DNA of 64,000 bases from Polytrichum commune (taxonomy: Eukaryota; Streptophyta; Polytrichopsida; Polytrichales; Polytrichaceae): contig OX485809.1 in NCBI GenBank assembly GCA_950295325.1, positions 9,054,001-9,118,000 of the forward strand, in the 5' to 3' direction. Shown here in pieces: positions 1-64,000 of this stretch; position 1 is the stretch's first letter, and the number at the start of each line of letters is the position of its first letter. Made by a program: the position numbers and the translations under genes. Below the pieces are notes generated by a model. The model was not told the origin of the DNA. It did no database searches and worked only from the letters and a program-made list of their open reading frames with translations.

Positions 1-52
1 ACGTTTGAATAATGACAACAGTGATGAGTTAACTAGAGATTCTTGAACCGAC

Positions 53-598
53 CTTGAGGTCCCGAATCACGTAAGCTAGGTTGCTCAGATGACAAGCTCG
101 TGCCATGTCCTTCAACACAGACGCGGGTGCATGGCGAAGAAACTTTGCGAAAGACTCCGGAGTCTCTACCCCTCTCCCAGGCGCAGCACCAATTTCCCTG
201 TTGTCTTCATCATCATCGAGGAAACTCCCATCTACCGTCTCGTAATTCACGAACCCCGTGTAGTTGCCTTGAATCGGCTCCTCCGCGATGCGGTACTGTG
301 GCTCCTCGTCCCCTCCAAGGACCATCAAGGGGGGCAAGGGGTCCAAAGGCCCCCGGTTCACTATGGTGGGACCGGAACCACTGGAGCTCGAATGTCGTTG
401 TTGTGAAGCTCCCAAATTCTGACTAGCACAGTTCTGCTGAATCGACAACCTTGATGCCGCCGCCGCTGCAGGCTCCGATGAAATGGCTAACCTTTCTGCC
501 AAGATGGATCTCACTTGCAATGACCTTCTCCCCACACACTGGAACTGCTGGGAGACAGCTGATCCTGCTGCTGTACTCCTCAACACCGTCGTGGCCAT
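53..598 (-). CDS. PLIP-like plastid class-3 lipase / phospholipase A1, first exon only
   Basis: This is the 5' exon (182 codons) of a gene that continues beyond the left edge. The first in-frame ATG is at 598; the frame stays open upstream but has no other ATG. The start MATTVLRSTAAG and the following Ser/Ala/Arg-rich, acid-poor stretch look like a plastid transit peptide. A Ser/Gln-rich linker and an acidic patch follow. The last 40 residues contain PESFAKFLRHAP and LSNLAYVIRDLK, which resemble the segment just before the catalytic lipase_3 domain in Arabidopsis PLIP1-3, which release fatty acids from plastid lipids. The catalytic GxSxG part is not in the window. The exon ends at CTCAAG/GTCGGT in phase 0; without splicing the frame stops nine codons later. 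The family call rests on this short conserved end, so another plastid alpha/beta-hydrolase is possible. Confidence 0.55.
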
Positions 599-893
599 TG
601 TGCTTGCCACTTCACTCTGCGACCACCCAAAACCACTGCTTTTCCAGTATGTAGAAATTTCCACAACTTGACCCCCCCAAAAACCCCAACCCAACCTCAC
701 CTCGCCTGCACACAATTTCGAATGACTGACTGCCTGACTGAATGAATGAATCGATCTCCTCCTACTTCGTGCAGCTTCGCTGGACTTTGATGATGAGTCC
801 AGTCGGTTATGTTGAACCCAGAAACTCCTGGGATCCACTGAAGCACTGGCTGCTGAATGACTAACTGAATGGTTGGCTTCTCCCGGAAAGTTG

Positions 894-905
894 GTTTAAA
901 TAGCC
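894..905 (-). promoter_or_regulatory. TATA box of the lipase gene
   Basis: On the minus strand the sequence reads GGCTATTTAAAC, a good TATA-type core element about 300 bases upstream of the ATG at 598. A transcription start near 865 would leave a 5' leader of about 270 bases. No other TATA match is as good between the ATG and the C-rich minisatellite farther upstream. The role is inferred from sequence and position only. Confidence 0.45.
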
Positions 906-1154
906 ATCGAAGCCGCCTATTGAATTGAATTGCATCAGCCTACTCCAGATCGTTGCAGGCGGGGCCCCACACTGCTGCCTCTGCTCCGGCTTGCCCCCCC
1001 CCCTCCCCCTCCCTCGGCTCTCTCTCGTGGAGCTTCTCACCAATGTGGCATTGACCAAGTTATATTTCTCACGCTCTTGGAGGAAGGAGAGGCCAAGTTG
1101 CCGACGTTCTTCTCGACGCTCTCTGACTCATACGACTGACTCACGCTACTTTTT

Positions 1155-1205
1155 GCCCCCCAGGCCCCCAGCCCCCCAGCCCCCCAGCCCCCCAGCCCCC
1201 CCTCC
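1155..1205. repeat. C-rich minisatellite (CCCCCAG units)
   Basis: About six units of CCCCCAG/CCCCCCAG run in tandem, about 250 bases upstream of the TATA box of the lipase gene. The complementary strand is G-rich, with runs of five or six Gs that could form a G-quadruplex. Another C-rich run lies at 996-1020. Confidence 0.8.
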
Positions 1206-1606
1206 CAACTAGAATGCTACTACATTAACGATTAACTAACCCTAAGCACAAACCGTCAACAACCACACTACACTATGGTGCCCTACTAGAATGTGGAGGG
1301 CTCTACATATGGGCCGCTAGACTTTTATGCGTGCGCTGAAGCACTTTTGAAACCCACAAGTGTTGGTCACTGAAGACTTAAAGGAGGAGGTCCATCCTCG
1401 GTAACTTAATGGAGGTGGTTAGCAAATGAACCCGGATTTGAGAAGATGAGAGTAACGACACTAGATAAGTGATCACTTCACTTGCTAAAGTTTTACATTC
1501 TCATTGAATAGTTGTAGCCCTTTGTGCTTCCGAATACAATAACATTCACTGATTCGGGTAATCAGTGTACTAAGGGTAAAAGGGTTGGGGGGGGACCCAA
1601 CTCAAA

Positions 1607-1980
1607 GTTACGTGTCACCAATCCCTATTTGTCTTGCTTGATACTAATGGGAAACCGCCTATCAAAATATCAAACCTACATCATTTGTCATTCCTTGTAA
1701 ATATCTAGGGGCATTATATATGGATATTCTACAATGTTGCAACTGATGTCACTTCTTGAGTGAATTGTCATCCAAATTTCAATCACCCACGACCATAGTT
1801 CAATACAGAAATGTCAGGATACAGAATTAAATACCAAACCAAGAGACGTGGATGACCTAGTCTAGTAAGATGGGATGACGGTACTTTGTAAAGTTATCCA
1901 TTAAAGGCGTCATTAGAAAAGTGTTACCATAGTACGTAGCATAGAGTACCATATTTCACTAAATACAATAAGTAGAGTAT
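1607..1980. mobile_element. MITE, CTACACTAAATA family, degraded copy
   Basis: This copy follows the consensus seen at 19153, 36361, 46361 and 49792. It holds the blocks GTCACCAATCCCTATTTGTCT, CATTTGTCATTCCTTGTAAA and TGTCATCCAAATTTCAATCA, and ends with a decayed CACTAAATACAATAAGTAGAG terminus. The outer left end is lost into a G-run. No coding capacity is visible. Confidence 0.7.
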
Positions 1981-2160
1981 ACGTACTTTACTAGAATGCT
2001 GCTTCAGTAGACATTATGTACAGTAGTAGAATAATAGCAGATGAAAAGCTCGAAACCCCCTCCCGCCGTACTGCTGGCGAGGGATGTTCCTAAGTTACTG
2101 CCTATTAATGTTCAACCCTGCCCCGCCTACTGATGAGCTATTACGGCCATTCAATCAGCT

Positions 2161-2373
2161 GCCACCCTATAGCTGCATGCCCCCGCCCGCTGGTCGGAAA
2201 ACCCTGTGGGGCACCATGCCAGGAGAAGAAAAAAGTCAGCTTTCTGAGGGTTAGTTTTCCATGTAGGCTGCCACCCTGCATGCCCCGCCCGCTGGTCTGA
2301 ATCGAAAACCCTGTGGGGCACCAGGAGAAGAAAAAAGTCAGCTTTCTTAGAGGTTAGTTTTCCATGTAGGCTG
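2161..2373. repeat. Two-copy tandem duplication, about 105 bp per unit
   Basis: The unit runs from GCCACCCT through GCCCGCTGGTC, CCCTGTGGGGCACCA and AAAAAAGTCAGCTTTC to TTAGTTTTCCATGTAGGCT. It occurs at 2161-2269 and again at 2270-2373 with small indels. The duplication forms the left edge of the inverted-repeat element at 2345-2665. Confidence 0.85.
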
Positions 2374-2665
2374 CTTGCCCACCCGGCCGGGGATTCGTGG
2401 CACTCAAGTAAAATCATCCGTGCGGATGAAAAAAACTCAGGAATCATCTAAATGGCTATTTTTGGGAAATTTGATTCCGGAAATAGAGTCAAAGGCCCCG
2501 AATTAGTCTAGTGACGTCACATTCGAATGAATCAGCCCTCAACCCCATAGGGGGGCTTTTTTTATTGGAGCCACTTCATCCACGATATCTTGGATGGATG
2601 ATTTTACTTGAGTGCCACGAATCCCCAGCCTGCCCACCAGACCTTCTACATGACAAGTTAGATAC
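2345..2665. mobile_element. Inverted-repeat (foldback) element
   Basis: The left arm holds GGGGATTCGTGGCACTCAAG (from 2389) and TAAAATCATCC. Its reverse complement is at 2583-2628 (GGATGATTTTACTTGAGTGC). The pairing extends outward through GCCCACC/CTGCCCACC to the CCATGTAGG-type end. About 150 bases of unrelated sequence separate the arms. No ORF of note is present, so this is a non-autonomous element. Its outer motif TTAGTTTTCCATGTAGG recurs in the hairpin at 15240-15352, suggesting one family. Confidence 0.65.
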
Positions 2666-3707
2666 CACCATGTGGAGTCTACATTCCCACTAGAATATGG
2701 CGGTTGAGCCACCTACATGGATATTAACCCTTAGTGCTTAGCTCACCTAGGTTGCGTGGCTGTGTGAATGTCTTCTTTTTTCTTTTTTTCTTTTTTTCCT
2801 TTTTTTGTACTTGGTGAATTTTGACCTCAATTTGTCAAAAGGAATGTGGAGTATTTGGTAGCAAGTTTGTGTTTTTTCCATGAATGATCATGTCAGGACT
2901 GCCTAAAAACGGATGAGATCAACATATTGGGATGGATGAATATTACAATGTCATTTGTGTTTTCATCTATAGTAAAATTCATTTTTGATAATGTAATTGG
3001 CTTCGTCACTAGGAAATCGAAAGCCGGCCGTGGATTTCCCTTGCAAATTGTTATTCTCCTTGCACTTAGGTACAACGATTATCGCAATATTGGTGCGTGT
3101 GGTACTACTTCCCTGAAACACGCAGTATTTTTCCAAGGCTCAAAATTAGTGAGGTTTGAAAGTTTTACTAAGTGATTCTAAATTCATAGATGCATGCTCC
3201 TTTACCATAATTTTAGTGCATATTCTAAAGTGCTTGTAGAGTGATTAAAACCAATTACATGCAAACACATGGATGTCAGTGTATAGTGTTGCTATAATGA
3301 ATATTTCAACGATTAGTGCCAAGATGAATAGTGCTTCCTAAACCTATTTGTGGCACTAATTCGTAGTGTAAAGAAACATAGCATCACCTCCTAATTTCCA
3401 AACTCATTATTAGCCCTCCATCACTAATTGGGATAGTATGTGTAGTATTCACCCTTCCTAGCTTCACTATCTAAACCTCTACTTACTTCACAATACCAAT
3501 AACTTCTTGAATGTCTTACGGTAACTTCTTCTGTTTGTTGATGCTGGCAATCAATGTGTACCACAACATTAGTTACTATTAGGGGCCACTTCCGATAGGA
3601 GGCAATAGCATTTGTCCCATAGTCGGCCATGCTCAATAAACCCATTTCAAGTTGACATATGAACTTGCGGCTTTATTCAAGGTGATGCGTCCCTCATTCA
3701 CGCCAGC

Positions 3708-3928
3708 ACTACATTGATTGTCCCAATTATTGCATGTTACTATGTGGAGTTACGCAATGCAATAGCGACTTACTTAGGAGTTCAATTTTTACCAACAAAA
3801 GTTCAATAGGTCGTTTAGACATTATAGAACATTAATGACTTTGCTTGGTAGAATATCACATTTTCATTAAATAGGAATAGCATTGCGTAGCTCCGAATAG
3901 TAGCATGCACTAATTGGGATAATCAATA
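3708..3928. mobile_element. Short MITE (about 220 bp), second copy at 22447
   Basis: The ends are inverted: the left side reads TTGCATGTTACTATGTGGAG then TTACGCAATGC, and the right side reads GCATTGCGTAGCTCCGAATA then GTAGCATGCACTAATTGGG. The interior (GAGTTCAATTTTTACCAA, AGAACATTAATGACT) matches the copy inside the Argonaute intron at 22447-22645. It is non-coding. Confidence 0.75.
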
Positions 3929-4229
3929 TAGAGATTAGCGATCTCTATCTCTCTCTATCCCAATCATAGTAAAGAATATTGAGGGTTCTTATGTTATATG
4001 GGACCGGGTCTAACGAGAGAATAGTTTGTGCCTTTTTTTCCTTATTTCTTTTTGAGACAAGAGGCCAAGAAAGCCAACACCAAATGCAAACAAGAACCAA
4101 GGAAGACGGCGCCCACTTCAAGGGGAGACGGGGGCCCTCTGGCATGCCATACCACCATGTCAGAAGTAACAAAGTACCAAGTTACTAGAACCCCACTAAG
4201 GACAACCCACCAGGCCACCTAAACAAGGA

Positions 4230-4738
4230 TCACCCCACCCCCCATGGAAACCCCCAAGCCACAAAGTGGCACCTACATACGTTGTCACCTCCAATTCCAC
4301 GTAATTCGCATGTCATCTTGTCTACAAAGAACGTTCTCAACCCCCGAGTATCATCAAAGCCCTTGAGAAGAGCTTCGGCCGAGTAAATACTAATCTCAAC
4401 AAATTTAACAACCCTAGCCCATGCCACCTTAACGTACATAATGAGATCATCTCAAATAAGGTTTTTCATTTTAGACGCATGCCATTGTTCATGATTGAAC
4501 ATGCTATTTTTTTTGTCAATCCAAATCATCCAAAGGGTAATGCTTGAAAGGAAATGCCAGATTTTGGTTGGCTTGACAAACTTCTTCGGGATTCTTCCCT
4601 CAAACAGGGCTTGCTTCTAGTCAAAACTGTCATAGTTGCTTGTCTTAACCCCACAAAGCTCATGCATGATGAATGTGGCCCATCGCCAAGCCCATCGAGC
4701 TTCGATGCAATCCCAAAACTTGTGTTAGCATACTACTA
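4230..4738 (-). pseudogene. Decayed LINE (non-LTR retrotransposon) C-terminal fragment
   Basis: Read on the minus strand, one frame runs from about 4738 to 4230 with only two in-frame stops, each looking like a mutated Trp or similar codon (TAG, TGA). It includes FWDCIEARWAWRWATFIMH, SSITLWMIWIDKKNSMF and YVKVAWARV. The pattern of Trp-rich hydrophobic segments followed by TLWxIWxxRN-like sequence is typical of the region after the reverse transcriptase and zf-RVT domains in plant LINEs. The reverse transcriptase itself is absent, as expected after truncation and decay. Sequence down to about 3945 may be the rest of the tail. Confidence 0.65.
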
Positions 4739-4799
4739 TGTCTTGATGTTGTGTGCTTACGATGTCAGCTTGCTTAGTTATTATTATTATGAATGAACC

Positions 4800-6860
4800 C
4801 TTTTCTCAAGGGAGAATTGTTTAGTTTATGAACAACCCCCTTATCTATGTCATAGGAATCAATGTTACTAATTTACTTCTTGCTCCCTTTTTCTTATGGG
4901 AGTACACTAAATGTACCAATTAGTGAGTGTGGGAAATTAATGAGGGTGATACTAAATTCCTCTACATTGTGAATTAGTGCCACCAAAAGATCTTAGATCT
5001 AAGACTGGGAAGCATTGTTCATCTTGGCACTTGACACTATTCACTTAAGGTATTGTCACTTGGCATTAATCACTAATTGTATTGACACTTGGCACTATTC
5101 ATTAATAAGCATGTGGCGTGCACTAATCATACGCACACATTATATTTCTTGAAATCTATGATAAATGAGCATAGAATTTACCGTAATCATGGATTTAGTG
5201 TTACTCGATAAAAAAACTTTAACCCTCGATAATTTTGAGATTTGACTAGATGGTGTGTGTGACTTGAATTAGTACCACCCTGACTAATTGGTATATTTAG
5301 TGGAGTTACATAGTTGTTACATAGTTTTCCTCCTGCTCCCTTTCCTTGTGGAATCAACTGTCAAATTACGTCTTGCCGCTCTCACTCCAAAGGAAGTCCT
5401 CATCTATAGTTGGTTTAGTTTGACTGTGAGAAGCGTGAGAAAACACTATTTTTGACTCACATAAATTCTGTTGCTAAGTCCTAGTGAATAGGAAAAAAGA
5501 CATTCTCGCGAGTTGTTGGATGGCGGCTATAAGTGTGTGGGATTAAACAACCAGTTGATACTAACCTGTTGACATTTGGGGTAATTTTTGGAACACCCCT
5601 GATTGGGGCAACCCATAAACGGGTCGATACTCGGTTGGGGAAAAAGTACAGGGTTTTTCCTCGAAAGCTCAGGAAGCTTTAATTATTCACTGGTTATTAG
5701 GGTTATATGTAGAGTCACGGACGAAAGCGTGGGCTAGCTTGATCCTTCTTTGAGAAAACATTCTATTAAGAGCTCGTTAGCTCGTCGTACATTGGAGCCT
5801 ATTTTCAAAGTCAGGTGAAACTTCTGAGACCTTTTTTTTCACTTCTCAAATTTTGAAGAGCTCGCAATTGTAGAATTTAAAATAGGGTACGTATGCGCAT
5901 GCGACATGTTGTCATAAATCCCGTACTTGTATAACATACATGTTTCTTGGCAGTTGCATTACACTTTTGCTTTCGTGCGGTTGTCTCTGTGGAGACATTG
6001 AATGAGAGGACACTTTCCCCAGACGATCAACACTTGAGTTCAATACTTTACATTTGAGATCATTTGAGCCATGCAAGCCAGTGTATCTGATCCTTTTCTT
6101 CACAAGGAGACAGTACGTGTCTTTAATAATAAGTATGTGAATTTTCTTCTTCTTCCCCAAATCAGTAAGAATAAACTTCTAGGCTTGTTTATCAAACATT
6201 CGCAGTGGTCGCCTGGCCTAGAGCTTTCACCATGCCGGGCTTGAGAGCTAATTAATTAATGTAGCTTCCAAAACCTTCCTGGGATATATATCTAAGATTT
6301 GTTTATGTTGATTGTGGTCTTCCTGGTTGATTAATGGTTGACTTTCTTTCTTTCGAGATATTTTTGTGACTGTTTTTTGTGGAGTTTATCAGATTGGCGG
6401 ACACTTTTTCCGCATGATCGACATTGATTCCGAAGACTTATAATTTGTGCTCTTACGTACGAGCCAAGCCAGTACGTATATCTAATCCTTCTACTCCACA
6501 AGCAATCTGTCCGGAACCTTAAATCATTAACCTGATCTTGAGCGAATTAAAAAGGTAGTATTTCACATGGCTGGAGGTGTTCACATTAGCCTCATCTACC
6601 TTAATGTGAGCATGAAGTGTTGTCATTAATCAAATCTACGCTAACAGTGCCATGCTTGTATACATAATTTGTGGAAACACAAGGATGTTTTGGCATTTTG
6701 TAACCATACCTAACTTTTTTTTAAAGTTTTTTCTTGGACTCCCCAAAATTCCTCAATGATTTTGCCAAACTTTTAGAGAATAATTGAGTATTCACTTCTT
6801 TACCACCCCCCCCCCCAACCCCCAACCCACCATTCTTGTCTCATGATTCATGAAGCAACA
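4800..6860. other. Non-coding intergenic DNA, no gene seen
   Basis: This is AT-rich sequence with short ORFs only. A loose repetition of TTGGCACTATTCACTAA / ACTTGGCACTATTCATTAA phrases lies at 5030-5110, and a C-run sits at 6806-6816. No RNA gene or recognisable protein was found. Confidence 0.5.
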
Positions 6861-6869
6861 CGATACTAT

Positions 6870-7215
6870 AGTAGAGACACCTATTCCCGATCAAGTTCCC
6901 ATTAGCAATCTATAGCATACTGGAATTTCAACCAAGCTGGAACCAATAATGCCATGACACATGTCTTGGTTTTGAGTGTTAAAGTGAGGAGGCATAAGCA
7001 GTATAAATGAGCGGTTATGACAAACTCTAGACATTGGTAATCTGTTCAAGCCAACTTTTGGCTTCAAAAATTCATAGTAATTTCAATTTAAGGAATAAAA
7101 TTACCAAAAAAAATTGTAGTCCTCTTGATTTCTATCTTCCTACATGGGAAAATTTGCACCACCTTATACTTCTCCATATCTAGCAGAGAAGCTCATAAGT
7201 GATAAGTTATGAGCG
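6870..7215. repeat. Single arm of the foldback element seen whole at 14950-15895
   Basis: The sequence from CACCTATTCCCGATCAAG through TGCCATGACACATGTC, GACAAACTCTAGACATTG, GATTTCTATCTTCCTACATG to CATATCTAGCAGAGAA matches the right arm at 15549-15890 at high similarity in the same order. A TA dinucleotide microsatellite follows at about 7257-7281. Confidence 0.75.
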
Positions 7216-7289
7216 CCTTACTCTAGTAGGTTTCAAGTCGTGGAGGAGACCATTTACTATATACATATATATATATATATAAAGAGGGG

Positions 7290-9160
7290 AAATGCTCCTC
7301 ATCCGAGTTAATTAATTTCAATGACACAATTATTTATGATAGAGGAATCTTCATCATTATCATGTCATCCTTGCCAAGATAAGTTAAGAGTTAAGAGAAC
7401 ATCCTTAGGGCCCATATAGACTACGTGAAGAAGAGCAACAGTTGAGAACTTTAGGGGAATGGACCAATATGATTGGCTACGAAATGAGACCTTCACCAGG
7501 TAGGGTTTACACTACAGCCAAGACTTCTCTGATGAAGAACTTCAAGCATGAATGAAAAAATGATTTGGCTACCAACATGAGAACTTTTTTGCTAGGGGAG
7601 TTCTATCTAAAGGTCAAGTTTCTTGGGACCTCAAACCTTCGGACATGATACTTGGCCTTCGGCGAACTCCAACTTGAGGCTTTCTTTTTCTTTTTCTCAT
7701 CTTGTCTGCCATACCACCATTGCCTCAAATAACCTTTTGGGGGTGAAATTCTTGATCGATAGGTGCACTTCTTCATCATAATCTAAATTGGCCCTTAGAG
7801 TCAATCGAAGGAAGCCTCTTCATATGTAAGTATAAGATATAAAAATAAAATAAAAAATCATTTTCAAAATCAAATAACTTATCTATAGACAAATCAAACA
7901 AGATTCATATCATTGCCCAAAAACCAACAAGGCTAGGGGACCCAAAAAAAAATTAAAAAAATGTGGGGAAAACTCTCATAGGTGCACGTGGTGGAACCAC
8001 AAAACCCTCAAGAGGTTGATGTGTCACTCATCACCATATTTGATTCATGAATGGAATACCCTCCACATTTGTTTAAGATATGTGAATCTAGAACGAACAC
8101 CGATTGGAAAGTGATCAATTTTTTTTTAACATGTACTAACATGGCTCTTCACTTTAGAGTGTAAATCTAGGAGAATCATACATTGCTAATTGTTTAAGAT
8201 TTAGAGTGTCTTTTCAGTGCCTAACATTGTTAAGCTCCACCTACCACATACTCAACTTTGTAGGATTATTTAATCCATCCAAGGGTTGGGGATAAACACG
8301 TTGTGATTCTCAAAAATGACAACTTGAGTCCTAATTCCGTGACAAGGTGTGTCCTCATGAAAGAGGGTATCACTTTAATTGAGAAGACTTCCTTTTGAAG
8401 CATTTCTTTGTCGATCTTGTCACTCCTTTTCTCGGAATTATACTAACTTACACCCTCTAGAATGATACTAACTTACACATCCCCCCCCCCCCCCCACCAT
8501 GTCCATGAACATAGCCAAACAGAGGGAACAAAGGATTGCATTTGCATGAGCACATTGAGCAAGTTCATGTTAGACCCCTTAATTATAACTTTCATATTGG
8601 TCTAATCATTCAATTATAGGGATCCTTAAAGGGTTTGGGACGTGGATACCCAAAAAGATTTATGCTTTCTGAGATGCTTTGTAAGGACAACTTCCCGCCC
8701 TCACCTTCAGTGGGAAAGGTTCCCTTTCTCAAAAGCCGGATTGGTTGGACGCCTCTTTCCGTTGCATGATTTGACTTCGGTCCTTTGCCCCCCCCCCCCC
8801 CCCCCCAAAAAAAATAAAAAATAGATAAACAAAGCAATCCGATTCAAAGCCCAACCGATCGAGGGCCTATTCAAAGCCGAATAGATTCATCTGAGGACCG
8901 AGCCCCAGACAAGAATCAACACTAACGAACTTTTACAAACAGGCTCCCAATTTGCCAGACGATGTACATGATCTGAGTTGGCCAACCGGTAGCTTGGCCT
9001 TGTCGGCTACTCTTTGACAGGGGCCATTCACGTGCTGCCATGTGGAGGAGCAACATGCAACCTCAATTCCACAGGGTCACTTGACCCTCAAGCTTCAAAA
9101 ACAATTCCGCCAGCCTATATATTATTCACAAAAACCCCAAACACACGGCCGTATGTACCT
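7290..9160. other. Non-coding intergenic DNA with two long C-runs
   Basis: No gene is recognised. Pure C homopolymers lie at 8481-8495 and 8788-8806. Both interrupt otherwise AT-rich sequence. Confidence 0.5.
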
Positions 9161-9167
9161 ATGTAAG

Positions 9168-9650
9168 GAATGTGCGTATTATTTGGTTTCTTCTCTTGAT
9201 CGGACCCCTCATAAGGAATTTGATGGTATGTGGTTTGGTGAAGATCAAAGAACAAACACCATAACGATGCATGTTTAGTAGAGATCAGATCGCACGATTA
9301 ACTACTCCAAATCCAATAACGGAACACAACTGGGAGGACCTACCGTTGTATTCAATTAAGGAACCAACAAACACGCACTTTTAGTAGTCATAGTTACATA
9401 AAAGGAAACTTGATTTCCAATCTGGCTTTTGTCGATGTGTCATCGTAGACTTGCTAGTGGAACACAAGCTTTTGTTTCCAACATTCGCGTAAACCAAAAC
9501 TATGGAGTAGTCAGTAAAACCCACAGACGTCGTCCGTTCTTGTTCAAACATGTGTCTATTTGATGTTCGTACTTCGGTCCTCACTAGACCACACTTTAAC
9601 CACATAAGTAGGTGTCCAATTGAGAAAAGTAACCAAATAACACCCGCCGC
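9168..9650. mobile_element. Foldback MITE with arms of about 100 bp
   Basis: The left arm (from TATTATTTGGTTTCTTCTCT, then GATCGGACCCCTCATAAGG) is the inverted counterpart of the right arm, which ends TAGGTGTCCAATTGAGAAAAG and CAAATAACACCC. A second direct copy of the right arm sits at about 9690-9786 (AGGTGTCTGATCACGAAAG). A related copy lies in the Argonaute intron at 21925-22260. It is non-coding. Confidence 0.65.
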
Positions 9651-10964
9651 ATGCCTTAATCCTTTTTTTTCTCACATACATAACTTGTGTCTTTTTATCA
9701 TGGTGTTTGTTCTTTTGTCCTCACCATGCACCACTCACCAATCACAGAGGTGTCTGATCACGAAAGTAACTGAATAACACCCGCATGTAGACCTTGCATA
9801 CAGACAGTATATGTATGTGGCCATTGACTTACAAAGGAATTGAGCCGCATTTCGCTTATACCGCCACTGCTAGCTCCATGTATACTGTATATATCAGGTG
9901 ATATAGAAATTTCCTTTGGAGGGCGGAAGGTGGTTCAACTTCCTGTGCAAGTCTTCTGCTGCATGCTGGCTGCAGGAGAAAGAATGTTGGACATTTTGTG
10001 GAACATTAATTGCATTTCAAACTTTGGAGTTTGTTGACCTTTGTCGTGTGCTCATGAGACAGCTCAGCTCATTGAAGCCTGACATGGCTTGTGCCTTGGC
10101 TGCGCCAATCAAACACAGGACCCGCGTCTAGATAACTTAAGAAATTGAGATTTGATTCAAATATTTTATGTTGCGATACTCTCTGGTTGCAAGGAACCCG
10201 CATGCATTACTACTGTAGTGCTTGCTTGCATCAGCATGTGTACCTAGGTTGTCTTTGTGAAGAGGTTGACCTTTTACCCATGCAAACTACCTTGGATCAA
10301 AACCAGATTACAAAACCATAAAATTCATAACTTCGTCTATGCATCCATATAGCAACAGTTGTAAAGATGATGGTCGTTAGTACAGTAGCGTGTTTGAAGT
10401 AGTGTGGACTGTCGATATATAGTGTGGGGCAACTTGATTGCACGATCGGTGCATCCCTTTGTGTTGTGGATCAAGTGTTCACCTCTTATCGAATCGGATT
10501 ATGAAAGCTGCCAAAAGCATATTAAGTGATGTATGCATTTCTTCCAAGCTCTTGGACTTTTAAGGCTTAACGTCAAGTTTAGCCCGAGTTGGACTACATA
10601 CATCCATCAAGGTAAGTTTCATGACACTTACCAAGGGTAATGTGAAAATGCTGAGAAGTATCATACAGCTCAAATAATTCACTAAAAGGCACACTAACCC
10701 CTACATTAGGGTCAAAGACCATGATTTAGTCTATCATGACCTAGTTGTATTGACTTAATAACAAACTTGGGTGGGGTAGGGTTTTCCCGCACCCGCATGG
10801 TAGGTGCCAAAGAACCGAAATCCCATCACTTTGCACTTTGCATGTGAATATTATAGTAGGTGAAATATGTTAAAAGGAAAATTGCAGTATTTAGTCCTTT
10901 TTTTGTAATGATTTTTTTTTCCTTCGAGATACTTGTAAAATTATGCGCTTTAGCTAGACTGCAC

Positions 10965-11515
10965 TAAATAGTCATGTTATTGTGGGTCAGAGCAACTTTC
11001 TAGAACCCATGTTTAGTTTCTAGTAGAAACTTAGTGTGGGCCACATCAATATTTTTATGTAGAATATTAATATGGGTCATCATTTATTTTGTGCTATTTT
11101 TTTCCAATAACTAATATTCAACGTGTTGGTCGACTAACATGTAAGTATAGTTGGACAAACCACTTGTCCCAAAACTATAAGGGATGTGCATTTGTGGGGA
11201 CAACAACATCAAAGGACAATAACAAAAGTAACAACACCACAACCACAACTTCAGATTTTTGTATTCCATGTTTGCCAACCACTATATTTGTGTAGTTTTG
11301 TGATTTGGTGTACATTATATTAGTAGTTGGAATCGTCCAAAAATCATGCATAAGTCCAAATATACTTAAATCCTAGTTTTAGAAGTCTTCATGAAGATTT
11401 AGAGGAAGACCTAGGATCTCGGACCCCACGTTATTTCCACCCTGACTAGTGAGAATATCAATGCGACCCACACTAATTATTTCCACACTAAATTTTCCAC
11501 CCACACTAATAGGAC
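10965..11515. repeat. Dispersed repeat, second copy at 21038-21392, with an insertion
   Basis: The outer blocks GTCATGTTATTGTGGG, TTTTGTGCTATTTTTTTCC and AATATTCAACGTGTTGG, then GAAGTCTTCATGAAGATTTA and ATTTTCCACCCACACTAAT, match the copy at 21038. In the present copy the two halves are parted by about 250 extra bases (about 11125-11378), including an AAC/ACC-rich microsatellite-like patch, which look like a later insertion. Confidence 0.7.
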
Positions 11516-11519
11516 TATC

Positions 11520-12070
11520 TCCATCTTTATTGTCAACTGGTTATTCATTGAAATGCTTCAGCTATTCATCGTATGTTAACATAAAATAGTAAAACTTCCA
11601 AAATATGGTTCGCTTCATGTCCTAGAATCTTGATTTTGAGCCGATGGTTTGGGGAAAAAGAACCGGTTGATATGTAACTAGTAGCTGGTTCTCCTCATTC
11701 ATTGGATTGCAACACCAGGTCAATGTGAAGAATATCAGATATTTTGGCAAGAATGTTGGAGAATATCCGACTCCATAGTCACATGCTTAAGATGCCAACC
11801 CAGTGCAGTAGCAGCAGTCTTACTGACTCCTGGCATCACCTTCGGAATCTTTCATAGTTGTGTGCGCACAGACGGAAGATGGTCCATAATCTAAGGTAAC
11901 TTAAACCCGCCAACTGAATCATGACGAGTCGGTATATATCATGTCACATGTGTCTCTCGGCCTTGCATGATTCTGTGGGGTTCACATACCTGCAATGTTT
12001 CCATTTCTGGATGACTTAAGTGTGGCAAACTGCTTCGGAAACGTATATTTAACTGACGACGAGGAGTCGA
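11520..12070. other. Non-coding intergenic DNA, no gene seen
   Basis: Only short ORFs are present. A small inverted pair around AGAACCGGTTGATATG and GTAGCTGGTTCTCC (11662-11695) recalls the ACCGGTT-rich dispersed repeat at 16531, but the match is too short to class. Confidence 0.4.
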
Positions 12071-12074
12071 CCCA

Positions 12075-12264
12075 GATTTAAGGTTAGGAATCATGCACAA
12101 CCTACACGGATTCATGCAAGGAAGGAGTGATCGGAAGCCGATTTAAGTTAGAAATCATGCACAACTTACAGGGATTTGTGCAAGGAAAGAGTGATCAGAA
12201 GCCGGTTTCAGTTAGGAATCATGCACTTACACGGATTTGTGCAAGGAAGGAGTGATCGGAAGCC
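12075..12264. repeat. Three-copy tandem repeat, unit 61-65 bp
   Basis: Units begin near 12075, 12140 and 12204. Each has the order TTAGGAATCATGCACAA, ACGGATTTGTGCAAGGAA and GGAGTGATCGGAAGCC with small changes. The third unit has lost a few bases. No ORF follows the period. Confidence 0.9.
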
Positions 12265-12290
12265 TGAGTTTGTTGCGGTAGTTCGCAAAT

Positions 12291-12325
12291 ATGCAAGATA
12301 CACATACCTTATGTGTATCTTGCAT
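12291..12325. repeat. Perfect 16-bp hairpin
   Basis: ATGCAAGATACACATA at 12291-12306 and its exact reverse complement TATGTGTATCTTGCAT at 12310-12325 are separated by the three-base loop CCT. It lies about 25 bases after the three-copy tandem repeat. No T-run or gene end is next to it, so there is no reason to call it a terminator. Confidence 0.85.
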
Positions 12326-12329
12326 GCTT

Positions 12330-13770
12330 GATTCTGGTGTGCTCATATCAGTTCCGATCCATTCCTCGATGACTTGAGTGTGGCGAAGTTGCTGATATCA
12401 ATGAGGAGATACATACAGATTGTTCGATACCATGACTATAAGTTAGAGTGTACAGCACACCAAACTATGTAAATTTCTGTACGGCACTGCAACTTAATTC
12501 GTGCCACAAGGAAGAAAACTGGGTAAAAAATACTTTGCACATCTGTGGATCAAGGGGCAATCCGTGTCGTTAGATTCTCATAGTCTATACATTATCCGTA
12601 TAGATTCTTTCCTTTAATAAAGATGACTTGAACATGTGAGCCTAAAAGATACACCTATAAGATGATCGTCATCACCCACTCGAGCACAAGTTGTCACATG
12701 TGACATTCCCCGTCCTGTCACAAGAGGGGGTAAAGAAAAATCCCTCCTAAAGGAAATTTTGAGTGACTAATGACTTCGAACGGTCAATGATTCCATGTTA
12801 AAAGTTCGGAGGACTTCCTTAGTGAATTGTCAGCTAATCTAATCCTCTAATCAAATCATTCCACATCAGTTTGGTTGGTCGGCTCGTCCATTCGACCTAG
12901 TTATTTTGATAAAACGGTTCAATACACGTGATTGTTCAGGTTGACTAATCTAAACTTCTAATCGGATCACTCCACGTCAATTGAACCAGTTAAACGTGTT
13001 AGTTGTTTTTTTTTCCAACAACAACAACAACATTTCTCAAGGACCAACTTGAATTTTTCCGATTAACGTTAATAGTCGGCCACTTTCTTAAAGATTGCAA
13101 TTTTTTTCCATCCCATCACATCTAACAACCCATGTTATTTATTTGAGTTATTTTTAGAATATTGAATTTTAATAGACCTAATGGAGATAAAACTAAACGA
13201 TCTTCCAGAATATTCAAGTATACCACTCGTACCTGTCGGTTGCTCTAGGCTTACTTAGGTCAAATAAAGCTCAACAACAAGTTCAACTGCTCACGGACAC
13301 TCGTACATCTCTATAAATAACTCTCTAAACGTTTAATATGATAAATTCAGACGGCAAAAGCATTTCACACTGGTAGTTTGATAGGTTACTATGAGACACG
13401 GAGCCTGTAACATTCACTCGTCGGCGCGCCGGGGCAAAGTTTCATGGTTCTTAAATATAACCAAGGGGGGCGGTGCAAACATGCAGTTTAAATGCCTGTT
13501 TTTAGCTGATTGAATTCTGACCTTGGTGGGATTCGCCAGTGTGAACGAGGTAACAATATTCTACTATAATATAGGTTTGGCAGCATTTTTGGTCAGTACA
13601 ATATCCTGCACAAAGAACTTTTATACCCAATTTCTCCAATATCTTAATTAGTGTATTACAATAGGAACTGTGCGGCCAGAACCAGACTATGGAGTCCTTT
13701 ACAAACTCACGACTTTTAGACCGTCAAATCTACAGATTAGGTGTCTACCTGAGTAACTTCCAATACTTAG
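12330..13770. other. Non-coding intergenic DNA, no gene seen
   Basis: This AT-rich stretch has only short ORFs. A pair of similar phrases (CTAATCTAATCCTCTAATC at 12834 and CTAATCTAAACTTCTAATC at 12946, each followed by a TCACTCCACGTCA-like block) shows an old local duplication. Confidence 0.4.
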
Positions 13771-14018
13771 TCTCCACACGCGCAGGCGGCAATTGTCATC
13801 ACAGCAAGTCCACGCAGATTAATCAAATTATGAGCAGCGCAATGCATGACACAGGTTCATGCTAGGGCCACCTTCAAACAAGATAACCAAACCATGTTCT
13901 CCACAGGCGCAGGCGGCAAATTGTCATCACAGCAAGTCCACGCAAATTAATCAAATTATGAGCAGCGCAATGCATGACACAGGTTCATGTTAGGGCCACC
14001 TTCAAACAAGACAACCAA
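13771..14018. repeat. Two-copy tandem duplication, period 128 bp
   Basis: The units share TCTCCACA, GCGCAGGCGGCAA, TTGTCATCACAGCAAGTCC, AATCAAATTATGAGCAGCGC and GGGCCACCTTCAAACAAG. The copies (from 13771 and from 13898) differ at only a few bases, so the duplication is recent. No gene is adjacent. Confidence 0.92.
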
Positions 14019-14949
14019 GACACAGCTCATCAACTGAGTAAAACATGCACGCAACAACGCATGCGGACAACGTTCATTTTGAGGTGCCACCCACATTATT
14101 TCACAAAATTCTTCAATTAGAGTAGGCCATCCTTAATTGATGCCCATTATTTAAGTGCTCACATTAACGTGAAGAAACGGTAGAGTCATAGGCTTGGACC
14201 TTGATGTGGATAACAATGAACATTAACTGGTCTATCTCAAATTTGTTAAGTCAGTGTCATCAGGTCAAGTGTCACCAACGAAAATCTCCAAGTGATGTTA
14301 TGCTGACATTGAAGTGATTGTGCAACATAGCCAGTGGCGCAGCTATTAACCTATTTTGTTTGTTTTGAGTCACTTGTGTTTCCGCAGGTTCAATATCTCA
14401 AACTATAAAATGACACAGCCAAGACCATCGTACTGACTCTCAAATGTGTTCTTTGAAATAAGCATGCAGAAGTTCAAGTATGTTGAGATATGACTTTGAA
14501 TGGTTCGTACTACTGATTGACTATCATATGCATATGAGCCATTTGACAAACTTGAGTGGATCTCACGTTGGCGGCACGATTCACAGGCAGATAAGAATAA
14601 ATTTGATTACTTTGATTGCCACTTGCACGCCGCACTCTCAACAGGAATTTGCAATAAGATTATCGGCTTGATAAGCAATTCTACGGAAAGTAGTAGCACC
14701 GTTATCACTTCATCAAGACGTGTATGAAATAGACCCTCCGCACACAAGCGCATTCTTATAATTTTCTTTCTATGCCTGAAGGCAATACTAACATGAAAAA
14801 CTTGTGACCTGCCTCTGGGTTGACTCGATCGAGCATTCTGACCTTATCAGTTGCAATCTGAGACATTTGCAGAGAATATATGTGTTGCTTCACCCATAAA
14901 ATTTTAAAGAACTATATAGAGTAGAGTCACCGATAACCGATTACTTAAG

Positions 14950-15895
14950 AGATTCTATGCCAAATCTGGAGACATATAAGGCGGTGCAATTTCTTCCTAT
15001 GTAGGAAGATAGAAATCATGAGGGCTATAAACTATTCAGTAATTTTATTCCTTACACTGAAATTACTATGATTTTTTCAAGTCAAAAGTTGGCCTGAACA
15101 TATTTACCAATGTCTAGAGTTTGTCGTAACAACTCATTTTTAGACAAATTCCTCTCACTTTAGCACTTAAAACCGGAGACATGTGTTCTAGCATTATTGA
15201 TTCCCTAGTGATACCATAACCACAGTTGGAGACTTAGGATTAGTTTCCATGTAGGTTGCTTTGCGAGATTCTAGTGGGAATGTAGATTCCACCTAGTGGC
15301 ATCTACACTTCCACTAAAATCTAGTGGGCAAAATGGCCTACATGGAAACTAATTCTTAGAAACCGTGAAACGTGAATTATGGAGCCTTATTTTAACCACC
15401 CACAAATCAATCCCAACTTCATCAAAATTATGGATTCCCGTAGATTTCCGATAGGATTCTGATTGGGAATAGGTGGTTCTACTATAATTGATTGGCAAAG
15501 TACACATATAGGTCACTTAGACAACTATTCTAAAATATATAATAGTAGAGGCACCTATTCCCAATTAGGATCCCATTGGCAATCTATAGGGTATTGGGAT
15601 TTTGATCAGGTTGGGATTGAATTTTGATCAAGCCAAGACCAATAATGTCATGACACATGTCATGGTTTTGAGGCCTAAAGGGAGGAGGAATGAATGGTTA
15701 AAACGAGTGGTTATGACAAACTCTAGACATTGATAATATGTTCAAACCAACTCTTGGCTTCAAAGTAATTTCAATTTAAAAAATAAAATTACTAACAATT
15801 TTGCAATCCTTCTGATTTCTATCTTCCTACATAGAAAAAATTTGCACCCCCTTATACTTCTGCATATCTAGCAGAGAATCTCTCGAGCAATCGCT
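14950..15895. mobile_element. Large foldback transposon with a nested hairpin element
   Basis: The left half (14950-15480) is the inverted counterpart of the right half (15530-15895). CCTATGTAGGAAGATAGAAA at about 14996 pairs with TTTCTATCTTCCTACATAG near 15818. ATGTCTAGAGTTTGTCGTAA pairs with TTATGACAAACTCTAGACAT. GATTGGGAATAGGTGGTTCT pairs with GAGGCACCTATTCCCAATTA. The centre is near 15515. The left arm is split by another hairpin at 15240-15352. No transposase ORF is present. Confidence 0.8.
15240..15352. mobile_element. Nested hairpin element, about 113 bp
   Basis: TTAGTTTCCATGTAGG opens the element and CCTACATGGAAACTAA closes it as an exact inverted repeat. Inside, ATTCTAGTGGGAATGTAGAT pairs with ATCTACACTTCCACTAAAAT. 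It interrupts the left arm of the larger foldback, so it inserted later. Related ends occur near 2250, 2350 and 2680-2715. Confidence 0.8.
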
Positions 15896-16530
15896 TATGG
15901 GCACCTCTACTCTCAAATGTTGCATGATATATTTGTGTGTTGCATGAGGTGCTCTTTTCTGTTGTTTATTGATGTGTAAAGTGCATTCAAGGAATTTTTC
16001 CTTGCACTTGAAACGTATACCATTTAGTATTTTATTGTATGCAATTGCTGGTCCACAAACATTCCTTTTTTTTAATGAGTATGGTACTGTAGATGAGGAC
16101 CCATGATCAAGTTCCCTTTCAAATCATTTCATTTCAAACTCTGACAGCAAAAACTCAAATGCATTTTTTTGAAGATGATTAAAAAGGTGGGAACATTGGT
16201 GTTGCTAGCTAGGTAACTTGTCAATTCAAAAGGATTCTCGTCAGAGTTTGCCTCCAAAATTTACTCCATATCTACCAATCCTGGAAAGAAGAAAATATAT
16301 ACACACACAGAGAATTTCTACTACTGGAAGGTATAGCGTGAAAAATAATCTGAAACTTGTGAGCCGAGTAAGATGAAATGGCAAAGTAAGAAACAACCAT
16401 GGAAACAAAATCGAATCCTGAAATCTCCATGATGGGCTATATATTGGCCTTCAAAAAAAGGACAAAGTCGGGACCAGTTTTGATCCGGTATCATTTTTTT
16501 AATATACCATTCAGCTATCTATATAACTAT

Positions 16531-16745
16531 GATCAGGGAGAACCGGCAGTTAGTTACAGATGAACCGGTTGAGTTTGAGAAATAACCAGTTGAAGTTCAA
16601 GACTGCAGGAAAATTACCGATCCTTTTAGAGGAATTTATAGAATATACCCCAATTTAATAAAGGAAAACCGAAGGATTTCAACATGTAACCAGTTGGATT
16701 TGCAAACACTAGGATCTCAACCGATTATGTCCAAAATCCTCCCCT
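16531..16745. repeat. Dispersed ACCGGTT-type repeat, copy 1
   Basis: It starts GATCAGGGAGAACCGGCAG and continues with GAGTTTGAGAAATAACCAG, GAGGAATTTATAGAATA, ACCCCAATTTAATAAAGG and CACTAGGATCTCAACCGATT. Copies are at 58738-58952 and, interrupted by mitochondrial DNA, at 37555-38150. Its class is not recognised and it is non-coding. Confidence 0.8.
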
Positions 16746-17304
16746 ATTATAGATTCTATAATAAGAGACTCCACATTTATTATACCACCAAGGCATGGAT
16801 ATTTGATGAGTATTTTGGTTTTCAAACCCATTTCGGTCTACATCTCATGCAAGAACTTGTCATCTTTAAACACCAATATGGTTCAGAATGGTATTGATCC
16901 AACCAAGAACTCGGATATGCACGGATCCTCTCACCTCGAGATATCCACCAATATCCATAGTACTTGACCGGTACTGTAATTTCGATACCCACGGGTAGGT
17001 TTTTTGACACCACTATCAATGTTGACATCGGTTGGGACGAAGCCTTTTAAGCACCATGCGTGCGTATAACGTAGGCTATCAAACCCTCAAAATATGGGAC
17101 TCTACTTGCATGACATCATTCAATTGTGATCAACCATTTCATTCTACTAATACTCAGTGACAGTGCTTCACCCGAGTCTACCACGTTGAATCAAGCATCC
17201 ACGAGGTCTAATTCTAGCACCTTCCATGACATATTCCCAGCCCCACCCAACCTGCTCGCTCACCCACTCACTCAGTTGAGTAACAATGTCATGTGAAAGT
17301 GAGC

Positions 17305-19693
17305 CTACAAAAAGTACATGCGGGATCTCATATCACCATGCACTTCAGGCACTTTGACATGCTCTCCGCTTCCATCGGGGTGCCTGTGCAGGCAGCCAGG
17401 AGTGTGGCAATGCATCTCCTTCTTCGCCTGATAGTAAATTCGAGCCCGATGAGCAACGAGGTGCGCATAGTAAGCTGGAGCAACCATCGAAGTGGCCCTC
17501 GTACACCGCGCAAATATGTAGCACAATTTGTTCGTGAGGTTCTCAAAATCATCAATCCTGCAACACAAGAAGGGATTCAAAGATACGGATGCGTTAGGTG
17601 ACATGAGAATCTTGGAAGGAATCTTGCCATGCGGCGGCCAATCTTAACGTGGATGATCAATGCCTTTGTTAAAAGCATAGTTATAAAGTGAGGAGATATG
17701 TAAAGAAGTGAAAGGATACACATAACAACTCGAGAGAGTATGTATAGAGGCAAGGTTCGCACATAGTGGTATGTTTTGGTGCTAGGTTTTAACTGTGTGT
17801 TTTTCTAAATTTATCTTAGTTCACACATGACCGTGTGTTAATTAACCATAGTGCTAAATTTAGGAGAGAGGGAAAATGGCCGCACACATGAGTGTACCTC
17901 CAATTCATCCATCCACCATAAATACTTGACTCCCTATAGGTTTGTAGTCAATTCATCTCACTTGATTAGGACTACTACACTAATTCAAGGTTCCTCAAGC
18001 TAATTCTAGTGTCAAAATTATCAAAAAGATTAACCTTCAGGTTATATTTCAAGACTTGTATGTTGGATGGATGAGAGAGTATGCTCATATGCAATAATTC
18101 CCTCTCTCCATACTAATGTACCACTGCGTTTAGCAAAATGTTGACTTAACATTACATCTTAGCCTTTAATGTGTTAGTTGGCCTTGCCATCAATAGTAAC
18201 TTAGGACATGGAGGTCGAGAAGGATAATTATCCCAACCCATAAATGCAGTGTCAACGTAGTAAGCTTAATCTTATTGGCTCTCTCTCCAAAGGCAAGACT
18301 CATTACAATGATCATGATAAGTATATATTGTGGTCGCACCATTGAGCTTAACCATAACCAATGTAGTTTGAGCTAAGTCCGTGTATAGCTTAGATTTAAT
18401 GCTAACATGCACTTAAAAAGCTAGCTTGCTTTTAGTTTCTTTAACTTGCATCCAATAGCATGGTTGCCTTCGATAATGGTGAATAAACAACCCTAAATAA
18501 ATAAAATACAAGCTTTATGTTGCCCAAAAAATATACAAGGTGATGGAGATCCAATACAGAGAGCAAGGCAATTCTTTAAGGTTCACCTAGTGAAACCACG
18601 TAACCCCAAGGAGGGCAAAGCACCCAAACAAGATTGACTAAGCCTACTACACCATTTAAACCTATTATTGTGGGTTGATAGCTACCGAGGGTAGAAAATA
18701 TCATGGACCAGTGGCCACAATAAATTATCTGTGGGGTGAAAATTGGGTTAGCTTAAAAATTAATATACTATATCAATATTCAAATATGATGTAATGTTAA
18801 CCAAATATTGATATTTTGATATACTATATTGACATTATATCTTCCAACCTGTAATATTTCATGTTTGTGTAAAAATTATTGGTTCCATATTCACAACTCT
18901 ATACATATGATATTGTGTTTCAAAATTGGTGTGATTCAAAAAAGCATTGCATTGACCAAAACTATCCTGGTATGACACAATTATAGTGGACCACAATGAT
19001 AGGTGTAAATGGTGCAGCGCCGACCTCTACAACAAATTCTTTGGATCCCGTGGTGTGGTGTGTGTAAGGAGACATTGATGCAGAGTTTGAATCATAAAGA
19101 CGTCACTTTCAGATTGACGATCACATAGACGAAAAGATGGTGGCAGGTGAGTACTACAGTATATATTGTATTTTGTGTCACCGATTCTATTTGTCTGGCT
19201 AATTGTAAACCGCCCGTGTACTATTTGTCAGTCCTTGTAAGGAAATTCAGACATTACAAATTTACAATGTTGCAATCACTATCACTTACCAAGTGATTTT
19301 TCATCCAAATTTCAATCATCCACGATAGTATTTCACTACAAAAATGTTGGGATGTAAAATATCCCAAAAGTGGATGAACTAGAAGTAAATCGGGGTGACA
19401 GTAGTTGAGAACGTATTCATAAGAAGTGTCATTAGACTCATTTCCACAGCGACATAAAATACCACATAACACTAGTCACAATATTTCGTGTACTACTACT
19501 CACGAGAATTGGAGGTCATCCCACAGCATGTGATAGTGAGTTGGCCGACTGGTGCCCCTCTCGCCCGCGTGGCTACACAAGTAGAAGTCGAAGTCCCGAG
19601 GGTGGCAAATCACATCATCAACCACAGTGCCCGGGAGCACGTTCATGGTGCGGCATTGTGTGTTCCGAGTGGAGCTTCTTATGTTGCGTTGCC

Positions 19694-19730
<37 letters not shown>

Positions 19731-22700
19731 TAGCAAGTGGGGCGCAGTGAATCCACCTCCACCTAGTGATTCCTGGGGGTCCAGGAGACTCTTCTTGCAG
19801 CTCATTCGGAAGAGCCGAGTGTGGTGCCGTTTCTGGACAACCACAAAGGTGACGAGCGGGGAATACGGTTGCGAATTCGAGGAGTTTTGGAGTTGTGCGG
19901 CGGCAGCTTTGACTGCTTGCACCTCCTTCTGGAGGACCTCGGGGAACTGGCTCTCGCCCACTCCGTCTCGGTAGAAAATGATGATCTGCATGTTTGTTCA
20001 TGCATACAACGTAACATAATTGTATTTTTTTTTTTTAAGAGACAAATGAGACAATGTTTTATTTTATTGTTAGAAGAACATACAAGGCTATCAACTTCCG
20101 AAACAAGGAGTGGGTGTGGACTCTCTAAGGTACATGCAGTGGAACCAAAGGAAGGTCGCAAGAAGGGTAAACAACTTATACATGATTGACTGAACCAACA
20201 TTAGGTGTCCGAATGTTCCACATGATCCTAGAATTTGAATGATGACTTGCACAACAATTTTTACATGGTTGTTGATGCGTGGTCCCACATAACACTCCTA
20301 TGAAGCTTAATAACAATCCAACCCAATTGAATTGTGTGCATGTGGCAAAGATCAATCTGGAAGAAGAAAAATCGCAAAAATTCACATACTAGTGGTCACA
20401 CCACACAATGTTGTTAATGTCTATTCTTTACAAAATACAAGGAAACACATCATCGCACTTGGCTAACGACTTTAACATGGCATGTCCACTATGCTTGGTA
20501 AAGGATAGATGTCACCATGGGCCCGTATGTTGTAGTGAACACTCATCTGACCTACTTTGCCACTAATGCAACTCAACAACTTGGGCACCTACTATACGAC
20601 TCATGGCAAGGCTCCTTGCATTCATTACTCAATTCATAAGTCGATTGGTTCACAAAGAACAGGATGCACCACTACTATGGCCAAACCCTAAATCCTAACG
20701 TTAGAAACAAGGAGACACATTAACGCCCATAATTGATGACCCAAACATGGCTTGACTGTTGCGTACAATAATGAACACGCGATGCCCTACCTTTAGATGT
20801 AATAGACTCCCCATCCCCTACCTCACCACTAATGCAGCTTAGTAGGTTGAGCGCCTACTAGCCCAATGGCAAGGCTTCTCGCAAAAATGCCTAGTTCATA
20901 AGTTAGTGGGTTCAAAGACAACATAATGTCACGCAACACTACAATCTATCATACATCTAGTTGTTTGGTTCAACACAAGCAAACTATTTTGTTTTTCCAC
21001 ATGTTGTATCCACATTGGTCAAGCCTAGCCGTGGAAATTGCACTACAAAGTCATGTTATTGTGGGGCCACAATCACTCTCTAGAGCCCATGCTAACTCTC
21101 ATAATGGGAATTGATGTAGGCCACATGAATTTTTCAACCCACACTAAATTTCAAGTGGAAACTAGCGTAAAACACTTTAACTTCTTTTCCTAAAAACTTA
21201 ATGTGAGCGATTATTTCATTTTGTGCTACTTTTTTCCTAAAACCAATATTCAACATCTTGATCGGAAGTCTTCATGAAGACTTAGAGCCGAAGACCTAGG
21301 GCCTTGGACCCGTGTTAATTCCACCTTGACTAGAAAAAATTAGCGTGATCCACGTCAAGTATTTCCACACAAATTTTCCACCCACACGATCAGGACTATT
21401 TGGCGTGGCTTTTGGCACTCAAAAGTGTCGAACCACACGACGCTCAACACAACGGGTACTATGGCGAAAACCCTAATTAGCATGGCATGAGGGGAGTAGA
21501 AATGTGACGCCGAAGTACATCAGGGAGTCGATTCTGGTTAGCAAGCTTCCACTCGTTGAGTAGCTCGACAACAATGGCTTGCAGGTCGCTAATGATCTCG
21601 AGGCGGTGCACCTGCTGGCGGTGGCGAGCTATGAAGCGCCCTGAATCTGGCCAGTCGTTGCTGGCCACCACCGCAGCGATGGAGGGCGTCCCCTTGTCAC
21701 TGGCGGAAGACGGGTGGCTTACATCTGCCCCAAAATATATGCACGTCCTCTTCTGGCCGATGCTCACGAACCTTGCTGGGTGGTCTTGCTCATACGAGAG
21801 GCGGTAGTTGCGCCCCCCGCACTTCAAATTGATCTTCATGAGCAAGTTCGTTAGCGAGGTGCGCATTCCTGGAGTCCGGCCTGCACAGACGTAACAAATC
21901 AAGGTAGTTTCGAACGTATGCGGAGGGTGTGATTTGGTTGATCTGTTTTTGATCGGACACCTATATGTGATTGGTGTGTGGTTGAGTGAGGATCGCAGAA
22001 CAAATTACACAGCAAAGATACATGTTCAAATGAGATCGAACTGTGTCTTCAGATTTTGTTGACTACTCCATACTCAACAGTGAGCACGATTCGAGGATCC
22101 CTGAACTCTATTCGATTATGGGATCGAGAAACATGCACTTTCAATAACCAGAATTAAATCGTGGGAGATTTGATTTGCGACACCAGTGTCGTTGTGTAAA
22201 TCAAATCGGTAGAAGAGGTGGAGAACATGAAAAACGAACCAAATAACACTCACATAACACTCACATATCTTGTGGACTAGACATAGCAACGAGAGGAGAG
22301 TGGATGATAAGCCGCAGGAGCAGTGAGTCATCCACCTACTCGAGATAGTTAGTAGTCAGGACCGATCAGCTTATGGTCAAAATCTGAGAATTATGAAGGA
22401 TACCATGTCTCCATGGATGAAACATTGCGACTGGTTTTGATAACCCTACACTAATTATCCCAATTAGTGCATTGCTATAACGTCTTACATAGGAGCTCAA
22501 TTTTTACTAATGAAAATTCATTAGGTTGCTTGGAAAATATAGAACATAAATGACTGTGCTTGATAACAAGTGACATACTCATTAGATAGTTAGAGCATTG
22601 CGTAACTCCAAGTAGTAACATGCACTTATTGGGATTATCAGTGTAATTTGCTCTTGGATGAGTGATCAGTTATGAATTGTAAGGCTTCACACCATGCATT

Positions 22701-25700
22701 GGACTTGAACGTCACTTGAACTCTATCAATGAAGTAGAAGAATGATCATTGCAAACATGACAAAGTTGTGAGAGTCTCTTCACTCGGTAACTTGGCTATA
22801 CAGCCTATACTGACTCCATCATCAAAGAGTTAACCTTAATTTGACTTTTCGTTGGGAGTTGGTCGTCCCCTACGATTTTTCATTGGTTTTTTTGCATACA
22901 AAATCAATCATTTCTTTCCACTTGTGGTGCATGCTCAGAGGTTGTGTTTAAATTTGGACGAAGAGCACCTATCTTGGTTCATCAAAGGCCAAACTTATTT
23001 TAGCACCTCTTGGCATGCCCAAATGAGTTTGACCAGGTTAATGAACCAACATAGAGTATTCTCTTCAAACCTTGACATCACCTACCAAAAAAACACCACC
23101 GAAAACTTACCAAACATGGAAGGCGTTGTATGCATAACAACCAACTCTTGACCAAAAGTCATGTTGAGTTATCTAGGATGACTCTATTGACTCAGTTATT
23201 TGAGAAATAGGTATGAAGGAGCTGATAAGGCCAGCAAATGCTTTAGAAAATAAGAGGAAATTTGTTAACTCACCTGTATGCGAATGGAGGGTCGAGTCAG
23301 AGACAACTTGAATGGGGACTCCTAGTTCGACGTCACCATAATACTTGATATTGTTGTAACAACAACTCCGCTTTCCTCGCACAAAAACAATGATCAATTG
23401 AACTTGATGCCCATTTTGTCTGTCTTGCTCCGGAATTGCATTGTCAATTTCTTCATACGAGGCTCTAATTGCTTGAACGGGATCCATCTTCTCTGTGCAT
23501 GTAAAGAATGATTGGCATGTCGAAGACATCTGTAATCCCATTTGCTGCGCGCGGCTGCCCAAAGTCACCAAGATAACAAGGTTGTATTATTACCATGGCC
23601 ACAGTGCTTCAATTTCAAGAAAACCCAACGGACATTAACTTATAAGGATTAGTAGGTAAACCCCAAGGTCTGGGTGGCTTGACAAAACCATTTGAGCACC
23701 ATCACCTCTAAGCCCTTCAATCATGGAGATCGAAGGCTGATTGAGGGCGGAGGAGGATGACGGTTAAGTTCTTGGGAAGTTATCCTGGTTTCCAATCTTG
23801 GAACATCACCTCAGGCACCAAATGATTAATTTAAGGATAATCTAATCAAGATCGTTCGAATCGCAAAGGTTACAATAACAAAATTAATAAGAATGACAGT
23901 TCCTAGAAATAGATGATGTGCTAGTTGACAGAGGTCATATGCTATCATATGTTCCTTCAATGTGAAAACTAGCAATATCAAACTAAAATTGTACAAAATT
24001 TGCATAGATGTTAAGAGCGAGTACACAACGTTGTTCCAACTAGTTCTGAAGTTTTTGCTCGCAAGATTCACTTTTAAATTTGCTTTTAATATCTAAATAG
24101 GCAAAGCAATCTATAATCAAATGAAATGTTGACCTCGATGTACGGAACATCATCAAGTTTGGTTTGACATGGGTTTACATGGCAAGTTCATTTGCGAATT
24201 CTCTTTTCTCCTTTTGCTCCAAGACAAGGCTACAATCACAAATGCCCCACCAATCAATAATTGCGCTTTCAAGGGCCTGCCGATTCCCCCATGCCCAAGA
24301 GCCAGAAACTCCAGGGTCAATATGACTTTCCATTTTGTCGCTCCCTGGCCGTGAGTTGTATTCTATGATTGGAGCCTTCAAGATTCTACTTGTGATCTCT
24401 GTCATGTTTAGGTGGAAGGCAAGTTTGAAAGCCTGAGAGTATGGATCCCTGTCATGATTGGGATTATTGAGGAATTAAGCACAACCAGGATCCTCTCACT
24501 TTTATATATTTTTATTTATTTATTTATTTATATTTATATATAAAGCACTTGATTAGTGCCAAATATTTTGTTTTTTTTTTGTTAAAACATTAGGGACTTT
24601 GCTAATTTTGCAATTTTTTGTTAACTCTTAGAAAAATCATAAACTAGTTTCTTGAATATGAAATACTTAAGTAAAATACTTTAATTTATGTCAAATCTTG
24701 TATGTTATTATGGTATGTAGATTTGCAAGAAGTGCATGAGTAGCAAGACCACAAATTGCAAAGGCATTGATTCCGGAAGATGGAAGACAACAGATTTCTT
24801 TGTGATATTCAATGGAGGTGTGAAGAAATGCTCATGGGTGTGACAGAATGTAGAATCTCCATCGAACGTCATCAGGGAATAGAGTTATCTTTTAAATCAA
24901 TGGGATTCTTTGTCGGGGTTAGTCCCTCATAATTTTCCATTGGTTGTTTTGCATACAGACATTTTTTTTCTACTTGTAGTGGTGCATGCTTGGAGGTAGT
25001 TTTTGAATTTGAATGAGAACTTATTTCGATTCAGCAAGGACCAACCTCCTTTTAGTACCTCTCTTGACATGCCCAAATGAGTTTTTCAACCCTCAATGAA
25101 TTGATAGAAAATGTACTTTGTTCAATCCTGAACACTACCTTAAGCATGCACCGAAAACTAACCAAACATTTGAGGTGTCGTACCCAAACAAATCACTATA
25201 TTCGTTAATTTGAGACTTTTTCTTGTCTCAAATTAATATATGAACCACAACAACATGGTCTAATGTTTGGGTCGTCCTACCTAAACCATCTTGATATGAA
25301 GTCTTAATTGGATTCTTGATATGAACACCCGCTTCAAAGTATTTGCATCTTACAACATTCTCCAATATCTGTGTGATTTTATCCATGTTCTCATATTTGT
25401 AACTGTCTCAAAATGCCGAAAAAGTCCCAAATTAACGAATATAGTGATACAACCAACTCCCAACCCAAAGTACCGATGAGTTAAAGTGGGAAATTTTTAT
25501 CATAATATTTTTTTTAAGAGATTTGAGAGTGGGTAGATTTCTCTTGAGACCTGTGTTCTTGCAATGTTTCGTATAAATAGCTGGCCTCCATCAATTTGGA
25601 GCTGCTACAATACCTTTGATCAGGATTTCTCATGGATGCAATCTTCTGCAATTGCACCTCTTTGTCACTCAGTTTTCCATTGTACTTTGTTCCGTTTGCG

Positions 25701-28700
25701 ATAAATGCCAACTCCATTGGCACATGCAATGTGGACTTTGTCGATTTCAATGCTAGACATGGTAGAGACTTGTACTTGATATCAATATTGTACTTCTCTT
25801 TAAAATAAGCAATCAACTTTTTCTCAGTTCCATCCGGCTTTGATCGGAAGGAAATTTGATTTGTTCTCTCTTTTGATAAATCGTCAACCTTATATCTTCG
25901 AGTCACACCTCCACCGAAATAAGCCATGATTACCACTGTTCCCCGCAGTAGATCCGCAACATATTCCCTGGATTCACAAAAGAATGGAAACACAACCTTC
26001 ATCCTCATTTATCCATATATTAAGTTAGGCGTGCCTAAAATCCATCACAGCAATATTAAACTGGACACCTACATTTGGGTGGTAAGTAGTTAGGTGTGGA
26101 TCTAAGAATGGACACCAAAACAATGTGTGTTTGAAAGAGATTGGAGTACGTGCTTAGAATATGCTAACCGTTTTAGGCTCAATAGGCCACATACGTGACG
26201 GGACATATATGGCAATTTAATGAACACGGGCATCTTCACTTTGATAATTATTAAGATATTCATATGAGCTCTGAAAATTATGAAGAAGATGACTAGGTAC
26301 GATTTGGATTTGCTAATAATCTCGCACTAATTGTGTGTTTCCTATCCTACAAGAAGTAGGTGCAGAGAGGAAAGTATCTGAATAACACACGTAGATTACG
26401 TTATTGCATCTATTAAGTGAGCTTACTTAGTCATGTGATTCAATCCTAGATCATTCTTGGGTACGTATAGTTTGTGAGACGTTCAATCACATGCATAATT
26501 GGTAATGTTAAAATAAGAAGCTCAGCAAAATATTCGTGAAAATTCATGTTGATATGGGTTATAAGGTCCGTTGAACAAACGTTAATGCTGTGTATATATT
26601 AAGAGTAGATTCACATTGCATTAAATACAAACCTTAGTTTCTCATGGAATCCAGAGTCTGGGTTGAACTTAAATTGTGAATCGTAATCTCGCACCTTATA
26701 TTTGACAAAGTCGAGAACTGGAATGTTCTCTTGACCTATTTGGCTCTTGAAAAAGCAGCATAATGACACATCAACATTGAGGGCCAGGCCTTGTTTCGTA
26801 GGTCGCACACTCTTGAAAAATCCATGCCATGCAACAATGAAGCCGTTGACAACAGTAAACCCGTATTTCTCCGCGTAAGAACATGGGCCTACATCCGTAA
26901 TATCCATATTTTGGTATTGATTTTCTCTCATTACATGACCAAGAGCAGAAACATATTCTTGAATATTTTCATCCGTTGTACCATTGACATATTTCTTTAG
27001 ACCGTCACCAGATAAACCTCCATCTTTCCTCAAATTAGCCTTAGGACTCAATGTGCACTTGTAGGATGTTGCTGGATAATCTCCCCTGCAACATGTAGAG
27101 TGTTTTTTTATGTCCAACTAAAAGATTGAGTGCAATTAATTTATCAACTCAACACAGTCAAGATTCAAACAATGTTTGCAACACTCAAAATATATGATGA
27201 GGTCATGTTCAAACCTGTTAGGATCCCCATAGTTAACGACAATGCCCTCTTGTGTTTGAAAAGGAAACTCCTCATTGCTATAGAGAGTCTCCACTCCATC
27301 AAAAACTAAGAGAAATTTTCTATCATACATTTTCTCCAGCTTTTCTTCTAATAAAGATTTGAGTCGTCGTCTCACCGCCGTACTTAGTGGCTTGGGTTCA
27401 ATCTTGATGGTCTTCACATATATGGTATCAAACTTGAAGCCATCTTTCACTTTGAAGTGGTTGGCCATAATTCGTTCGACCTGCACATGCATAACAAGTC
27501 CACTTTCTTTTGATTTTTTTCCCAAATATGTCTTCTGGTAACCTACTTCACATGTCAGAAAGCAATAAACCAATACATGTCCCTCCTAAAGAAGCATTAA
27601 TCCAATTAATATCCTTTGTGCAACATGAAACGGTCCATGATAACTTAATGAAAAACATGCACACAAATATGGACTTTACAAATATATAGTTGATTTGATT
27701 AAAATCACCCCCCCCCCCCCCCCCCCAGTTTGTTCAATCAAACTGCCACTGAGCTTCAGTGTCTTAGAGAAACAGTAATGTGTTTTGGCCTTTACTTAGT
27801 TATAAATAAAACAAAACAAAATCAAGATAAGGAGATGGATGGGTCATGAATGGATTTTGTGTGATTTTTTGGTTCTCTACCGATCCTGAAGTCCCTTGTC
27901 TGCCTGAGCGGGCCACCAAACTTAATGCAGGTTTCTCACCCATAAAGTATCCTGAGAAATTTCTAATGATATTAGAGGAAATACTTTCAGCGGTTGAACT
28001 AGCAGGTGCTGCATCGTGCCTTTCATCACTTCCCAAGCACACAGGAATGGCTAAGTTTGGAGCCTCAGAGTCAGGTTCCAGTGTCAAAGTATTAGGTGCA
28101 AATTGGTGTGATTCAAGGGGATCCACAGCCGTCATTTTTGTAACAGCGATAGCTTGAGGGGGCTCATCACACAATTTGTTGGCAGGCAAGAATGGGGCTT
28201 TCACCATACCGGGACGCTTGCAAGGAATCCCATTTAATCCGTAGCAGTCGTTTGTAGGAGGCAAATATATCCGTAGAGTAGTATTGCGTAAGTTGGATGA
28301 GCAAGGCTTAGCAAGGTTACCCAAGGGAGATGCCCAGGAGTTTTGGGGTGAATCTGAGCCTGTCCAAAGTATTTGATAAATTTATGGCTTACAGAGGATG
28401 CAAGATAAAAAAAATACGCTGATCAGTTTACTCTGCTTGCTATCACATCTAAATGCAGTCATTGGTTTCATCAAGTCTGAAGCAGACTCGATTGCATTGA
28501 AAATTATAGCCCTATTCTACCCAAATGTATGCGTCTCCATCTCAGGGCCCTCCCAAAGACAATGTGTGCTTGTCAAGTAAATCGACAACAGGTTAGGTCT
28601 ATTGTTTCTAATTGCAACTTGGTTCCCAATATATGCTTCTTTGACACTATGTAGTCTGTAGTAGTTTGTGATACATAAATCAAGGAGGTGATTTGATCCA

Positions 28701-29786
28701 AGTCTAAAAATGTGATTTAATCCAATCGAGAATCAAATATGTAGGTAACTTGATTGGCAAAAGAAACTCAGCATAACATGATTGCCCAACTGATTTTGAC
28801 AATCAAACTGGAACTTCAGAGTTGCAAGGAGGATCAAATAAGCATACAATTTCATTGGCAAAAAATCTCCAGCATAACATGATTGCCCAACTGACTTTGA
28901 CAATCAAAGTGGAACTTCAGAGTTTGCAATTGGGATGTAAGGGCGTCTCCACTTGTGTACACGCAATCGGACCTCTATTATTGACTTTGCAGATCTTTTT
29001 TTAGGGCAAACTAGCATGGTTTCCCACCCATAAGCATGGTTTTCCACCCACCTCTATTTAGTCTGTAGTAGTTTGTGATACATGCTTTCTATGACATTTC
29101 GGTGGGCAGTAAGAATTTTGGATAGATAGATAGAGAAATATGTGGACTTTGGAAGTGGCATGTGGTCTTGCTTTAGAATCAAGAGCAAAACAACTTATGG
29201 CAGTGACTCATTTGTGAGCTCTTTAGCAAGGAGCAGTTGGCTTGCCTGAGGGACACTTGTGGTGTGGGACAGTAGCAGGGTAGGAGGACCAGCCAGCTTT
29301 GTAAGAAAGCGGCAACGCAGGCCCAGCGTAACCCCCATGCAACGCGCGGTGCCAGGAATGGGAACTCAGGTATCGTGCTTCCCAGTTGGTATCGTACTGA
29401 CCAAACTTGCGAGACGGCTGCGGAGGCAGGGGGACTGTCCTCGTCGCCGGCGGGCCTTTCCCCTTCTTGTGCCATTTGATAAGACTGAAGTCAGGGGCCT
29501 CGGGCTCTGGAGGTGGCGAGCAGCTCGGGTGGCCCCCGGGGTTCCAGAACGATTTCGGGGGTGATTTTTGGGGTGACCGCAACGGCGATTTATGGGGTGA
29601 CCGCAACGGTGATTTATGGGGTGAGCGCCTTGTTCTAGGACTACATGGTGAAGGTGAGCGTGAGTTTCTGCGGCTAGCTGCTCGGCTACTTCTTTTGCTG
29701 GCTCTACCACAAGGACAACAATCGGAATAATTGTCCAAGAAACTTACACAGGGTTGTGATGGTGAAGGAATATCCCCTGCCGACAT
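17305..29786 (-). CDS. AGO: Argonaute protein, ten exons, slicer-competent, divergent
   Basis: Exons (minus): 29786-29246, 28359-27881, 27480-27215, 27085-26633, 25967-25551, 24448-24179, 23554-23274, 21868-21519, 19985-19504, 17557-17305. All phases agree and give 1263 residues. Argonautes bind small RNAs and use them to silence or cut target RNA. Residues 1-340 are a Ser-Pro/Arg- and Pro-rich extension. The N domain begins near 345 ([11 protein letters not shown]), and the linker has [22 protein letters not shown] is about 600-710, MID about 790-905 and PIWI 905-1240. Slicer residues D951 (YFGADVSHP), E993 (HRLEIISDL), D1026 (FYRDGV) and H1212 (YYAHL) are present. [13 protein letters not shown] and [11 protein letters not shown] place PIWI nearer the AGO1/5/10 group than AGO4. 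Oddities are a polyglutamine insert at 1105-1116, a C-terminus MYFL instead of the usual Phe/Tyr-Cys end, and a GC-AG first intron. Least certain are exon 1, the first intron and the exon-5 donor, which could be at 25614. Confidence 0.88.
17878..18135. repeat. Dispersed repeat inside Argonaute intron 9, second copy at 62905
   Basis: The blocks CCCTATAGGTTTGT, ATGTTGGATGGATGAGAGAG and CCCTCTCTCCATACT match CCCTATAGGTTTGT, ATGTTGGATGAATGAGAGG and CCCTCTCTCCGCTTG in the copy at 62905-63165. It is non-coding. The rest of intron 9 (17558-19152) is AT-rich with no ORF of note. Confidence 0.65.
19153..19494. mobile_element. MITE of the CTACACTAAATA family next to the exon-9 splice donor
   Basis: The left end is CTACAGTATATATTGTATTT and the right end CAATATTTCGTGTAC. 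The interior has CACCGATTCTATTTGTCTGG, TTGTCAGTCCTTGTAAGG and TCATCCAAATTTCAATCATC, as in the family. On the gene strand the splice donor (GTGAGTAGTA) runs straight into the MITE end, leaving only about ten bases between them. Confidence 0.8.
20430..20945. repeat. Diverged tandem duplication with SINE-like pol III box motifs, Argonaute intron 8
   Basis: Two units (about 20430-20690 and 20703-20945) share ACAAGGARACACAT, CACTAATGCARCT, TGGCAAGGCT and AATTCATAAGT phrases. Unit 2 has TAGCCCAATGG, fitting a pol III A box, and about 50 bases later GGGTTCAAAGAC, close to a B box. This suggests a tRNA-derived SINE, but no 3' tail or target duplication could be set. Confidence 0.4.
21038..21392. repeat. 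Dispersed repeat, partner of 10965-11515, Argonaute intron 8
   Basis: It matches the copy at 10965 in order: GTCATGTTATTGTGGG, TTTTGTGCTACTTTTTTCC, AAGTCTTCATGAAGACTTAG and ATTTTCCACCCACAC. The roughly 250-base insertion of the other copy is lacking here. The element ends about 130 bases from exon 8. Confidence 0.75.
21925..22260. mobile_element. Foldback MITE related to 9168-9650, Argonaute intron 7
   Basis: The left end has GTGATTTGGTTGATCTG and TTTTGATCGGACACCTA. The right end has GAACCAAATAACACTC. Between them GAGGATCGCAGAACAAATTA parallels GAAGATCAAAGAACAAACAC in the 9.2-kb copy. It is more decayed than that copy. Confidence 0.55.
22447..22645. mobile_element. Short MITE, partner of 3708-3928, Argonaute intron 7
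   Basis: The terminal inverted repeat is CACTAATTATCCCAATTAGT... at the left and ...GGGATTATCAGTGTA at the right, with GCATTGCGTAACTCCAAGTA near the right end. The interior GAGCTCAATTTTTACTAA and AGAACATAAATGACTGTGC matches the other copy. Confidence 0.8.
22852..23142. repeat. Direct repeat in Argonaute intron 7, partner in intron 5
   Basis: TTTTTCATTGGTTTTTTTGC, GGTGCATGCTCAGAGGTTG, CATGCCCAAATGAGTTTGA and CACCGAAAACTTACCAAACA recur in the same order at 24905-25185. Both copies lie in introns of one gene, on either side of exons 6 and 7. It is non-coding. Confidence 0.8.
24905..25185. repeat. Direct repeat in Argonaute intron 5, partner of 22852-23142
   Basis: This is the second copy of the intronic repeat (TTTTCCATTGGTTGTTTTGC, GGTGCATGCTTGGAGGTAG, CATGCCCAAATGAGTTTTTC). 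It ends right beside the 253-bp MITE at 25194, so the two elements are adjacent or nested. Confidence 0.8.
25194..25446. mobile_element. 253-bp MITE with 29-bp terminal inverted repeats starting CACTA
   Basis: The left end CACTATATTCGTTAATTTGA (25194 on) and the right end ending AAATTAACGAATATAGTG (25446) are inverted repeats over 29 positions with one mismatch. The CACTA start is that of the CACTA superfamily, but a clear 3-bp target duplication is not seen; an AT on each side is the only candidate. It is non-coding and lies in Argonaute intron 5. Confidence 0.8.
26058..26345. repeat. Dispersed repeat in Argonaute intron 4, partner at 58365-58640
   Basis: TGGTAAGTAGTTAGGTGTGG, ATCTAAGAATGGACACCA, TATCTTCACTTTGATA-type and GATTTGCTAAT phrases recur in the same order at 58365. 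It is non-coding and of unrecognised class. Confidence 0.7.
27708..27726. repeat. C homopolymer (19 bases) in Argonaute intron 2
   Basis: A pure run of 19 Cs lies between exons 2 and 3. On the transcribed RNA strand it is a G-run that could form a quadruplex near the splice sites. Confidence 0.9.
28752..28929. repeat. Tandem duplication, period 101 bp, Argonaute intron 1
   Basis: ATTGGCAAAAGAAACTC, AGCATAACATGATTGCCCAA and GGAACTTCAGAGTT in the first unit recur from 28853 with few changes. It is non-coding. Confidence 0.88.
29561..29629. repeat. Coding minisatellite, 24-bp unit, in Argonaute exon 1
   Basis: Three units of about 24 bases (GGTGACCGCAACG core) encode repeats of RSPHKSPL on the minus strand, giving the Ser-Pro-rich block around residues 53-75. 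The frame is kept because the unit is a multiple of three. Confidence 0.88.
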
Positions 29787-30300
29787 GAAGGGCAACTTAC
29801 CACGAAAAAAGTGATTCCAACTCCAATGCAAAAAAAAGTAACTGAAGTTTGGGGTGCTCGCTAGGCGTGGATGTTGCCCATCAATATATCTCAAATCCAC
29901 CTTTATACCCGGTTCATATATCTTTCTTTCAATCACTCTCCACTGGATTATTGAGAATCTGTTTATTCTCGTTCGAGATCATATCCAAAATATTTTATTC
30001 TTCATAAATTCGGCGAAAAACTCTGCTCTGGTGGCAAATGCTGTGCTTTGGCCCTCTGCAACATTCGTCACAACTCAAAATTTGGAGTTGGGAGTATGAT
30101 GCACTCTTGAGTGAGTTGCGGAAGGTGATGTGTGTTTGTTGGTTTCCTCATCACAATCCCATCTCACATCAGAATGCACAGGCTTAGCGTATGGCAAGCC
30201 GGAGGGGCAACCATCGCGATGGTTCGCTATTGCCAGCATATTGCTTGCTCTGCACCTTTTCAGCTCTCCCTCCCTCCGATCAGTGTATCGAATTTCAATG

Positions 30301-30310
30301 CATTTTATAG
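30301..30310 (-). promoter_or_regulatory. Candidate TATA box of the Argonaute gene
   Basis: CTATAAAATG on the minus strand lies about 515 bases upstream of the ATG at 29786. A start near 30270 would give a 5' leader of about 480 bases. The stretch between is more GC-rich than the surroundings, as is common for plant leaders, but an upstream non-coding exon cannot be ruled out. Confidence 0.35.
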
Positions 30311-30539
30311 TTTTCTCACCATCAGTTACAATGGACAGGTTGCAACGGATGGTTGGAATGGACAAGATTTTTTTCTAATGTTTAATGCAATTTTTGGTTC
30401 ATTGAAGTTGGTGACAGACACTCTCAAGTCAATGAGCAGCTCAATCCACCACTTGAGTAAAATGCAGAGTCACTCTGCAGATGGTTCCCCTCGACTTAAC
30501 CAATTTGCGGGCATAATCATCTTGGAAGCAAGCTAAGTT

Positions 30540-31900
30540 GTGGTGATCCATAGTAGAGAAAGCTGTATTAAAGGCAGAATTTCTGTGACTTTGTGTGGTA
30601 TACTCATCAGCACCTGAATTAGCAAGCTACCCCCAAACCTGCATTGTACAATCGGATTCCACTCAGGTCCAGAACAGTTTGCCAATGTCATCCCTGGATG
30701 TTGAATTCAAATCACCAACCACGTTGACAACCCAAACTTCAAAGTTGCACTCAATACTGCCACCCCACAACTTGGAAATCGTCACAACTTCATAAATAGG
30801 GGGTAGTTCCGCCTCTCCATAACATAGCTCGAGATCAATAGTTACCGAGTAACAATAATATCATAGACCAGTACTAGTACACGTATTTGCCTTCAAAATT
30901 GCTGGAGATAGACCTCAAACAGCAACATGTTACAATGTTCAACATCTAAATAGGAACTGCTAGAGACATTAGAACTGAGACATGTTTTCAGGATTGAGAC
31001 CTCTCAAGGCCATACTACTTCCGAATTATGACCACTACATGTCCAACCAGGCTACCTCAGATACTTTGAATGAATAGCTTTCCTCACCCCATTTGACACA
31101 TATAAAACTGACAGTGAATCAACATAGTCATTCCGAATTCATAATCACTCAGAAGCCAGTGCTGGCAAGGTAGGAAGCTATAGGCATACCCTTCACAGCC
31201 CAGTCGCCCATAGAATGATGATTATAATAAATGAATAGGTTGCTAGACATAAATATATTTCCTCAAAAAAAAAACAAACAGAAGTCAGCATGCAATGTAA
31301 CTGACAATTCCACACTTGTTTCATTATTAAATAATTAGCAGGGGAACATAAATGATAGATTTGCATTCAGTTGACTGGTTTGAGGAAAACGCATGTATAC
31401 CTACCCAAAGGGAACCTAGACTAACTCCAAAGAATAGTGTCTTTTCACACCAGAATTATGCGAGAACTGCATGAGCAGGATAATGAAAAAAAGACGAATC
31501 CAGAGTATTGTAGACATGATCTCCCTGATTAGGTAACTAAGTATCACAATCTGCAAAAATTGAAAATCTTAATTCTTAAAAATTAAGCCCTTGCACCTCT
31601 GGATCTATGGGTTGGTGTAGACAGGTCTATCAATACCCAAAGGCATGGGCCATGCAGACCTGTCAAAGTGAGCAGGTACAAATCGCTGTGTGCTCAACTC
31701 CTCCTTAAGACTAGTTGACATGTTAAATGTGTGACAGTTCAGACACACTGAGCTGTGCTGATCTAAGCCTGAAGAATGTAAAGGGGCACTACTGGTTGTA
31801 CATATGACCAAAAAATGTTGCATTGCTGTTGCAGCTGGCTGAAGAAAAGGTAACTGGCCAGCAATGAAGGGCTGGACTATAATGGAAATGTCCAGGTTAA
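30540..31900. other. Intergenic spacer between the GDT1-like and Argonaute genes
   Basis: No gene is recognised. It should hold the 3' untranslated region of the GDT1-like gene (below 31902) and upstream control sequence of the Argonaute gene. No dispersed repeat matched here, unlike most of the window. Confidence 0.5.
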
Positions 31901-31901
31901 A

Positions 31902-34900
31902 CTACAAGGGCGGGTAGAAATAGGAACTCAATGCAAAACACAAGAACAGAAGGCCTCCAACAGTTGCTACAGAGCGCTGCGAAATTTTCAACGCTAGGAG
32001 TCGTCCTCCCACCACTGCAATAGAAGTACAGATTGTGTGCCCAACAGTTGCACCCAGTGTCACTCCCCACGGGTTTTTATGTGCTGCAAGCTGCACCACC
32101 AAAAAGAAATCTTAGAATATTAGGATATGGCAAATCTTCAAAATTGGGTAGACAAACTAATTGTCAACTGAAAAGGACATTACACAACCATAACCACAAA
32201 GTTAATTGATATACTTGAAGCCTTGCGAGGGAATAAATACCGCAATTGTAGCAATTTGGCTTCGATCCCCCCACTCTGCCAGGAAGGTTAGAATGAATGC
32301 CTGCATAAAAAAAATGCACAAGTATAATGAGAAAAACCCATCCATTGTGTAATGACATTGCAAATGCATACACAGCTGAGAAGTATGTACTCACACACTA
32401 CACAGAACACGAATTTGACAAAATAGAATGCACAAGAAAAATACCTCAAGAAATATTGGGGTACAGAAACGAGCAAACACACGACGAACTAAAGACTTTT
32501 TCTGCTGCCCTCCCTCCAGTTTCTCCTCCACCTGCACCAACATAATACCAGTGTCAGTGCTACTAGCCATGGTCATGCCCTACCTCGACACTACCAGTGT
32601 TGTCAACAGCACTTACATGGTACAAGGGTACATGCACAAAAGCAAAAGCTATCATGTGAAATGGTTGATATGTGCATTTACCTCTTCCAGCTCTTTCTGA
32701 GGAGTATGGTGTGGATCGGCCTTCCACGCTATGTACAGCAGCCGTGAACCAAAGAAAGTGTAAAGGACTGTTCACCACACGTTCAGATTAGGAGCTAATT
32801 CATTATTAGTGCCACTCACAGGTTTGGAACTCTAGATACTGCTACATACCACAACAGAACAATTCTTATGTACCTCTAGAGATATCTCATTCAAGACATG
32901 AACAAATGCGGTTACAGATAATACAACCTGAAACACTTCACCTATAAACATTTTAGTGTGGAGGAAGTATAGAATCAAGATATCTAGATTTTGACAACCA
33001 AACACAAGAATTTGAAAGTGCAAGCACCCGTTGCAGCATTGTTTGTGTGCTTTTTGGAGATCAGATTGGGCACTATCCTGCCAAGTCCAGTGGACAGCAC
33101 CTGTACAGAAACGTAAATACCATCAATATTTTTGAATGTCCACTAACATCTTGAGTGGAAATGAAGAATGTTTTTGAAGAAACCACTTGTGGATAACATC
33201 AAAAACCCTTTCTAAGTCATTCACATAGGTCATCACTGGTGCCTCTAATTAGACCCCCAACTTTCACTTTTGCCTTTGCCTTTCAAAAAAATTTCATTTG
33301 TATACCTATATCCACCATCTATTTCAAGATCAACCTCACTCACTGTTCCGTCTTTCCATATAAAATCGACTACTACACCTCTATAATGAATTTAGTGTGA
33401 TGAACAGTCAGCACTGGTGTCCTTGTGTACTAACTCTATTTGGCCAGCAATTTAGCTTGTCAATGACTGATCTAGTCTTGAGTTTTATCACTATTGACTG
33501 GTACATAATTTTGACTACTCAATATAGTGTGCCCGATTCTGAATCACCACACCAGTTTCATATCAAAATATCAGTTGCAGAATATATTAGTTTCAGAAAA
33601 CAACAATCTAAATATCAGACAGTAGTACATTGGCCTCTTCCCAAGACTGCAAAGATATGGCAAAACCACAACCTTCATGCATTTTGTTAAACACCATCAA
33701 AGATACTGAAGGTAAAATACCAGGAGCTGTGAAGAATAGGGTAACAGACAATACTCACAGTCATAATTATAAGGGCTGAGAGTGCTCCTGAAAGAACTAT
33801 AGACCGTGGATGTCTCATTGCCATCAAAGCAGCAATGATGAATGTCTCATCTCCAATCTGGAAAAAAAATAGATGACAAGCTTACATGGTGCTTTTGCCA
33901 CACACCAGGTTCTCACAAACCCTGCTATTGCAGAGTCCCATCAAAAAAGTCCTACCAAATGTCACTATCCTGCAGAAAATTCCAGAAAGAAGACAAGAGT
34001 GTCGGAAAGAGCTGGGCTTAGAGGGTAGCATCCGCACCCCAAAATACCTCGCTAACTAGGATCATAGACAAACTTGTGAATGTGGCATCTGTAAAACCCT
34101 CGCCACCTGCTTCAGCTGCTGCATCTTCATCCTTCCCAGCTTCTTCTACTCCTGAAGATGCCCGCTTAGGAAGAACCTCATGTCTGTTTATCAAGAGCTG
34201 TAGAAAGGAATCAGCAAACGTGACAAAACCAGAGGAGACGGATCTCACTTGGATCACTGCAAGGTTAGAGTCACTCTCCAACAGAATAGAGGTCCGGAAA
34301 TTCCAGTGCCATAAAAGTGCAGAAAACAATTTCAGCGAATGAAAACGCAGGATCAGGTATTCTTTCCTGCGTCCCCTAAACTGCTGAACTGAATATTTAA
34401 TTCACTCTGAGGTGAATAGTATCACGACCCTCTTTGACAAAGATGGTATTATAGCCACCAAAAACAGCATCTACTCCTACCAGCCTTTGTGAACTAACAG
34501 GAACACCGAGACGCAAAAGGGTCAAATACTACACTTTCGTGAACAAAAAAATTGTTCTTGGGAGGAACACTTGTTGCTATATGCTACGAAATTCGCCGAC
34601 TGTCACCAAATTGTATTGGCCAAACATACTCCAATGTCTGCACTATGTCAATTATCTACGATAACAATAAAATATCGAAAACCAAGTTTGATGTTCAAAA
34701 TACCAATCTCAGACTTTCTAAGCTCACATCCGTACTTAGTTAACCCCTGATGTCAATATCCAGCAGTTCACAAAATTTCATGCTAACCGGAGCTCCCAAT
34801 ACTTGACAAAGGCCAATAATTTGGTGATACATACATTCAAAGCACGAGAACCACAGAATCTGCAGCAAAAATGCTCTCTCCGCAGAATTCACTAGCTAAT

Positions 34901-35559
34901 AACTTACTACAAACATCGAGGACATTTGAGTACGAGAACAACAAAATGACAACAGCGTGTTCAACATCAAATCGTAAAGATCATTCTAACGAGCTTTGTA
35001 AGTCCAAGAGAAATGAAAAGATGCTGTCTGCAAGCATTGAGAATGAAAATTTATAGGACGTTACTTTGTTTCGAGCCCCCCAAGAAGCATCTGTGTTTTC
35101 AGAAACACCCCCAGCTTCCTCTTCACCATCGTCCAACTGCCAACAACATAGCCACTCGATTACTCAGCACCGCCTTCCATCACTTTGCCAAGTTGCTCAA
35201 CCCTCAGACACCACCATTTTCAAGATCGACTAAAACCCTAGCGACATGTCAAGACAGACCCTCTCAATCCTAAAATATCCTCCCAATCTCTCAGCATCCC
35301 CATCTCTCTCCCTCAAGCCATTCGATATACGTAAGCATGGCATAACCTAACAAACAACCACTCTCAAACCTCGAGTACACCAGATCTAAGATCCAGGACT
35401 CCAATATGCATCATTCCACCACACACAACCAGAATCAAACACATAACCTCTCATGCACTCCACCCTTGCATCCCGAAACCCTCGGGAACGAACCTGCTGT
35501 GCTAACAAACAGGGTAACACGAGGAGTAACACAAGGAGGCGCATGGCGAGCGACGCCAT
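31902..35559 (-). CDS. GDT1-like (UPF0016/TMEM165) membrane cation transporter
   Basis: Exons (minus): 35559-35494, 35136-35065, 34197-34048, 33857-33759, 33100-33028, 32767-32682, 32531-32445, 32300-32241, 32090-31902. The first eight introns... all have GT-AG ends and matching phases, giving 293 residues, about the length I know for Arabidopsis GDT1-like 3. It begins with a signal peptide (MASLAMRLLVLLLVLPCLL), then an acidic luminal linker. Next come two copies of the family's transport motif: SE-IGDETF near residue 97 and FLAEWGDRSQIATIA near 219. Each sits in a three-helix half, and the C-terminus is LSSYFYPPL. GDT1/TMEM165 proteins exchange Mn2+ and Ca2+, probably for protons, in the Golgi/ER or related membranes. 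The match to the non-plastid branch (GDT1-like 3/5) is strong because whole segments such as VLSTGLGRIVPNLISKKHTN fit. The start was chosen for the signal peptide; the frame is open upstream to another Met at 35616. Confidence 0.93.
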
Positions 35560-35727
35560 GGCAGATCTGGATGCTCGCCCAGCTCCGTCCGTCCGTTGTG
35601 ACAGCCTCGTTGACACGGCACCTACGTGATGAGCTTCGGCACCATCGCTACGTTACAACGGCAAGCCGAGCTCCGCAACAACCATGCTTCTCGCTCCACA
35701 CAACATTCGGTAGGGTTTGGTGCTCCT

Positions 35728-36190
35728 CTCAGTCACCGACAGCTCGAGAGCTCATTGCAAGGGCGAACTTGATGGGAATGGACGGATCACGGGGTTTCTG
35801 TTCGTCAATCTTCACCTTACGTCCACCATGGACGGCTACGATCGTCCGATCTGTAAGTGAAGGAACGAATTATGCGTGATTCGTTCACCGTATTTCTCCG
35901 TCGATATGCATCTTCTGTCCACCGCTTTCGATCATTCTGTCACGAGGCACTCAGTCACCAAACGCTCGAGGGCTCATTGCAAGGGGACCTTCTGCTGGGA
36001 AGACGGGTCTCGAGGTTTTCGTTCTTCGATATTCATCTCTCGTCTATTATGGACGGCTACGATTCTCCGATCGGGCAGTGAAGGAACGGAGTCTGCCCGA
36101 TCTGCCCGTCGGGTTTGAACAGGGACAATAATACTCTGTCCGTCGATCTCCGCCTTTCGTCCGACGGTTTCGATCATTCGGTCATTAGGC
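35728..36190. repeat. Tandem duplication (period 222 bp) upstream of the GDT1-like gene
   Basis: CTCAGTCACC, GCTCGAGAGCTCATTGCAAG, GGACGGCTACGAT and CTTTCGATCATTC in unit 1 (35728-35949) recur in unit 2 (35950 on). It lies 170-630 bases upstream of the ATG, between it and the candidate TATA box at 36269, so it would be in the 5' leader or proximal promoter. It is GC-richer than its surroundings. Confidence 0.82.
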
Positions 36191-36268
36191 AACGAATTCC
36201 ACGTGCGCCGTCCTGTGGTCGCTGCAGTTACAAGTTCAGGTTCTAAATAACTCCAGACAAGCGTAGTA

Positions 36269-36280
36269 CCTATATATGAG
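36269..36280 (-). promoter_or_regulatory. Candidate TATA box for the GDT1-like gene
   Basis: CTCATATATAGG on the minus strand lies about 710 bases upstream of the ATG, just outside the duplicated block. A MITE begins 80 bases farther upstream at 36361. A start downstream of the duplication is equally possible. Confidence 0.3.
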
Positions 36281-36360
36281 ACACGCGGAATGCATATGTA
36301 AAAGTTACAATACCTATTTATTAGTATCATGAGGCTCTGCCAATCAGAGTGAAAAACACT

Positions 36361-36757
36361 CTACACTAAATATTGTATTTAGTGTCATATGGCATTTTAT
36401 GTCAATGCAGTACCTTTTTTAGTGACACTTTCTATGAATTTGTTACAAATATTGACATCCCAACTTACTTTCAGTTCATCCAAATGCCAATTATTGAAAC
36501 AAGTTTGGTATAATTTGCATCCTAACAAATCCGTGATGAAATATTATCAAGCATGATTGAAATTTGGATGAAAAATCACTTTGTAAGTGACGTTACTTGG
36601 AACACGGTAAATCTATCATGCCCAAACTTTTTTACAATGACCAACATATATTGTTAGAGTAACATTTAGTGTTGATGACACTACACCACGGTTTACAATT
36701 AGTGTTGAGCAAGACAACATTTAGAATTGGTGACACTAAATATCATATTAAGTGTAG
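36361..36757. mobile_element. MITE of the CTACACTAAATA family, full copy
   Basis: The left end is CTACACTAAATATTGTATTT and the right end is GTGACACTAAATATCATATT then AAGTGTAG, an inverted pair. The interior is the reverse orientation of the copy at 46361 (TTCATCCAAATGCCAATTAT, TTGAAATTTGGATGAAAAAT). It is non-coding. Confidence 0.85.
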
Positions 36758-36980
36758 TTCATGTCATTGTGGTAACTTCTCTAATAACACTTCCTATGAA
36801 TACATTGACAGATATTTGCCATCTCAACTCACTTTTGGTTCATCCAAATGCCAATTATTAAAACAAAAGCTTGGTATACACTCTAAAGTCCATAGTATCA
36901 CACATGTGGCAACCAAAGTGCACGTGATATTACATAATCATGTAATGTTTACATGGATGCGTGATACTAGAGAATTAGTG
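36758..36980. mobile_element. Second, partial copy of the same MITE joined to the first
   Basis: Immediately after the first element, TCATGTCATTGTGGTAACTT, CACTTCCTATGAATACATTG and TTCATCCAAATGCCAATTAT repeat the first part of that element. The copies share the middle terminus, so this is either a tandem arrangement or an insertion of one into the end of the other. Confidence 0.7.
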
Positions 36981-37677
36981 TAGTGTGTGACATCATGGAA
37001 TAACACAAAGTGCAACATTGTAATGTTCTAATTGGTTATTTCATACACAAGACACGGATGATCTCCCAAAGTTGCACACATACACAAAGCTTATGGTACG
37101 GTTGGGCATATTTTAGTACAATCAAGCAATCCAAAAAGTCAATAAACACTTTGTACAAGACCTTGGTGCAAGAACCCAACATGGAGCAAATCGAGAAGAT
37201 TACGAAGGAAGTAGTGAGGAGAATAATACAATATAGATCTACAAAACTTTGGAGATGATGAAAATTGATTAGGTTCTCTATTGAGTGGGCAACTGGATGA
37301 TCTTGGTTTTGGGTTAAGCGAAAATATGGAAGCTTTGGATGTAGGAGGGAGGCATTTGGGCAACTAGGGCATTTAACATGAGTCTTATGAAGATGACTCC
37401 TAATTTACGTCATGTGTAGATTAGAACGAAGTGATGATATTAAAATATATGCAAAAATTAGACACTGAAGACAAGAACCTCAAGGTGCAGTAGTTTCGAT
37501 TTGATAAATAAAAGTTGACTTTACCTCAAACACATACATTTATGTGTATTCATGAAACATCCCTAAATTTAACAAAGAAAACTAAAGATGTCAACATGTA
37601 ATCGGTTAGCAAGGTTTCATGCAATGAGCCTACTTTCCATCCACCGAAAGTATTTTTCCTTCATTTGGCTATAACGA

Positions 37678-37737
37678 ACGCGCCTGTCACACCATGGGAA
37701 TTGGCTTTGCCCAAAGCATCAGACCAAGGACCATCCA
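37678..37737 (+). pseudogene. Nuclear copy of a mitochondrial 18S rRNA (rrn18) 3' fragment
   Basis: CCTGTCACACCATGGGAATT, GGCTTTGCCCAAAGCATC and AGACCAAGGA match the universal 3' end of small-subunit rRNA (CGTCACACCATGGGA) in its plant mitochondrial form. The following bases leave the rRNA sequence at about 37737. The fragment is too short to function. Confidence 0.8.
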
Positions 37738-37952
37738 TTATTCCAATGTTCCATGCCGTTGTTTTACTTATCTCTATCAGCATAGCTCCGGGATCTTCCG
37801 GGTCATAAGAAGTATCTCTTTTCGTACGGAAGAATTTGTAAGTAGAAATTTCGCGTCTCGTAACACCTTTTTTGAATATGTTTTCCATACTGAGCATGAA
37901 TTGGCTCAGTTTATGAAAAACTATATTACATAAGAGTGGGATTAAAAAGCTT
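37738..37952. other. Unassigned organelle-like stretch between the two rRNA pieces
   Basis: This piece sits between the rrn18 and rrn26 fragments and is probably also mitochondrial, but I do not recognise it. On the minus strand an open frame covers 37897-37740 (MLSMENIFKKGVTRREIST, then TKRDTSYDPEDPGAMLIEI), which may be an organellar ORF or chance. Confidence 0.4.
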
Positions 37953-38046
37953 TACGGGGTCATTTTGCCGAGCTCCTTCAACATGGTTCTCTCAAGCGCC
38001 TTAGTATACTCTACTTGTTCACCTGTGTCGGATTGGGGTACGGTTC
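37953..38046 (-). pseudogene. Nuclear copy of a mitochondrial 26S rRNA (rrn26) fragment
   Basis: Read on the minus strand the piece has CCGACACAGGTGAACAAGTA, GAGTATACTAAGGCGCTTGA, GAGAACCATGTTGAAGGA and CTCGGCAAAATGACCCCGT. This is the well-conserved large-subunit rRNA region in its plant mitochondrial form; the plastid version differs in the middle. It lies opposite in strand to the rrn18 piece, so the insert is a rearranged composite. Confidence 0.88.
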
Positions 38047-38229
38047 GTTTTGCACTGGAAGAATCAAGATTCTCCCAATTCCACCAAGTTTTTTCTTGGA
38101 TCTTGGAAAACACTAGGATCTTGACCAATTATGCCCTAAATCCTCCCTGGACATTGACAACCATGCATGCAAAATGGTCGAAACTTGGACTCGTAGGTCC
38201 CCCTATAACGAACATGTAGTTTAGATTTT

Positions 38230-41200
38230 GGATAAGATAAAAACACATGGAAACACTAAAGGAAGACTTCAAATGTGAGTTTGTATCATCTAGGTGTCTC
38301 AAATAAGTTAAATCAAGACAATTTTAGGTTTCTTTCATATAGTTCAAAATTTAAGCTAACAATTCCTTCATTTATACAAACAAAGGGTGTGGGAAATATC
38401 TCGACTTCAATACATGCATTTGTGATTGTCACACACCTCACTTCATTTACCCATTCAATAGTCTAACAATGAATTTATTTTGATTGGACATAGTGTGGTG
38501 CTCTATCATAGAGATACAATCAACAATAGGTTTGCATACAATATCCCATTTTATTCTACTTACAAAAGCCAATGGCACTTTGGTATAGACAATTATCTCA
38601 TATTTTCAAAAATTGATGTAACTTGAAATGACAATATTGTTCTCACCCAGGGATGATTATATTATTTAATTAATCCATTTAATGTGAGGCAATTGTAAGG
38701 CTATAGTCTTTTATTGATTTCCAACCACTTCATCCACACATGTTCCAAACATCATTGGAGTCCCACACACCACCAGAGTTGAAATACCTTAGACTTCTTC
38801 TAGGGTCTTATCCTCATTTCTTTGGGATTTCGATTATTATATCTATTTCTTAGTTTGATATCTCAAATTGACAAGTATACCATTCATTTCAATCATTCAA
38901 ATCATCCTCTTCTAGAAAGTTATTTGTTGATAAGTTATTTCACCTCGATAATCAATGGCATTTTTTCCATCTTAACCTTTCATCCCCTAGTCCTTCAAAA
39001 GATTGTAGGATCCCAACAAGGCTCATCCTTTCGGTTGCCACTAAGGCATGTTCAACTTTGACTTCCAACTCCCAAGACTTCATATGTAGACTCGGTTGGA
39101 TGTCGAGGTCACCTTCAACCCTCAGCCTTAGACGGTGTAACCCGCTACTGAACCGGTTTACATGGAAGTTACTCCCACCAAAATTAGACTACTCTAGGTT
39201 TCCATTTCCATGAAGGTGGTTGTTTGCATACTAACATTGACTCCCTAGATTTGTACACATTGCTTTAGTGCTCTTTTGACTTCTCAAGGAGTAGTTGACC
39301 TCAATTTGCAAGGTTATGTTCCCCTAAATCCTAATGTCAAGGTTAAGTGTTCGTACATGTAAAACCATTCTCATCTCTACTAACTTATAAAGTTATTTTA
39401 TCTCTTTCATGGTTTGAATGATCTACTTACAATTCTTGTTTTATTCAATCTTTCAATATTCCAAGAATGTTAAATTATGATAGAGTCACAAGACTTTGTG
39501 TAATTCAAACATACTCCCTCACTAATGCATTTTATACGAAATTCCTTTGTCCATTTCATCATTCATAATTTCCATGGATTCTTTCATCAAAGAGTTTGTT
39601 CCATTTCCTATTCAAGTCCTCATTTCTCTAACTCTTATGCCATCATTTAGAATTCCCTTCAATCGATTAGGAAGGGATATTGAGATGAAATCTTATGTAG
39701 TGATTGATGTGGCCCAATCGTTGGCCAATTCCTTTGTCCTCCTTTTGATATGATATCGATTCCGATGTCTCCTGCTTTGCAAATCACCTCGTACTTCCAT
39801 CCATGCTTACCACTCCAAGGCTTAGCATATTCTTGGTATGATCGTTAGATCTCCCTTTTGTTCTTTTGCTTTATGCAATTACTTGGATTTTGGAACATAA
39901 TCCTCTTTGGATTTTAATCTTGTAGCAAGCCTTTCCAAATGTTAGTTTCCAAAGTCCTTTCTTTTGTTGACTGCTAATTTTTTTAGCTAAGTCCTTGATT
40001 TCTATTTTTCTCAAATATTTCTAAGTCCGAGAGTCGTTTTATGGCCTTAAGCTTTTAAGTCCTCCAATTTATAAGTCCTTCAATTTGCAAGTACTCCGAA
40101 ATGTAAGTCCTTCAATTTATAAGTCCTTCAATGTGCAAGATCTCTAAAATGTAAGTCCTTCGATTTTCTACTCCTCCGATATCCTAAGAGTCTCGGGATC
40201 TCTCGATCCCTTGATGTTTTAAGAATCCTCCGAGTTTTCTAATTCTCCGAATTCCTAAGAGTCTCAGGATCTTTCGATCCTTTGATGTTTTGGGAATCCT
40301 CCGCGATCCTCCGATCTTCAAGTCCTCCGGTCTTCGAGACCTCCAGTCTCGTGATGCTCACGTGAAATGGTTCGTATTAAGAATGAGGTGTCTTAGGTGC
40401 CCTATGTGCCCTCTTTATATAGGGTTCGATATCTACCATATTGGTGATGTGGCGGTTAGGTCTTCTCCTCTTAATTGAAATGTGTGGATTTACTATTTTA
40501 AGAACTGTATGTAGCTACAGTTCAAATTTGGTTCAGTCATATCTATTAACAGGAATATACCATGCTTAAAATAGATGTACTTGTGAAATACATTGGGGCA
40601 TGTACTAGGTGTCTAGATGTGCCATGGGACTTAGTCATGCCCTTCCTCATCCCATTCATCTAGGTTAGTTACATCCGTCTTCTCGTATTTATACTTGTCT
40701 ACTCCTAATCTACTAAGTATTTATACTCCACTGTAGTAGTCCTAACTACACTAGTGCTACTCTTCTTACTAGTAGCTCGTACCTAGCTGGGAGCCCGTAT
40801 CTCAAAATGGCTATCCCTCTTCTGCTATCGAGGCTCAGCCCCGGGACGGGCCCCTATACAATCCTGGTTGGCCTTTGGGTCTTCACAACCTCCTTCCTTG
40901 GCTTGGGCTCGCAGCTCCTCTTCCCACGTGGCATCCAGGTGCCCTCCCGATCCTTCTTGGCCGATTCCCCGTCACCTCTCTCTCCGAATGGCTCTCAATT
41001 CCTTCGCTGCTGGCCAACTTTTCGTCCCAGTTCCCAATCGCCTCGTTCACACCGCCGTCTTCACAACCTCCTTCGTTACCACAGCTCGGTCTGTCTCCTT
41101 CGCGACTGCTAGTGTCGTCATGCATGTTTGGAGGCCCTTACATTGGAATCCTTACATACTATAGTGATAAATTTTTTTCCGGAAACCGATTCTCTTTGGG

Positions 41201-42960
41201 ATTGGTTTTTGCTTATTTGTTTGAAAACCATAATCTTCACAAAGTTTTATGGAGGATCTACACAAATCGATGAGCAACCCTTGCTCGTTAGTTCACAAGG
41301 GAAAATTAAGTATCTATCCTCACTCAATCATTCCATAGTCTTATTGAATCCTTCTACTTTATACAATTCATCAACATATCGACATTCCATTCTACTCATA
41401 AGTATGTTCCAACTTCATGGTCATTATTCGTGATTAACTTTCAATCCCTCACATTATTGATGAGAAGATTGCATTGCCAACATAACCACTCATAATCAAA
41501 AAATTCTCGACCCGCTTCTCGCACAACATAGTTGTCTAATTTGAATGTATAAGTGGTTTCCACAACTACTAAATTGACTTCATCTCAAAAGTAACCCTCA
41601 AAGTGAGACCAGTAAACAAACTATGGTTCAAGGATACACACTTTCCTTATCCTCTCAACACTAAGAGTAAATATGCTTCTGATACATTCCTGAGACTACG
41701 GTCATACAAATTAATTCTCAAATGTATCAAAATAGATTCAAAGTTCAAGGTCACAATAAAAAACCAATGATTATACGGGCAATTAACAAAGAAACCTCTC
41801 CCCTTCCAGTACTTACACAAGGTCCTAGTCATTCACAATATGGGATAAGCCTACTTGCAAATGATTAATCCGTGATGTTTTATTAATGTAATTAATTCTC
41901 CAAGACTATTCTCAAAAAATATAAGAAATTGAAGATGAAGATCAAAATAACGTTCTTTCTCCTTTCACGAAGAAGTTAGCCTCTATATTCACAATAGTAC
42001 ACATGCTAATCTCTAGAGTTGCACCTTCTCCAATCAAACCATAGACCATTCAAATTTCTAATCTCCTCGATCATGGTCTTCCTTATCACATGTTAATTAA
42101 ATATCTAGCTCTAATTGAACTCGTTTTACATTATTTTTTCCTATATCCACTTTTTTGAGTTGGGCCACCACCACTATTCCCAAAGTAAAGGAATTATATT
42201 CACCATTGTGATTTTGGGCTAATAATTCCCAGAGTAAAGGAATGCTATAATTTACTTAGCCATGTTTACAAAGTGAAACATAATCTTCTAGTCATGCAAA
42301 GCCCCACTATGTACGTGTCCAAACCAACTAGATTATATTACATTATTTTATTTTTCATATATTAAACACGATTGAGTGCTCCAAATAACTTAGTTAGGGG
42401 AGTAAGGAAAATTTACAAGGGACGATCCTAATCCGATGTACTTGGTCAATTTTGCAAGATACCTATAACCTGGAAATTTTAATAACTACCTTCTTCCCAC
42501 CTCTCAAACTCTGAGAGAATTTTAGGTCTAACATAAGGTATGCGCATGGGACTTGTTGTCCTAAATCTTGAATCGGCCTATGCAAGGCTAACTTGGACAA
42601 CCACTGGATTGCCATTGGATTGCATGGCTTATATGGCACTTTATTGTGATACTTGGGCGGATTTGATGAAAAATATATCATTTCATAAAATACCACAATT
42701 TGTAATACGTCTCTTTCAAAAATCAGTTAAAATATAACAAGGAAATTGTTTGGGGGAATGGTGATTTTTCAAGTTTGTTGAAATCTGTTTTTGGAAAATA
42801 ACATGCATATTTGGTTTTTAGATTTGAAAGCTCCTGGGTAGCATGGCATGTCTTTCTTTGGGAGGCCACACTTATGGTAGTGGAAGAACAAGCCAACATT
42901 GCATGCCCTTCTCCAATGCCATGTCAACCACAAAATTTGTCTGATGTGTCTGAAGACCAT
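38230..42960. other. Gene-free repeat-like region
   Basis: No protein or RNA gene is recognised. The strand composition is skewed: the plus strand is rich in TTC, CTT and CC. A GC-richer island (40800-41120) has overlapping open frames in three frames on the plus strand but no recognised domain. Such stretches can be remains of LTR retrotransposons, yet no LTR pair, primer-binding site or pol motif was found. Confidence 0.45.
40020..40350. repeat. Degenerate short tandem repeats (AAGTCCTTCAATTT and TCCTCCGA types)
   Basis: Imperfect units of 12-18 bases such as TAAGTCCTTCAATTTATAAG are followed by a doubled segment CCTAAGAGTCTCGGGATCTC ... GATGTTTTAAGAATCCTCCG at about 40182 and 40254. It is non-coding. 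Confidence 0.75.
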
Positions 42961-42968
42961 TGGGTACC

Positions 42969-43400
42969 GTAGCTCTCTAGCAACTTGGGCAAAAAATAAT
43001 TAAATTTTAAAGATGCCTAAATTTTTAGGAAATCAATCTCACCGAGTGTTTACTATATATATATAACATTCAAAGAGTGCATAAAATCACAATAATGCAA
43101 GTGACATTCACTGGAATCCAACAAAGCGACATCAAATAATTTTAACATTGTCTTCATGCCGCATCAATCTCACCCATGGTCTAGAAACTATACAAACATG
43201 AATTTGCTCCACAAGTCATGCGAACACACTACCATAAAATCGGGAATGAGGCAAGCAAACGGGAATGAATGTCTAACTTATTTTAAATTACTTTTTGAAT
43301 GTGCCCAATTTTTATAATGTTGTTTTTTGGGATGCCTAACTTACTTTTGCACTTTAATTGATTATTATTTAGAAAGGTGCCCAAGCTGCTAGAGAGCTAC
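42969..43400. mobile_element. 432-bp MITE with about 25-bp inverted ends
   Basis: GTAGCTCTCTAGCAACTTGG then GC at the left pairs with GCCCAAGCTGCTAGAGAGCT then AC at the right (one mismatch in the first 22). A looser inverted match continues (AAAAAATAATTAAA against TTGATTATTATTT). It has no transposase and no clear target duplication. Confidence 0.8.
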
Positions 43401-43419
43401 AATATAAGAGCAAAAACCA

Positions 43420-44640
43420 TTTAATCCTTAACTTCATGAGAGGTCCATTTGGGGCTTATGAATGGCTCTTGAAGGACAGTTCATCCAAAAGGAAGGTGCA
43501 AGGAAGGTTACCAATAGGTTTTTCTTTATTTATTTTGCAAATTGAGAAAATCAATTGCAAAGGAGGTACAATGGGCATCATTGTGTTCCTCATGAAATTT
43601 TATTGTCAATAGCAATGATCCAATTCCAACATCTTGTGCCAAAAAATAAGAATAAGAAATATTGCAATATGAAACGATGGTTGTTCAAAGTCAAGAACAA
43701 ACGAACTAACTTTTCCCTTTGTTGATATAATATTACATAATAGACATTTTCATTTATTGAAATTTGTCAAACATTTATAGACTTTTTTTTCTTACCTCGA
43801 AGTGTATAGTTGTTTAAAATACAATCTTGAGACTCTGAACTATAATTGCATGGCATATATTTATCACAGTTGTTGAAGTTCAATGATTCTAATTTAATTA
43901 TTAACGTATCTTGGAAAGTACTAAATATTGCTACCATATTGATGTGAAATTAAAACCATTAGCAACAACTTTTCTTTTAGATACAAAAAACATTTGAACT
44001 CTAGACAGATTACCTTTTAGATGATCTACTGAAATCACAATACACTCCAAGAAGTTAAGGTTAAAGTAAATGGCAAAGAGTACACATAACAAGCAAACTC
44101 AATCTGGACTATTGTAAGGAATGTTTATTGTAAGAATGAGACACCATGTATGAATTCAACAGTGTAAAATATGATATTAAATACAGAACCGTGATGGAAT
44201 CTCTAATTCTACGAGAATCGCATATATACCAAGTGGTCATTATTTTGTTGACTTTCAATTTTTATATCTTTCATTGTGACTTAGTCCGAGTGTAGTGGCA
44301 TCTTGCCACGCAAAAAAAAAAACAAATCCTCGGTTTTGCGGTGGTTAAAATCTTTGTTTTTTTCACAAAGTCTTCCAATCAAAAGTTGACCATTTGGGTC
44401 ATGACAAAGTCTTGCACCTTTGGGTCAACTCTTCCACACATTAGGCGGCAACGAAAATTGTTTCATCATCTCTATGATGGATTGACCTTAAGCAACTTGA
44501 ATCCAATTGGCATTCTTCTTTGTATAAAGGAAAGGCACTTGATAAACACATGGTGGTTTTAAAACATTGATGATCTTTTTAATGCCATCGTCGTGAACTT
44601 CTAATGCAAGTGCTTCATCATCCAATTTCATTAATTGCAC
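43420..44640. other. Non-coding intergenic DNA, no gene seen
   Basis: The stretch is AT-rich with short ORFs and runs of A or T only. Nothing matched other parts of the window. Confidence 0.4.
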
Positions 44641-44649
44641 AAGTAGAAA

Positions 44650-44960
44650 ATTACACCAAAAAGAACCGCAACCAAAATCAGCTGCCGTTTTTTGACCAGC
44701 TTGATTTGCAGTCGCTAAACGATTGCAAATTAGTTTTTGTGCTTTAGCTAGTGAAATTTTGGGAAGTTGGGGTGTGCAATTCATTGTTGTAATAGGTTTT
44801 GAACATACCTTTCCAACGGTATATTACACGCCCCCAACTTCCTAAAATTTTAGGCGCTAAACCAAAAAGAAAAATATGTAGCCATTTAGCGACTGCATAA
44901 TATCAAGCTGGTCAAAAGAACCGCAATTGATTTTGGTTGCGTTTTTTTGGGCACAGTTTT
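44650..44960. repeat. Long imperfect hairpin (arms about 115-125 bp)
   Basis: The left arm (about 44660-44780) has CGCAACCAAAATCAGCTGCC, TTTGACCAGCTTGAT, GCAGTCGCTAAA and GGAAGTTGGGG. The right arm (about 44821-44950) is its reverse complement with scattered differences (CCCCCAACTTCC, TTTAGCGACTGC, ATCAAGCTGGTCAAA, GATTTTGGTTGCG). The loop is about 40 bases. A 98-codon open frame covers the left arm on the minus strand but has no recognised domain. Confidence 0.85.
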
Positions 44961-45776
44961 TTAGTAGTGTTGCAAGTAATATGGAGTCGGGACAATCCAC
45001 CCGATACTCTTTTTAATTGAGAAAATATGTAATTTGAATGGTTTGATTGACGACCTTATCCAATTGGATTTCACATACAAACGCAAATAGCACTATGAAT
45101 AATTGATAGATTCTCCAATGCGAATCAAAGTTGTCATGGATTTATGGGATCCACTGTTGGATCGCACAATGCCAAACTAGCATGAGCTTTGAACATGTGA
45201 TTTTCGAGCACATTGAATGATCCAAAGTGGGTTTTATGACTTTAGATATGATATGACTTAGATATTTTTAGAGGATTTGTTAAATCAACCACACACTAGT
45301 TAAACACAACCACATTCAATATGTAAGGTGTCAATTAGGCTCCGACTTGTCATCCAAATTGGGCAAGTTTAGTAACTCTAACACAGAGCTTATACCGCGC
45401 TCCTCTTCATGTGTGCAATGAAAAATAAAAAAATTGAAAAATCATGTGACTGCGTGATAAGTCTATGTCATTGATTTATCAATTCTCTGATTTTTATAAC
45501 TTAAATCGATTTGCAAGGATGATCTTGTTCATGCATTTGATTGAAGAGATGGATTTACTTCTACGTGTGTTTGATAAGTGATGGAACCAATCTTACATGC
45601 ACAATGATAAGTTGACGAGGAAAGATAGGGATGATCACCATTGATCATATGTTTATCTCCATCAATATATGATGCAATCACGATGATAACGCTTTAAGTA
45701 CAACTAGAGAATATAGTGTAATATACAATGCAATGAATTGCACTGATTCAAAACTTCTTCAACTTTGATGGAAGTC

Positions 45777-46304
45777 AGGGCATGTTTAGACTTGGGGCCA
45801 AGGCCATTGGGAACGAAGGCCAATATGTCCCATGTGGCATGCAAATGGGCCCCCAAGGCCATTAATAAGAAAGTACCTAACTTCATTCATTGCTTTCATG
45901 TGTAAACCTATTTAGGTGGGGTTGGGGCCATTTGGAGGCTGCAATTACGAGAGGCTTATCCACGTACCAACGTACTCATGAACTATTCTATGGATAATGA
46001 TTAAAGTATAATAAATTTAGAAATTCTCCCCTCCTATTCAATGCTCGAAGAATAAACTACTACAAGCAAATAAAAGCTCTGACAATGGCCTCAACTAGAG
46101 GGAAAGAGTCCACAAGGTTGGGAGCTCTCTTTTCCAAGGCTTGAGGCCATTGTCATGATGAATAAAATAATTTATTTGTTAATTGGCCCCAACTCATGGT
46201 GTAAACTTGAAGAGGCGAGTCCCAGCCTCTCGACCAATGAGAGGAGTGGATTTCTTACACCCCAACCCATTTTTGAGCCTTGACTCCAAGTCTAAACCCG
46301 CCCT
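45777..46304. mobile_element. 528-bp MITE with about 29-bp inverted ends
   Basis: The left end AGGGCATGTTTAGACTTGGG then GCCAAGGCC pairs with the right end, which reads GGCTCA-type then GACTCCAAGTCTAAACCCGC then CCT on the plus strand. The interior has several GGCCCCAA / AAGGCCATT words in both directions. No transposase ORF and no clear 8-bp or 3-bp target duplication are seen. Confidence 0.75.
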
Positions 46305-46360
46305 CAAAGCATTGTGCCCACCACGTCTTTAGGTGAATTTGTTACATCATATGTATTCAA

Positions 46361-46687
46361 CTACGCTAAATATTGTATCTAGTGTCATCAATTCTATTTG
46401 TCTTGCTCAGTAGTAATAGTAGTGCCACCGACACTAAATGTAAACCTTTGTAAGAAAAAATTGGGCATTGTAGATTTAAATTGTTGCAAGTATTGTCACT
46501 TTACTAAGTGATTTGTCATCCAATTTTTGATCATCCATGACATCATTTCATTACATCAATGTTAGGATGCATTATGTGACAAGTTGGGATGACAATACTT
46601 CTAAACTTATTCTTAAGAAGTGTTAATATAAAAGTTACCAACAATGACACAAAATACCATATGATCCTAATACAATATTTAGTGTAG
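46361..46687. mobile_element. MITE of the CTACACTAAATA family, complete 327-bp copy
   Basis: The left end CTACGCTAAATATTGTATCT then AGTGTCA is the inverted partner of the right end ATACAATATTTAGTGTAG. The interior holds TTCTATTTGTCTTGCTCAG, ACACTAAATGTAAACC and TTGTCATCCAATTTTTGATC. This is the cleanest copy of the family here. Confidence 0.88.
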
Positions 46688-47604
46688 CACTCACAAAGAG
46701 ACAAAGGCAAAGTCCCAAAAATTTGAACAACTGCCGATTTGGTTGGATAAACGGGCTTTTCATTGTAAAATCAAATCTTGTGCATGTCCAATATGCATAG
46801 TCAAAATGGGTTTATATTTCATAATTGCAATGAATTGCATCGCACCACTAAATCTTCATCTAATTGTCAAAGGAATGGTCAAAGCATCCTCTAACAACAC
46901 ACAAACCTCTAGAACCAAAGACAAACGTTTTCGCCTCCGTTTTGTTATTATGTTACATGATGAATTGCATTGGAACAAAATCTTGTAGTGTTTGACAACA
47001 ATATTTATGTCTATACTAACAATCTTGAAATGTTTTACTTGCTTAATAATCACACACATCATTCATACTCGAAGAGAGAGAGAGAGAAAGAGAGACAACG
47101 CCAACCACATGTGTCATCTAGACTCAAATATAATGGCCCAAACAAACTACTTACACCTGCATTTGTTTTTTGATTTTTTTTTTCATATCAAAGAATCCTC
47201 CAAAAAGATGTGTGCCCACTTCAATGTTCATGAAAAAGAAAAAGAAATAAAACTTGCATTAGTTAGAGACGAACATGAACTAGTTGGACCAGTTACATTT
47301 CATCAAATCCGTCACAAACATGTCAAATGCCTGTCACAATCACATGCCCCACCCCAAATGTATACATGATGCACATTTAACAAGTGTGATGGGCATTTGA
47401 TGGGTTTGTGTTGGGTGCAAAAAACAACCATGCCGTCAAGGAGCAATGACTGGCCCTAGTCCGAGCATGGTATTACTCCAATCTCATGATTACACGTGTT
47501 TTTTTAGAAGACAATAAGATTCCCAAAGGGCCCCATGCAACCACTAAAACCTGAGTGAGTAGAGTGGAATTATTCTATACTCGAGCACAAACCCAACCAA
47601 TTGA

Positions 47605-48108
47605 GGGTCACTTCACACACGAGACTGAGAGCCCGTGACCATAACACTTCAAGCACTCTCACTGGTGGAAAAGGTGGAGCCGGTCCAAGTTCGCTTCACA
47701 CTACGCTTGAGGGACCAACGGAGTAAGTGAATGCAAGATGGATGTAAAGTCTACATGGATTCCTAGATAGCATCGAATGGACCATGTTTCATGGTCACTT
47801 GGACTATTTTCAAAAACCACCTCTTGGAGGCATGCTTAGCACGAAACCGGGAGACCACGGCGCTCTGAACGCTCACAACGGTTGATTTATTCTATTTTTA
47901 TCATGTGTGAGGACTTGCATGAATAGAATTTCATTGAAATAGCCTTTGGTTGAGGGGCCGATCACATATGACTTCATACTACACTTGAGGGTCCATAACC
48001 ACCCTACATGATGTTGGAGGGTGTGTCGGGACGGCCCTTGGACACTTTTCTTTTGGGCTCTCACAATTTCATGGTCACGGCTCTTGGCTCGTGTGTGAAG
48101 TGGCCCTG
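47605..48108. mobile_element. Element with 37-bp inverted ends, partly duplicated at 48335-48650
   Basis: GGGTCACTTCACACACGAGA then CTGAGAGCCCGTGACCAT at the left is the inverted form of ATGGTCACGGCTCTTGGCTC then GTGTGTGAAGTGGCCC at the right. A second, diverged set of the inner blocks (TCTACATGGATTC, ATAATGTTTCATGGT, ATGGTCACGGCACTTGGCTT) lies at 48335-48650. It is non-coding. Confidence 0.7.
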
Positions 48109-48659
48109 CCTTGAACTCCGGGAGGATGCCCCCACCATAATTGGAGTGAGCAGTGGAAATTAAAGAATTCTACACTGTAGCATGCACACATGCATTATTA
48201 TGGCCCATGGTGGGGTCATGCATGGGAATATATGGGAACTTGGAAGTGACATGGGATCACATTCTCCTGAACAAAAAATGGGTGCCAATGGGAGTTCCTC
48301 TAGCCGGTCAGGGACTGAGGGCCCATGCCAATTGCATTCTAAGACCTCTCTCATTGGTCAAAAAGGCCGAGACCGTCTATGTTCACTTCACGCTAGAAGG
48401 TGAAGGCCTGAGGGTCCAGAGAGATTAGCATGGATGAACTGTCTACATGGATTCTCACATGACATACAACATATGGATAATGTTTCATGGTGTGCCAGAG
48501 TTTGCATTGCGTCCGCCTTCAAAAGGGAGGTAAGGATGACGTAAATTACGGCATACCATGTCAATGGCACGACCTTTGGATGAGAGTCAAAGGCCCTCAC
48601 ATTCACATGGTCACGGCACTTGGCTTGTGTGTGATGTGGCCCTGAGGACATGCCTTGGG

Positions 48660-49790
48660 ACGGACATGTCATAACCTCACAATCCTAATAATTATTTACA
48701 TGCCCCAAGTTGGGAAGGTCTTAGTATGTAAAAGCCTAATACCACCCAACTTTAGCGGTCATGGCTCTTATACTCTAAAATTGCCCTTGTTTCTAGGGTT
48801 GGTTAGTTCACATGGGCATAGCCTCAATTACAAATTTCTCCTAGGAGTGGGCTTTAAGACCACCTTTATTTTGAAGTGCAATTCCTACATCCCCAGGTGT
48901 TTTAGCCATGGTTGTGCCACATCCCCTCACCTAGGACCGCACTCAACAAACCTTCTCCATATGCAAAGTTTTTATCTCATTTTCTTCTTCTTCTTTTGGC
49001 AAGCCTTCTTGCTCTTGGAGGCCCAACACTCTTCCACACAACTTCCATGTGATTTACATTCGATAATGCTCCCTGATATTCTTTGAGCAAGAGCCTAGGA
49101 ACTCAACTCATACATAATTTGGGAAATTAGACTCAAACACTTGTTTGTTTGTTTGTATTTTTTGTTTTTTTGGTTGGTTGGTTTTTTTTATTACTTCATT
49201 CTTGCACATTCACTCTTGAAGCTTGCTATCCCAAAACCTAGCCACTAACTACCATATGACTAATTTATGCCAGTGTGTTGCCTGTATTCAAATGATGATG
49301 CCAAAATTTGGAAGCTCCCTACTTTTTACAAAACCCAATTCTTCACCTAGCATGCATGTAAACTAGAGAAAACCTTGTAGAATGAATTTTAGTTCCACTC
49401 CCAATGCGAAAGTGAACCCAACTTGGGTTGTTAGCCAGAGTCTTGGCTAGTTGAAAGCAAATTGTTGGCGCTACAAATTTGCAAATGTTGTGGTTTTAAA
49501 GTTAATGTAAGGTTCAACTCACCATTAATTAACGACAACGGCTGGTCAATGGGAGCGTCTGGAGCTGTCAGTTTTAAAGACCCAAGTTTTTAGCAGAGGA
49601 ACACAAGGTTCTTAATGGACTTGCAAGCTTGGACTTTAGACAATGGTTTTAGTCCGTGCCACATCCTCAGCCATATAGGCTTGGCACAAGATACTCACGT
49701 AGGTGGGGAAAGGAGGTAACCAAACTTGCTGGCCCTGCTACAAATCCAAAGAGTTAAGGATTAGGTGGGGTGGGGGCATAACTTATGTAA
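48660..49790. other. Non-coding intergenic DNA, no gene seen
   Basis: Short ORFs only. A TTTG/GGTT simple repeat lies at 49141-49190. Nothing was recognised. Confidence 0.4.
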
Positions 49791-49791
49791 G

Positions 49792-50171
49792 TACACTAAA
49801 TACAATATTCAGTGTCACCTATTCTAATTGTCTTCCTTAACACTAATTGTAAACCACGGTATAGTGTCACCAACACTAAATGTTAACCCAACATTATTTG
49901 TCATTCCTTGTAAATTTTTTTGGGGACGGTAGATTATCAATGTTTGCAATTACTGCCACTTACCACGTGATTTGTCATCCAAGTTTCAATCATCCATGAC
50001 AATATTTCATCATAAGTTGATGACAAGAGAAGGTAGGGTTTTGGCCAATGGATGAGCTCATCCATCCTCCATAACCATAGTTTGTTGACTTATTCATAAG
50101 AAGTGTCACCCGAAAAGTTACCATAGTGACATTAAATACCCTATGACACTAAATATCATAGTTTAGTGTAG
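49792..50171. mobile_element. MITE of the CTACACTAAATA family, copy near the glycosyltransferase gene
   Basis: The left end TACACTAAATACAATATTCA then GTGTCACC faces the right end GACACTAAATATCATAGTTT then AGTGTAG. The interior TTGTCATTCCTTGTAAAT and TTGTCATCCAAGTTTCAATC matches the other copies. Confidence 0.85.
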
Positions 50172-50436
50172 CTGTCCCAGGAGGTCTTCACTCAGGAGTC
50201 AGGAGATGCTTTCCTTGTCCCTGAAAATGGAAAGCAGAAGCAAACGCCTCAAGCGGAAAGGACTCCCGCCATGGCGGCGCTCTCAGCACTTGGCACCATC
50301 GCTGCCTCTTAGTATGTAGTCCTCCTCGTCACGCCACCCGCACTCACAGGAACAACCTAACCATTTGCATAATAATGGAAGTGCCAACCGGCCGACCGCC
50401 GCTGGCATAATTCAACTTAAGACACAACATCGACAA

Positions 50437-50627
50437 AGCAAATGAAACTCTGCCAGAGGTTACGATGCTAGTGACTAAATGAGAGAGAGAGAGAGAGAGA
50501 TTGGAACACACACAAATATTTTATTAAAATGTATAAGAAAGTAGGAGAAAGCAGAAGAAGTTGAAAGGAAAGGAATTCATTTACAGCAGAACAAAGAAAA
50601 CACTGCCAGACGTCAAGGTAGTGGGTG

Positions 50628-50658
<31 letters not shown>

Positions 50659-50746
50659 GAACGGACAGAGATATAGTAAAAAAGCGTGTAAGAAGCACGA
50701 GAAAGCAGTAGCAGAAAGGGAAAGGAAAAGAAAGAAACTCGTTGCG
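50437..50746. repeat. Tandem duplication (period about 155 bp) carrying GA microsatellites
   Basis: CTGCCAGAGG-type sequence, a GA run, ATTGGAAC, TAAGAAAGTAGGAGAAAGCA and GAAAGGAAAGGAA occur in order twice (GA runs at about 50481-50500 and 50630-50654). It lies upstream of the glycosyltransferase gene in what may be its promoter or leader. Long minus-strand open frames here are Ser/Leu-rich products of the GA repeat. Confidence 0.78.
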
Positions 50747-50749
50747 CAA

Positions 50750-52940
50750 TTTTCCCGAGACAGGTATCGTGGAGGTCACACGGGTGGTAAGTGAAGTTGG
50801 AGATAGAGAAGAGAAAGACAGAAAGAAACAGAGCTGAGCTCGAGTATCGGGCCTCCCCGGTTTGGACCTGCCCCGGATTTTCCTGTGCATGATCGGGCCT
50901 GCTGGTCAGTGCAGGGGGGGAAGGAAGTCAGGTATGCCTTGGGAGTAGGAACTTGGACTTTCTTTTCTTTTGTAACTTAGTTGGAATTCGAAGAGCGCTT
51001 TCAAGAAGGAGCAGGTGTGCCAGGGAGGGAAGGCAGGTCGAAGCGTGGGAGGAGTGGAATTGGTGGTGTAAGTTAAGTTAGAGAGGGAGGGAGGCGTGGC
51101 TGGAGGCGGGGAGTGGTTGGATGGAAGGAATGCAGAGGGCAGGGGAAATGCAAAAGAATCGTGGAGCAATTTTAACAGGTAGGTGAAGGAATTGGAGCTA
51201 CTGAATGGTCACAGCGGAAATTGTAGGAGGTAGTCGGGGTTGGCTCCTCGCAATGCTCTGTTCGTAGTGGTTTACTTGCATGGACATCGGAGGTTGTTGA
51301 AGGAACAGAGCCGAAGCAGGCATGTGAATGAATGTATGATAGACAAGGCTGGCAGAATGTTTGCTTGCTACTGCACGCACACGTATCTCTTGACAAATAT
51401 GGTTCAATAGAGACCAGCCTCTACTTACCTGGAGCCGTGGCGGAAAATTGAGCAACATCTCGTTGTATAAGACAGATATTTTTAGACGCGATACACGCAT
51501 CCTGATGAGCATCCGAGGGCCGGGTGGTGAATGTCCAACATAGAGGGGAGGTTCAGGAGGAGGTTCGTCATGGACGGTGAAGCAAAGCAGTTTCTGGAGT
51601 GCTGCTGTTGGCGCACCTGAGACGTCTAAGCGCGTGTGTGGAACACTCGTTCAAGGCTGTAGCTCCTGGAACTTCAAGAATTATAGCACCTAAGTGTGGT
51701 AAGTTTTAATATATTACTGTTCGTTTAGTTCAAGGTATATTATTAAATCAACCCGTGCAGAAGCTCCTACTTCCAAATGCCGAGCTACATCCTGCGGGGG
51801 ACAAAGCAACTCGTTTTTTGGGTCACTGTTTCTTTCTGTGAGGACTTGCGGTGGACTTTTATTTAGCGCCGCTTCATCGTTTCGTCAACCCTGCTATAGT
51901 TCGGCGAATGCATTAGTTGATGTTAGAGACTCTTCCGGACTCGGCAGTTTTACGAAGGTTGTAACATCGAGTGGTTTTCAGGATGATGCTCTTTCAGGTT
52001 AGAGACGCACAAAGACGAGGGCAAATTTGTAGCACTCGGTTTTTATGACTTATATTGTGTAGGTTTTCGCAATCGCAAAACCACCTGCTCGTTACGGTTG
52101 CGATAAGCGAAACTACCTCGGTCTGCATCATACCCGCCATAGCCATCTCCTGAGTCGGTGAATCTAGTTCTAATCTTCACGAAAATTATAATAGGAACGC
52201 AAAGAAGTTAATGACGATTGTCAACTCATTCTGTTAGGGAGTAAACGATTGTGTTCTGATGACGGAAGTGCAATCCTCTGTTTTACAGGACTAATCAGAC
52301 ATTTACTTAAGTAACGTCACCTTTCCGTTGCGCCTCTGTTGACATCGAAACATTAAACACCTTAGAGTATCAAAGACACACCCCGCGTTTCTGCAACATC
52401 ATCTAGCGTATTCATTTACATGAGCTGAGTACATGGAACGCTCTTTACACCCTCAAAAATCGTCAGAGGAATCAACAATAGTAAACACGAAGCGCTTGAT
52501 TACTTCGCCATTATCTGTGGCTCGTTGTTTTTTCGAAATGCTGATGATCTATTGCCTGCAATGTCACATGAAACGTGTCATGGTGAATTGGACAAAATTA
52601 TCTCTGTGATATTCTAGCCTTTTGCAACTGAATGAGCTAGGATATATTGCAGGTCTGAAACTCGATCAGGAGGCAATCTCGTCAGATTATCACCCGACAT
52701 TAAGCTCATCGGCTCAATGGATGAGTGATACAGGACCTCATGTTGGGCATGTATCATATTTATCACTCAATGGATGCCTAATTCTGTATATCCTATAGTT
52801 AGTATTTGAATTTTCAATTTATCAAGAAGGTTGAGTGAAAAATGCTCCAATGGATAGGACGAAGTAGTGCTTTAGATTCTCTGATTATAGAGTATGTGAA
52901 GTAACTCCACCCTGATCACACTTCCATCTATACTGTAACA
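50750..52940. other. Likely promoter and 5' leader region of the glycosyltransferase gene
   Basis: No coding exon is recognised. The region is GC-richer (50750-51660) than its flanks. A splice-acceptor-like TACTGTAACAG ends at 52941, so the start codon may follow a leader intron. The exact transcription start could not be placed. Confidence 0.4.
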
Positions 52941-52995
52941 GGTGATTGAGAGGAAAGGTGAAAGACCTTTTTATGGAGGGCTTCACCATTGCAGC

Positions 52996-55900
52996 ATGAT
53001 GGTAAGCTGGAAAGGGAGAATGACGCTTAGACGCACCTTGGTGATAGCGGGGACATTGTCCCTATTAACTCTCTCTCTCCTGAGCTCAGCTTACATGACC
53101 AACTTGGGAACCAGTGTATATTGTGACTACTTCAGTCTTGACGCATGCAAGTTGGTCCCAAGCTCATCATCCCCAGGCAATGCGGCTCCATCACCTCCTA
53201 CACTTAAGAATGTTCCCATTCTTCCACCTGTGCGGAACTACAGTGATGCAGAAATGTCTGCTTTCGTCCTTGCAAAAGACTTACTGTCACGACCACCATA
53301 CCCTGTTGAGAAGGCCAAAATCGCATTCATGTTTTTAACAGCAGGCCCACTGCCCTTTGAATTTGTTTGGGAGAAGTTCTTTGAGGTTACATCCCACCTG
53401 TCCTTCTCTTGTTTTTCAGACATTTTCTTTGGAATTATTGCTTATGGGGCTGTACAGACAGTATGGTGAGATGTCTCCTGGTACTCGCATTGATGTGGTA
53501 TAGGGCTATGTCATCCTGTATTCTTTATTTAAGAGAAATTTTGTGAGGGAAACTGGGTAGAGTATTTGTCAATTCAAATTGATGGCATGAAGGCTAATCT
53601 TGCAAGTGGAGATGGATAATAAAGGAATGTGTAGAAATGCTGTTCTTCTGTGGGGTTCACAATGAGGGTTTATTTGGTTGTGCAGGGTCAAGAAGGTAGA
53701 TACTCTGTATATGTCCATGCCTCTGAAAAGCAATCAAACCAGAGCTTCTGGAAGAGCTCTGTGTTTCGAGGGCGAGATGTTCAAGCTGAAAAGGTTAGTG
53801 AACAACTCCTTTTCTACATTCTATTTAAGGTTGATCGCAGAAAATTGATCTGGTGTCTTTTGTTTGAGCAGAATTTGACAATGGTGTCCACATGGATCAT
53901 TTAAGATTTATTGTTGTGACTAGTCCTAGGGTCAAGTCCTAGCAGAACTAGTGAGATCAGAAGTAGAAACATGCATTAGCTTCTAGACGTACTCACAATA
54001 AAGCTTTTGACTATGTAACACATATAAAGATTGCAAGACTCAGGTTTCTGAATGATTACATGTGATTTACATTGGGTGTGCTGGTGTAGGTGTACTGGGG
54101 GACAATCCAGATGGTGGATGCTGAAAGGAGGTTGCTGGCCAATGCTCTTCAGGACTTGGATAATCAGTACTTTGCTCTGATGTCTGACACGTATGCCCAC
54201 ACTTCAGACTTTTCCTTCCTTGATATTTGTACCTCTTTCTGTCCTTTGATGAGTTTTTGTGGTATTGAATTCTCGATTTGCTATTTGGCAGATGCATACC
54301 ACTTTATGATTTTAATCATATTTATGAGTACCTGCTTGGAGCAAAGATGAGCTTTGTGGACTGGTAAGCATTGATAGCATCTTGTAGTGGAGATTCTTTT
54401 CAAGACTTTCAAATATTGTAAGTTATATAGTCTTAATCATGTTGGTAGTAAGTGATTACACAGGAAATTTCGCCCCATTGATAGGGTAGTGCCGTGTGGT
54501 GAATGTAGTGTGAGGATGATTGCCATACTGATTGTGTCGTATTCCTATTTCGAATTACCAATTTTAGTTCTACAAGGATCGAGTTACGGTTAAGTACTCT
54601 TGTGCAGTTTTAAATTGTACTGCCCAAAGATGTCAGGTATTCCAAAGTAGATTTGACATTTATTCCTCCAGTGCATCAGCAGCTCCAAGGTGTTCTGCTT
54701 ATCAAGTCATTTTTCTTGTCAGTTTTGATGATCCGGGTCCACATGGTCAAGGGCGGTATATGGACCAGATGATGCCTGAAGTGCACAGGAGTGACTGGCG
54801 GAAAGGAGCACAAGTATGTCTTAACTTCCATGAGATTTATTTTGTTATGTAACGTGATGATCAGAACAGACACAAATAATGTCCAGGAGATGATCCTAGC
54901 CACTGACCAGCATTAATTTAAAGCCCTTGATTTCTATGACTCCCAAGTCGAAGCTCAATGTATTTTGTTGCCTCAAAATCTACCTTCTTATGCTGGTGGA
55001 CTCTGTAGTACCTGAACAACCAAAGGGGGGGGGGGGGGGGGGGGGATGCTAGAACCCTGGGTAGCTCATGGTGGTGGGATCAGGGGGGGTTTGAGCATGA
55101 AGGTGTTAAAAAGTCATAATAGTAGTGCCTTGATCATGTTTTCTGAAGCATCTTCATCTTCGTTTTCTTTCTGGGTGAATCTGTTTTGCAGCATATATGT
55201 GAGGAGAGGAACTCAGGGTTTTATACTTCTTTGACATGCACTGTTATGTTTGCAGTGGTTTGCCATAACTAGGGAACATGCATTATTGATTGTAGCTGAT
55301 CATCTCTACTACAATAAGTTTAAGTGGAACTGCAAGGTAAAATTGGTCCCTTGAAATACCTGTTCGCTGTTTACAAGTGTCTATAGAAGCATTCAAAGGG
55401 CATTGGCTCTTGTACTGTTCTACTGTAGGAATGATCCTTGGGATTCTTGGGATGTGTATAAGCATTGTGTAGGTCAAGGTCATTTTCTGCCACAGGAGGA
55501 ATCTGAGCTAAAACAAAATTGGATATTTATATCTAGTCAGTACCAAAATTGTGTTTGTGGCATACCCATCAGGTTCTGATGACCAAGTTTACAACTGTCT
55601 GCAGCCTGGTCCAGAGAATCGGAACTGCTATCCAGATGAACACTATATTACAACCTTTCTCCATGTATGGCCTCCTACTTTTTACCACAACAGTTTTCTT
55701 ATAGTGACAATATCAGAAACTGGTGTTTTAAAACCTCTGTGCAGCCTTCTCAACCAACTTGCTGTTATGTGTTCACTTTGTACATATATTGTGCAGCTGT
55801 AATCTATTATGGGAGGATAGTGTTGGAGAAGGTTATTGAGGACAAAGTTGAAACATTTGAATATTCCTAGCCTCACGACTTGAATGACTCCAGATTGTGA

Positions 55901-56639
55901 ATCCAGCTAACATGGCCAACTGGAGCGTTACACATGTTGATTGGTCAAAAAGAGAGTGGCATCCCAAGTCGTATGCAATTGGAGATATTACAAAACGCAC
56001 ATTCTCATACATTCAGGTTTTGCAACTGTTTGTATAATTTAGGATCTGTAGTTGCTATATCTGTTCAGGACATTTATGGTGTGCAGTCGCCTTGTAACAA
56101 CAATGCTCACTATTGTGCACCTTATTGGATGACAACAAAACAATAAAAGAACTTTGAACTCTTAAAGTTAGCACAGTAGGCAAGTAACACTCTTGGTTGG
56201 CTTAGATATTGAAAGCTTGATATTGGGGTTGTGGTGCACAGGCAATCAATGAATATTCTCATATCACAAGTGATGGCAAGGTAAGCAGGGAGTCATGACT
56301 TGGAAGGGCCTATTACTCTGAAGCTTCATGTTTGGTTTGCTAGATGTACCGGTAATTTTTGTGTGCTTTTTGAACTTGTTATCTCCATTAGGGAATGTTG
56401 AGAATTACAAGTTAAGAATTCCTCATCTTTTAACTTATTATTTTGAGGAGCAATCATCTTGTAAACCATGATATTTTGTGAAATTTATGCAGGGAATAAA
56501 AACAGTAAAGCCATGCTTATGGAATGGGAAACGACGTCCCTGCTTCTTATTTGCACGCAAGTTTCTGCCAGAGACAGCTGATATTCTAATACCACTGCTT
56601 CCCAGAGTCATATGGCGGAGACCACTTCATCTACATTGA
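52996..56639 (+). CDS. GT14 'Branch' (core-2/I-branching-like) glycosyltransferase
   Basis: Exons: 52996-53385, 53686-53793, 54090-54190, 54292-54363, 54723-54813, 55256-55336, 55605-55664, 55894-56016, 56242-56280, 56493-56639. All introns are GT-AG and the phases agree, giving 403 residues, normal for the family. It is a type II Golgi membrane protein. A short basic N-terminus (KGRMTLRR) precedes a membrane helix (about residues 14-34) and a Ser/Pro stem. The Branch domain runs from IAFMFLTAGPLPFEFVWEKF (about 110) to PCLWNGKRRPCFLFARKF near the C-terminus. Conserved segments include DAERRLLANAL, FDDPGPHGQGRY, WRKGAQWF, NCYPDEHYITT and VDWSKREWHP. In plants the family includes rice BC10 and putative cell-wall glycoprotein glycosyltransferases; donor and acceptor cannot be told from sequence. 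The ATG at 52996 was chosen, and a second one follows at once (52999). Confidence 0.93.
55025..55045. repeat. G homopolymer (21 bases) in intron 5 of the glycosyltransferase gene
   Basis: A pure run of 21 Gs on the sense strand lies between exons 5 and 6. RNA from this intron could form a quadruplex. It could also be a place of sequencing or assembly length error. Confidence 0.9.
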
Positions 56640-58360
56640 CCAGGTCCAATGTTGTGCTTCATGATAGGAGTGTAGTCCGTTGTGGCTTACATGACAGAAT
56701 TGACTATAGGATAATTCGCACCAATTCGGAAATGGATACAACCAAACGTTACATCATCGCCATCAACTGCTGATCAGGGCGCTGATGTTTTGAGGATCCT
56801 AAAGAGGCTTTTCGTCTGGACTGGTATGTAGATATGCAGTGAAAGGATTGAAATGCGTGGACAGAACAAGGGGAAAAGCTCTGTACACAACGCTCAAAAG
56901 CATGGATGGAACAATAGGAAAGCTCCTACACAGGTCTTTTCTATCCTTCCCTTTCAATAGTCTTACACTTTCCTTTCCCCTCATACAGCACTAACAAAGT
57001 GCACATTTAGTCTTCTGATGATTACAAATTTTGTTAGTTCAGGTCATTGGTGTAATCTACACCCTAGAAGGGGTTTAAGTATTTCTTCAGTTCTTTAAAC
57101 ACTTGGCAATCTAGGTTGGATGTAGAGAAAGGAGGCTCTGTGCAAGATTAGAGTGTTCAACTGTTACTACCAAGAAGGTCAATTCCTTAAGGTAATGGTA
57201 GCCTTTACAGCTCCTATTTCCAGAGAATGGAGGTGACATACTCTCAGGTTGGCTGAGCTGACTGCCTCCTTAGATAAAATTAAGTCTCACTTTGACAGCA
57301 CCAGGCAATAGCATCATGAAGATTCAAGTATCTGTGTAATTGAGAACTCACAGAATATGAGCGTACTTGGCGCCATGTATAATGTCAATCTACGTTGGAG
57401 TTGTGCAAAATGTGTCTTCGGGGAGCTGGTGAATTTGTGGGAAATCAGGTATACCTGGATCAAAGTGTTCAGTCATGTCTGGTCAGCTCTGATCTATTGA
57501 GAATAAGGACCAGCAACAGAATTCCTTGTCAACATCAATTTAAAGCATGAAACGGTCAGTATGTATCAAGATAGTTACCTATTCCAGAAACAAGAATGTG
57601 GTTTAATTGCTATTGTATATTTCTGTGCAATTTGATATCATGTTTCTGTTTATTTATAGTCGTTCTTGAGCATTGCTTGGATGCAAACCTGGTGCTTACT
57701 GGTTACCTTGCAGACAAGCCTCCCACATCCTAAGCAGCATTGTTGCAAACTTACTAAGGTATTCTCGAAGGAGGGTGCACTGTTTTTTTTATTACATCAA
57801 ATTCTCTACATAGGTTTTGTGATTCACATTAATTTCAGAAATTCACACTAATCTCTGAAATTGCATATATGTCTTGACTCATTTCTAGGTTAAATCAATT
57901 CTGAGATCCTTTCTGAGTGCGTAACCAGAGTTGTTGGCGGTTGCCTAGTTCTCTTAGGAACAAATGTTAATTTGAAAAGCAGTTGTTGGTTGGAATCACG
58001 CGAAGTTAATGCTGCTCTGCTCTACATTTTTAGTGAGCCATCAAATCAAGTATATTCTCGGAATTTTCATCTGATGACCAATTTTTCATATATATAGATT
58101 GGTTTAATCAATGTGATGGATACTGTTCTGAGCTTGATATCCCTACAGCGACATTTCACAAGGGTAAATCTACATTAAAATTATTTAAATCACACTAATT
58201 TCTGAGTGATGTTGTAATCAATATGACTCAAAATACGTCACCTTATGTAGATGATCTTATTGCACATTAGTAGATATTGGACCAATGTATTAACTATAAA
58301 ATCGAATGACACCTGAAAGTGAAATAAGGTCTGCAGGCCCAAATTGGTTACTTCTCTTAA
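56640..58360. other. 3' flank of the glycosyltransferase gene, no gene seen
   Basis: The first few hundred bases should hold the 3' untranslated region. Short ORFs only; no recognised domain or repeat match. Confidence 0.45.
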
Positions 58361-58364
58361 TTGG

Positions 58365-58640
58365 GACATCCATATTTGAGTGGTGAGTAGTTGAGTGTGG
58401 ATCTAAGAATGAATACCATAAATACATGCATTAGGAGGAGATTAGATTTCTTGAGCTTAAAGTTTGTTAACAATTCTAAGCTCAATAGGTACCACAATTG
58501 GAAGGGCTTATAAGATTCATCAAAAAGGCACACTATCTTCACTTTGATAGCAAAAAAGTATTTATATGAGTCCCAAAAAACTAAGAGGGAAAACAGGTTT
58601 TGGGCTTAATACTTTGAATTTGCTAATCCCCTTGTACAAA
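58365..58640. repeat. Dispersed repeat, partner of 26058-26345
   Basis: TGGTGAGTAGTTGAGTGTGG, ATCTAAGAATGAATACCA, TATCTTCACTTTGATAGC and ATTTGCTAATC occur in the same order as in the Argonaute intron copy. It is non-coding. Confidence 0.7.
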
Positions 58641-58737
58641 TCACCTGTTTGACATCCCAGGAGCTGTCAGGGGGTGTGTTTTTTCAGGCGATACTACCAC
58701 TGTAGTGGCAATATAACAAGCTGCCACTCAATGATTC

Positions 58738-58952
58738 AATGATCGGGGAGAACCGGATGCTAGTTGAGTTTGAGAAACAACCGGTTGAAGTCCAAGACTT
58801 CAGGAAATCTACCAATCATTTCAGAGGAATTTATAGAATTCACCCCAATTCAACAAAGAAAAACCGAAAGGTATCACCATGTACCACGTTTGGACTTGGA
58901 TACACTAGGATATTGACCAATTATGCCCAAAATCCTTCCCAAACATTGCAAT
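58738..58952. repeat. Dispersed ACCGGTT-type repeat, copy 3
   Basis: GATCGGGGAGAACCGGATGC, GAGTTTGAGAAACAACCGG, GAGGAATTTATAGAATTC and CACTAGGATATTGACCAATT match the copy at 16531 throughout. It starts about 100 bases after the previous repeat, as if the two were neighbours in a mosaic. Confidence 0.82.
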
Positions 58953-59438
58953 AATTGACTAGACAAATAGGAAAAGACATGTGAGTTATATGTTACAAAT
59001 GTTCCCGAGACGATAACGTGAGCGACCCCGCCACAAATTTAATGTGTAAGTTGCACCCACAAAAACTCAAAAACTCCCTTAACACATGACGCCTTCCCGT
59101 GTGACTCAAGTAGCTTGGCACAGATTCCCTTGCTTGCTACTTTAATTTGCGGTCCAAATACGTAAATTAGAAGATGCTCTCGTTTTTGGAGGTTGCACAC
59201 TTCAATGATGATGGTGGTGTGCGAACTACTGCACAATCATTTCACGAACTGCAAAAATACAAGAGGAAGATCAGGGGCTAGGGTTTTCGGCTGTTGGGAG
59301 TATTTAATGATTTGGGCATCAGAATGTCAGAAGTGGGCAATAATAGAGGGTTTGATATGTTGGGGGCGCTATCTAACTCCACCTATAGTTTAGCCTTGGG
59401 AGAGGCCGGTGCCCGTAGAGCAGAGCCCTACATTGGGT

Positions 59439-59935
59439 GCCCACCCATGCCCATGGGTTTTGGGTTGGCATGGGTGCAATATTATTGTTCATGGGTGGGC
59501 ATGGGTTCGATATTATAATGGGTGGGCATGGGTTTGATATTGCTTAGCATTGCCAATGAATCGGGATACCATTGCTAAATTCAGTATTATCTTGTAGTGG
59601 GAGCTGAAATGAGTCCCCACATTCCCCATCATGTCGCGCGTGGCGCGTTCAGTTTTGTGCATCCCTGCATCCAACTCCAAATCGGAGTCAAACTTCTCGG
59701 ATGCAGGGAATACGCTAACCAAGAAGCACTCCGGGCTGAAGCCAACGATAGTGAACGACCTTTTATTTGTCCGATCCAACCAATACTTGGTGTAGGCGGG
59801 TAATACACATTACACAATTTTTGAATACATGGGCACAATTTGAATAGCATGGGTGGGCATGGGTGCGCACATGTCATGCTATGGGTGGGCATGGATGGGC
59901 ATAGGTCGTTGCTAATGGGCATGGTTTGGGTATAG
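59439..59935. repeat. GGGTGGGCATGGGT minisatellite in two clusters
   Basis: Units such as ATGGGTGGGCATGGGTTCGA then TATT recur at 59439-59545 and, more decayed, at 59845-59935. The 200 bases between are less repetitive and hold an open minus-strand frame (59779-59590: RSFTIVGFSPECFLVSVFPA, then SDLELDAGM) of unknown identity. That frame may be a fragment of a mobile element. Confidence 0.7.
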
Positions 59936-60094
59936 GTGCAATTTAAAGGAAAATGTTGGGCTCTGTCGTAGAGTAAGTAATTATAATTTCAGATAATTTT
60001 AGGGGCAGGCCAATGTCCCTACTCGGGCCTCTGTCAGGTATCTTCAGAGCATAAACAAATTTGCACTGGCATGTGACGGTGTTAGAGGTTGTGT

Positions 60095-60345
60095 GCAGGG
60101 GCTGCTTAAATACCCCCGATGAGCGTTGCACTCGTCGGGCGGTGGGCGGCCCCAAAAAATGCTCGAGGCTCGGTAAAATATGCCCGAGGCTAGGTCAGCC
60201 TTGCCCTGCCCGCCCGCCTGCCCTGCTGGCCCCTCCCCGCCGGCCCGCGATGCCATCCTGGCCCGCCCTCCCCGCTCCGACACTCCTCTCTGCTCCTCTC
60301 TGCTAGGCGGTGCTATGTTGTTGTTGTTGCTGCTCCCTACTGCTC
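60095..60345. other. GC-rich island with CCCGCC repeats
   Basis: A local GC-rich block holds many GCCCGCC/CCTGCCCGC words and then TGTTGTTGTTGC repeats. Open frames cover it on both strands but their Pro/Ala/Gly-rich products show no domain. It was not called as a gene. Confidence 0.45.
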
Positions 60346-61701
60346 TTACAGGTAAGGTATTGCTGCTCCTTGTGCTTTTGTATTGCTCCGACGTTGTTGT
60401 TGTGGATGCGCCAATGATTTGGTAGGATGCCAACACATGAGCATGATGATTTATGCCATTCTGTGAGGCCATGGAGTTCAAAATTCGCAAGGTAGAGGCA
60501 GATGGAAATCTAATAGCAGACGTTGAGGTCAGTGGTTAGTGCTCGAAGGAAATACTGAGCAACAAGGGTACAAATCCTATTGAGTAGTGATTTGGTAGGA
60601 AATGAACACATGAGCATATTGTTGGACCGTGCGGTTTTTGTTTGAAATTTGGAGGTTAAGAGGCAGATGAAATCTAATAGGTTGCAGGAGTCGAGATCAG
60701 TGGAAGCTTGGTCCTTATTTGGGGGTAGGTCTAGCCTCTCCTTTCGAAGGAAGGATGTTGCCATTCTTGCATGCATCGGTAGGATAGGAGGTTTATATAG
60801 ATGGATTGATTGATCCTTACCGTGTAGACTTAGTCTATTGAACTAATTGGGTTCACTGAAATTGAGGTTTAAGCATTTTGCACTCGCTCTTGTCCTTAAA
60901 ATTTGATAGAGAAACATGAACTTACCCGTTGAAGGCATATCGATTATGCCTGGATGTGTGAAAAACTTCATGATAAACAAAAAGGATTCTGTAGCATTGA
61001 CGAAGTCATTTAGGGTTGACTTTACTTTAAAATTTTGTTCGAATTGAGGTTCACTACATTCCAAGGCTTTTTTTCTTCCTTATGCTCATAAGACTTGTTA
61101 CGGATGCGCATCTCATGTAATCAAATGTTAACTGGGATTTATGTGTGTGCAGATAATTACATATTTGTTGCAGTGGCTAAGCGTGCTTAAGATGGGAGCT
61201 CTGTAGAGTTGGTCTCTCTCTTTCTGCAATCGAAGGGGAGTGATTCGGAGGCAATAATCACAGGCTTGAGCTTTAGGACGAGTCGGTGGACGTTGATCCA
61301 GTCAGCGGAGGATATTCACATTGTGAGTGGACTTTAGAAGTTCGATCGGAGCTTTTTTTTCATCAAGTTGTTTGATTTTCAAGTGTAGATTCTGTACAAA
61401 CTCCTACTGCAAATATATCCAACACTTGGGCAATGAGTTAGGCATGGGTTTTAATTTGGTTAGAGAACTGCAACTGTGTTTGGTTTGCACAAGGAGTCTT
61501 TACAAATTCCTGCAATATTTCAAACACTTGGAATAAGTTAGGGGTAGGTTTGTTCGAGAGCTAAAATTTTGTTTGGTTTGCCTCGAGTGAAAGGAAAGGA
61601 AAGGAAAAGATAGGAAAGGAAATGAAGGAAGTGAGAATGTTTTTCTGGATTCGAGGTGGCACATATTCAAGTTGATGATGACAACGAGTTGTATGGGTGC
61701 A

Positions 61702-61848
61702 GGATTCCAAGTCTGTCGGTGACAATTCCGAATCACAAGATTCTCAAACAGACGAAGAAAAATGGAATGCTGCCAAGACTTTTCATTCGATTCGGTGGCA
61801 AGGCAATAAAATTCGGAGACGACTTCTTCAAGTGTTGGCCAGCCAGGT
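61702..61848 (+). pseudogene. Possible exon or gene fragment of unknown function
   Basis: Between an acceptor-like GGGTGCAG and a donor-like GCCAGCCAG/GTGCGA lies a 49-codon open stretch: DSKSVGDNSESQDSQTDEEK, then WNAAKTFHSIRWQGN and KIRRRLLQVLASQ. The Ser/Asp-rich start followed by a charged amphipathic segment looks like real protein. I do not recognise it and found no partner exons, so it may be a captured fragment or chance. Confidence 0.25.
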
Positions 61849-62904
61849 GCGAAGCTATGAACTCCATGCCTTTCCTTACAGTCACTACTTTAAAAGCTTG
61901 CTCTCTCCACATTTGGAACATATTTCTATATTAATCAACTTACAATGATGAATCAGACTTGGATTTGTGGCGTTTTCTGCACTTTCTTTTTATGTGGATA
62001 ACCCCTCACTCAAAATACATAGTTAGGTTCACTTACAAATCCAAAAATCAGTGTAAAATCCATCACAAACCTACGTACACAACAGTTATAGACGGGAGGA
62101 AGAAGGTGGAGAATTTGACCTCTTCAAGTTGAGATGTCCGACTTCAAGTACGTTCAGATGTCATTCTCGTCTCCACTCTGGCTTTATATGCTTCCCACAT
62201 TGCTTTGCATCCTCTCTTTAATTATTTTCCAATGGGTTCGTTCTCTCTGATGGACATAGTCTTGAACTCTGAAAATCCTAGCTACACTTATGGTAAAATT
62301 TGGGGGCATACTTATAGTGCGACTTACCCCCTTTGATGCACTACAGTTGTGTCCCATAGCATACACCATCATACATTAGAATAGTATGGAATCTTATACT
62401 CGAGGGAATTGCTCTCGTGGTCTACACGCTGTCGCTCGCTTTTCTTCTTGCAGTAAAGTAGATTTGCATCTTCCTGGTGCGAGTGGTTTAGATCTCTCAA
62501 CTAGGATCACCAAACTCTCTCAGCTGTGCTTCACGCCAAGAAATTTTGTAGCCTTCAAAGGGAAGTATTGCAGTTGGCAACCTCGGACCTGGCAGACTCG
62601 TACTTGTAAACTTTTGTCACATTTCGAGACTGCAGCAAATTTTTAGCAGCTCACTAGAGGTTTGAAACATCACTCCCTCCAAGGAAGTGAATCTTTGGAC
62701 ATCAGTGAAGTTCACAGTGGTGACACGCATGTAGGTGGTGCGACTATGGCGTAGTGAGGGAGCCTCCATGCTTCTTGGTTAGAAGTGTTGTGCATGTGAT
62801 TGTGGAGTCTTGAAGATCTCGTGGTCTTCATCTCTTGAACTGCAGCCATGTTCAGTCTCCGGGATACTGGCACAGGTCTCTCGGAGACGCCCTGTCCTAC
62901 AGTG

Positions 62905-63165
62905 ACGGCCGATTCATCTTAAATACAATATAAAAACTAGATCCCCTATAGGTTTGTGGCCGACTCATTTGAAATGAGGTGGACTAGATTAATTTGGGCT
63001 CTTCAATGCCAATTGCGGTGTCAAGGGATTGAAAAAGAGTAATTTCCTGTTACTTTCAACTCTGCAATAAGAAAATTATTCTTTTTCCTGTAGCTTTCAT
63101 GTTGGATGAATGAGAGGTACGTTGGCATGCGATAGTGCCCTCTCTCCGCTTGCGGCCTACCGGCA
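62905..63165. repeat. Dispersed repeat, partner of 17878-18135
   Basis: CCCTATAGGTTTGTGGCC, CATGTTGGATGAATGAGAGG and GCCCTCTCTCCGCTTGC match the intronic copy in order, with moderate divergence. It is non-coding. Confidence 0.6.
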
Positions 63166-63169
63166 TGTA

Positions 63170-64000
63170 ATATTATTGCCTAGTGCCGTCCATCAAACTT
63201 TATCACTTATCATCCAACATTAACGCTCTCAAATAATATGCAACCTGGAGGATACTAATTTAGTTTATTTAGCACTGGGACTAATTGTGAGGACCTTGAA
63301 CTAAGGTAAAGGTGTTAAAAGGACACTATTTTCTGTTTGTGGTTTACCCATGATTGGATCGACAATATTTATATTGCACTGGGTTAGAAAAATTGTGTGA
63401 AGACAGCAACAACAAGAATCTCGAGAATCAGAGTTCGCTTGTATTTTCTATGATTTTTGGAATACAGAACTCTCAGTTCCATAAATGACCTCGGTGTGTT
63501 CAAGTAGATAAAGCCATGTTTTGTTATTAGAATATGTTGTCATGACTTGGTAGAATTTGGCCTTTACAAGCCGGTACAGATTCCAGAGTTAGCCCCGAAA
63601 CTTCATGGTAACTTCAAAAGTAACTGCTCTGGTTGCCTACCAAAAAGGATTCCATATGTTAGCTAATTAGGATGAAGCACCTGCCTCAATGTAACAAAGA
63701 CCTTCCATGGCCTAGCTTAAGTAATGTTGGACCCAACTATGGATAATTGCAATGGCGGCATTTGTTGGCACTTTGCAGCAGTCTACGGTAGTTGGAGGTA
63801 ATTTACCGCTCCGACTAGAACTCCACCAACACGGTGAGCCGCATATTTGACATTTGCATAAATGTTGCGATCCTTACAGCAGTGCATGTATAAGTTAACC
63901 ATTTCAAACCGATTAATTCATAGATTACCGTACGTTAAGGGCAGCTTCGGCACAAAATAATTCTAAAAATAGATGCCAATATTTTTGGAATATTATTGGA
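63170..64000. other. Non-coding DNA to the right edge, no gene seen
   Basis: AT-rich sequence with short ORFs only. Nothing was recognised. Confidence 0.4.

Follow-up and report, generated by a model that had tools for sequence, protein, structure and literature searches.

Exon structure and domains of the window Argonaute

An Argonaute gene of ten exons occupies positions 29786 to 17305 on the minus strand of the window, the whole 64,000-nucleotide stretch of Polytrichum commune DNA that was analysed. The gene model was built from homology, frame and splice signals, and the ten exons with agreeing phases of the first-pass annotation were rebuilt as one frame with zero internal stops. Eight introns start with GT, and the first starts with GC (CCTCAG/GCAAGC). 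The encoded protein has 1267 amino acids if exon 5 ends at 25551 and 1246 if it ends at 25614; linker length and a match to SKLM of human AGO2 (HsAGO2) favour the former, to which the ArgoL2 scores (20.7 vs 22.9 bits) lend no support. A GTT repeat (19694-19731) lies inside exon 9.

Table 1 Exons of the Argonaute gene and the repeat within exon 1
Feature	Position	Strand	Content
Exon 1	29246..29786	-	180 codons + 1 nt of Ser/Arg/Pro-rich tail, start codon at 29786; phase 1 GC donor
24-nt minisatellite in exon 1	29563..29628	-	2.8 copies; encodes RSPHKSPL repeats and five of six CDK-consensus sites
Exon 2	27881..28359	-	Remainder of extension; phase 0 donor
Exon 3	27215..27480	-	N domain begins (VERIMANHF...)
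Exon 4	26633..27085	-	Remaining N domain and L1
Exon 5	25551..25967	-	PAZ and start of L2; end 25551 (preferred) or 25614, phase 2 either way
Exon 6	24179..24448	-	L2 and start of MID
Exon 7	23274..23554	-	MID, including part of the guide 5'-phosphate pocket
Exon 8	21519..21880	-	MID/PIWI; slicer residues D955, E997 (1267-aa model)
Exon 9	19504..19985	-	PIWI; slicer residue D1030; poly-Q-bearing 55-residue stretch between TRLF and NVLPG
Exon 10	17305..17557	-	End of PIWI; slicer residue H1216; stop

Pfam searches with the 907-residue core of the shorter model placed ArgoN, ArgoL1, PAZ and Piwi above the cut-off and ArgoL2 below it, giving the N, L1, PAZ, MID/PIWI architecture of the AGO subfamily of eukaryotic Argonautes; the earlier observation of an Argonaute is confirmed. 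The slicer tetrad D955, E997, D1030 and H1216 (1267-aa model) aligns with HsAGO2 D597, E637, D669 and H807. These are the four residues previously listed as D951, E993, D1026 and H1212, and the constant offset of 4 indicates that the earlier exon joins differed slightly from ours. All residues of the guide 5'-phosphate pocket, which we take to be Y529, K533, Q545, K566, K570 and R812 in HsAGO2 numbering, are kept. The gene probably encodes a working RNA-guided, RNA-cutting Argonaute, and we infer that the protein would bind 5'-phosphorylated small RNAs and cut paired RNA.

Relation to other Argonautes

The usual classification of plant Argonautes has three clades, whose N-termini are Gly/Gln/Arg-rich or short. 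The 408 Mb genome has 406 Mb in seven contigs of 42-78 Mb and 22 DYW deaminase matches, 14 of them at full length, features that would suit a moss with n=7. It contains seven Argonaute loci: two AGO1-type genes (L002, L003), three AGO4-type genes (L004-L006), the window gene and one relative on C1 (L001). Arabidopsis AGO10 guided the modelling of L002-L006 and the window gene that of L001, for which one acceptor was picked by hand to hold the frame, so the L001 model may favour agreement with the window gene. Two other paralogue models were discarded: one with three tiny exons, which served for quoted identities only, and a mis-framed one of L001 that did not group with the window gene, as a wrong frame would predict.

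Domain order, tetrad and guide pocket of the window protein are as in the AGO1/5/10 clade (Arabidopsis AGO10, PDB 7sva, and L002, L003), with an A at the third tetrad position in 7sva; identity to this clade is only 33-34%, and the window protein lacks the clade's plant PIWI insert (KTWQDPQR-like; KTWQDPQR is a block of this insert, PMC5007885). The AGO4/6/8/9 clade (L004-L006) likewise has the same domain order and tetrad, but with 28-31% identity. Human AGO2 is 33.8% identical to the window protein and likewise has no PIWI insert between the E and the third catalytic residue; it is not known to carry a long Ser/Arg/Pro-rich tail.

Phylogenetic sampling covered AGO1-type and AGO4-type sequences, the window gene, L001 and human AGO2. 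The window gene and the C1 relative were joined at 100/100 with the human outgroup in or out, on long branches of 1.62 and 2.05 changes per column. The window gene did not fall plainly within AGO1: the AGO1 rows grouped apart from it at 100/99, as did the AGO4 rows at 100/100, although joining the pair to AGO1 (p-AU 0.131) or to AGO4 (p-AU 0.165) was not rejected. Without L001, no placement of the window gene stood out decisively: joining it to AGO1 gave p 0.122 and to AGO4 p 0.195, and the best tree placed it with human AGO2 (72/81). A rejection of a position inside AGO1 (p 4e-5) was dropped, being true only of the window gene taken without its sister. The divergent, slicer-complete Argonaute of the first-pass annotation holds, with D/E/D/H intact and a place apart from the AGO1 and AGO4 rows of the tree.

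Intron positions were compared among the same genes. All seven core introns modelled in the C1 relative coincide with introns of the window gene and agree in phase; six are in the same column, and the seventh sits one column off where the alignment is gapped. The e1/e2 junction (phase 1) and the e2/e3 junction (phase 0) are also common to both. AGO1-type L002 has 17 of its 19 introns exactly at introns of AGO4-type L004, whereas the number of exact positions common to the window/L001 pair and L002-L006 is 0; one phase-2 intron of the pair, at columns 105-106, is ambiguous, since the AGO1/AGO4-type genes have one at columns 109-116 that may be its equivalent.

A candidate home for the pair is 'AGO-like', a published fourth clade of land plants that angiosperms have lost; were the pair a member, the lineage would be known already and the tail alone new. 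We give this somewhat less than an even chance. You et al. 2017 (PMC5569507) place AGO-like apart from the three clades of angiosperms and describe its members as having functional domains as well as catalytic residues; AGO-like is also reported by Wang, Liang et al. 2021 (PMC7994812). By that description the window gene appears to resemble it, and the pair has its place apart from the AGO1 and AGO4 groups that were sampled. Against membership, Physcomitrella and Marchantia were included by You et al., yet the members named there are from hornwort, lycophytes, ferns and spruce only, and the six Physcomitrella Argonautes are given as three AGO1 and three AGO4/6/9 homologues (PMC3565333); these points count only for a bryophyte. 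The accessible portions of the two AGO-like accounts mention neither a Ser/Arg/Pro-rich tail nor intron structure. No plant Argonaute with such a tail appeared in the open literature on liverwort/Marchantia AGO, AGO evolution, RS domains or N-terminal extensions, and moss AGO retrogenes that was searched; the accessible portions of PMC12069490, PMC13398078, PMC9291395 and PMC10721683 contain nothing on this lineage.

An origin by retrocopying of an mRNA of AGO1 or AGO4 type, with loss of all introns, regain of new ones and fast evolution, appears unlikely. Such an origin would fit the zero exact introns in common with L002-L006, given the 17 shared by L002 and L004, and the two joinings that were not rejected. 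It is opposed by the introns common to both copies, which imply that any retrocopying predates their split, by the possible identity of the phase-2 intron at columns 105-106 with an AGO1/AGO4-type one, and by the missing plant-type PIWI insert, a state found in human AGO2.

The Ser/Arg/Pro-rich extension

The extension ahead of the N domain is about 340 residues long, and its exon 1 part is rich in Ser, Arg and Pro. Both this length and the Trp motifs described earlier (FWNPGG, IKWHKKG, TNWEARY, NSWASP) recur in the rebuilt protein. The extension matched no Pfam family, hence no RRM, and a protein search of the genome with it matched nothing beyond its own two exons. An N-terminus unlike the usual plant type had been proposed, and within this genome it does differ from the Gly/Gln/Arg-rich open reading frames that precede the N domain in L002 and L003, such tails being typical of the AGO1/5/10 clade, and from the short ones in L004 and L005, two of the three AGO4-type genes. 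The end of exon 2 corresponds in position to the RPG.G..G stretch that precedes the NHF motif in AGO1/AGO4-type genes; the counterpart of this exon in the C1 relative ends SLLKRPTVKGTSGI.

The RS and SP richness noted in the first-pass annotation stood as a density and less so as an enrichment of pairs. Among 279 open reading frames with 80 codons or more, taken from 134 kb of sequence, exon 1 of the window gene ranked first in RS/SR plus SP/TP density. Compared with shuffles of the exon's own residues, there were 9 RS/SR pairs vs 5.1 (p 0.056) and 11 SP/TP pairs vs 6.4 (p 0.029), a weak enrichment, so the signal is mostly one of composition. An RS domain is defined as at least 50 residues with an RS/SR dipeptide content above about 40%. 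Like SR proteins, the tail is basic, Ser/Arg-rich and SP-containing; unlike them it has 8 RS/SR dipeptides, covering 16 residues at most, among its first 90 and no RRM, and we rejected it as a classical RS domain. Control by proline-directed kinases, also suggested earlier, drew support from the 13 [ST]P pairs in the 340-residue extension vs 5 in the other 927 residues (1267-aa model). Of the six [ST]Px[KR] sites, however, five fall inside the 24-nt minisatellite, which the sixth abuts, and exon 1 of the C1 relative has none, leaving this suggestion weak.

We consider it improbable that exon 1 lies outside the Argonaute transcript, with translation from exon 2 or 3 and an extension of about 100 residues or none. 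Its GC donor, an ATG in exon 2 (GMVKAPF) and a frame open just ahead of exon 3 would allow this, and the exon 1 tails of the two copies fail to align (54.0, shuffled mean 54.1). Exon 1 is nevertheless supported by the C1 relative, which has a Ser/Arg/Pro-rich open reading frame at the corresponding place, joinable through a strong GT donor at the same phase 1; the two rank 1 and 2 of 279 in RS/SP density. A TATA box at -121 from the start codon of the window gene also argues for inclusion; a scan of the 300 bases before the start codon of the relative found none. First-order Markov sequences with each exon's make-up were open over its length in 27 of 4000 draws for the window gene and 72 of 4000 for the relative. 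In the latter, neither RS/SR pairs (12 vs 8.6 from own composition, p 0.13) nor SP/TP pairs (6 vs 4.1, p 0.21) are enriched. Alignment of exon 2 between the copies gave 29.0 against a shuffled mean of 28.6, and its last 40 residues are weakly alike (29.0 vs 18.9, reached by 28 of 1000 shuffles).

The C1 copy and possible roles of the pair

The Pfam domains of the C1 relative were counted as support for an Argonaute architecture shared with the window gene. Its guide pocket residues are kept, and three of its four slicer residues are lost: the second, third and fourth slicer columns hold K, H and R, respectively, and an E lies one residue ahead of the K. It is probably a second, cutting-dead copy elsewhere in the genome, and it also seems to carry a Ser/Arg/Pro-rich tail. 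Decay of both genes, as a pseudogene pair or fast-evolving non-functional copies, would agree with the long branches and the lost slicer residues but is very improbable, given about 900 core codons in the window gene and 848 in the relative free of stops or frame breaks, as modelled, and the pocket residues kept in both.

The reading that we favour, and consider probable, is a slicer-competent Argonaute lineage apart from the sampled AGO1/5/10 and AGO4/6/8/9 groups, present as one copy with the tetrad intact and one with most of it lost, whose Ser/Arg/Pro-rich tail would direct it to the nucleus or to RNA-processing partners. Domain order, tetrad, guide pocket, the exon structure common to both copies and the same-phase exon 1 reading frame are read directly from the sequence. 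The basic and presumably disordered tail would most likely send the window protein to such destinations, a putative role that phosphorylation of its many Ser residues would most likely tune, and the C1 copy is predicted to bind guides and targets without cutting. More speculative, and in our view rather doubtful, is a broader version in which an ancient lineage with its own exon structure, which predates the AGO1/AGO4 split or stands apart from it, has an SR-protein-like tail and acts on nuclear transcripts during their synthesis or splicing, one copy of the pair cutting and the other not.

A Ser/Arg/Pro-rich first exon in both copies of a deep lineage that has introns of its own offers a handle on Argonautes outside the three angiosperm clades, and the active/dead pair would allow gene removal in a tractable plant to probe cutting against binding.

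Gene model and domains of the window Argonaute

The window gene was modelled as ten exons that, as the first-pass annotation had described, join in agreeing phases, giving an Argonaute of 1246 or 1267 amino acids according to which exon 5 donor is used. Eight of its introns have GT donors and the first a GC donor in a strong context (CCTCAG/GCAAGC). Pfam matches to ArgoN, ArgoL1, PAZ and Piwi lie above the cut-off and that to ArgoL2 below it, and no Pfam family matched the 340-residue extension preceding the N domain. Among PDB sequences the highest score was to Arabidopsis AGO10 (358 bits), followed by human AGO2 (319 bits). All four residues of the slicer tetrad (D-E-D-H) were found, bearing out the earlier description of a slicer-complete protein, and 6/6 guide-pocket residues are kept. 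What the sequence establishes is the domain architecture, the catalytic and guide-pocket residues and the gene structure as modelled; by analogy with the family, the protein would load small RNA and slice.

Exon 5 has two possible donors of equal phase. The form ending at 25551 has a linker as long as in the relative on contig C1 and matches human AGO2 at SKLM, and its ArgoL2 score is slightly lower than that of the shorter form (20.7 vs 22.9 bits); we tentatively prefer this end over 25614. Between TRLF and NVLPG the PIWI domain has a 55-residue stretch whose poly-Q tract is encoded by a GTT/CAA microsatellite; the relative lacks this insert. The stretch possibly contains a small unrecognised intron.

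Features in the window and of the related locus
Feature	Location	Strand	Remarks
Window Argonaute gene	window 29786-17305	minus	ten exons; exon 1, 29246-29786
Sister Argonaute (L001+L007)	G000 (assembly searched) C1, about 18590865-18577530	minus	S/R/P-rich ORF where exon 1 sits; frame intact as modelled
GTT/CAA microsatellite	window 19694-19731		PIWI domain of window gene
19-G run	window 27708-27726	sense	intron separating exons 2 and 3 of window gene
288-codon open frame	window 32-895	minus	no Pfam match at E 0.01

Argonaute family and lineage of the pair

A six-frame Piwi search of the 408 Mb assembly, nearly all of which lies in seven contigs of 42-78 Mb each, gave 23 matches that we assigned to at least seven Argonaute loci; a second genome search with 757 residues of the window gene returned 13 rows and no extra Argonaute locus. 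A DYW deaminase search of the same assembly gave 22 rows, 14 of them full length. Identity to Arabidopsis AGO10 is 75.8% for L002 and 75.9% for L003 (AGO1-type), 39-41% for L004-L006 (AGO4-type), 33.2% for the window gene and 33.5% for L001, the C1 relative; the last two are 33.0% identical to each other, these L001 values coming from a provisional model. L004 and L005 lie about 29 kb apart on the same strand of contig C5, are 81% identical and are likely a local duplication. Published accounts describe three AGO1 and three AGO4/6/9 homologues in Physcomitrella (PMC3565333) and a fourth land-plant clade, AGO-like, missing in angiosperms (You et al. 2017, PMC5569507); AGO-like is likewise reported by Wang, Liang et al. 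2021 (PMC7994812).

The window gene and L001 group at 100/100 with human AGO2 included or left out. The best tree places them outside an AGO1+AGO4 group that reaches just 73/80, and topology tests rejected neither a position of the pair with AGO1 (p 0.131) nor one with AGO4 (p 0.165). The introns, compared across homology-guided models, appear to speak more clearly on the lineage than the tree does. All seven core introns of L001 fall at window-gene intron sites with equal phases, six in the same column and one a single column off where the alignment has gaps; the window gene has one core intron more. Of 19 introns in L002, 17 match L004 columns and phases exactly. The pair shares zero exact positions with L002-L006, and one phase-2 intron of the pair, in columns 105-106, might correspond to theirs at columns 109-116. 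Because these exact positions are not shared, the lineage of the pair would either have diverged before the AGO1/AGO4-type introns became fixed or have passed through an intron-poor stage.

The C1 relative and the N-terminal tails

Eight exon pieces of the C1 relative, covering the core and the end of exon 2, give 848 stop-free residues, in which ArgoN, PAZ and Piwi pass the Pfam cut-off while ArgoL1 and ArgoL2 fall short of it. Its guide pocket is kept, slicer columns 2-4 read K, H and R, and an E lies one residue ahead of the K. It is probably slicer-dead, and our guess is that it might bind without cutting. The exon before its N domain ends SLLKRPTVKGTSGI; further upstream is a 191-codon S/R/P-rich stop-to-stop ORF. 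A phase-1 GT donor and a phase-1 acceptor can link this ORF to that exon, with phases matching those of the window gene, at a junction that we picked among listed candidate sites.

Exon 1 of the window gene has a GC content of 0.571 vs 0.32-0.41 in introns, and two further exons are equally GC-rich. The first-pass reading of the Ser-Pro/Arg-rich N-terminus stood in part. The 134 kb formed by the window and L001-L007 holds 279 ORFs of 80 codons or more; among them, the exon-1 ORFs of the window gene and its relative rank first and second for RS/SR plus SP/TP in their best 80 residues (18 and 14; third, 12), in a test devised after both tails had been seen; these ranks are hard to explain unless the ORFs belong to these genes. 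The dipeptides are barely above shuffles of each tail's own residues, which gave nearly equal numbers (p 0.056 and 0.029 for the window gene, 0.13 and 0.21 for the relative). The two tails do not align with each other, and five of the six [ST]Px[KR] sites of the window gene lie inside a 24-nt array, the sixth adjoining it; the relative has none in exon 1 and one in exon 2. On these grounds the window-gene tail is best called Ser/Arg/Pro-rich and basic, rather than an RS domain or a demonstrated kinase target. We can only guess that it might localise the Argonaute in the nucleus or with RNA-processing partners, and that it might be phosphorylated.

A tail of this composition is not mentioned in the available portions of PMC5569507, PMC5007885, PMC3565333 or the other literature examined. 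According to Rodriguez-Leal et al. 2016 (PMC5007885), a G/R-rich N-terminal block is present in AGO1/10, AGO5 and AGO2/3/7 and absent in AGO4/6/8/9. The start of L006 was not found within the stretch examined. In L004 and L005 the ORFs preceding the N domain are short, whereas those of L002 and L003 begin MPRRRKTPRE and continue into G/Q/R-rich stretches.
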